From the NCBI GenBank assembly GCA_026394075.1, contig JAPKYX010000096.1:1-38518 (forward strand): DNA of 38,518 nucleotides, in the 5' to 3' direction. The notes beneath the pieces were generated by a model, which worked only from the letters and a program-made list of their open reading frames with translations, made no database searches and was not told the DNA's origin. The stretch comes from Acidobacteriota bacterium. Lineage in GTDB: Bacteria > Acidobacteriota > Terriglobia > Bryobacterales > Bryobacteraceae. The stretch's first letter is position 1. The number at the start of each line of letters is the position of its first letter. The position numbers were made by a program, and so were the translations under genes. This document shows, piece by piece, positions 1 to 38,518 of the stretch.

Positions 1-1384
1 ACTCCGAGCCGGAGGGCGCGTACGAAATGCCGCCGCGGAACTCGTTCAACAGGGTCGGCGCGATGGTCCAGGTGTAGCTCAAGACGGCTTGCTTGTAGTT
101 GGTGAACTGGGTGTCGGCCGGCAACAGCAGGTTGTTGGGGCTGGTGGAAGGGTTCGTCTTCTGGCTATAGCGGCCGAACAAGGTATGCGAAGTCGAGAAC
201 TGGTGGTCGATGCGGATGTCGAACTGGTTGGACTGGATATCGGCGCGACGGTTGTCGATGTAGTTGGCTTGCGCAAAGCGCGCGGTATTGCCGAAGTTGG
301 CTTCCGGGTAGAAGGGGATCACCGCCCGGGCCACGGGATTGATCCGGCTGGCGGGGATGCGGTTGCCTTCAAACGGCAGACCGGTAAAGGGGTCCCGCAG
401 CGTGACCGGTTCAGCGGAGAAGTCACCGTTCTTCATCGCCGTGGTCGGCACGGAGTTGGTGATCGTCGATTGCCGGGGGAAGCGGAAGCTTTCCCAGGTG
501 AACAGGAAGAAGGTCCGGTTGCGGCCATTGTAGATCTTGGGCAGCAGCACCGGGCCGCTAACCGTCCCGCCAAACGTGTTGCCGATCTTGGCGGGCAGCA
601 CCGCCTGGTTAAACGTGCGCGAATCCATCGCCCGGTTCTGGTGATACCAGAAGCCCGCGCCGTGGTAATCGTTATTGCCGGAGCGCGAGATGGTGGTGAT
701 GTCGCCCGGTGCGCCAAACTCCGCGCCATTGCCCACGCCCTGCACCTTGATCTCCGAGATCGACTCGACTGACGGGAACAGGTTGCGGTTCGGGCTATTG
801 CCGGTGACGTTGGTGATCGAGATACCGTCGGAAGTCGATTCGCTCTGCGCCGGAACGCCGCCCTGGATGCCGTAGCCGCCGCCGTTGTCGGACTGCACGC
901 CCGGCAGGGCGGCGATCATGCCATAGGGGGTCGTGCCCGAAGCGCCGCCGCGGACGTTCACGGGCAAGCCCAGGATCTGTTCTCCACTCAGCGTCGACGA
1001 TACCGTCTGCGAATCGGTGGCGATAACACCCGCCGTCGCCGATACCTCCACCGTCTGGGTGATCTCGCCCACTTGCAGCGCGGCATCAAGCCGAACCGTT
1101 TGGCGCGACACCAGTACGATGTCTTTCACGCTGTAGCCGCGGAAGCCGCTCTGGCTGACGTTGACCGCATAAAGACCGGGCTTGACGTTCTGGAACTCAT
1201 AATTGCCCGACGCGTCGGTGGCCGACTCGCGCGTTGTATTCTCTCCTTGGTTCGTTAACCGGACCTTGGCCCCGGAAACGATGGCTCCGGTGGCGTCGGT
1301 GACGGTGCCGAGAAAAACGCCGAAAGTGGATTGGGCCAATAGGGAAGCGGCGGAAAATGCCGCCAGCAGCAAAAGTCTGAGCAT
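1..1384 (-). CDS. TonB-dependent receptor, Oar-like, N-terminal part (cut by window edge)
   Basis: Outer-membrane receptor of the large acidobacterial type, probably importing a polymeric or chelated nutrient with TonB energy; the ligand cannot be told. The visible 461 residues begin with a signal peptide (MLRLLLLAAFSAASLLAQS), followed by a carboxypeptidase-regulatory-like beta-sandwich at about residues 20-110 (GTVTDATGAIVSGAKV, then DASGNYEF). A plug-like region follows (GLPVNVRGG, VESISEIKVQGVGNGAEFG) and then the first barrel strands. The C-terminal barrel lies beyond base 1. The start is ATG at 1384, supported by AGAGGA eight bases upstream. The frame stays open to the edge. It is transcribed away from the response regulator, with a 190-base gap that holds a candidate promoter. 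The family is sure; the substrate is not. Confidence 0.93.
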   Translation of the reverse strand, partial: MLRLLLLAAFSAASLLAQSTFGVFLGTVTDATGAIVSGAKVRLTNQGENTTRESATDASGNYEFQNVKPGLYAVNVSQSGFRGYSVKDIVLVSRQTVRLDAALQVGEITQTVEVSATAGVIATDSQTVSSTLSGEQILGLPVNVRGGASGTTPYGMIAALPGVQSDNGGGYGIQGGVPAQSESTSDGISITNVTGNSPNRNLFPSVESISEIKVQGVGNGAEFGAPGDITTISRSGNNDYHGAGFWYHQNRAMDSRTFNQAVLPAKIGNTFGGTVSGPVLLPKIYNGRNRTFFLFTWESFRFPRQSTITNSVPTTAMKNGDFSAEPVTLRDPFTGLPFEGNRIPASRINPVARAVIPFYPEANFGNTARFAQANYIDNRRADIQSNQFDIRIDHQFSTSHTLFGRYSQKTNPSTSPNNLLLPADTQFTNYKQAVLSYTWTIAPTLLNEFRGGISYAPSGSE

Positions 1385-1392
1385 GATGTATA

Positions 1393-1398
1393 TCCTCT
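1393..1398 (-). promoter_or_regulatory. Ribosome binding site of the left TonB-dependent receptor
   Basis: On the minus strand AGAGGA ends eight bases before the ATG at 1384. This fixes the start and excludes a longer product. Confidence 0.6.
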
Positions 1399-1490
1399 TG
1401 GGGGGCTGTGCGCAAGCGCGAGTCGGCACAAACCGTTATTCGAGCTTGCCGATCAAAAAAGTTCGGAGTGAGAGAAAACCCTGTACTTCC

Positions 1491-1519
1491 TGTATAGCAG
1501 CCTGGATCGCTGATTACAA
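1491..1519 (-). promoter_or_regulatory. Candidate sigma70-type promoter of the left TonB-dependent receptor
   Basis: On the minus strand TTGTAA (bases 1514-1519) and TATACA (1491-1496) are separated by exactly 17 bases, each matching four of six consensus positions. Transcription would start near base 1484 and leave a leader of about 100 bases. It is the best promoter-like pair in the 190-base gap, found by eye only. Confidence 0.35.
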
Positions 1520-1574
1520 ATGAATAGAAGATGACTGCGCCCGCCGCCGGGTGAATTGGCGGACAGGTTTAGGA

Positions 1575-2348
1575 CTACAGCTTCAGCAAAGCGCGCAACT
1601 TCTTCGTCTGCACGCGGCTGACCGGGATCAGCGTCTGCTTTTTGTCATCCATCTTCACCTGGAAGCTGGACTTGAACCACGGGACCACTTCGCGGATGCG
1701 TTTGACGTTCACGAGATAGCTGCGGTGGACGCGCCAGAACAGGTCCGGGTCCAGGTCAGCTTGCATCTCTTCGATGGTCCGGTAGTTGGAAAGGCCTTCC
1801 GCCTCATTGGTGACCACGGTGATCACGCCTTCATCAATGGTGACGAAGATGATGTCCTGGGCTTCGACAATCAGGTTGCGGTTGAGATGCCGGACCAGGA
1901 TGCGATTCCGGGCAGGGGCGGCCGACTGGGTAGCGGGGGCCTCGGCCGCCCGCTGATGGCCTTCGACCACCTTGCGGGCCCGCTCCACGGTCTGTTCCAG
2001 CCGGGCGCGTTCGATGGGCTTTAACAGGTAGTCGAGCGCTTCCAGTTGAAAGGCCTCGACGGCGTATTGATCGAACGCGGTCGCCAGCACGAAATGGGGG
2101 AGTGGAATCTTTTTCTCGTTCAAACGCCGGATGACGCCCAGGCCATCCAGGCCCGGCATCTGTACATCCATAAACACGACGTCGGGTTCCAGATTCTCGA
2201 TGGCTTCCACGGCTTCGAGACCGTTGGAGGCGGTGCCGATCACCTCCAAATCAGGGAAGTCCTTCAAAAGATAGGACAATTCGCTTAAAGCCAGGGCTTC
2301 GTCATCCACCAGAAGGACCGACAGCGTTGCAGTCGCGCGCACGGGCAT
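1575..2348 (-). CDS. LytTR-family DNA-binding response regulator
   Basis: A 257-residue two-component response regulator that should bind DNA after phosphorylation. The receiver domain spans about residues 8-125, with the acidic pair D15-D16, the phospho-acceptor D61 in VVFMDVQMPG, the switch T90 and the conserved K110-P111 (YLLKPIE). An Ala/Pro-rich linker (about 130-147) leads to a LytTR domain at about 148-257 (DLFWRVHRSYLVNVKRI is typical). No histidine kinase lies beside it in this window. It is divergent from the inositol phosphate synthase operon across 129 bases that contain two small inverted repeats, so that operon or the gene itself may be a target; this is inference. Start ATG at 2348. 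Confidence 0.95.
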   Translation of the reverse strand: MPVRATATLSVLLVDDEALALSELSYLLKDFPDLEVIGTASNGLEAVEAIENLEPDVVFMDVQMPGLDGLGVIRRLNEKKIPLPHFVLATAFDQYAVEAFQLEALDYLLKPIERARLEQTVERARKVVEGHQRAAEAPATQSAAPARNRILVRHLNRNLIVEAQDIIFVTIDEGVITVVTNEAEGLSNYRTIEEMQADLDPDLFWRVHRSYLVNVKRIREVVPWFKSSFQVKMDDKKQTLIPVSRVQTKKLRALLKL

Positions 2349-2370
2349 GAGATGCTACGATATCAGGTTA

Positions 2371-2405
2371 GCGCTGTAAAGCGCCCGCTTCCCTGACAGG
2401 AAGCG
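2371..2405. repeat. Two adjacent perfect inverted repeats in a divergent intergenic region
   Basis: GCGCT-GTAA-AGCGC occupies 2371-2384 and CGCTTCC-CTGACA-GGAAGCG occupies 2386-2405, back to back. They lie between the LytTR regulator start (2348) and the inositol phosphate synthase start (2478). They could be operators or leader hairpins; the sequence alone does not decide. Confidence 0.4.
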
Positions 2406-2477
2406 CAGGTCAGCCGAACCCAAGACGCCCACTCGGCACTTGGCGAATGTCGGTCCGGAAGAAAGTAGGACAGGTTT

Positions 2478-3806
<1,329 letters not shown>

Positions 3807-3825
3807 CAACGTCCCTACATCGAAA

Positions 3826-4821
3826 ATGAAAGTTCTCGTTATTGGCGGGACAAATTACATCGGCAAATTGCTGGTCCCCCAACTGGTCAAAGCTGGTCAT
3901 GAAGTGTCGGTGTTGCACCGGCGGAATAAGCACGACTACGGAAAACGGGTCGTCAACTTACAAGCGGACCGCAACGACCCGGAGGCACTGAAGCGCGTGC
4001 TGGAAGGCCAGCGCTTTGAGGCCGTCTACGACAACGTGTACGACTGGGAGCGGGGCACGACGGCCAATCAGGTGGAAGCCACCGTACGCGCCGTCAGTGA
4101 CCGGCTGCAGCGCTACATCTTTATGTCGAGCGTGGCGGCCTACGGCGATGGCTTGAACCATCACGAAGCCGACGCGCTGGCTCCCGACGATCATCCCGAC
4201 CCCTACGTCCGCAACAAGGCGATGACCGAGCGGATGCTGTTCCGGCTCTACCATCGCAGCAAAGTGCCGGTGGTGACCATCCGGCCGCCGTTCATCTACG
4301 GACCCGGCAACCCCTACTATCGCGAGCAGTTCTTCTGGGATCGCTTGCGCGACAACCGCAGCCTGATCCTGCCCGGCGACGGCCGCCGCTTGATGCAGTT
4401 TGTCTTCATCAAAGACCTGGTGGCCATGTGCATGAAGGTGCTGGATGAGCCGCAGGCGTTGGGGCAGGCTTTTAACGTGGCCAACCCGCGTCCGATCACG
4501 CAGGAAGAGTTGCTGGAAGTGCTGGCCCAGGCCGCTGGCAAGAAGCTGCACCTTACGCGTATGCCGCGGCGTCAGATTCTGATGGCGGGCGGGCATCCGT
4601 TGGGGCCGAAGCTCTATTTCGGGTATTACTTTGACATCCCCGCGATTACTCAAGTGGTCGCCAAGGCGCAGCGGATGCTGAAGTTTAAGCCGACTGATTT
4701 CCTGACCGGCTTGCAGGAATCGTATCGCTGGTATGTGCGGAATCAGAAGAAGTCCAAGATCGATTACTCGTTCGAGGATCAGCTGATGGCCATGCCGGTC
4801 GCTCCGCCGGTGCTGGTCTAA
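3826..4821 (+). CDS. NAD-dependent epimerase/dehydratase (extended SDR)
   Basis: A 331-residue extended short-chain dehydrogenase/reductase, predicted to be a cytoplasmic nucleotide-sugar or related epimerase, dehydratase or reductase. It has the N-terminal NAD-binding motif GGTNYIG (residues 7-13), the SSVAAYGD segment with the catalytic Ser (about 101-108), and Y127-x3-K131 (YVRNK). A substrate-side stretch reads RPPFIYGPGNPYYREQ. The length is normal for the family. It lies 19 bases after the inositol phosphate synthase gene and is surely co-transcribed, which suggests a role in inositol or inositol-conjugate metabolism. That link is inference; the substrate cannot be read from sequence. 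Start ATG at 3826. Confidence 0.9.
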   Translation: MKVLVIGGTNYIGKLLVPQLVKAGHEVSVLHRRNKHDYGKRVVNLQADRNDPEALKRVLEGQRFEAVYDNVYDWERGTTANQVEATVRAVSDRLQRYIFMSSVAAYGDGLNHHEADALAPDDHPDPYVRNKAMTERMLFRLYHRSKVPVVTIRPPFIYGPGNPYYREQFFWDRLRDNRSLILPGDGRRLMQFVFIKDLVAMCMKVLDEPQALGQAFNVANPRPITQEELLEVLAQAAGKKLHLTRMPRRQILMAGGHPLGPKLYFGYYFDIPAITQVVAKAQRMLKFKPTDFLTGLQESYRWYVRNQKKSKIDYSFEDQLMAMPVAPPVLV

Positions 4822-4855
4822 GCTGGCTGTAGAACACGGGACTAGTTCGCCTTTC

Positions 4856-4861
4856 GGGAGG
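4856..4861 (+). promoter_or_regulatory. Ribosome binding site deciding the start of the barrel-like protein
   Basis: GGGAGG six bases before ATG 4868 favours that start over the in-frame TTG at 4862. Confidence 0.6.
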
Positions 4862-4867
4862 TTGCGG

Positions 4868-5467
4868 ATGACAAAGTTCGCACTGTTTCTCTGCTTGACT
4901 GCGCTTCCGGTGGCCGCTATCGACATCGTGGCCAGCGGTGGGTTGAACGCCACCGGACAGGGCTCGGTCAATGCCACCTCGGGCACCGTCACGGCTGGTG
5001 GCCGGGCCGTGGGCCTGCTGAACTTCGGCGGCAATTTCCTGAATCTGGGTGCGGTGGCCCTCGGCATGGAACTGCCCATCATGGTGGGCGGCGCCGGTTG
5101 GACGCAGATCACCAGCGGATCGGTGACGGCGGAGTCAGTGAATCTGGCCGTGATCCCGGGTTTGCGCGTGCGTTTCCTGCCGGTCGCACCGGTGACACCC
5201 TGGGTTTCGGCGGGTGTGGGCGGGGGCCGCTTGGCGCGATCTTCGGCTGGTACACGCACGGTCGGCACACTCGCTTCCAGCAACACCCAAAGTGTCTTTG
5301 CGTGGGATGCCGCGGCGGGCCTAGACTTTAAGCCCGTCACGTTCTTGTTGTTCCGCGCGGAGGTGCGCAACTTCCACTTCCAGAGCCCAGAGTCGCTGGT
5401 GAACGGCATCTCCAAACAGGGCCGCAACAACTTGGCCTTTCTGGCCGGCATCGGGGTCCGCTTCTAG
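4868..5467 (+). CDS. Small secreted/outer-membrane beta-barrel-like protein
   Basis: A 199-residue protein of unassigned family. It has a signal peptide (MTKFALFLCLTALPVAA), then a Gly-, Ala- and Val-rich sequence of alternating polarity with repeated short strands (for example FRAEVRNFHFQSP), and ends GIGVRF with a terminal Phe. This pattern is typical of small outer-membrane beta barrels. The start is ATG at 4868 because GGGAGG (4856-4861) lies six bases upstream; a TTG at 4862 in the same frame overlaps that site. The gene is 46 bases after the epimerase and three bases before the thioesterase, so it belongs to the same run. No enzymatic motif is seen. Confidence 0.75.
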   Translation: MTKFALFLCLTALPVAAIDIVASGGLNATGQGSVNATSGTVTAGGRAVGLLNFGGNFLNLGAVALGMELPIMVGGAGWTQITSGSVTAESVNLAVIPGLRVRFLPVAPVTPWVSAGVGGGRLARSSAGTRTVGTLASSNTQSVFAWDAAAGLDFKPVTFLLFRAEVRNFHFQSPESLVNGISKQGRNNLAFLAGIGVRF

Positions 5468-5470
5468 CCC

Positions 5471-5908
5471 GTGATGACGCGCGACGGCTTCCGGTTCTCC
5501 CACAATTTCCGCGTCCGCTATTCCGAGGTAGACCCGCAAGCGGTGGTGTTCAATGCCCGCTATCTGGACTACGCCGACTTGGGCGTCACCGAATACTGGC
5601 GCGCCCTGGGCATCTCGTTTGCTCCCGGCGAGAACTTCTTTGAGGTCCACGTGGTGAAAGCCACCGTCGAGTTCCGCGCGCCCATTCGCTATGACGAGCA
5701 AGTCGTCGCCTACGTCCGCACCAGCCGCATTGGACGGACCAGCTTGACCACTCAACTGGAACTACACGGCGTCACTGGCGATGACCTGCGTGCGGTGATC
5801 GAGCAAGTGCACGTCCACGTCGATCTCAAAACCGGCCGGCCCCAGCCCGTGCCCGATTGGGTGATCGAGCGGATGGAGCAGTTCGAAGGCCGCACGCTGA
5901 GAAGCTAG
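5471..5908 (+). CDS. Hotdog-fold acyl-CoA thioesterase (YbgC/4HBT-like)
   Basis: A 145-residue single-domain hotdog thioesterase, expected to hydrolyse an acyl- or aryl-CoA in the cytoplasm. The N-terminal motif FRVRYSEVDPQAVVFNARYL contains the conserved acidic residue (D21) and the YLDYAD helix start of the 4-hydroxybenzoyl-CoA thioesterase class. The middle strand VKATVEFRAPIRYDEQV is also typical. The length is normal. It starts three bases after the preceding stop, at GTG 5471 or the adjacent in-frame ATG 5474; neither can be excluded. It closes the inositol phosphate synthase run and converges on the penicillin acylase gene 47 bases away. The substrate is unknown. Confidence 0.9.
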   Translation: MMTRDGFRFSHNFRVRYSEVDPQAVVFNARYLDYADLGVTEYWRALGISFAPGENFFEVHVVKATVEFRAPIRYDEQVVAYVRTSRIGRTSLTTQLELHGVTGDDLRAVIEQVHVHVDLKTGRPQPVPDWVIERMEQFEGRTLRS

Positions 5909-5955
5909 CGCGTTGCTGCTCGAAGCCAGTGGGCGGCGGGCGCTTGGGAGACTCG

Positions 5956-8118
5956 CTACGGCACCAGTTCCAGCGTCTTGGCGGCTTCCACCTTTGTGAA
6001 CGGTAGCGGGAAGCTGGTGCCGGCCCAGTAGGCTTTCCACTGGTCACGGAAGTGGCCGGAGAGCACATGGCCGGATTCGCCCACCACCAGGTTATTCAGC
6101 GACGTGTCCCAGTTGGAGAGATCCGCCACCCAGCGCATGGACGGGCCAATGCGCGTCGTCGTCTGCTTCACCGTGGTGGAGGCTCCATTCATCTCCACCG
6201 GCCCGATCTGGAAGTAGCGGCCCACATAAGGCACGCGCGACAGCACCGGATGCCCCAGCGTCATCTCATTCACCAGGCCGTAGCGCCAGCGGTTGGGGTC
6301 GTCACCCTGCTTGCGGCGGCCTTCGGCCATGGCTTCGTCGAACGCCTTAACGATGACTTCATCCCAGTCAGGAAACCAGTCCTTGGGCTTGGCGGCCATC
6401 AGATTCTCGACTACTGAGGGAGCCATCTGGTAGGCATAGTCGCCCCCTTTGCCGGGTGCCGCGCGCTCCGCGATGGTGCGACGGATGTTCTGGTAGAGCA
6501 AGGTGACCGCATAGGCAGCGGCGGAATCGGCCGTCATCAGGCCGTTCCAGTTTTTGAGCAACTTGGCCGGTTCAGCCAACGCCGGGTTCTTGGCTCCGCG
6601 CCGTTCATAGGCGGCCACGGTCTCTCGCGCCAACCGGTGGGAAAAGGCGGCGTAGATGTCGGTCTGGATGCTCAGCATGTCCTCGGTGGTGAGGGCCTTC
6701 TTTGCTTCCAGGCGCGCGCGGATCTGGTTGGAGCGGTACTGGGGCGCGAAGTCGCCATTCAGGCGGAAGCCCGGTTCGGCGGGCCAGGGGTTCTGGTTGG
6801 CGGTGACGATCAGGCCGCTGGAGGGGTTGTAGAAGTTGGGCAGCTGGTCAAAGGGGAGAAACCCTTGCCAGTCAAACTTGGGGTCGCCACCATCCACTGG
6901 GACATCGCCGTCATGCGCCTGCCGGATCGGCAGCAGACCCGTGGCTTGATAGCCGATGTTGCCGTCCACGTCAGCATAGACAAAGTTCTGTCCCGGGCCG
7001 GGATAGCGCCGCAACGCGTCGCGGAACTCGGTCCAGTTGCGGGCCATGTTCAACTGCACCATGGGATAAGTGAACGTCCCCACTTCGGCCGCCGCCCAAC
7101 GCAAGGCCAAGGGCCGGCCACCTTCTTGGGTGACTATGGGGCCGTGACGGGTGACGCTGATGGGCAACTGCTGCGGGGCCGCGCCCTTGATGCGGATCAC
7201 TTCCATTTCCTGGCGGGCCGGTTCATTGGCGCGCTCAATGTAGAGATCCTGCACGTCGTAGCCCAGGTTGGTCACGCCCCAGGCGATCCGCTCATTGTGG
7301 CCGATGATCACGCCGGGCAGCCCGGGCAGGCTGACGCCCGCCGCATTCAAGCCGCCGCCCTTCAGGTGCACCTGATACCAGGTGGCCGGGAAGGTCCAGG
7401 CCAGGTGCGGGTCATTGGCGAGGATCGGCTTGCCGGTGGCGGTCAGCTTGCCGGAAACGGCCCAGGCATTGGAGCCGGGCTGCACCTCATGCCCGCTGCG
7501 GATGGGAAACAGCGCATTCACCTTGGCCGCGTCGCCCTTGGCCAGCAGCTGCATCTTTTGCACGTCGTCCTTCCATGAATCGGTGAGGGTCCGGTACATT
7601 TGCAATGCCACCAGAATGGAATCCGAGATGGTCCACGGGCGCGGCTGATAGCCCATCAGCACGAACTCCACCGGCAGCGCGTGGCGTTGGGCGTCCATGC
7701 TGGCGTTGACGCCGCGGACGAAGGCGCGGAAGAGAGCCAGATCAGCGGGGGTCAGGCGCTGCGCGTGCGCTTCGGCCAGGTGCCGCATCCGGAGGCGGCG
7801 AGCGTCGGTGTCGGTCTCCAGTGCGCCCACGCCGGCAATCTCAGACATGTCGCCCGCGGCCAGACGGCGCAGTGCATCCATCTGCCACAGCCGGTCGTTG
7901 GCGGTCACGTAGCCTTGCGCAAACAAGACGTCTTCCAGCGATTGCGCGGAGATGTGTGGGACGCCCTGGGCGTCGCGCTGGACCTGAGCGGCGACGCCGG
8001 CGCGCACGGTTCCGGAGGTGGAAGGCATCGGCCGCCACAGCAGCCACCAAGCGCCGCCCAGGGCTCCTAAGGCAAGGACGACCAGGGCAGCGTTAACATA
8101 ACGAATGACACGGTTCAC
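5956..8118 (-). CDS. Penicillin acylase family protein (Ntn hydrolase)
   Basis: A roughly 720-residue periplasmic N-terminal nucleophile hydrolase that cleaves amide bonds (beta-lactams, acyl-homoserine lactones or other N-acyl compounds). It has an N-terminal membrane/signal segment (YVNAALVVLALGALGGAWWL), an A-chain, a short spacer, and the processing site with nucleophile Ser in PGSNAWAVSG (about residue 216). Downstream are NDPHLAWTFPATWYQ, SLPGLPGVIIGHNERIAWG and the oxyanion-region VTANQNPWP. The length fits the family. I chose GTG at 8118 because the longer reading from GTG 8142 would overlap the divergent CorC gene and add residues before the signal segment; either is possible. The specificity (beta-lactam versus acyl-homoserine lactone) is not predictable. 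Confidence 0.92.
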   Translation of the reverse strand: MNRVIRYVNAALVVLALGALGGAWWLLWRPMPSTSGTVRAGVAAQVQRDAQGVPHISAQSLEDVLFAQGYVTANDRLWQMDALRRLAAGDMSEIAGVGALETDTDARRLRMRHLAEAHAQRLTPADLALFRAFVRGVNASMDAQRHALPVEFVLMGYQPRPWTISDSILVALQMYRTLTDSWKDDVQKMQLLAKGDAAKVNALFPIRSGHEVQPGSNAWAVSGKLTATGKPILANDPHLAWTFPATWYQVHLKGGGLNAAGVSLPGLPGVIIGHNERIAWGVTNLGYDVQDLYIERANEPARQEMEVIRIKGAAPQQLPISVTRHGPIVTQEGGRPLALRWAAAEVGTFTYPMVQLNMARNWTEFRDALRRYPGPGQNFVYADVDGNIGYQATGLLPIRQAHDGDVPVDGGDPKFDWQGFLPFDQLPNFYNPSSGLIVTANQNPWPAEPGFRLNGDFAPQYRSNQIRARLEAKKALTTEDMLSIQTDIYAAFSHRLARETVAAYERRGAKNPALAEPAKLLKNWNGLMTADSAAAYAVTLLYQNIRRTIAERAAPGKGGDYAYQMAPSVVENLMAAKPKDWFPDWDEVIVKAFDEAMAEGRRKQGDDPNRWRYGLVNEMTLGHPVLSRVPYVGRYFQIGPVEMNGASTTVKQTTTRIGPSMRWVADLSNWDTSLNNLVVGESGHVLSGHFRDQWKAYWAGTSFPLPFTKVEAAKTLELVP

Positions 8119-8127
8119 GCTCTCATC

Positions 8128-9519
8128 ATGCCAGACGCTCACCTAGGTTATCGGCTACTGGCGCTTTTTGTCCTGACGCTACTGAACGCCTTCTTCTCCG
8201 CCGCGGAGGTGGCGCTGCTGTCCGTGCGCCCTTCCCGCATGGAGGCGCTGGCTGCGGAAGGCAACATTGGCGCGCAGGCGGCCCTCAGCCTGATCCACAA
8301 CATGGAGCGCATGATCGCGCTCAGCCAGGTGGGCATTACGCTGGCCAGCCTGGGTATGGGCTGGGCCGGAGAAGAGGCGATCACGCATGCCCTGGTGGGC
8401 GCGCTGCGTCCGCACGTGCCGGCCGGTGCCATGTGGATCGTGGAGGGGGCCAGCTTCGGGATTGCCTTCCTGCTGCTGACCCTGGTGATCGTGGTGCTGG
8501 GCGAAGTGGTGCCCAAGAATCTGGCTGTCGAAAAGGCCGAGCGCATGGCCATCCTGACCGCGCCGCCGCTGCTGATCTTTTACCGGGCACTGACGCCATT
8601 TGTGTTGGCGGTGGAATGGTTCTCCGGTTTGTTCTCCGCCGTCCTGGGCGTCAAGAGCACCGGCCATGGCGGCGGCGCGCATTCGGCCGAAGAGATCAAG
8701 CACATCGTCTCATCGAGTGGCGACGAAGGACACTTGCGCGAGTTTGAAGAAGAGTCCATCCATCGCCTGCTGGACCTGCATTCGTTGGTCGCTCGCGAGG
8801 TGATGGTGCCACGCGGGCGCGTGGTGTCTCTGCCGCTCGATGCCACGCTCGACCAAGTGCTGCGCACCATGGCGGAGCACAACTATTCGCGCGTGCCGGT
8901 CTACCGTGATGCGCCCGAGAATCTGGTGGGAGTCATCCACTACCGTGACCTGCTGCGCGTCTGGCGGGACCGCCGCTTTGCGCAGGAGCGGCGCCGTCAA
9001 GCCAAGTCATTCCATCTGGAAGACTGGATCACCAAGCCGCTGATCGTGCCGGAAACCAAGCCGCTGAACGAACTGATCGACGAGTTCCGTGCCGCCCACA
9101 AGCATCTGGCGGTGGTGGTGGATGAGTTCGGCACCATTGCCGGTGTTGTGACCATGGAAGACGTGCTGGAACAGGTGTTCGGCGAAATTGAAGACGAACA
9201 CGATGATCGCCGCCGTCCGCACCTGCCCGAGGCGGAAGAGATCGAGGTGGAAGGCACCATCCCGATCCGCGACCTGGAAATGCAATACGGGCTTGAGCTG
9301 CCTTCAGAGACTGGGTTTGAGACGCTGGCGGGTTTCCTGCTGTCGCGCCTGGGCTTCATCCCCAAGGGCGGGGAAGTGGTGAACGAAGCCGGGCGGCGCT
9401 ACACCGTGCTGGCGATGGAACGCAACCGCATTGCGCGGGTGAAGATCGAGAAGATTGAGAAAGCTGACCCCAGCGTCGAAACCGGAGCGGCGGCGAGCGA
9501 AGACGAAGCTACGGTTTAG
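8128..9519 (+). CDS. CNNM/HlyC-CorC family transporter (DUF21, CBS pair, CorC domain)
   Basis: A 463-residue inner-membrane protein of the hemolysin C/CorC family, linked to Mg2+ or Co2+ handling and, in some members, membrane repair. The DUF21 transmembrane domain covers about 1-175 (LLALFVLTLLNAFFSAAEVA, then FLLLTLVIVVLGEVVPKN). Two CBS motifs cover about 224-290 (VMVPRGRVVSLP, SRVPVYRD) and 304-356 (LAVVVDEFGTIAGVVTMED). The CorC/HlyC ion-regulating domain is at about 368-446 (EGTIPIRDLEMQYGLELP). The start ATG 8128 lies nine bases from the start of the divergent penicillin acylase. The 3' end overlaps the convergent hydrolase gene by 11 bases (9509-9519). Confidence 0.94.
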   Translation: MPDAHLGYRLLALFVLTLLNAFFSAAEVALLSVRPSRMEALAAEGNIGAQAALSLIHNMERMIALSQVGITLASLGMGWAGEEAITHALVGALRPHVPAGAMWIVEGASFGIAFLLLTLVIVVLGEVVPKNLAVEKAERMAILTAPPLLIFYRALTPFVLAVEWFSGLFSAVLGVKSTGHGGGAHSAEEIKHIVSSSGDEGHLREFEEESIHRLLDLHSLVAREVMVPRGRVVSLPLDATLDQVLRTMAEHNYSRVPVYRDAPENLVGVIHYRDLLRVWRDRRFAQERRRQAKSFHLEDWITKPLIVPETKPLNELIDEFRAAHKHLAVVVDEFGTIAGVVTMEDVLEQVFGEIEDEHDDRRRPHLPEAEEIEVEGTIPIRDLEMQYGLELPSETGFETLAGFLLSRLGFIPKGGEVVNEAGRRYTVLAMERNRIARVKIEKIEKADPSVETGAAASEDEATV

Positions 9520-11500
9520 CCGGCGGCTTGCTCATCCAGTCAAACTGAGCTTTCGCGAAATCCTCCACCTCCGGTAGATCTGCCTCCAGCAGAAATCGCG
9601 CCTGGATCAGTTGGCGGGCGGCTTGCCGGATGCGGGCTAAATACTCATCGCGGCTCGAGTACCGCTCGCCGAACGAGAGCCGGGAGTCGCCACTGCTCAG
9701 CCGCGCCTCGCGCGTGGCGGCCAACGGGAAGAAGGCGCCTGCTTCACCGGAGAACTGCTCCGGTGCACCGATCGCAGGCGGCCGATAGTTCCAGCCGGTG
9801 TAGGTGCCGATGGGCACTTGGACGCTGGGCATGCGGATGCCCGCAATGGCGTTGCCGTCCTTGTCCACCGCGGGCACCAGCGCGGCGTAAGGTTTGCCCA
9901 ACAGCGGCGGCTCATAATCGACGATCCCCTGCGACCACCGCGGTCCAAAGTCCAGTCGATAGGTGATCAGCACGGGCGGCGGAAACTTCACTCCGGGAAT
10001 CGTGGGCCAGCCCGCGTTGGAGCTGGGCGTCAATGTCTTGTTGGCGATCCGCGGCATCTGGCTGGGCGGCGGCGCTGTGCCGGTGTCCATCCAGCGGTCC
10101 ATCGCGTCCAGCAAGGCGCGCATGATCAGGTTGCGGTTTAGAGGATTCAACGGCGCGGCCAGATGGGCGGCCTGGCTGGGCGGGAACGGTCCGGCAAAGT
10201 GCGGACCTGCGGCCACGGTGTAGATGCGGACATTGGCGGGAGGCTCAATATCGCGCTGGCCCGCCACGTCGGTGTGCACCAGCGATCCGGCGCGGTTGAA
10301 GTACTCCGAGTTGCTGAGCACGTGGAAGATCTTGGGCTCCACGCCCCGCGCCCGCGCCCAGCCCAGCAGCGAACCCTTGGCACCGGTGACCGGGTCACTT
10401 TGGTCGCCATCAGTGAACGGGAACATATCCACCGGATAAAGGAAGTTGAAGAACTGCTCCGCATCGCGCGACGCCTGTCCAAAACGGTGATTGAATGAAC
10501 CACGCCCCGCGCCGCCCACTTCGTCGATCACGCCATCAAAGACGCGGCGCCCCTGCTCATCTTCATTGAAGCCTTCGTAGAGCAGGTGCCGCAGGAAGCG
10601 GCCGCTTTGCGAGATCCCCCAGCCGGTGGCATGCTTGACGCCGGACAGCGGATTGCCCTGGGTTGCGTGTTTGAAGAAGCTGATCAAGTCACGCGTGCCC
10701 GCGAGACCCGTGCCCAGAACGCGGGGATCCTTGGCCGTGTAGACCACGTCATAGATCCGCCCCGGTTCAAACCCGCTATCGAGCGCCACGGTGTTGTTAT
10801 CGACAAAGCGCCATTGCCCGCGCGCCAGCCGTTGCGGCTTGCCATCGGTGCTGTCACGCACGGTGAGAAAAGCTTCCGGGTCCGCCATGTCGGCGATCGG
10901 GTACGCCTGGTGCGCACGATCCGCCAGCGGTGCGGTGGTCGAACGGGCATCGAGAATAAAGTTGCCCCGGATGCGGCCCTTGATCGGCTGGCCCGCCTCG
11001 GTGGCGATCGGCATCTGCATCCGCATCCGCCCCTCCGGCACATCCCACTGCCAGCCCATCCACACGAGGGCGTAGCCTTGCGCCATCAGGCGGCCATCGC
11101 CAAACTCCGCCTCAGTGGTGGGGTCCGCACTGCGCGCCGCTTTCTGGAAGGTGGCCAGCAGCGCCTTGCCGCCACGATTGCCCACTTCATAAAGCAGACG
11201 GCCTTTGAACTTGGCTGGGTCGACGGGCTTCAGCAAGTAGAAGTCCGCTGAGAACTCCACCTCACCCGCCGCATTGCGCGACGCCAACTTCAAATCAACG
11301 ATGCCTGCATTGGCGGCGAGCGCGGGGTTCAGGGCAAACTCCACTTGCCCCACCAGCTTCTCGTAGGCCCCCGCGGTGCCAAAGGCATTGCCGTTGAGCA
11401 CCGGCTCCCGCCGGTCAATGCGTAAGCGGACGACCCGCGCCTCCGCCACGGAAACCATCACATACGCCAGCAGGGCGAAGAGGCGGACCAAAGATCGCAT
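9509..11500 (-). CDS. Secreted alpha/beta hydrolase domain protein (Abhydrolase_10-like)
   Basis: A roughly 663-residue exported protein resembling the large 'alpha/beta hydrolase domain' family. It has a signal peptide (MRSLVRLFALLAYVMVSVAEA) and the family opening REPVLNGNAFGTAGAYEKLV. The likely nucleophile elbow is GWGISQSGRFLRH (about residues 293-305, Ser299). C-terminal family segments include GRIRGN and GTYTGWNYRPP. The substrate is unknown; hydrolysis of an ester or lactone is the general expectation. A TTG at 11530 would add ten residues ahead of the signal peptide, so ATG 11500 is preferred, although no strong ribosome binding site is seen. An 8-base inverted repeat lies directly upstream. 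The 3' end overlaps the CorC gene by 11 bases. Confidence 0.82.
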   Translation of the reverse strand: MRSLVRLFALLAYVMVSVAEARVVRLRIDRREPVLNGNAFGTAGAYEKLVGQVEFALNPALAANAGIVDLKLASRNAAGEVEFSADFYLLKPVDPAKFKGRLLYEVGNRGGKALLATFQKAARSADPTTEAEFGDGRLMAQGYALVWMGWQWDVPEGRMRMQMPIATEAGQPIKGRIRGNFILDARSTTAPLADRAHQAYPIADMADPEAFLTVRDSTDGKPQRLARGQWRFVDNNTVALDSGFEPGRIYDVVYTAKDPRVLGTGLAGTRDLISFFKHATQGNPLSGVKHATGWGISQSGRFLRHLLYEGFNEDEQGRRVFDGVIDEVGGAGRGSFNHRFGQASRDAEQFFNFLYPVDMFPFTDGDQSDPVTGAKGSLLGWARARGVEPKIFHVLSNSEYFNRAGSLVHTDVAGQRDIEPPANVRIYTVAAGPHFAGPFPPSQAAHLAAPLNPLNRNLIMRALLDAMDRWMDTGTAPPPSQMPRIANKTLTPSSNAGWPTIPGVKFPPPVLITYRLDFGPRWSQGIVDYEPPLLGKPYAALVPAVDKDGNAIAGIRMPSVQVPIGTYTGWNYRPPAIGAPEQFSGEAGAFFPLAATREARLSSGDSRLSFGERYSSRDEYLARIRQAARQLIQARFLLEADLPEVEDFAKAQFDWMSKPPAKP

Positions 11501-11501
11501 G

Positions 11502-11540
11502 TTCGTTTGTAGCGCCCTGGCTAGGTGCAATGCAAACGAA
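11502..11540. repeat. Perfect 8-base inverted repeat upstream of the hydrolase
   Basis: TTCGTTTG at 11502-11509 and CAAACGAA at 11533-11540 are exact reverse complements whose centres are 31 bases apart, about three helical turns. They sit in the 206-base divergent region immediately before the hydrolase ATG (11500). This geometry suits a dimeric or looping regulator, but chance cannot be excluded. I see no other clear element in that region. Confidence 0.35.
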
Positions 11541-11706
11541 GGACCGCGACGACTGCGTCAATCGCCCCGCGATGCGCCGACTGAATGACACGTGGAACAC
11601 GGCGCCGCTGTCATCAGTTAGCCCAGGCTATGATCGAGGAAAGCGTTGGCGGTAAGGCCGGTTGGCCCCGCGTAGCACCGAACAACAAGACACAAGGCAA
11701 CGTCGA

Positions 11707-12594
11707 ATGATCGAATCAACTGAGGAGCAGGTTGGGTTTATTGGTCTCGGCTCCATGGGAGAGCCGATGGCGTTGAACTTGGCCCGATCCGGCAAAAAGC
11801 TGGTTGTCTGGAACCGGACTCCGGCCAAGTACGCCAGCCTCAAGACATTGGGCGTGGGCATCGCAGCGGAGCCATCAGAGGTGTTTGTGCGGTGCCCGGT
11901 TGTTTTCCTCATGCTGGCCGATAGCGTGGCACTGGATGCAATTCTTGCGCGCGGCACGCCAGGGTGGGCCAGCCGTATTTCCGGACGCACGATCATCAAC
12001 ACCGCAACGGTGGCGCCCGGCTATTCCAAGACTCTCGAAAGTGAAATTCGCGCGTCGGGCGGGCGCTACGTCGAGGCACCGGTGTCGGGCTCCCGCAAAC
12101 CGGCTGAGGCTGGTCAACTGGTGGCGATGTTGGCCGGAGAAGAGGCGGCGATTGAGCAGGTAAGCGCTCTGTTTTCGCCCATGTGTCGAGGAGTGGTGCA
12201 CTGCGGAGAGGTCCCCCGGGCGCTCTCGATGAAGTTCGCGGTGAATGTCTTCCTGATCGCCAGCATCACGGGGCTGGTTGAGTCGGCTAATTTCGCCCGG
12301 GCGCAAGGGCTGGACCTCAGCGCTTGGGCCTCGATCGTGAATGCCAGCCAGATGGCGAGCGACATCTCGCGCGTGAAGGTAGAAAAACTACTGGAGGGAG
12401 ACTTCAGCGCCCAAGCGGCGATCACCAACGTTCTGGAGACCAATCGGCTCATCGCAGAGGCTGCCCAAGAGTCAGGGATCAGCGCACCGCTGATGGATAC
12501 GTGCTTGGCGCTCTACCGCCGTGCGCAAGGCCTCGGCCATGGTGCATTGGACGCCGTTGCGGTGTTGCGTGCATTTGAGGATGGCGCGGCCTGA
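11707..12594 (+). CDS. 3-hydroxyisobutyrate dehydrogenase-like NAD(P)-dependent oxidoreductase
   Basis: A 295-residue beta-hydroxyacid dehydrogenase family enzyme that oxidises a 3-hydroxy acid or reduces the matching semialdehyde or glyoxylate with NAD(P). The Rossmann motif GFIGLGSMGEPMA is at residues 10-22. The substrate loop EAPVSGSRKPAEAGQL lies at about 123-138, and the catalytic lysine is K176 with N180 in LSMKFAVN. The length is typical. The start is ATG 11707, nine residues before the Rossmann motif, with AAGGCA upstream; a TTG at 11662 would add 15 unlikely residues. It stands alone on this strand and is convergent with the DUF1501 gene. Exact specificity (3-hydroxyisobutyrate, tartronate or succinic semialdehyde) cannot be assigned. 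Confidence 0.92.
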   Translation: MIESTEEQVGFIGLGSMGEPMALNLARSGKKLVVWNRTPAKYASLKTLGVGIAAEPSEVFVRCPVVFLMLADSVALDAILARGTPGWASRISGRTIINTATVAPGYSKTLESEIRASGGRYVEAPVSGSRKPAEAGQLVAMLAGEEAAIEQVSALFSPMCRGVVHCGEVPRALSMKFAVNVFLIASITGLVESANFARAQGLDLSAWASIVNASQMASDISRVKVEKLLEGDFSAQAAITNVLETNRLIAEAAQESGISAPLMDTCLALYRRAQGLGHGALDAVAVLRAFEDGAA

Positions 12595-12603
12595 AGCTCA
12601 TCA

Positions 12604-12628
12604 CCGGCGCTAGCTTTCGCAGCGCTGG
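12604..12628. terminator. Stem-loop between convergent genes, possible bidirectional terminator
   Basis: CCGGCGCT (12604-12611) pairs with AGCGCTGG (12621-12628) over eight positions with one G-T wobble and a nine-base loop. It lies ten bases after the dehydrogenase stop and 17 bases past the DUF1501 stop, so it could serve both genes. There is no T-run, so Rho-independent action is uncertain. Confidence 0.35.
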
Positions 12629-12645
12629 AAGCTTTCCGCCAGCCC

Positions 12646-14052
12646 CTACGCCAAAATGCCATCCACCACCCGAGCCGGGAACTCGTCGGTGATGCGTTCG
12701 AAGCGGCCCTCGCGTTGGATCACCAGGTTGCGGTGGTTCATGCCCAGCAGGTGCAACACCGTGGCGTGGAAGTCATGGACGCTGACCTTGTCTTCCGCGG
12801 CGCGGTAGCCGATCTCATCGGTGCTGCCGTAGGTGGTGCCGCCCTTCACGCCGCCGCCGGCCATCCAGATGCTGAAGCCAGAGGGGCCATGGTCACGGCC
12901 CGCGTTGGGGCCGGGGTCCTGCGCGATGGGCAGGCGGCCGAACTCGCCACCCCAGACGACCAGCGTGGAATCGAGCAGGCCGCGCTGCTTCAGGTCGCGG
13001 ACCAGAGCGGCGGCAGGCCGGTCGGTCTTGCCGCAGGCGTATTCCAGGCCTTCGCGGATCTTGTTGTGGTTGTCCCAGATCTGGCCTTCGATGTAGATCT
13101 GCACCAGGCGCACGCCGCGTTCCACCAACCGGCGCGCCATCAGGCAACGCTTGCCGTAGGAGGCCGTGCGCTCGTCGTTCAAGCCGTAGTCTTCGCGGGT
13201 GCCTTCGCTTTCCTTGCTCAAGTCCAGCGCGTCGGTGGCCTCCATCTGCATGCGGGCGGCGAGCTCATAGTTGGCGATGCGGGCCTGCAGTTCAACGTTG
13301 CCGGGGTGCTGCTGGCTGTGGTTGGCATCCAGGCGGTGCAGCAGGCTGCGGATCAGGTCGACGATGGCACTGGGGTACTCCTGCTTCGCGGCCAAGTTCA
13401 AAATGGGCGAGCCTTCGGAGCGTACCCGCGTGCCCTGATAGACCGCGGGCAGCCAGCCGGCCTGCCAGTTCTGGATGAAGTTGATCGGCGGACCTTTCGG
13501 GTCATCCAGCACGACGTAGGCGGGCAGGTTCTGATTCTCTGAACCCAACCCGTAGACGATCCAGGCACCCAGCGAAGGCCGCGTGGGCAGAATCCGGCCG
13601 CCGTGCATCAGGAACAGCGCCGCCTCATGGGCCAAGTGCGTCGTGTACATGGAACGCACCACGGCGATGTTGTCGGCTACCTTACCCAGGTGCGGCAGCA
13701 GTTCCGAGATCTCGATGCCTGATTGGCCGTGTTTCGAGAACTTGTAGGGGGATGGCATCAGGCCGCCGGTCTCGCGGACCGCGCGCACTTCCGCCGCCAG
13801 ATCGCGCCCCGGAGCCTTGCCCGCGTACTTTTCCAGCGCCACCTTGTAGTCGAACAAGTCCACCTGGCTGGGGCCGCCATTCATGAACAGCTGGATGACC
13901 GCCTTGGCTTTGGGTGCGTGGTGCGGCTTCTTGGGTGTCAGGTCATAGAGGCCGGAGGCGGCGCTTAACTGATCGGCCGAGAACAGGCCAGCCAAGGCCG
14001 TGCCCATCAGGCCATCCGAGATGCGGGAGAAGAAATCGCGGCGAGTGGTCAT
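12646..14052 (-). CDS. DUF1501 protein, Tat-exported (alkaline-phosphatase/sulfatase-like fold)
   Basis: A 468-residue DUF1501 protein, a family abundant in Planctomycetes and Solibacter relatives and related to the alkaline phosphatase/sulfatase superfamily; its reaction is not established. It has an N-terminal twin-arginine signal (MTTRRDFFSRISDGLMGTAL). Candidate metal-site segments are IQLFMNGGPSQVDLFDYK (about 52-69), VVWGGEFGRLP, AGRDHGPSGFSIWMAGGG and VSVHDFHATVLHLLG. The length is normal. It starts 15 bases after the PSD1-type heme protein gene, its usual partner, and is the last gene of the six-gene minus-strand unit. Start ATG 14052. Confidence 0.93.
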   Translation of the reverse strand: MTTRRDFFSRISDGLMGTALAGLFSADQLSAASGLYDLTPKKPHHAPKAKAVIQLFMNGGPSQVDLFDYKVALEKYAGKAPGRDLAAEVRAVRETGGLMPSPYKFSKHGQSGIEISELLPHLGKVADNIAVVRSMYTTHLAHEAALFLMHGGRILPTRPSLGAWIVYGLGSENQNLPAYVVLDDPKGPPINFIQNWQAGWLPAVYQGTRVRSEGSPILNLAAKQEYPSAIVDLIRSLLHRLDANHSQQHPGNVELQARIANYELAARMQMEATDALDLSKESEGTREDYGLNDERTASYGKRCLMARRLVERGVRLVQIYIEGQIWDNHNKIREGLEYACGKTDRPAAALVRDLKQRGLLDSTLVVWGGEFGRLPIAQDPGPNAGRDHGPSGFSIWMAGGGVKGGTTYGSTDEIGYRAAEDKVSVHDFHATVLHLLGMNHRNLVIQREGRFERITDEFPARVVDGILA

Positions 14053-14067
14053 GGCGTGTACTCCCTG

Positions 14068-16842
14068 TTAGTCAATGTAGAGAAACTCAGCCGAGTTCAT
14101 CAAGGTGTGGCAGAGCGTGGCCAGCGCCAGCCAGCGCGAGCGGGTCGTCACGGGTTCGGCGGGGCGGTCCGCTTCGAGCGACTTCTTCCACTGCTCACCC
14201 ATTTGCTGCATGGTGGAGACCGACGCCGTCAGTTCGTCCGGCGTTGGTGGCCGCGCGAGCGCAAGCAGATAGGCTCGCTCCACTTGGGCCTTCGGATCAT
14301 CGCCCACCGCATCGGCAATGCGTCCGGCCATGAAGCGGGCGTTCTCGCGCGCCAGGTCGCTGTTCATCAAGTGCAGCGCTTGCGAGGAGACCACCGACTG
14401 GCCACGCTTGACGCAGTTGGGATTCATGAACGGCTGATCAAACGTGTCGAGCAGCGACACGGGCTGCGTGCGCTTTTGCGAGACATAGATGCTGCGGCGG
14501 CGGCTTTCGGTGATCACTTCGCCATCGGGCAGCTGCTTGATCGCATCCGCGGGTCCGAACTGCGTCGTGTCCAGGCGTCCGGCGATCTGCAGGATGGTGT
14601 CGCGGATGGCTTCGGCATCGATCCGTTGCAGCGGGAAGCCGGTGCCGCCGGTGCGCTGGCGGTAGTAGCGGGAGGTCATGATCAGCCGGTGCAGAGCCTT
14701 GATGTCCCAGCCGGTGCGCACAAACTCCGTGGCCAGCCAATCGAGCAGCTCCTGATTCTCCGGTGCCGCGCCCATGCGCCCGAAGTTGCCGGGCGTGCTG
14801 ACCAGGCCTGCGCCGAAATGCTGTTGCCAGATGCGGTTCACCATGACGCGCGCGGTGAGCGGATGCTCCGGTTCGGTCAGCCATTGGGCCAGTGCCAGAC
14901 GGCGGCCACTGGAATGAGCGAGCGCGACGGGCTGATAGGGCTTCAGGCTGGCGGAAAGCACGGAAGGCGGGCCGGGCGGCACCAGCGCTCCGGGGCTGGC
15001 CACGTCGCCGCGCATCAGGATGCGGGTGGCGGGTGGCCCCGGGCCCAGATCAAACAGTGCGCGGACCAGCGGCGGCCCCTTGCGCTTCGCCTTCTCCTGC
15101 GCGATCTGTTTATCGAGCGCGGCCTTCTCCTTCTTGAAGGCCGAGTAGGCTTCTTCCAGCTCCCGCAGCTTGATGTCGGAGGCTGCTGCGGCCTTCTTGG
15201 CGGCGACGTGCTGCTCGCGATAGGGCTTGGCCGCCGCTTCGAGTGCACGCTCCAGTTCGGCGATGCGTGCATCGAGAGGCTGGTTGTGCGTCACCATCGC
15301 TGCGTATTCCGGTGTGGCCTTGGCGATGAAGTAGCGGGTATTGTTCTCATCGCAGTTCGCACCGACACCGCCGCAGGGGAACTCGCCGGGCAGCCAGGCG
15401 TAGGGGTCGAAAGCGGGCGTCAGAATTGACACCAGCCGATAGTAGTCGCGCGTGGGCAGCGGGTCGTATTTGTGGTCGTGGCAGCGGGCGCACCCGATCG
15501 AGAGGCCCATCACGCCTGAGCCCAACACTTCAATCTGCCCGGCGATCACATCCATGCGTTCCGGGATGAAGTTCTGCTCCGTGCTGTTGGTGCCGTCGGG
15601 CGCCATGCGCCAGAATCCGGTGGCGGCCATCAGGTCGATGTGGTCCGGCGTCAACTGCTTCGTGGCTCGGAAGTCGAACAGCTCATCCCCGGCCAATTGT
15701 TCAGTGAGGAACTGGTTGTAGGGCTTGTTGGCCGCAAAGGCACGAATCACATAATCGCGGTAGCGCCAAGCGTGCAGCCGGGCCTGATCGGAATTGTTGC
15801 CGCCTTCGCTGTCGGCATAGCCCACCGCATCGAGCCACAACCGCGCGGAGCGCTCCGCATAACGGGGCGAAGCCAGCAAGCTGTCGAGCAGCGCTTCGTA
15901 GCGGTTGGCGCGGGCGTCACTGCGATAGGCGGCGATCTGGTCAGGCGCGGGCGGCAAACCGGTCAAGTCAAAGTACGCACGGCGTAGCAACGCTCCATCG
16001 GCGGCGGGAGTGGCGAGCGGGCTGCCCGTGGCTCCTCGTTTGGCCAACACAAACGCGTCGATCGGGTGCGTGGCTCCGGCCACCACGGGCACAGGTGCGC
16101 GGCGTGGCGCTTGGAAGGCCCAGAACTCCCGATCCTTCGCTTTGATCGCCGGATCGTTCAGCGGATCGACGGCGGCCACGGGCTCGTTGTCGGGCCGCGC
16201 GCCTTCAGCGATCCAGCGCTTTACTTTGTCGAACTCATCATCGGTGAGGCCACGGACGGAGAACTGCTCCTGTAGCTTCGGCGGCGGCATTTGCTGTGCG
16301 GCGATCTTTTGCACCAGCAGGCTGCTGTCGGGAGCGCCGGGTACGAGCGCCGCGCCGGACTTGCCGCCCTTGAGTAGACTGGCGATGGTCCGCAGGTCCA
16401 GGCCCGCCTTCTTTTCGACGCGGCCATGACACACCCAGCACTTGGCGCTGAAGATTGCGTGGACATCGCGTTCGGCCACGGGTGGCTTGGCGGTTTCGGT
16501 CTCAATCCAGGTGCGGATGGTGGCGATCTCGGCGGCAGGCATCGGAGGCGCGCCCATCGGCATTTTGCCGGTTGCGATCTGGCCCAACAGGATGCTGTCG
16601 CTGGGGCGGCCGGAAACAATGGCGCTGCCGGACTTGCCGCCACGCAGGATATCTTCCCGTGTCTCAATGGACAGGCCGCCGCTGCGGACCTTGGCGCTAT
16701 GGCAGGGCATGCAGCGCGCGCGCAACAGCGGCGCGGCGTCATGCTCAAAGTCGGCTGCTGCGAGCACAGGCACAAGTGCCACCAGGATCAACGCGCAGTG
16801 CGAGGCAGCGCGAATCACACTTAGCTGGACGGTGGGCGGCAT
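14068..16842 (-). CDS. PSD1 and planctomycete cytochrome c domain protein (DUF1549/DUF1553), three CxxCH motifs
   Basis: A 924-residue exported protein with a signal peptide ([15 protein letters not shown]). It carries two N-terminal cytochrome-c-like heme motifs, CMPCH (44-48) and CWVCH (135-139), each followed by a GGKSG repeat and an M-P-rich axial-ligand region ([18 protein letters not shown]). DUF1549 follows from about 258 (IDAFVLAK), containing a third Cxx[16 protein letters not shown] Lys/Ala/Glu-rich probable coiled coil lies at about 530-600, and DUF1553 closes the protein ([25 protein letters not shown]). The family is thought to act with DUF1501 proteins in the periplasm or outer envelope; the reaction is unknown. 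It begins 36 bases after the E2 gene, linking it to the dehydrogenase operon. Confidence 0.94.
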
Positions 16843-16878
16843 GGTTTGATTACCAGCAGCATATCGAACCCCTGTCCG

Positions 16879-18090
16879 CTATGGGGCCGACAACTCCGCT
16901 GGCGGGTCAGCCATCAGCTGCACCAGGGTGGCGAGAAAGCGAGCTGCCGGAGCGCCGTCCACCACGCGGTGGTCGAAGGTGAGGCTGAGCGTCATCAGTT
17001 GGCGCACGCTGAAATCGCCTGCCTCCGTCACCACCAGCTCCTTGCGGATGGCACCTAAACCGAGCACCGCGGTTTCCGGATAGTTGATGATCGGCGTGAA
17101 GGCGTCAATGCCGAAGCTGCCCAGATTGGAGATGCTGAAGACGCTGCCGGTCATCTGCTCGGGCCGCAGGCGACGGGTTTGCGCGGCTTCGATCAACTGT
17201 CGCGATTGGCGCGCCAGGTCTGCCAGAGTCGCGTTGGCGACATCGCGCAGCACTGGGTTGAAGAGGCCGTGCGGCGTGTCCACGGCCAAGCCCAGGTCGA
17301 AGCGTTGCGGCAGCACGATCCGGTCGGCCTCCCAGCGGCCTGCGAGAAGCGGATGTTGCCGCAGCGCGCTCGCCACTAGCTTGGCGATGAAGTCGGTGTA
17401 GGCGGGCGCTGACGTGGTGGTCTTCTTCCATTGCTCGCGCAGAGCGACAAGAGCGGTGGCGTCGGCGCGGCTGGTGAGGGTGACGGGTGCGGTTTGCTGC
17501 TGGCTCTCCAGCATGCGCGCGGCGATCGTTCGGCGCGGTCCGGAGATGGGCACTGAAGTCGCGGGTGACGAGGAGAGAGGCTGCGCGGCGCGCACATCGG
17601 CCTCCCGGACGCGACCGCCGCGGCCCGTGCCGATAAGGGTGGTGGGATCAATGCCCAGTTCCGCTGCTACCCGCCGCGCTCGTGGCGTGATCGGAGAGTG
17701 GCTGTTGCGGGGTGCCTTGGGGGACGAGTGCTCTGGTGCGGCGACTGCGGGTAGTGCTGGCTCCGGGAGGCTTTGGGAGTTGAGCTGACTCCGCTCCATA
17801 CTGTCGCGGCTCGGTTCGGACGCTCCGCTAATGGGCTCAGATTCGCCCGGTGCCAGCAGGAAGCCGAGCAGCTGGCCGACCAGTACGACGCCGCCGGCCA
17901 CCGGGGCATCGGGCGGAACAAACAACACCCCAGAGTCGAGCGATTCGACGTCCATGGTGATCTTGTCGCTCTCGACGGCAAACAGCGGCTCACCCGCACT
18001 AACGAAGTCGCCCGGCTGTTTTAACCAGCCGGCAAACAGGCCTTCCTCCATGGACCAGCCCAGGCGCGGAACGGTGATCTCAATGGCCAT
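16879..18090 (-). CDS. 2-oxoacid dehydrogenase complex E2 (lipoyl acyltransferase)
   Basis: A 403-residue dihydrolipoyl acyltransferase, the core of a 2-oxoacid or acetoin dehydrogenase complex, moving the acyl group from E1 via lipoate to CoA in the cytoplasm. A single lipoyl domain covers 1-80, with the lipoylated K43 in ESDKITMD. A Ser/Pro/Ala linker precedes the peripheral subunit-binding domain at about 132-168 (ITPRARRVAAELGID, GTGRGGRVREADV). The catalytic acyltransferase domain ends with the active-site motif DHRVVDG (H374, D378). All key residues are present. ATG 18090 lies four bases after the stop that the E1 gene would have without its apparent frameshift. No E3 dihydrolipoamide dehydrogenase is in the window. 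Confidence 0.95.
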   Translation of the reverse strand: MAIEITVPRLGWSMEEGLFAGWLKQPGDFVSAGEPLFAVESDKITMDVESLDSGVLFVPPDAPVAGGVVLVGQLLGFLLAPGESEPISGASEPSRDSMERSQLNSQSLPEPALPAVAAPEHSSPKAPRNSHSPITPRARRVAAELGIDPTTLIGTGRGGRVREADVRAAQPLSSSPATSVPISGPRRTIAARMLESQQQTAPVTLTSRADATALVALREQWKKTTTSAPAYTDFIAKLVASALRQHPLLAGRWEADRIVLPQRFDLGLAVDTPHGLFNPVLRDVANATLADLARQSRQLIEAAQTRRLRPEQMTGSVFSISNLGSFGIDAFTPIINYPETAVLGLGAIRKELVVTEAGDFSVRQLMTLSLTFDHRVVDGAPAARFLATLVQLMADPPAELSAP

Positions 18091-20018
18091 GCGGTTACTC
18101 GTTCACCAGTTCGCGCAGTGCGGCCGCGATGGTCTCGACCGTCGGAGATGCCATGTAGACGGCGGATGGGTGCATCGAGATCGTCAAAGCCAGCATCGGC
18201 GACGGCGGCGGAGATCTCCGCAGTGAGGCCGCAGGGGCCAAAGGCTTCATCGATCACCAGCAGCCGCCCGGTCTTGCGGACCGAGGCGAGAATGGCGGCG
18301 GTGTCCAGCGGTGAAACGGTGCGCGGATCCAGTACCTCAATGGAGATGCCTTGCGCCGCTAGTTCATGGGCCGCGGCCAGCGCTCGTGGCACCATCGCCC
18401 CAATCGCGACGGCGGTGGCGTGCGTGCCCTCACGATGTAGACGGGCTTGGCCGAAGGGGATCTCGTAGTCACCAGCGGGGACGGGGCCCTTTGCAGAGAG
18501 CAGTTCGCGGGGTTCCAGGAACAGCACCGGGTCCTGCGAGCGCAGCGCATGGGTCAGCAGGCCTTTGGCATCGTAGGGCGTGGCGGGCACGACGACGCGT
18601 AAGCCCGGGATGTGGCTGTAGATGGAATGGTAGCTGCCGGAATGATGCGTGGCCGCGGCGTGGCCGATGCCGATGCAGCCGCGCAACAGCACCGGCATCT
18701 TCAGGCGTCCGCTGCTCATGTACTGCATCTTGGCGATCTGGTTGATCACTTCACCAAAGGCGTCGTTGATGAAGTCGATGAACATGAAGTCGACGATCGG
18801 GCGCGTGCCGGTCATGGCCGCGCCTCCGGCCAGGCCGACGAAGCCGCGTTCGCAGATGGGTGTGTCCCGCAGGCGTTGGGGTCCGTACTTGGCGTAGAGC
18901 CCGACGGTGGTGCCGAAGTTGCCGCCGCGCACTCCGATGCCTTCGCCGAGCACGAAGATGCCGGGGTTGGCGGCCATCTCGTGGTCCAGCGCTTCGAGGG
19001 TGGCGGCGGAGTACGAGATCGCTCTCTCTTCGGTGGCGACCTCGGGCTCGGCGGGTGGTGGAGGAGCGGACGCATAGACGTGCGTGGCGGCGTCGGCGGG
19101 GTCGGGCCAGGGAGACTGCTCCGCTGCCGTGCCCGCAGATTGCACAGTGGCCGTTACCTCCGCATCGATCGCATCCAGAGTCTCGGGCAGCGTGCCAGTT
19201 TCCTGCAGCACGGCGCGGTAGCGCTTGATGGGGCAACGCTCCCGCCACGCCGCCACTTCTTCGCGCGTGCGGTAGGTGTAGTCGCCCATGCCTTCTGAAT
19301 GCGGGCGCGTGCGGTAAGTGAGGCACTCCAGCAGCGTGGGTCCAGCGCCGCTGCGGGCACGCTGAATGGCTTCGCCTGCGGCGGCGGCGATGGCCACCAC
19401 ATCGTTGCCGTCCAGCTTCACTCCCGGTAGGCCATACCCGGCCGCACGACCGGCCACGTCGGGATTACCGGCCGCATAGGCGAACGGAACTTCGGTGGCG
19501 AACTGGTTGTTCTCGCAGACGAACAACACGGGCAGTTTCCAGATGGCGGCCATGTTCAGGCCTTCATGAAAGGCTCCGTTGTTCACTGCGCCATCCCCGA
19601 AGAAGGCTACAGCGATCTGGTCGGACTTGAGGAGCTGAAAGCTGTAGCCCGCGCCGGTGGCCTGCAGGATGCAAGGGCCGACGATGCCGCTGGTGCCCAT
19701 CATGCCGATCTCAGGTGAGAACAGGTGCATCGATCCGCCGCGGCCTCGCGAGCAACCGCCGGTGCGTCCGAACAGTTCGGCCATCAGTTCAAACGGCGGC
19801 ATGCCTTTGGCCAGTGCGTGGCCGTGCCCACGATGTGTTGAGAAGATGGCATCGCGCGGCGTCAGGTGCGCGCACACGCCCGTGGCGATGGCTTCCTGGC
19901 CGACGTAGGTGTGGCAGGCACCGTGGACCAGGCCACGGGCATGGCTGCGGGCGAGCTGCTCTTCGGTGGTCCGGATCAGCTGCATGGTCCGGTAGAGATA
20001 GGTTTGCTGTGGTGTCAT
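18021..20018 (-). CDS. Fused E1alpha-E1beta 2-oxoacid/acetoin-type dehydrogenase (C-terminus apparently frameshifted)
   Basis: Thiamine-diphosphate E1 with both subunits in one chain; 665 residues as read. E1alpha occupies about 1-290, with HRGHGHALA and the ThDP motif from GDG (141-143) to ENN (169-171). An Ala/Pro/Glu linker (about 298-332) joins E1beta (about 333-620: LGEGIGVRGGNFGT, ICERGFVGLAGGAAMTGTRP, HHSGSYHS). The start ATG 20018 overlaps the SDR stop by four bases (ATGA). As read, the last 45 residues become Arg-rich and run 70 bases into the E2 gene. In the next frame the 3' end encodes a typical E1beta tail (MASPTVETIAAALREL) and stops at 18095, four bases before E2. I infer a frameshifting deletion or sequence error near 18150-18176. 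Substrate class uncertain. Confidence 0.88.
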   Translation of the reverse strand: MTPQQTYLYRTMQLIRTTEEQLARSHARGLVHGACHTYVGQEAIATGVCAHLTPRDAIFSTHRGHGHALAKGMPPFELMAELFGRTGGCSRGRGGSMHLFSPEIGMMGTSGIVGPCILQATGAGYSFQLLKSDQIAVAFFGDGAVNNGAFHEGLNMAAIWKLPVLFVCENNQFATEVPFAYAAGNPDVAGRAAGYGLPGVKLDGNDVVAIAAAAGEAIQRARSGAGPTLLECLTYRTRPHSEGMGDYTYRTREEVAAWRERCPIKRYRAVLQETGTLPETLDAIDAEVTATVQSAGTAAEQSPWPDPADAATHVYASAPPPPAEPEVATEERAISYSAATLEALDHEMAANPGIFVLGEGIGVRGGNFGTTVGLYAKYGPQRLRDTPICERGFVGLAGGAAMTGTRPIVDFMFIDFINDAFGEVINQIAKMQYMSSGRLKMPVLLRGCIGIGHAAATHHSGSYHSIYSHIPGLRVVVPATPYDAKGLLTHALRSQDPVLFLEPRELLSAKGPVPAGDYEIPFGQARLHREGTHATAVAIGAMVPRALAAAHELAAQGISIEVLDPRTVSPLDTAAILASVRKTGRLLVIDEAFGPCGLTAEISAAVADAGFDDLDAPIRRLHGISDGRDHRGRTARTGERVTAWPLRSPFRAWAGPWRKACLPAG
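18095..18176 (-). other. Out-of-frame segment encoding the expected E1beta C-terminus
   Basis: Read one frame over from the E1 gene, this stretch gives a typical family ending with PTVETIAAALREL and a TAA at 18095-18097. The two frames must join around 18150-18176, where DAPIRRLH in one frame overlaps HPSAVYM in the other. A small deletion that fused two similar stretches would explain it. Confidence 0.7.
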
Positions 20019-20827
20019 GCGGACACCTCGGCGCGGTGCCGGACGGAGCCGCCGCCGTTCAAGGCGAGGTTGCCGCCGTCCATTGGGATCAGCGCTCCGG
20101 TGATCCAGCGGGAGGCGTCGGAGGCCAGCAGTACGGCCAAGCCTCGGATGTCGTCGGGGTGGCCGAAGCGTCCGGCCGGGATGCCGCTTAAGAATTGATC
20201 GCGCAATGCGGGCGCCTCCGCGATGCGCTTCTCCAGGCCCGGATTCAACACTTGCGCCGGCAGGATGGCATTCACGCGGACACCGTGTCCGGACCATTCC
20301 GTGCTCAGCTCACGCGTCATCTGCGCGACGGCGCCCATCGCCATGCTGTAGGCGATATGGCCGCGGCCCAGTGCCGTCACGCTGGCCAGTGAGCCGATGT
20401 TGACGATGCTGCCTTGTCCTGCCGCCAGCATGCGCCGCCCCGCTTCCTGGCAGGCACAGAAGCGGCCTAGCACCAGGTTGCGCCACACTTGCTCAACATC
20501 TTCGAGCGAGATATCTTCGGGTGCGCCCAGCACCGCTTCGCCCGCCACATTGCCCAAAAAGTCGATGCGCCCGAAATCACTATCGACGCGGCGGAACAGG
20601 GCTCTCACTGCGGTGGGGTCGGAGATGTCGTGCACGGCCCATTCCGCGCGCCCGCCCTGTGCGGTGATGGTGGCGGCCGTCTCGCGAACGCCCGCTTCAT
20701 TGCGATCCACCAGCATCAGGCTGGCACCGGCTTCCGCCAAGGCGAGCGACATCGCGCGGCCCATGCCTTGGGCGGCGCCGGTCACCACGGCTACTTTGCC
20801 GGAAAGGTCAAATAGCGATGAGGTCAT
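20015..20827 (-). CDS. SDR-family oxidoreductase with Met in place of the catalytic Lys
   Basis: A 270-residue classical short-chain dehydrogenase. The NAD(P)-binding motif TGAAQGMG is at 16-23, D41 at the end of strand 2 favours NAD, and the conserved helix Asn is N117. Catalytic S146 is in VNIGSLAS and Y160 in HIAYSMAMGAV. The YxxxK lysine is Met164 (codon ATG at 20336-20338), one base from the AAG lysine codon, so activity would be severely impaired if this is real. C-terminal family motif ALIPMDGG is present. It is the second gene of the MFS-SDR-E1-E2 unit, 38 bases after the transporter and overlapping E1 by four bases. The expected role is oxidising a hydroxy acid or alcohol to the keto substrate of E1; that is inference. 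Confidence 0.9.
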   Translation of the reverse strand: MTSSLFDLSGKVAVVTGAAQGMGRAMSLALAEAGASLMLVDRNEAGVRETAATITAQGGRAEWAVHDISDPTAVRALFRRVDSDFGRIDFLGNVAGEAVLGAPEDISLEDVEQVWRNLVLGRFCACQEAGRRMLAAGQGSIVNIGSLASVTALGRGHIAYSMAMGAVAQMTRELSTEWSGHGVRVNAILPAQVLNPGLEKRIAEAPALRDQFLSGIPAGRFGHPDDIRGLAVLLASDASRWITGALIPMDGGNLALNGGGSVRHRAEVSA

Positions 20828-20865
20828 AGTGTTGAAGAGCTTTGATCATATGTGAGCGCGGCGGA

Positions 20866-22173
20866 TCAGTGGGTGGCCCGTGCCGGTCGCGCGGCCGCTT
20901 CCCGGCTGACGCGCACTTGGCTGACGATCAGGCCGCCCAGCAGGTAGCAGCTGGCCAGCAGCATCAGGCCTTGCAGGTCGCTCATGCCGCGCCCGCGCAT
21001 CCACCCAAAGACGTGGTTGCCCAGATACCCGGCCAGGTTGGCAAACATGTTGATGAAGCCGATACTGGCGGCGGCGGCTGAGGCGGTCAAAGTAGCCGTG
21101 GGCAGTGCCCAGAAGGGCGGAGGCCAGGACTGCGCCACCAGGCCGGTCAACAACAGCCAGGCGATCACCAGCCAGACGGGTTGTCCAGGAATGGTGCTGG
21201 CCGCCAGCAGACAACCGGCCAAGACCTGGCCCGCGATGCAGTGCCATTTGCGATCGCCCGTACGGTCTGACGAATAGCCAGAGACGATGACGCCGACGAG
21301 GCCGCACAAGTAGAACAAGCCGCTGATCAGCAGCGTTGACCGGTCAGAGCCGCCGGAGATGCTCTTCACCGTGGTGGGCAGCCAGAAGGTGAGGGCGTAG
21401 CCGCCCAGGTTAGTCGCGAAGATACCGAGCGCGAGTAGCCAAACGTTGCGCTGCCGCAGGGCCGCAAAGACGCTCACCTTGCCCGCCGCTTCCTTGGCCG
21501 CGGCCTCCTGTGCGAGCACGCCTTCCAGGTGGTCGCGCTCCTGCGGGGTCAGCCAGCGGGCGTCGCGCGGACGGTCCGTCATGACGAAGAGCGTGACGAT
21601 GCCAAGGACCACGGCCGGCAGGCCCTCAACGATGAACAGCCACTGCCAGCCGGCGAGGTTGAACCAATGGACATCCAGCAGCAAGCCAGAGAGCGGCGCG
21701 CCGATGGCGAGGCTGAAGGGAATGGCCACCACCAGTCCAGACATCGCCCGGGCGCGTTCGCGGGCGGGGAACCAGTGCGTGAAGTAAACGATGATGCCGG
21801 GGAAGAAGCCGGCTTCCGCCACACCCAACAGGAAACGGATGCTGTAGAACTCAGTTGGCGTCGTCACAAAGGCGGTGGCGGCGGAGATGAGGCCCCAGGT
21901 GATCAGGATGCGGGCGAACCATTTGCGGGCACTCCAGCGTTCCACCAGCAGCGCGCCGGGGATCTCAAGAATCAGGTAGCCGATGAAGAAAATGCCGATG
22001 CCTAAGCCAAATACCTCGTCGGAAAAGCGCAGGTCCTGCTGCATGCGAAGCTTCGCGAAGCCCACGTTGGCGCGGTCCAGGTAGGCGACCAGATAGAGCA
22101 GCACCACCAGCGGCAAGATGCGCCAGCTCACTTTGCGGCGCAGCGCGGCGGCCTGTATGGGGTCGAGCATCAT
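20866..22173 (-). CDS. MFS transporter, anion:cation symporter (ACS) family-like
   Basis: A 435-residue inner-membrane major facilitator with about 12 hydrophobic helices. The first helix ends in YLDRANVGFAKLRM, the signature of the ACS branch that imports hexuronates, galactonate, phthalate or other organic anions by proton symport. The helix 2-3 loop and FLLGVAEAGFFPGIIVYFTHWFP are also characteristic, as is the central charged loop (TDRPRDARWLTPQERDHLEG). ATG 22173 is followed at once by a second ATG; the open frame extends upstream, but without family similarity. It is the first gene of the six-gene minus-strand unit, so it probably brings in the compound, or its precursor, used by the SDR and E1/E2 enzymes. 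Confidence 0.92.
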   Translation of the reverse strand: MMLDPIQAAALRRKVSWRILPLVVLLYLVAYLDRANVGFAKLRMQQDLRFSDEVFGLGIGIFFIGYLILEIPGALLVERWSARKWFARILITWGLISAATAFVTTPTEFYSIRFLLGVAEAGFFPGIIVYFTHWFPARERARAMSGLVVAIPFSLAIGAPLSGLLLDVHWFNLAGWQWLFIVEGLPAVVLGIVTLFVMTDRPRDARWLTPQERDHLEGVLAQEAAAKEAAGKVSVFAALRQRNVWLLALGIFATNLGGYALTFWLPTTVKSISGGSDRSTLLISGLFYLCGLVGVIVSGYSSDRTGDRKWHCIAGQVLAGCLLAASTIPGQPVWLVIAWLLLTGLVAQSWPPPFWALPTATLTASAAAASIGFINMFANLAGYLGNHVFGWMRGRGMSDLQGLMLLASCYLLGGLIVSQVRVSREAAARPARATH

Positions 22174-22243
22174 TGGCGTGCTCGCGACGATATCACAGGC
22201 GGGCGTTGAATTTCGGTAAGATGCCACCAACACGGATCTGTTG
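22174..22243. promoter_or_regulatory. Shared divergent control region of two PSD1/DUF1501-containing units
   Basis: These 70 bases are the only non-coding DNA between the leftward MFS-to-DUF1501 unit and the rightward PSD1-DUF1501 pair, so both promoters must lie here or inside the genes. A weak -10-like TAAGAT (22217-22222) exists on the plus strand without a convincing -35 box. No clear operator was recognised. Confidence 0.4.
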
Positions 22244-24913
22244 ATGATGAAATGCTCGAAACGCCGAACCGGGTTGGTGCTGGCTGGCCTATGGCTGGCG
22301 AGCGCGGGCGCGCTTTCGGCCGCCGACAAAGACGACGAGTTCTTTGAGCTGCGCATCCGGCCCTTGCTGGCGACGCATTGCCAGGCTTGCCATAGCGAAG
22401 GCGGACTGGGCAATCTGCGCCTGGATTCGCGCGAAGCGGTGCTGAAGGGTGGCAAGTCTGGCGTGGTGGTGGTGCCGGGCAAGCCGGAAGAGAGCCTGCT
22501 GATGCAGGCGGTGCGGCGGACGCACATCCGGCTGAAGATGCCTCCCGTGGGCGCACTGACCGGAGAAGAGATCGCCGCGTTGGGTGAGTGGATCCAGCGT
22601 GGTGTGCCTTGGCCGGTGAAGACGGGTCCGGCGGTGGTCTCCGCGAAAGTCATCACGGACGCGGAGCGAGCCTTCTGGTCATTTCAGCCCGTCAAGAAAC
22701 CGGCTCTTCCGGCGGTGAAAGCGGCGGCGTGGCCGAAGACGGACGTAGATCGTTTTGTGTTGGCGAAGCTGGAGGCGGCACAGTTGAAGCCCGCCGTTGC
22801 GGCGGACAAGCGGACCTGGGCGCGGCGCGTGACGCTGGACTTGACGGGCCTGCCGCCCGCCCCCGAGGACGTGGACGCGTTCATCAAGGACACTTCGCCC
22901 GACGCCAAACAGAAACTGGTGGACCGGCTGCTGGCCTCGCCGCACTATGGCGAACGCTGGGCGCGGCACTGGCTGGACTTGGCCCGGTACTCCGATGGCC
23001 AGCTGGCAGCTGATCACGATACTCCATTGCCCAACGCCTGGCGCTATCGCGACTGGGTCGTGGAGGCGTTTAATCAGGATCTGCCTTACAACACTTTCGC
23101 GAAAGCCCAGATTGCCGCTGACCTGCTGCCGGAGACCGCGGCTCATCGCGCCGGGCTGGGCTTTCAGGCGCTGTCGAGCGGGGCCAATGATCAGGTGGAT
23201 GTCACCACCAAAGTGTTTTTGGGGATGACGGTGGGCTGTGCGCAATGCCACGACCACAAGTACGATCCGATCCAGACCAAGGACTACTATTCGTTGCTCG
23301 GCATCTTCAGCAGTTCGCCCTCCGCGCCGCACCCACTGGTGCCGGCCACGGAAGTGGAGCGCTACAAGGCGCAGAAAGCCAAGATCGACGCGCTGAAGGA
23401 GACCCTGGCCGACTACCTGACTGATCAAGGCAAACAGCTGGTGGACCTACAGGCGCGCGATACGGCGCGGTACCTGACGGCGGTGTTTGCAAATCAGAAC
23501 GAAGTGGCGGGCCTCGATACCGCGACGCTCGCGCGATGGAAGACGTACCTGGCCAACCGCGCCGACAAGGAACATCCGTATTTGAAGTCCTGGTATGAGC
23601 TGATCGACAGCAAGCCCACCGAGGCGCAAGTGCAGGCTGAGGCCGCCCGCTACCAGCAGTTCGTGCTGGAGCTGCTGGATGAAGCCAAGGAAGTGGATGA
23701 CAAGAACTACGTCGCTTTCGGCGGCAAGAAGGGACTGAAGAACGAGAACACGCGGCAGTACACCAACATCGTGTCGCTGCCGGTGTTGAAGTTCTATCAG
23801 TGGCGCGAGCTTGCCAATGGTCCGTACAACATCGACGGGTTCAAGGCTCCGGCGGGCGTGCTCTACCGTTCCCATGCTGAGGTGCGGCCCTACCTGGGTG
23901 GTTTGGCGAAGCAGTATGTTGAGCGCCTGGACGCCGAGATTGCGGCGCTCGAAAAGGAGCTGCCGCCGATGTATCCGTTCCTCCATTCGGTGGAGGAAGC
24001 GGCCAAGCCAGCGGATATTCCGGTGGCGCTGCGGGGCGACCCGAAGACCCCGGGTGAGATCGCACCGCGGCGTTTTCTGCAAGTGCTCAGCCGCAGTGAG
24101 GGTTCGGCGTACACGCAGGGCAGTGGACGGGCACCGCTCGCCGAGGCGATTGCCAGCACTTCCAACCCGCTGACCGCTCGGGTGATGGTGAACCGCATCT
24201 GGCAGCATCACTTTGGGCAAGGCCTTGTCCGCACGCCATCCAACTTCGGCCGCATGGGCGAGCGGCCCACGCATCCGGAACTACTGGACTTTCTGGCGGC
24301 GCGGTTTATCGAGTCGGGTTGGAGCGTCAAGGCGATCCATCGCGAGATTCTCCTGTCGAGCAGCTACGCGCAATCGACCAGCAATCCGGCGGCGATGGAA
24401 AAGGATGCCGACAACAAGCTGCTGTCACGCTTCCAATTGCTGCACCGGCTGGACATGGAGACATTGCGTGATTCGGTGTTGGCCGTGAGCGGACGGTTGG
24501 ACGCGAAGGTGGGCGGCGCTCCGGCGGTGTTAAGTGACACGAATCCACGACGGTCGCTTTATCTGACTGTCAGCCGGACGCGCCTTGACCCGACGATGGC
24601 GCTGTTCGATTTCCCCGATGCCAATACGTCCACCGATGCACGCCCGGTCACTGCGGGGCCGTTGCAGGGGCTCTACTGGTTGAACAGCAAGTTTGTCGCG
24701 CAGCAGGCACAGGCCTTGCATGAGAGGCTGCTGAAGGAGGCGGGCAATACGGCGAAGGCTCGTATCGAACGGGCGTATCAGCTGCTCTATAGCCGGCCGC
24801 CGGATTCTGAAGAGTTGCGAATCGGGATAGAATTCACTCAACCGGGCGCGAAGGCATGGCCGGTCTATTTGCAGACCCTGCTGAGCTCCGGCGAATTTGC
24901 GAGCGTGAACTAA
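22244..24913 (+). CDS. PSD1 and planctomycete cytochrome c domain protein (DUF1549/DUF1553), two CxxCH motifs
   Basis: An 889-residue exported protein of the same family as the one at 14068-16842. It has a signal peptide (LVLAGLWLASAGALSAADKD), one N-terminal heme motif CQACH (46-50) with a GGKSG repeat and the ligand-like region LKMPPVGALTG, and DUF1549 from about 168 (VDRFVLAKLEAAQ) with a second heme-like motif [14 protein letters not shown] Lys/Glu-rich middle and C-terminal DUF1553 ([38 protein letters not shown]) follow. It has one N-terminal cytochrome module where its neighbour has two. Start ATG 22244 or 22247; TTG 22241 is also in frame. It is followed after four bases by its DUF1501 partner. 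Confidence 0.93.
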   Translation: MMKCSKRRTGLVLAGLWLASAGALSAADKDDEFFELRIRPLLATHCQACHSEGGLGNLRLDSREAVLKGGKSGVVVVPGKPEESLLMQAVRRTHIRLKMPPVGALTGEEIAALGEWIQRGVPWPVKTGPAVVSAKVITDAERAFWSFQPVKKPALPAVKAAAWPKTDVDRFVLAKLEAAQLKPAVAADKRTWARRVTLDLTGLPPAPEDVDAFIKDTSPDAKQKLVDRLLASPHYGERWARHWLDLARYSDGQLAADHDTPLPNAWRYRDWVVEAFNQDLPYNTFAKAQIAADLLPETAAHRAGLGFQALSSGANDQVDVTTKVFLGMTVGCAQCHDHKYDPIQTKDYYSLLGIFSSSPSAPHPLVPATEVERYKAQKAKIDALKETLADYLTDQGKQLVDLQARDTARYLTAVFANQNEVAGLDTATLARWKTYLANRADKEHPYLKSWYELIDSKPTEAQVQAEAARYQQFVLELLDEAKEVDDKNYVAFGGKKGLKNENTRQYTNIVSLPVLKFYQWRELANGPYNIDGFKAPAGVLYRSHAEVRPYLGGLAKQYVERLDAEIAALEKELPPMYPFLHSVEEAAKPADIPVALRGDPKTPGEIAPRRFLQVLSRSEGSAYTQGSGRAPLAEAIASTSNPLTARVMVNRIWQHHFGQGLVRTPSNFGRMGERPTHPELLDFLAARFIESGWSVKAIHREILLSSSYAQSTSNPAAMEKDADNKLLSRFQLLHRLDMETLRDSVLAVSGRLDAKVGGAPAVLSDTNPRRSLYLTVSRTRLDPTMALFDFPDANTSTDARPVTAGPLQGLYWLNSKFVAQQAQALHERLLKEAGNTAKARIERAYQLLYSRPPDSEELRIGIEFTQPGAKAWPVYLQTLLSSGEFASVN

Positions 24914-24917
24914 AGCG

Positions 24918-26273
24918 ATGTTGGACCGGCGTCAGTTACTCAAAACTCTCGGTGGCGGCTTTGGCTTGGCGGGCATGCAAGGCACGCTGCAGGCGGCCAC
25001 GCGGCAGCCACATTTTGCGCCCAAGGCCAAGCACGTCATCTTTCTGTTCCTGAACGGCGGCATGTCGCAGGTGGATACCTTCGACCCCAAACCCGCCCTC
25101 GTTAAGCATGACGGTCAGCCGATGCCGGGCCCCAAGATCCGTACGGACCGCGCGAGCGGAACGCTGATGCGGTCGCCCTGGGACTTCAAGCGCTATGGCC
25201 AATCGGGGATCGAAGTCAGCGACATCTTTACGCATATCGCGAAACGGATCGACGACTTCTGCGTGGTCCGGTCGATGTATACCGAGAACGGCAACCATGG
25301 CCCATCGTTGCAGGTGATGAACTGCGGCCACCAGTTGCCGGGACGGCCTTCCATGGGCTCCTGGGTGACGTATGGCTTGGGCACGGAGAACCAGAATCTG
25401 CCGGGCTTTATTGTGTTGTGCCCGGGCTTTCCGGTGCTGGGTTCGTCGCTGTGGTCGGCGGGCTACATGCCGTCCAGCTACCAGGGCGTCCACATCCACA
25501 CCAGCGCCGTGGAGCCGGAGAAGCTGATCCAGAATTTGCGCAACGCGGACCTGACGCTGGATGAACAGAAGCACCAACTGGATCTGTTGGGTCAGTTGAA
25601 CCGCCGTTATCTGGACCGCGTGGGCGATCAGCCGAACCTGCAGAGCGCGGTCGAATCGATGGAGTCGGCCTACCGCATGCAGACCGAGGCGGGGCAGCTG
25701 TTTGATATCCGGAAGGAGCCGGAGAAGATCCGCGCCCGGTATGACATCTCCGACTTTGGGCGCGGCTGCCTGATGGCGCTGCGGCTGGTGGAATCCGGCG
25801 TCCGCATGGTGCAGATCTACTACGGCAACTTCCAGCCCTGGGACAGCCACGATGATATCCGCGTCCATGCCAAGCTGGCGCGCAATGTTGATTCGCCGAT
25901 TGCAGCGCTGGTGGAAGATCTGAAGCTGCGCGGCTTGTTCGAGGAGACGCTGATCATCATCGGCAGCGAATTTGGCCGCACGCCGATGATCCAGAATTCA
26001 GGTCTTGAAAAGCTGGGTTGCGGCCGGGACCACAATCCGCCGGCCTTTACGGTGCTGCTGGCGGGAGGCGGCATCAAGGGCGGCCAGACCTACGGGGCCA
26101 CCGACGACTTTGGGTATCAGGTGATGGAGAACAAGGTGCACGTGCATGACCTGCACGCGACCGCGCTCCATCTGCTGGGCTTTGACCACACACGATTGAC
26201 CTACCGCCACGCCGGCCGCGACTTCCGACTGACCGACGTGCACGGGCAGGTGATCAAGCCGCTGCTGGCTTAG
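24918..26273 (+). CDS. DUF1501 protein, Tat-exported (second copy)
   Basis: A 451-residue DUF1501 protein with a twin-arginine-like leader (MLDRRQLLKTLGGGFGLAGM). Family segments are VIFLFLNGGMSQVDTFDPKP, IIIGSEFGRTPM, GRDHNPPAFTVLLAGGGIKG and VHVHDLHATALHLLG. It differs from the copy at 12646-14052 in many positions, so this is an old duplication or separate acquisition and not a recent copy. It begins four bases after the stop of the PSD1-type protein, indicating translational coupling and joint function in the envelope. The gene ends in a 102-base convergent gap before the aminotransferase, where I see no clear terminator. Confidence 0.93.
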   Translation: MLDRRQLLKTLGGGFGLAGMQGTLQAATRQPHFAPKAKHVIFLFLNGGMSQVDTFDPKPALVKHDGQPMPGPKIRTDRASGTLMRSPWDFKRYGQSGIEVSDIFTHIAKRIDDFCVVRSMYTENGNHGPSLQVMNCGHQLPGRPSMGSWVTYGLGTENQNLPGFIVLCPGFPVLGSSLWSAGYMPSSYQGVHIHTSAVEPEKLIQNLRNADLTLDEQKHQLDLLGQLNRRYLDRVGDQPNLQSAVESMESAYRMQTEAGQLFDIRKEPEKIRARYDISDFGRGCLMALRLVESGVRMVQIYYGNFQPWDSHDDIRVHAKLARNVDSPIAALVEDLKLRGLFEETLIIIGSEFGRTPMIQNSGLEKLGCGRDHNPPAFTVLLAGGGIKGGQTYGATDDFGYQVMENKVHVHDLHATALHLLGFDHTRLTYRHAGRDFRLTDVHGQVIKPLLA

Positions 26274-26375
26274 GCGTCCGGTGACGGAACTCCGCGAAGA
26301 CCACTCCCTTGCGGTCGTGGCTCGGTAACGGCATCTACCCAACCGGCGCGTCCACAATCGGTTCGTTCTGTTTGG

Positions 26376-27740
26376 TTACAGCCGCGCAATCGCTCCGGCG
26401 ATGTTGTCCAGCGCCAGGGCCAGCGTCTTGCGTGAGGTGGCCAGGTTCATCCGCATCCGGCCCTCGCCCACGAAGCCATAGGCGCTGCCGGGGTTGATCT
26501 GCACCTTGGCCTGCTTCACCAGGAAGTCCTGCACCAGCATGGAAGCGGTGACGGGCCGCGCACCGGCCGGCTTTTGGCGGGTGGCAGCTGCGGCCTTCTC
26601 CGCCGCGCCGAGCTTGGCGATCAAGGGGTTGACGTCCAGCCAGGCCAGATAGGTGCCCTGGGCCTTGGTGTAGCGGATCAGCGGTGCTTTCTCCCGGAGG
26701 TACTTCTCGGTGAAGTCGTGGTTGCCGTCGATGTAGGCCACCAGTTCGGCCAGCCACGGCTCGCCGCCTGTGTAGGCCGCTTGCGTCGCCACCACGCCCA
26801 GGGTGTTGATATCGCCGCTGTGGCCGGTGGCAGCGATGCGGGCGATGTAGCTCGCATTGTCGGAGTACATCCAGCCGCACTTCAACGCGGAGAGGCTGAA
26901 GGCCTTGCTGGCGGACTTAAAGGTGACGCTGTTCATCACCACTTCCCGGTTGGGTAGCAGGCAGTAGGGCGTGTATTTGTGTCCGGGGGTGACAAAGTCG
27001 CAATGGATCTCATCCACCAGCACGACAACGCCGCGCCGGGTGCAGAGTTCGCCGACGGCGGTCAGTTCAGCCGCGGTCCAGACATTGCCGGTGGGGTTGC
27101 TGGGGTTGCATAGGATCAGCGATTTGGTGTCGGCGCTAATGTGACGGTCGAGTTCTTCCAGGTCGATCTGATACCGGTTGTCCACCAGCTTCATCGGGCA
27201 CTGCTCTGCCACGCAACCGGCGGCGGTGATGTCGCCAAAGAAGCCATCGTAGGCCGGAGTCAGCATCAAGACCTTGCTGCCGCGTGGCGAGAAGGCACGC
27301 AGGGCGCTGATGATGCTGGGGTGGACGCCGGTGGAAAGCAGCATGCGGTCCGGGTGGATCTCGATGCCGTAGCGGCGCTTGTTCCAGCTAATGATGGTTT
27401 CCGGGAAGGAGCGGGGCATGTCGAGATAGCCCCAGTTCTCGTGTTTCAGCCGCTGGTTCAGTGCTTCGGTGATGACGGGCGCGGTGCGGAAGTCCGTGTC
27501 GGAGATGCCCATGCCGGCCACCAGCGAACCGGCCCCGAAATTGCGCAACTGGGCGTCCCACTTGATGCTGTTGGTGCCGACGCGATTGTAGGGGGTGTCG
27601 AAATCAAACTTCTGCCCGGCCCCGGCGGCGGGCAGCGCGCCCGGTGTGCTAGCCAGTGCGGCCATGCCAGAACTCTTGAAAAATGTGCGCCGATCCAGAT
27701 GGGTTTTGCCTGCCAATGCCAATTCTCCCTTGCCAAGCAT
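26376..27740 (-). CDS. Tat-exported PLP aminotransferase, MalY/PatB-like
   Basis: A 454-residue (or 446) fold-type I PLP enzyme closest in pattern to MalY/PatB cystathionine beta-lyases and class I/II aminotransferases. It has AGMGISDTDFRTAPVITEAL near the start, CNPSNPTGNVW, VVLVDEIHCDFVTPGHKYTP with the PLP-binding Asp, and the Schiff-base lysine in FKSASKAFSLSALKCGW. The C-terminal small domain reads INPGSAYGFVGEGRMRMNLA. Unusually it has a twin-arginine leader, HLDRRTFFKSSGMAALAS, pointing to export of the folded holoenzyme. ATG 27740 is the longest start; a TTG at 27716, eight bases after AAGGGAG, would give a more normal short Tat n-region. It lies 27 bases after the phosphatase gene and is co-oriented with it. 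Confidence 0.9.
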   Translation of the reverse strand: MLGKGELALAGKTHLDRRTFFKSSGMAALASTPGALPAAGAGQKFDFDTPYNRVGTNSIKWDAQLRNFGAGSLVAGMGISDTDFRTAPVITEALNQRLKHENWGYLDMPRSFPETIISWNKRRYGIEIHPDRMLLSTGVHPSIISALRAFSPRGSKVLMLTPAYDGFFGDITAAGCVAEQCPMKLVDNRYQIDLEELDRHISADTKSLILCNPSNPTGNVWTAAELTAVGELCTRRGVVVLVDEIHCDFVTPGHKYTPYCLLPNREVVMNSVTFKSASKAFSLSALKCGWMYSDNASYIARIAATGHSGDINTLGVVATQAAYTGGEPWLAELVAYIDGNHDFTEKYLREKAPLIRYTKAQGTYLAWLDVNPLIAKLGAAEKAAAATRQKPAGARPVTASMLVQDFLVKQAKVQINPGSAYGFVGEGRMRMNLATSRKTLALALDNIAGAIARL

Positions 27741-27767
27741 TACAGCATGCCGCGCCCCGAGACTGGC

Positions 27768-29618
27768 TTAGCGGGTGCGGACGGGTATGTTGACCGCGAG
27801 GCTGGACGCACCGGCCGCAATCACGCGGAGCGCGTGCGAACCATCGGGCAGGCTGGCCGGAACATCTACCGTCACCTGGCAGACACCCACCAGGCCCGGG
27901 GCCAAGCCAGCGAAACTAGGCGTGACGGATTGTTCGGCAATGCGCACTTCAACCGCGCCCAACGCGCGCAGCGGCGGAGAGTACGGGGCGGGAGCGCCGG
28001 GAGGAAGATCGCTATCGACGCGTCCGAGACCGGTCAAATAGATGATCAGTGTCTCGCCCGCGCGGGCCGGGTTGGCGGCGTCGATGATGGTGCCATTCAG
28101 ACGTCGAATGCCCGAGGCAAAGATCGCGGGGGCGGTTTCGGCAATCTCCACCTTCATGGTGGTTTCGCCGCTGGCCGTCGTAATGCGCAGCAGCGACGGC
28201 CCCGTGATTCCGGCCGGCACCTGAGCGTTGATCTGACCCGGCGACACGTACACCAGCGGAATGAGAATGTCGTTGATCGAGACGGTGGTTCCGGCAAGGT
28301 CCTTCGGCAGGGGCGAGACCTGGGCGGTGGCTGTCTCATTGGCCAAGCCTTCGCCAAAAATCGTCACCAGTGAGCCGGGGGCCACCGCCGAAGTGAACGA
28401 TGCCGCATTGACGAAGGCCCGTTCCGGCGGGAGCACCGGAATCGCCAGCATGGTCCGGTCAATCTCTCTGCCATCGGTGCCGATCGCCCGCACGGTGAGT
28501 GTCGCGTTGGTGACTTCCACCCGCAGATAATGAAACGCTGCCACCGATTTGGCTACCAGTTCATGCGGGGCCACGGTGTTCAAGCGGGCGCCGCCGCCGC
28601 CGCTGACGACGTGCAGCGTAGCCGGTCCCGTGGTGACCACCTGGTTGCCGCGCACCGGCTTGGATCGCTGATAGGAATGCTCGTGCCCGGTCAGCACCAA
28701 CTGGACGCCGTAGCGCTCCAGGATGGGCAAAAACTGCTCCCGCGCGGCGCGGCACAGGGGGTCCCGCAGATGGTGCGTCAACGGATAGGGCAGGTGATGG
28801 AAGAAGGCGATGCGCCAGCGCGCCGTGGTGGCCTGCAGGTCCGCTTCCAGCCAAGTCAACATCCGCTGTGTGGCCGCGGTATTGTCCAGCAGGTTGGAGT
28901 CGAGCGAGACGAAATGGGCGTCGTTCCACGCGAACGAATAATACCGGCCGTGATCCTGGGCGGGCACTTCTCCCGCGGGTGCCGCCGTCAGCGCCAGATA
29001 CGGTGCCGCGCGCGCGGTCCAGTATTCGTGGTTGCCCGGCGCGGTGAAGAAGGGGGCGCGCGCCATCAGGCTGGCGTAGTATTCGAAGTAGTAGGCCTGG
29101 AACTGCTCGAAGGTGGCGTCTTCGTAGGCAATGTCGCCGACATGCAAGGCCAAGTCCGGCCGCTCCTCCGCCATGCGCTGGGCCAGGAGTTGTTGGGGGG
29201 CGCTGCCGTCGCCACTGTCGCCCAGGACCAGGAAGCTGAACCGCCCGGTATCGGGCGTCTTGAAGCGATTCCGCGTCTCGCTGGTGATGACGTCACTGCC
29301 GACGGTAATCCGGTAGGTGTACTCTTTGCCCGGCGCTAAGCCTCGTAAATCCACCCGGTACTGATAGAAGGTGAAAGGAACAGACGTCTCCGCCGGCCCC
29401 AATGGGCGCGCCCGGACGGGCACCGTCACCGGGTCCGAGCCTTCAGTCGAGTAGGTGACCGAGGCCTCCACATTCTCGCGCGTCGACCAGAGAATGGTGG
29501 CTCCATCCGAGCGCACATTCTGCAGGTAGGGCCGGTGGATCGGCGTGACGGCGGCCCGGAGGGCCGAGGCGGCGAAGTGGCCGCCCACCAGGAGGCCGAC
29601 GAAGCCGCGCCGGTCCAC
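27768..29618 (-). CDS. Purple-acid-phosphatase-like metallophosphoesterase with Solibacter C-terminal domain
   Basis: A roughly 616-residue exported phosphatase. It has a Tat-like leader (VDRRGFVGLLVGGHFAASAL) and a fibronectin-like purple acid phosphatase N-domain (PYLQNVRSDGATILWST). The metallophosphoesterase core has all metal-site motifs: LGDSGDG, HVGDIAYED, PGNHEYW, FFHHLPYP and TGHEHSYQR. The last 220 residues match the TIGR03437-type Solibacter domain (FVNAASFTSAVAPGSLVTIF, VYVSPGQINAQVP, GLGRVDSDLPPGAPAPYSPP). I chose GTG 29618 because it directly precedes the Tat motif; the frame is open back to TTG 29720. It follows the CotH gene by 150 bases. Expected role: releasing phosphate from organic phosphates or polyphosphate outside the cytoplasm. 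Confidence 0.9.
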   Translation of the reverse strand: MDRRGFVGLLVGGHFAASALRAAVTPIHRPYLQNVRSDGATILWSTRENVEASVTYSTEGSDPVTVPVRARPLGPAETSVPFTFYQYRVDLRGLAPGKEYTYRITVGSDVITSETRNRFKTPDTGRFSFLVLGDSGDGSAPQQLLAQRMAEERPDLALHVGDIAYEDATFEQFQAYYFEYYASLMARAPFFTAPGNHEYWTARAAPYLALTAAPAGEVPAQDHGRYYSFAWNDAHFVSLDSNLLDNTAATQRMLTWLEADLQATTARWRIAFFHHLPYPLTHHLRDPLCRAAREQFLPILERYGVQLVLTGHEHSYQRSKPVRGNQVVTTGPATLHVVSGGGGARLNTVAPHELVAKSVAAFHYLRVEVTNATLTVRAIGTDGREIDRTMLAIPVLPPERAFVNAASFTSAVAPGSLVTIFGEGLANETATAQVSPLPKDLAGTTVSINDILIPLVYVSPGQINAQVPAGITGPSLLRITTASGETTMKVEIAETAPAIFASGIRRLNGTIIDAANPARAGETLIIYLTGLGRVDSDLPPGAPAPYSPPLRALGAVEVRIAEQSVTPSFAGLAPGLVGVCQVTVDVPASLPDGSHALRVIAAGASSLAVNIPVRTR

Positions 29619-29768
29619 CAGTTGAGTCGTGCGGTTAGCGGCGGAGCGCACCACGCCTGTCAGAGACGCGGGCCAATAACGTCGCGCCAAACTGCCAGAA
29701 ATGTGCGGTCCTGATTCCAACTACTTCCTGCTCAACTCCATCGCCTCTTTATGGAAGGCGTCCGATTC

Positions 29769-31442
29769 TCACGCCGCCGGTGGAGCCGCCACCGCCACCT
29801 TAATGGTATTGCTAAATGTCGCATTAATGGGGGATCCAGAGCGAGTTCCCCGCGAATTTGTTGGCCCGGAAACCATCACTGTAATCGGTGTGGTACCGGT
29901 ACTGGTGCCCAGTTCAGCCGGAATTTTGATCCGGATGCGATCCGGTGCCAACGTTAACAGCTGCGCTTCAAATCCGTTGATGTACACCGAGACATTGCCT
30001 AGCCTGGTCACCGGCTTGTCGGCGGCCGCTTCCAGCGTCTCCTCGCCAAATCCCAGCCCGGTCAATTCCACCACGGCACCCGGTGTGATGGCGGAGACGG
30101 CCTCGCGTGCCTCATTCACCACCTGTTCGGCTAAAGTAACCGCCGTGGAGGGCACGTATCCGACTTCGGTCAACGCCGTCCATACGAAGGCGGCCCGCTC
30201 CGTCACGTACTTCTCATTGGCCGCAATCTGAGCCTCGAAGACTTCGTTGGTGCTGGGCGTCTCCACGCCGGACTTGGAGTACTGCTTGTTCTTGTCGGCG
30301 TAAACAGCTTCCTTGATCTGGTTATAGCTTTGGCGGTTGTACCATTCCAACCAGCCGTCTTTGCCCCCGGCCAAAACCACCAACTTATACAGCGCTTCCA
30401 GGTACTCATTCTTCCGCTGCGGGATGGCGGTCAGTCGGCGGGTGAGGATGTTCTTGCTGAGGTTGTGGAAGATGTCGCGCGTGGCCCAGTCGTAGGAAGC
30501 ATCTTTGTCCCACAACAGGAAGTCAAACTTGCCGCCTTCTTTGTGGCGGTACACAAAAAAGTTATTCATCCCGAAGACATCGCCCAGCATGGAGTCGTAG
30601 TCGGTCACGTAGCTCTCGGCGGCGATGTGGTTCAGGAACACCTTGGGGTCAATTGACTTCTCCACCGCCGCCGCGAAGTCGGCGTCGCTGGCTTCATTGA
30701 ACGACCGGATGAAGTTGATCCAGGGAGCGATATCGAAGGTGGACTTGTTCTCCTCCGGGTTGAAGGGGGCCGGCGTCCAGCGGGCCGGATCGGTGCTGCA
30801 AGCCACCTCGTCGGACTTGCCGCAGGTGGGCCGCCAATCGAAGTAATACGTCGGGAAGGGATCGTACTTGAACAGATCGCCGCTGCCCTCGCCCAAATAG
30901 CGCTTGGTGTATTCCGACCGGACTTCTTCCGTCAACAGGAACAGGCCCACGTACTCTCCATTGATGAAGAGCCGGCAAGGAGCCTGCATCGAGGCTGGCA
31001 GACCCAGGCGCGAGTAGAGCTTGAACACCGATCGTTCTTTCAGCATCGAAGCGTCCTGGTTGTTGGCCTTCAAGACGGCTGAATTCACACCCAAGAACTT
31101 CTGCTCCGGGTCATAGCGGTTGAAGTCGATGCGAAGATTGGGCTTAATGGAGCTGCGGCTGCCGCGGCCCCGGGAGCGGATGGCCACATCGGGCACCGTT
31201 ACTTCCTTGCCGTTGGCCAGCCAGGTGAACTCCACCGGATAGTAAGTGTTGTCCAGATAGGTGGCCTTGAGTTTCGCCCAATCCGCGGGGCGGATCTCAA
31301 AACGAAGTTCCTGCACCTTGCTGCCATCAAAGAAGTCAGCCAGTGTCAGCCCGGCTGGCACTTGAGCCAGCACAGCGGGTCCGGCCAGGAGACATAGTCC
31401 GATCAGGCGGCTGCCTCTCGTGCGTGGACGGTCCGTCAACAT
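29769..31442 (-). CDS. CotH kinase family protein with TIG-like C-terminal tail
   Basis: A 557-residue exported protein of the CotH family, atypical protein kinases first known from spore coats and common in bacteria beside DUF4956 and VTC genes. It has a signal peptide (LIGLCLLAGPAVLAQVP). The CotH domain covers about 35-400: RSRGRGSRSSIKPNLRIDF, VLKANNQDASMLKERSVF, CRLFINGEYVGLFLLTEEV, ESYVTDYDSMLGDVFGMNNF and the catalytic-type FLLWDKDASYDW. The tail (about 455-550: ITPGAVVELTGLGFGEET, GNVSVYINGFEAQLLTLAPD) resembles the start of the Solibacter C-terminal domain of the next gene. ATG 31442 has GAGAGG seven bases upstream. It begins 20 bases after the porin gene. Its phosphorylation target is unknown. 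Confidence 0.92.
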   Translation of the reverse strand: MLTDRPRTRGSRLIGLCLLAGPAVLAQVPAGLTLADFFDGSKVQELRFEIRPADWAKLKATYLDNTYYPVEFTWLANGKEVTVPDVAIRSRGRGSRSSIKPNLRIDFNRYDPEQKFLGVNSAVLKANNQDASMLKERSVFKLYSRLGLPASMQAPCRLFINGEYVGLFLLTEEVRSEYTKRYLGEGSGDLFKYDPFPTYYFDWRPTCGKSDEVACSTDPARWTPAPFNPEENKSTFDIAPWINFIRSFNEASDADFAAAVEKSIDPKVFLNHIAAESYVTDYDSMLGDVFGMNNFFVYRHKEGGKFDFLLWDKDASYDWATRDIFHNLSKNILTRRLTAIPQRKNEYLEALYKLVVLAGGKDGWLEWYNRQSYNQIKEAVYADKNKQYSKSGVETPSTNEVFEAQIAANEKYVTERAAFVWTALTEVGYVPSTAVTLAEQVVNEAREAVSAITPGAVVELTGLGFGEETLEAAADKPVTRLGNVSVYINGFEAQLLTLAPDRIRIKIPAELGTSTGTTPITVMVSGPTNSRGTRSGSPINATFSNTIKVAVAAPPAA

Positions 31443-31462
31443 TGTGTTTCCTCTCCCAACTG

Positions 31463-32827
31463 CTACAGCACAAAACTCATGCGGGCAAACCTGCTCCAGT
31501 AGGTATTGACCCCCGGAATGGGAGCCGTTCGCCCATCCTCCAGCACTTCGCGAATCCAGTTGTATTGAATTCGCATGTGGCGATTGAGGTACCAATTCAC
31601 CCCAAACGTCGCCACCCGTTCGCTTTGCGAAAGAATGTTGGCCGCCCGCGTATTGCGGGACGGCAAGCCGGGGTTGGACGCCGATCCGAAACGGATCTGT
31701 TCGTACCGGCTGGCAATCTCGAACGCTCCCAGGCCCTTGCCGGTCCCAAAATCGCGGCGCGGCCGGACGACATTCTGCTTCTGCTCGCCGGTCACCAGCC
31801 AGGTGCCGGAGCTGTACCAGCCCCGGGCGATCAAGTCCGACAGATCCTGCCCCCGGATCCCTTGTCCCAGCCGCTGATCCGTGACGCGGATCACTTCTCC
31901 GCTCAGCGAAAACGGGCCGTGGACCCAGTTCAGTTCGGCCCCCATGCGCCAACGTTGGCCGCGCACAAAAATCCGGGGGAAAAAGTTATGCGTGTCCACC
32001 CAAGTCCGGCTGCGGAGACTGTGCAATCCCTCCGTGACGGGCGTCTGCGCCACCGCAAATCCGAGCTCCAACTCCTGGAACGGCTTGACCGCGGAGGGTA
32101 CCTTAAAAAAGCGCAGAGGCGTTGCTGCAATGCGCCCGGCAATCGTCCGTTCCCCGCTGCGGGTGTTATCGGGCAACCGGGCCTTCCAGCCGTCGCTGAT
32201 GAAGATACCCGCTTGGTATTGAACGCGGCGGTCCAGCACCCGGGCGTGGGCCATGATGCCGACATCGCGACCAGGGGCCAGACGCTCGCCGATCAGCGAC
32301 CGGAAGGCGAAGTCTCGGTGCGCGGTGCCTTGCTGGGCGTCCAGGCCGAAGGGAATCTTGAACTGGCCAGCGCGAATCTGGAAGCGGCGCCAGTAGCGGA
32401 AGTTTCCATACACATCGCGCCACAGCGCGTCCGTCTCACGGGTTCGCATCCGAAGAGCCGCGCCGACCTCGTTGCGGATTTCGCGGTCGATCTCGAACTC
32501 AAAATGGGGCGTGATGCGGCCTTCGATGCCCACCCGCATCGTGCGGAGGTTGGCGACGTCCCCTTCTTCACCCCTAATCTCGGGCTCAAAGGTGCGGAGA
32601 TCGTGCAGAAACTTCACCCGGAAGTCTAATCTGATCCAGTCGCCCAGATGGACGCGCGGCCGGGGCCGCATTTCCAGGCGCGGGTTCCCAAACAGGCGCT
32701 TCATCCCCGTCAACGCGACGGCGGGCGGGGCGGTATGCGTTGCGGCGGCAGGAGGCGCCGGGTCCTGCGCGGAGGCGGAGGCAGCACCACAAAGCAAGGC
32801 CGCAACGAAAAGGTAGTGCCGATGCAT
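31463..32827 (-). CDS. Phosphate-selective porin O/P-like outer-membrane protein
   Basis: A 454-residue outer-membrane porin of the OprO/OprP type, which passes phosphate, pyrophosphate or polyphosphate. It has a signal peptide (MHRHYLFVAALLCGAASASA), an Ala/Pro-rich linker and a long series of amphipathic strands. Typical family stretches are RTMRVGIEGRITPHFEFEID, FRIRAGQFKIPFG-like (FQIRAGQFKIPFGLDAQQ) and RDVGIMAHARVLDRRVQYQA. The end is VNTYWSRFARMSFVL. The start ATG 32827 shares one base with the stop of the DUF4956 gene (TGATG), so translation is coupled. Arg-rich strands fit anion selectivity, but the exact solute is inferred. Confidence 0.88.
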   Translation of the reverse strand: MHRHYLFVAALLCGAASASAQDPAPPAAATHTAPPAVALTGMKRLFGNPRLEMRPRPRVHLGDWIRLDFRVKFLHDLRTFEPEIRGEEGDVANLRTMRVGIEGRITPHFEFEIDREIRNEVGAALRMRTRETDALWRDVYGNFRYWRRFQIRAGQFKIPFGLDAQQGTAHRDFAFRSLIGERLAPGRDVGIMAHARVLDRRVQYQAGIFISDGWKARLPDNTRSGERTIAGRIAATPLRFFKVPSAVKPFQELELGFAVAQTPVTEGLHSLRSRTWVDTHNFFPRIFVRGQRWRMGAELNWVHGPFSLSGEVIRVTDQRLGQGIRGQDLSDLIARGWYSSGTWLVTGEQKQNVVRPRRDFGTGKGLGAFEIASRYEQIRFGSASNPGLPSRNTRAANILSQSERVATFGVNWYLNRHMRIQYNWIREVLEDGRTAPIPGVNTYWSRFARMSFVL

Positions 32828-33624
32828 CAGGCGCTCTTCTTTCCAGCTTCCTGCCACGAAACTGCCTTCAACCCGGCTTCGCCATTCTCCATCAGCTGCT
32901 GGCTGATCCAGGAAAGCTTCGTCGTTGCAGCCAGCATGACGCTGTAGCGAACCGTTGCTTCATTTCCCCGTATCAATTCCCGGACCTCATAGTAATCGAC
33001 TGTTGAACCCAGAATTCGTTGCACGTGATCGTTAGGAAAATCTTTCCCGGTCGCCACAATTGTCAAAACCAGGGTGCGGCCCGCGGATTCGCCGATCTTG
33101 TCCAACAGGGCGATGACGGCACACAGGAACACCGCCCCACCAGCCGCCACCTCCATCAGCCCCACGCCGCTGGCCATGCCGAGGGCGACCAAAAGGAAGA
33201 GGACCGTCGTGTCTTTGGGGTCCTCAACCGGCGTCCGGAAGCGCACGATACCGGCGGCACCGGCCACACCGAAGGCGATGGCGGTGGAATTACCGATGAT
33301 GATCATCACCAGCGCGCCGGCGATGCAGAGCAGCACCTGGGCCTGTTGGAGCGAACGCGGAAGCGGGCGGTCCCGGTGGAACCGCTTGTGCACGGCGGTG
33401 ACCAGCAGGCCGATCAGCGTGGCCAGCACCATTTTCAGAAACTGAGTCAGCGGCGTCACCGGTCCTCTGGACGATTCATCCAGGCCGGGAATGCCGGTGT
33501 GAAGCCCTGAGGCCGCCAGCACATCCGGCATCCGCAAGGCACCGAGAATGGCGGCTACGCCCACCAGGCAGAACCCCGCCGCCCATCGCCAGCTTTCGTC
33601 AGGCTCCTGTTCGCGCAAACTCAT
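32827..33624 (-). CDS. DUF4956 membrane protein
   Basis: A 265-residue inner-membrane protein. A hydrophobic helix lies at about 14-33 and another near 62-80, followed by a cluster of three to four helices at about 95-175. The family core GNSTAIAFGVAGAAGIVRFR, then TPVEDPKDTTVLFLLVALG, is the DUF4956 hallmark. A soluble C-terminal domain follows (about 180-265). Family members usually neighbour CotH and VTC polyphosphate polymerases, which fits the CotH and porin genes here. Function is not established. ATG 33624 lies downstream of GGGAG (12 bases) and of a promoter with a perfect TATAAT. It is the first gene of the unit extending to about 27768 or 26376. Confidence 0.9.
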   Translation of the reverse strand: MSLREQEPDESWRWAAGFCLVGVAAILGALRMPDVLAASGLHTGIPGLDESSRGPVTPLTQFLKMVLATLIGLLVTAVHKRFHRDRPLPRSLQQAQVLLCIAGALVMIIIGNSTAIAFGVAGAAGIVRFRTPVEDPKDTTVLFLLVALGMASGVGLMEVAAGGAVFLCAVIALLDKIGESAGRTLVLTIVATGKDFPNDHVQRILGSTVDYYEVRELIRGNEATVRYSVMLAATTKLSWISQQLMENGEAGLKAVSWQEAGKKSA

Positions 33625-33661
33625 CAGAACTTGTATCTCCCTTGAGGCGGTTCAGGAGTGA

Positions 33662-33691
33662 ATTATAGCGGAAATGCCCTTTGTTTCCCAA
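33662..33691 (-). promoter_or_regulatory. Promoter of the DUF4956-porin-CotH unit
   Basis: On the minus strand TTGGGA (33686-33691) is followed after 18 bases by a perfect TATAAT (33662-33667). Transcription would start near 33655, leaving a leader of about 30 bases before ATG 33624. This is the best promoter in the window. Confidence 0.65.
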
Positions 33692-33694
33692 AGG
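33678..33694. repeat. Inverted repeat overlapping the -35 box
   Basis: CCTTTG (33678-33683) and CAAAGG (33689-33694) flank five bases and cover the -35 element of the DUF4956 promoter. It may be an operator or the terminator hairpin of the phospholipase-D-like gene, whose stop is 16 bases away; no T-run follows. Confidence 0.35.
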
Positions 33695-33710
33695 TTTGCC
33701 GGGTGGGCAG

Positions 33711-34607
33711 TTACGGCTCCGGCTCATCCTCTTCCAGGTCATCGGCGGCGCGGGCCGAGGAGGCTGTCTCCACGCCACCCGGTGTCCGGGCGGCCAACTG
33801 CGTAAAGTATTCACTCAATTGACATATCAGGGCTGGATCGGTCACCGTGACGGCCACTTCACGGCGCTCGTTGAGTGACGGCCTAGCGAGCGAGGCACTG
33901 CCGAACACAGCCACCTCTTCATCAATCAGGAGCAGCTTGCCGTGCGAGGTCATCCCGGCCAAGTCACCTTGACCCAAGATCTGCACCTCGACTCCTGCGC
34001 GCTCCCGTTCCTGCAGCAGGCGGACGATCTGGGAATCGCGGACGCGGTGATCGATGATGCGGATCTGGTGCTGGGCGCCGGCGATCAGGCTGGCGAAGCG
34101 GCCCCGGGCGATCTCCGGCCCCACTAAGAGTCGCTGGCCGAGATTGTCTGGTAAAGCCAGTGGCGGGCGGGCGCGGTCGGCTTCAAACAAGGCGGTCAAA
34201 CCGATGACGACATCCGGGTCCGTGGTGGTGAGAATAAAGTCGCAGGTGCGGTCAAAGCACTTCGACGTGAAGTTCAGCGACGCCACCAGGGCGGTTTCGT
34301 CATCCGCCACCATGTACTTGGCGTGATACTTGGCGTGCTCACCGGCATAGCGGGTCATTTTGACGCCCATCGATTCCAGCAACAGGCCCAGGTCCTGCAA
34401 CCGCTTGTCCCAGTTCTTGGCGGACGGTGTCAGCAGTGCCGTCACCTGCACACCGCGCGACACGGCGTCGGCGATCTCGTCCAGAATCGCGAAATCCTGA
34501 CAACGGAACACGGACAAAATCAGGCGGCGGCGGGTGGACCGGATCAGCTCCAGCACGGCGGGCCGCCGCTGGGATGCTTCTAGAATCAGCCTTTCACTGT
34601 GGCTCAC
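33711..34607 (-). CDS. Phospholipase-D-like protein with two HKD motifs
   Basis: A 298-residue member of the phospholipase D superfamily (phosphodiesterases, cardiolipin synthases, Nuc-type nucleases). It has two intact HxKxxxxD motifs: H95-K97-D102 in YHAKYMVADDE, followed by ALVASLNFTSKCFD, and H222-K224-D229 in SHGKLLLIDEE, followed by AVFGSASLARPSLNERRE. There is no signal peptide or N-terminal membrane anchor, so it is probably cytoplasmic or peripheral, unlike classical cardiolipin synthases. The tail is acidic (DDLEEDEPEP). The start is GTG 34607; no clear ribosome binding site is seen. It is divergent from the kinase-like genes across 178 bases. Lipid or nucleic-acid substrate cannot be decided. 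Confidence 0.88.
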   Translation of the reverse strand: MSHSERLILEASQRRPAVLELIRSTRRRLILSVFRCQDFAILDEIADAVSRGVQVTALLTPSAKNWDKRLQDLGLLLESMGVKMTRYAGEHAKYHAKYMVADDETALVASLNFTSKCFDRTCDFILTTTDPDVVIGLTALFEADRARPPLALPDNLGQRLLVGPEIARGRFASLIAGAQHQIRIIDHRVRDSQIVRLLQERERAGVEVQILGQGDLAGMTSHGKLLLIDEEVAVFGSASLARPSLNERREVAVTVTDPALICQLSEYFTQLAARTPGGVETASSARAADDLEEDEPEP

Positions 34608-34785
34608 GCCCGCTGACTATAGCATGGTCCACCTTGACCACTGCCGCCGCTGATCTTGCATGACGGGGCCAGTTCCAGTAATGTCTTGAGATGGTGTGTC
34701 GTCCTCGGTTGGCGGTTCTGGCGGCATCCGGCATCAGTGGCTTGGCTGCTGAGGCGAGACATCATCGCGGAGAATACTCCTCACA

Positions 34786-35460
34786 ATGAACATAATCCCC
34801 GGCTTTGAGCGCCGCCGGCGTATCAGCAAGCAGATTGCTGCGTTGATCGAGAAACGGCAAGAAAAGCGTGGGCTGTTGATCGCTTTTGAAGGCCCGGACG
34901 GTTCCGGCAAGACCACGCAACGGAAGCTTTTCAAACAGTGGCTCCACAGTGAAGGGCATGACGTCACCACCACCAAGTGGAACTCATCGGCGCTGATCAA
35001 GCCGGTGGTCAAGGTCCGCAAGCAGGTCCGCGCACTGAGTGCGGAGGAGTTCTGCCTGCTGCACGCCGCTGATTACCGCTACCGCATGGATTCCGAGATT
35101 CTGCCGGCCCTCTGGGAGGGCACCACGGTGGTGGCGGACCGGTTCCTGTTTACGGCCCTGGCTCGGGACGCGGCCCGCGGGCTGGAGTTGGATTGGTTAC
35201 TGAAGGTATATTCGCCGTTGTTCTGGCCGGATCTGGTGTTCTATTTTTCCGTGTCGCCTGAAACGTCCAGCCAGCGCATTGCGGCCGACCGCGACCCCAG
35301 CTACTACGAAGCCGGTCAGGACATTACGCAGATCGACAACCCCCTGCAAAGCTACCGGACGTTTATCACGCGCGTCATTGCCGAATATGAGGCGCTGGCG
35401 GGTATCTTCAAGTTCGTGACGATTGACGCGGAACAGTCCGATATGATCAGCACCGGCTGA
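34786..35460 (+). CDS. Thymidylate-kinase-like P-loop kinase (C-terminus apparently frameshifted)
   Basis: A 224-residue (as read) nucleotide kinase of the dTMP-kinase superfamily. After a basic N-terminal extension (FERRRRISKQIAALIEKRQE) comes Walker A EGPDGSGKTTQ (about 36-46), then HAADYRYRMDSEILPALWEG, the DR(F) motif TTVVADRFLF and ADRDPSYYEAGQD in the lid region. The extension and context make it unlikely to be the housekeeping tmk. As read it stops at 35460, but one frame over the sequence continues with 40 coding-like residues (YDQHRLIRGIFEKAERRSW and on) to a stop at 35559-35561, eight bases before the next ATG. One missing base near 35437-35439 (CC for CCC) would explain it. Start ATG 34786; GGAG lies 13 bases upstream. 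Confidence 0.85.
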   Translation: MNIIPGFERRRRISKQIAALIEKRQEKRGLLIAFEGPDGSGKTTQRKLFKQWLHSEGHDVTTTKWNSSALIKPVVKVRKQVRALSAEEFCLLHAADYRYRMDSEILPALWEGTTVVADRFLFTALARDAARGLELDWLLKVYSPLFWPDLVFYFSVSPETSSQRIAADRDPSYYEAGQDITQIDNPLQSYRTFITRVIAEYEALAGIFKFVTIDAEQSDMISTG

Positions 35461-35561
35461 TCCGAGGCATCTTTGAGAAAGCTGAGCGCCGCTCGTGGGC
35501 GGAGTGGAACCAGGAGGCGCTGGTAGACTGGCTGGTGCAGCACCCGCGGCTGGCCCACTAG
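35439..35561 (+). other. Out-of-frame C-terminal extension of the kinase-like gene
   Basis: Read from 35439 this stretch gives 40 residues rich in Trp, Arg and Glu (SWAEWNQEALVDWLVQHPRL) without a stop before TAG 35559-35561, directly following the kinase frame after one inserted base. It is a plausible helical C-terminus for the kinase and leaves a normal eight-base gap to the paralogue. Confidence 0.65.
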
Positions 35562-35569
35562 AGATAACT

Positions 35570-36157
35570 ATGGCGAACCAAGGCCGACTGATTGCATTAG
35601 AAGGTACCGGCGGGTATGCGCTGGCCCAGGCGGCCAAGCGGCTGCAACGGCAGTTACGGGAGCCGCGCAAGCCCGCACCGCCCGTTTGCACCTGGGATGC
35701 CTCCGGGATTTTTCACGAGATCCGGGAAGGGGCTCGCGGCATTCCGGGCACCTCTCCCCGGACGCTTCTGTTGCTCTATGCCGCCGACTTGGCCTTCCGT
35801 CTGCGATGGCAGATCCGGCCGGCGCTGGAATCCGGCATCACCGTGATCGCGGCACCCTATCTGGAAACGGCCATTGGCTTTGGCCGGGCGGCGGGCCTTT
35901 CCTCGTCCTGGCTGAAGGACTTGCTCAGCTTTGCCCCAGCGGCCAACGGCTGCTACCGGTCGCCGGAGGGCGCCACTTCGGTGGCCAAGATGCCCAAGGC
36001 TTCCGACAGCTTCCTCGAGTTCGGCTTCCTGCAACTGCGCAATACTGACGGCCGTTGGAATACCGATGAGATCCGGGCCGGGTTTATCGCTCATCTGGCG
36101 GGTCTGGAAAATAAGGGCAAGTGTGCAACGGTAATGGCCCTGAAGCCCACTAAATAG
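35570..36157 (+). CDS. Degenerate thymidylate-kinase-like paralogue (putative pseudokinase)
   Basis: A 195-residue protein colinear with the preceding kinase. GRLIALEGTGGYALAQAAKR corresponds to its Walker A region, YAADLAFRLRWQIRPALESG to HAADYRYRMDSEILPALWEG, and ITVIAAPYLETAIGFGRAAG to TTVVADRFLFTALARDAARG. The Walker A Gly-Lys-Thr is gone (GTGGYALA) and the DRF motif reads APY, so ATP-dependent phosphoryl transfer is not expected. The frame is intact and its amino acid pattern conserved, so it is probably a maintained, non-catalytic partner and not a decaying gene; that is inference. ATG 35570 is chosen because the frame upstream to GTG 35495 overlaps the kinase's shifted tail. It lies seven bases before the TonB receptor ATG. 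Confidence 0.75.
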   Translation: MANQGRLIALEGTGGYALAQAAKRLQRQLREPRKPAPPVCTWDASGIFHEIREGARGIPGTSPRTLLLLYAADLAFRLRWQIRPALESGITVIAAPYLETAIGFGRAAGLSSSWLKDLLSFAPAANGCYRSPEGATSVAKMPKASDSFLEFGFLQLRNTDGRWNTDEIRAGFIAHLAGLENKGKCATVMALKPTK

Positions 36158-36164
36158 TAGGCTG

Positions 36165-38518
36165 ATGACCAAACAACAGGATGCGCAGACATTGATGGCG
36201 CGCTGGCTCCCCTGGGCTCTGGCCCTCGTGAGTGCCGCATCGCTGTGGGCGCAATCATCCTCCGGCACCGGGGCGATCAGTGGCACCGTCCGCGACCCTT
36301 CCGGCGCGGGCGTGGTGGCGGCCACGGTGGTGGTGTCGCACGAAGATCGGGGTGTCCGGCGCGAAATCGTCACTTCCGCCAACGGGTCGTTTCACCTGCT
36401 GGGCTTGCCGCCTGCGCCGGGCTATGTGCTGACGGTCAGTTTCGCCGGCTTTGCTGACCAGGAGTACACCGGCGTCGAGGTGGAAACCGGCGAAGAGACC
36501 GCCCTGGACATCACGATGGACCTTTCACCGCGCCGAACGCGCGTGGTGGTTGAAGAGTCGATTGTGGTGGCCGACCGCGGGAGTGCCGGTGTCTCCCAGG
36601 TCATCCCCGAGTCGCAAATTCTCAACCTGCCGATCAATGGCCGCCGCGTTGACAGCTATGTTCTGCTGACACCGGCCGTAGTGCCGGACGGATCCACGGG
36701 ACTGGTCTCCTTCCGCGGCATTGCCGGCGGCAATGCATTTCTCACCGACGGTAACGACACCTCCAACCAGTTCTTCCATGAAAACGCCGGACGCACGCGG
36801 ATCTCGGCGCAGATTTCACAGGACGCGGTGCAGGAGTTTCAAGTGCTCTCCACCGGCTATTCGGCGGAGTATGGCCGGGCCTCGGGCGGCATTATCAATA
36901 CGGTTACGCGCAGCGGGTCCAACCGGACTGCGGGCACGGCCTACTGGTTCTACCGCAATCGGGCAATGACGGCGCGGGACCCCTATGCGACGGTGAAGCC
37001 TCCCGAGAAGCGCCATCAGGCAGGGGCGAGCTTGGGCGGCAAGCTGATCCCGGACAAGCTGTTTTACTTCTTCAATGGCGAAATTCACCGGCGGGATTTC
37101 CCTATCGTGTCGTCACTTTCGCGCCCGCCTCTGTTCGGCCCCGATGGCCGCTTCCGCGGCACCTGTGGGGCGACGGCCCAACAATGCGCGGCCGCACTGG
37201 CATTCGTGGGGCGGAACTTTGGCGTGCTGGAACGGACCTCCGGGTCAGAGCTTGGCTTTGGCCGCATCGACTGGCGCCCGTCGGAAAAGAATGCCGTCAG
37301 CGCCAGCTTCAACTACCTCCGCTGGGCCTCTCCCAACGGCTACCAGACGCAGTCCGTTCTGAACAATGGCGAGGCGTTCGGGGCCAACGGCAACTCCAGT
37401 GTCCGGACCCGTTATGGCCGCCTGGCCTGGACGGCGACACCCAACGCCCGCTGGATCAACGAACTGCGGTTCGGCTGGTTTAAGGACCGCCACGCCGACG
37501 ACCTGCCCGCCAACCTGATCCCCGCCGCCACGGGCACGGTCCAGATCTCGATCGAGGGTCAACCGAACCTGGGCGTGTTGTCGGAGGTTCCGCGGCTGAA
37601 CCCCAGTGAGAACCGGTTCCAACTGGCCGAGAACGTCACCTGGAGCACCGGCCCACACACGATTCGCGCCGGGGCCGACATCATCCGGACCCAGGAGTAT
37701 CTGCGCTACCTGCGGAACCGCAACGGCACCTACGATTACGCGGACTTCACCTCGTTCGCCCGGGACTTTACGGGCAACACCACCGGTGCCCGCCGCTGGC
37801 AGGCCTATTCGCAACGCTTCGGCCGGGAGGTGTTCGATCAGACCATTGGTGACTACAACTTTTATGTCCAGAACCAACACCGGTTGCTGCCCAACGTCAC
37901 GCTGAACTATGGCGTGCGATATGAATACTCCCATCTGCCGCAACCGGAAACCGGCAGCATTCCGACCATCGCCACCAACTTTGCGCCGCGCATCGGGCTG
38001 GCGGCGGGCTTGAACCATTCGCGGACCGTGCTCCGGGCCGGCTATGGCATCTTCTATGCGCGCTACCCGGGCGGCGTGGTGAGTACGTTGTTTCTGGAAA
38101 ACGGTACTTACCAGCGTTCCATCCAACTGGAGCGGCGCTTTCTGTCCGATCAGGAGTCCGGACCGGTGTTCCCCAACCGCCTGCCCCCGTCAGCGGCCTC
38201 GAGCAGTGGCCTGGCGGGCCTGCCTACCGATCTGACGATGGCCTCCCCGGACTACCGGAACCCCTACACCCAGCAAGGCGACTTGGGCGTTGAGCATGCG
38301 GTGAGTTCCAGCCTGAGCATCAATGCCTCCTATATCTGGAGCCGGGGACTGCATCTCACGACAGTCCGGGATAGTAACATCGGCCGGATGGGTGCGCCGA
38401 TCTACTATTCCATTGAAGATTCCGCGGGCAAGGAAATAGGAGAATACTCGACGCCCAGTTACCGTCTGATCAACCGCCTCAATCCGAATTGGCGGCGGAT
38501 CAATCAGATCGAATCCGG
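36165..38518 (+). CDS. TonB-dependent receptor, Oar-like, N-terminal part (cut by window edge)
   Basis: 784 residues of a large outer-membrane receptor with an open frame to the right edge. It has a signal peptide (WLPWALALVSAASLWAQSSS) and a carboxypeptidase-regulatory-like domain at about 35-120 (GAISGTVRDPSGAGVVAATV, NGSFHLLGLPPAPGY). A plug follows (QILNLPINGRRVDSYVLLTP, QDAVQEFQVLSTGYSAEYG, GGIINTVTRSGSN), then barrel strands (NFYVQNQHRLLPNVTLNYGV, FAPRIGLAAGL). The start is ATG 36165 or the in-frame ATG 36195, which gives a more compact signal peptide; neither has a strong ribosome binding site. Only seven bases separate it from the pseudokinase, suggesting co-transcription, which is odd for such a receptor. 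The ligand is unknown. Confidence 0.93.
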   Translation, partial: MTKQQDAQTLMARWLPWALALVSAASLWAQSSSGTGAISGTVRDPSGAGVVAATVVVSHEDRGVRREIVTSANGSFHLLGLPPAPGYVLTVSFAGFADQEYTGVEVETGEETALDITMDLSPRRTRVVVEESIVVADRGSAGVSQVIPESQILNLPINGRRVDSYVLLTPAVVPDGSTGLVSFRGIAGGNAFLTDGNDTSNQFFHENAGRTRISAQISQDAVQEFQVLSTGYSAEYGRASGGIINTVTRSGSNRTAGTAYWFYRNRAMTARDPYATVKPPEKRHQAGASLGGKLIPDKLFYFFNGEIHRRDFPIVSSLSRPPLFGPDGRFRGTCGATAQQCAAALAFVGRNFGVLERTSGSELGFGRIDWRPSEKNAVSASFNYLRWASPNGYQTQSVLNNGEAFGANGNSSVRTRYGRLAWTATPNARWINELRFGWFKDRHADDLPANLIPAATGTVQISIEGQPNLGVLSEVPRLNPSENRFQLAENVTWSTGPHTIRAGADIIRTQEYLRYLRNRNGTYDYADFTSFARDFTGNTTGARRWQAYSQRFGREVFDQTIGDYNFYVQNQHRLLPNVTLNYGVRYEYSHLPQPETGSIPTIATNFAPRIGLAAGLNHSRTVLRAGYGIFYARYPGGVVSTLFLENGTYQRSIQLERRFLSDQESGPVFPNRLPPSAASSSGLAGLPTDLTMASPDYRNPYTQQGDLGVEHAVSSSLSINASYIWSRGLHLTTVRDSNIGRMGAPIYYSIEDSAGKEIGEYSTPSYRLINRLNPNWRRINQIES

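Follow-up and report, generated by a model that had tools for sequence, protein, structure and literature searches.

What is the function of a kinase gene that is followed directly by a colinear gene from which the catalytic motifs have been lost? Such a pair is present in the window, i.e. the whole stretch of 38,518 nucleotides analysed here (contig JAPKYX010000096.1 of assembly GCA_026394075.1), which comes from an Acidobacteriota bacterium of the family Bryobacteraceae. The two genes, designated A and B, are arranged as follows:

34786-35460, + strand: gene A, kinase of the thymidylate-kinase (TMK) fold, putative PPK3-like catalytic subunit (open reading frame, 224 aa)
35430-35561, + strand: homologous C-terminal frame of gene A, unbroken in the congeneric genomes G001 and G002
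35570-36157, + strand: gene B, TMK-fold pseudokinase, putative non-catalytic or regulatory subunit (likely ATG start, 195 aa)

Two adjoining genes of one predicted fold

Gene A matches the Pfam family Thymidylate_kin (E 3.9e-23) and its motifs are intact: Walker A (GPDGSGKTTQ), DR (ADRFLFTA), WNSS, ARD..RG and YEAGQD. The basic N-terminal stretch is predicted by AlphaFold2 to form a helix (residues 5-26). The canonical tmk of this genome is a separate gene on contig C68, which speaks against gene A being the housekeeping tmk, as the initial annotation had expected. Near position 35440 the window copy is one base short in comparison with two congeners (G001 and G002). The last six codons of the listed reading frame are out of frame, and this frame ends early; the homologous frame reaches a stop at 35559-35561. 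The remainder of the 3' end is well conserved despite the frame break, so that either the mutation is recent or the assembly is wrong at this point. In a comparison of the window genome with G001 and G002, gene A has a dN/dS of 0.022-0.073. A scan of positions 34550-36300 revealed no promoter-like sites and two terminator-like sites (1.6 expected).

The listed reading frame of gene B (35495-36157) opens with GTG and overlaps the end of gene A; the likely start is the ATG at 35570, eight bases past the stop of the homologous frame of gene A. The two genes are colinear (30% identity in a blastp alignment of 117 residues; E 3e-10, searched against a small local set), and gene A used as a query against its own genome retrieves gene B with E 3.8e-10. 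At the position of Walker A, gene B carries GTGGYALAQ, and at that of the DR motif, AP. Walker A, DR and YEAG are all missing, and residues W42, S45, A71, D73 and R77 are retained.

Both proteins were modelled with AlphaFold2 (gene A, pLDDT 91.6 and pTM 0.83; gene B, pLDDT 86.8 and pTM 0.84). The best solved match of the gene A model is ST1543 of S. tokodaii (Z 25.1, rmsd 1.8 over 194 residues, 36% identity). The best matches of the gene B model are also thymidylate kinases (top Z 16.5, rmsd 2.9 over 171 residues), and its Z against ST1543 is 16.1. These models and the alignment bear out the initial annotation, which had described a tandem kinase and pseudokinase, the second colinear with the first, devoid of Walker A and DR and still of the same fold, a point on which its proposal had been made to depend. 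The match of its model to thymidylate kinases speaks against any other fold for gene B.

The tandem pair in other genomes

Named genome contigs were scanned with A- and C-type proteins, and among the best 80 loci a tandem second copy was present in 77 (the exceptions are L062, L075 and L140). Three types of pair were named: A/B, as in the window; C/D, after a second tandem pair of the same genome on contig C231; and g1/g2, which comprises 64 loci (L078-L141), mostly from Gastranaerophilales and other Melainabacteria, with two of Armatimonadota type and one from Phycisphaerales.

All 65 C/D loci examined (L044, ten others, L142 and a further 53, chosen so as to sample many families and genera, some of the latter more than once) contain the pair. 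The A-type loci number 29, four of them fetched twice, which together with L165 gives 26 distinct ones; an intact gene B is found in 23 of these. L062 retains no more than the beginning of B, and B is absent from L075 and L165, so that A can occur alone. The conservation of the pair in relatives, for which the initial annotation had itself proposed a search, makes its idea of a catalytic/non-catalytic heteromer plausible. Genome G088, the source of L165, contains a true A/B pair at another locus (L143). The solitary A-type genes lie at 7759-8697 of L165 and 1911-2738 of L075.

At the level of the class, a profile of B found a match with E 1e-8 or better in 140 of 299 genomes, 130 of which have two or more; a B-type match above 190 bits was obtained in nine of the 299.

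In a quick tree with SH-aLRT support only, the A proteins form one group (99), as do the B proteins (99). The C proteins group together with a single g1 row (96), and 14 of the 16 g2 rows fall with D (99). This grouping, C with g1 and D with g2, indicates that the split into first and second members is older than the pairs of these phyla. The position of B is unsure, the branches being long, and ST1543 lies on a long and weakly placed branch. Two metagenome-assembled genomes labelled Cyanobacteria and Acidimicrobiia (L067 and L070) cluster tightly with the acidobacterial A/B pairs and are probably mislabelled bins.

Gene context and polyphosphate

The C/D pairs have a recurrent context. An exopolyphosphatase (Ppx) gene lies within 5 kb in 35 of the 65 loci and a CHAD gene in 46; one or the other is present in 52 loci at this distance and in 46 within 500 bp. 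Neither was found within 5 kb in 13 loci, some of which are ended by a contig edge. On contig C231, both Ppx-GppA and CHAD were confirmed by Pfam. CHAD domains are described as polyphosphate-binding in a passage of PMC6537752, and a figure legend in PMC10892726 places SixA, PPX, dTMP kinase and CHAD in one gene group of biomining archaea. For the Gastranaerophilales pairs, no constant context of the Ppx/CHAD kind was seen in the few loci inspected, and single-sequence queries gave no match to Ppx or CHAD near them.

The distribution of the family is also anticorrelated with that of the polyphosphate kinase PPK1. In the 299 genomes, both a family match and PPK1 are present in 34, the match only in 106, PPK1 only in 130 and neither in 29 (Fisher odds ratio 0.07, p 2e-24, with kinship ignored). 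One family (f11) contributes 73 PPK1-only genomes without a pair, and without these the counts, in the same order, are 34, 106, 57 and 29. The window genome yielded no match to PPK1, nor to the VTC polymerase domain (PF09359) at E 0.001; it does contain PPK2, elsewhere than at the A/B locus. PPK2 is a P-loop kinase which works on polyphosphate and has two-domain forms with one inactive half. It belongs to a different Pfam family (PF03976), against which gene A scores 12.5 bits (cut-off 22.3, E 0.11).

A closer parallel is provided by the archaeal enzyme of Hofmann and colleagues, which is said to be encoded by two genes annotated as thymidylate kinases that adjoin ppx, to consist of one catalytic and one regulatory subunit, and to work chiefly in the direction of ATP formation. 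The reported design agrees with that of the bacterial C/D pairs. Judged by sequence, the A/B pair shares with it a tandem of TMK-family genes of which only the first would be catalytic, but not the ppx neighbour (0/29 loci), and for this reason we call it PPK3-like and do not assign it to PPK3. It also differs in its far more degenerate partner, in a cluster of phosphatase, CotH, porin and DUF4956 genes, and in being bacterial rather than archaeal; this comparison was made with the reported design and with ST1543 as a proxy for the Sulfolobus proteins. The pair is likely to be a variant form of this recently reported kind, and not the undescribed two-subunit system that the initial annotation had suspected.

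The archaeal enzyme is referred to as a "distinct" polyphosphate kinase of Crenarchaeota, PPK3, in the records of Hofmann et al. (J Biol Chem 2026, 302:111283; bioRxiv 2024.08.28.610084), and excerpts of PMC11677633 and PMC13318637 credit Hofmann et al. with characterising the polyphosphate-making enzyme of S. acidocaldarius. According to excerpts of PMC6864096 and PMC7831078, PPK1 and PPK2 were not found in Crenarchaeota. The ppx gene of S. acidocaldarius is Saci_2018. In one record, the name ppk3 is also given to a Ruegeria gene under PPK2. PMC3680246 and PMC3163519, among others, name both thymidylate kinase and polyphosphate. Among the papers listed for a heteromeric polyphosphate kinase or for PPK3 subunits, none looked relevant, and DUF4956 is not mentioned in the ten of 312 papers inspected for it; searches for work linking Acidobacteriota, polyphosphate and thymidylate kinase, or dealing with the S. 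tokodaii ST1543 dTMP kinase, found none.

The neighbours of the A/B pair in the window, all on the opposite strand, are of another kind than those of C/D:

33711-34607, - strand: phospholipase D (PLD)-like protein (PLDc_2), divergent neighbour, two HKD-type motifs in the sequence
32827-33624, - strand: DUF4956 membrane protein, of a family that adjoins VTC in some relatives without A/B
31463-32857, - strand: phosphate-selective porin O/P family protein
29769-31442, - strand: CotH kinase-family protein (ATG 31442 taken as the likely start, in a frame open from 31952)
27768-29720, - strand: purple-acid-phosphatase-like metallophosphoesterase

The PLD-like protein gave weak matches to C-terminal domains of PPK1 (E 0.0015-0.0024), under the Pfam cut-offs. 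In three A/B loci, the DUF4956 protein carries an N-terminal STAS domain (L067, 11761-12873; L068, 10576-11691; L142, 6854-8095).

Among the 29 A/B loci (25 distinct), several of which are ended by a contig edge, a metallophosphatase was found in 19, PLD in 20, CotH in 16, the porin in 15 and DUF4956 in 13; Ppx was found in none and CHAD in one (L142). In the latter locus, which lies on one contig of genome G065, a C/D pair with CHAD adjoins an A/B cluster. Both pair types thus occur in G065, as they do in the window genome.

A similar neighbourhood surrounds the VTC polymerase, the domain of which has a different fold from TMK. VTC was detected in 15 of the 299 genomes (16 matches), and within 5 kb of these matches lie DUF4956 (11), CotH (10), the metallophosphatase (3) and the porin (2); at five of the 16 all four are missing. 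In one genome (G070), five successive genes encode metallophosphatase, CotH, porin, DUF4956 and VTC in this order, each confirmed by Pfam. None of the four neighbours was found within 5 kb in 64 control C/D loci (L142 excluded), and PLD gave a weak match in two of them (neighbour cut-offs, 1e-6 for the C/D control and 1e-5 for the VTC loci). The A/B pair therefore sits among genes of a kind that accompanies a polyphosphate polymerase in relatives; this likeness is an association and not a proof. VTC itself gives no match in the window genome. The initial annotation had held that the neighbours do not reveal the function; the set shared with VTC, and the exopolyphosphatase and CHAD genes beside most C/D pairs, speak against this. 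The systems can coexist: of the 15 VTC genomes, a C/D-type match is present in six and PPK1 in eight. None of the nine genomes with a B-type match above 190 bits is among the 15, to which we attach no weight (about 0.5 expected by chance).

Taken with the homology to the family, this neighbourhood links the A/B pair to polyphosphate, and we consider that the pair probably forms a heteromeric polyphosphate kinase of a bacterial, PPK3-like type. The catalytic subunit would be gene A, which would exchange phosphate between polyphosphate and a nucleotide (ADP/ATP). Gene B, which appears to keep the fold and a conserved acceptor-side surface and has no P-loop to hold the nucleotide phosphate, would be a stimulating or required partner; it may form a dimer with gene A by way of the face at which TMKs usually dimerise, and might also guide the polyphosphate chain. 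Substrate, complex and the role of gene B are what we infer from these data. In relation to the C/D pair, which is commoner, the A/B lineage would be a divergent paralogue, placed in the type of phosphate cluster in which other acidobacteria keep the VTC polymerase. Counted against polyphosphate are the context of the A/B loci (Ppx in 0/29, CHAD in 1/29) and the low numbers of porin (2/16) and phosphatase (3/16) at the VTC matches, and the solitary A genes slightly lower the support for a PPK3-like enzyme.

A further step, which we put forward tentatively and would not expect to hold, is that A/B displaced VTC in a membrane-linked polyphosphate module and is a specialised form of PPK3 beside a cytosolic, Ppx/CHAD-linked C/D pair. 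The kinase and its inactive partner, together with DUF4956 and the PLD-like protein to which they would be coupled, might then make or consume polyphosphate at the envelope, and the porin, the CotH protein and the phosphatase might handle polyphosphate outside.

The strongest rival is that A/B is a neofunctionalised PPK3-like pair acting on another phosphate acceptor, e.g. an envelope phosphate or a CotH-linked substrate, and not on polyphosphate. It would account for the near absence of Ppx and CHAD from the A/B loci, for the separate clade of A (99), for the much greater losses in B than in D, and for the coexistence of both pair types in the window genome and G065. However, the window gene A keeps the signature residues common to C and ST1543 (see below), and its neighbourhood resembles that of the VTC polymerases of relatives; we regard this rival as rather unlikely.

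If the pairs are polyphosphate kinases, a large bacterial family is mislabelled in public databases: relatives of the pair are widespread in bacteria under the label "thymidylate kinase", which is probably wrong. With 106 of the 140 matching genomes of the class lacking PPK1, the pairs would also be a candidate for the polyphosphate kinase that is "missing" from many bacteria of soil and gut.

Signature residues and the loss of motifs in the second gene

A set of residues distinguishes gene A from the canonical thymidylate kinases. W65-N66-S67-S68, H93-A94, D96, R100, R127-D128, W137, G177 and D179 (A numbering) are shared by A, C, ST1543 and the first genes of the pairs from other phyla, some of them varying within A (N66 is present in 62% of rows). 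They are absent from 11 canonical acidobacterial TMKs (among them that of the window genome on contig C68), except for D179 in one of the 11. Canonical thymidylate kinases have the fold, the P-loop and the DR motif in common with gene A, but their dTMP-site motifs (EPGG and Arg-x-Gln-Asn, of the Arg-Ala-Gln-Asn type) are replaced in A and C, and gene A has an inactive tandem partner.

ST1543 (PDB 2PLR, 4NZY, 4RZX and 5H70), the closest solved structure to gene A, scores 239 bits with the A profile (next PDB sequence, 92) and shares WNSS, DRYIYTAYARD and EAGxD with gene A. It thus carries the signature of the paired family under the label dTMP kinase and may be mislabelled. Should this be so, these four entries may already hold a structure from the paired group under a wrong name.

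The signature bears on the possibility that A supplies an additional dTMP (or dNMP) kinase activity in salvage or under stress, regulated by B. The NCBIfam model TIGR00041 (dTMP kinase) scores gene A at 96 bits (cut-off 83) and several first and second copies elsewhere above the cut-off; the best 50 fold matches of gene A are all named thymidylate kinase, dTMP kinase or TMK. Among the NCBIfam matches, the main ones were dTMP kinase models and none was a named PPK3 model. The replacement of both dTMP-site motifs in A and C, the canonical tmk elsewhere in the genome and the mostly Ppx/CHAD context of C/D nevertheless make such a role improbable.

Gene B is under purifying selection and is not decaying, its dN/dS being 0.076-0.085 across the three congeneric genomes (the window genome, G001 and G002). 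Among 15 B proteins there are 20 invariant columns, all within residues 42-122, and none in the former P-loop. In 23 distinct B proteins (A numbering), the Walker lysine, the following Thr and Gln, D118-R119 and R127-D128 are never kept, and W65, S68, A94, D96 and R100 are always present. We take the conserved patch to be the acceptor side and the dimer face, by analogy with TMK anatomy, and on this assumption the phosphate-donor side of B is gone and the acceptor side and dimer face are conserved. That B is a decaying duplicate without function, as its lost motifs, the mere start of B in L062 and its absence from L075 and L165 could suggest, is largely contradicted by the selection, the invariant columns and the retention of the pair in 23 of 26 A-type loci, and is highly improbable.

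Comparison of motifs shows that far more has been lost in B than in D. In the 64 g1/g2 loci among the best 80 of the scan, every first copy keeps the Walker lysine; the second has Lys in 56, Arg in seven and is missing in one. The D proteins have Arg at this position in all 33 rows examined. The second members can thus be set in a series from an intact Lys (56/63 g2 among the matches listed) through Arg (33/33 D) to no P-loop (23/23 B). Such a series, GKST to GRST to no P-loop, would record an enzyme becoming a regulatory subunit.

In one C/D locus (L052, 10500-11870), the second subunit continues, as judged by eye, into a HAD-phosphatase-like stretch in one open frame. A similar gene, also identified by eye, follows the C/D pair in L058 and L059.
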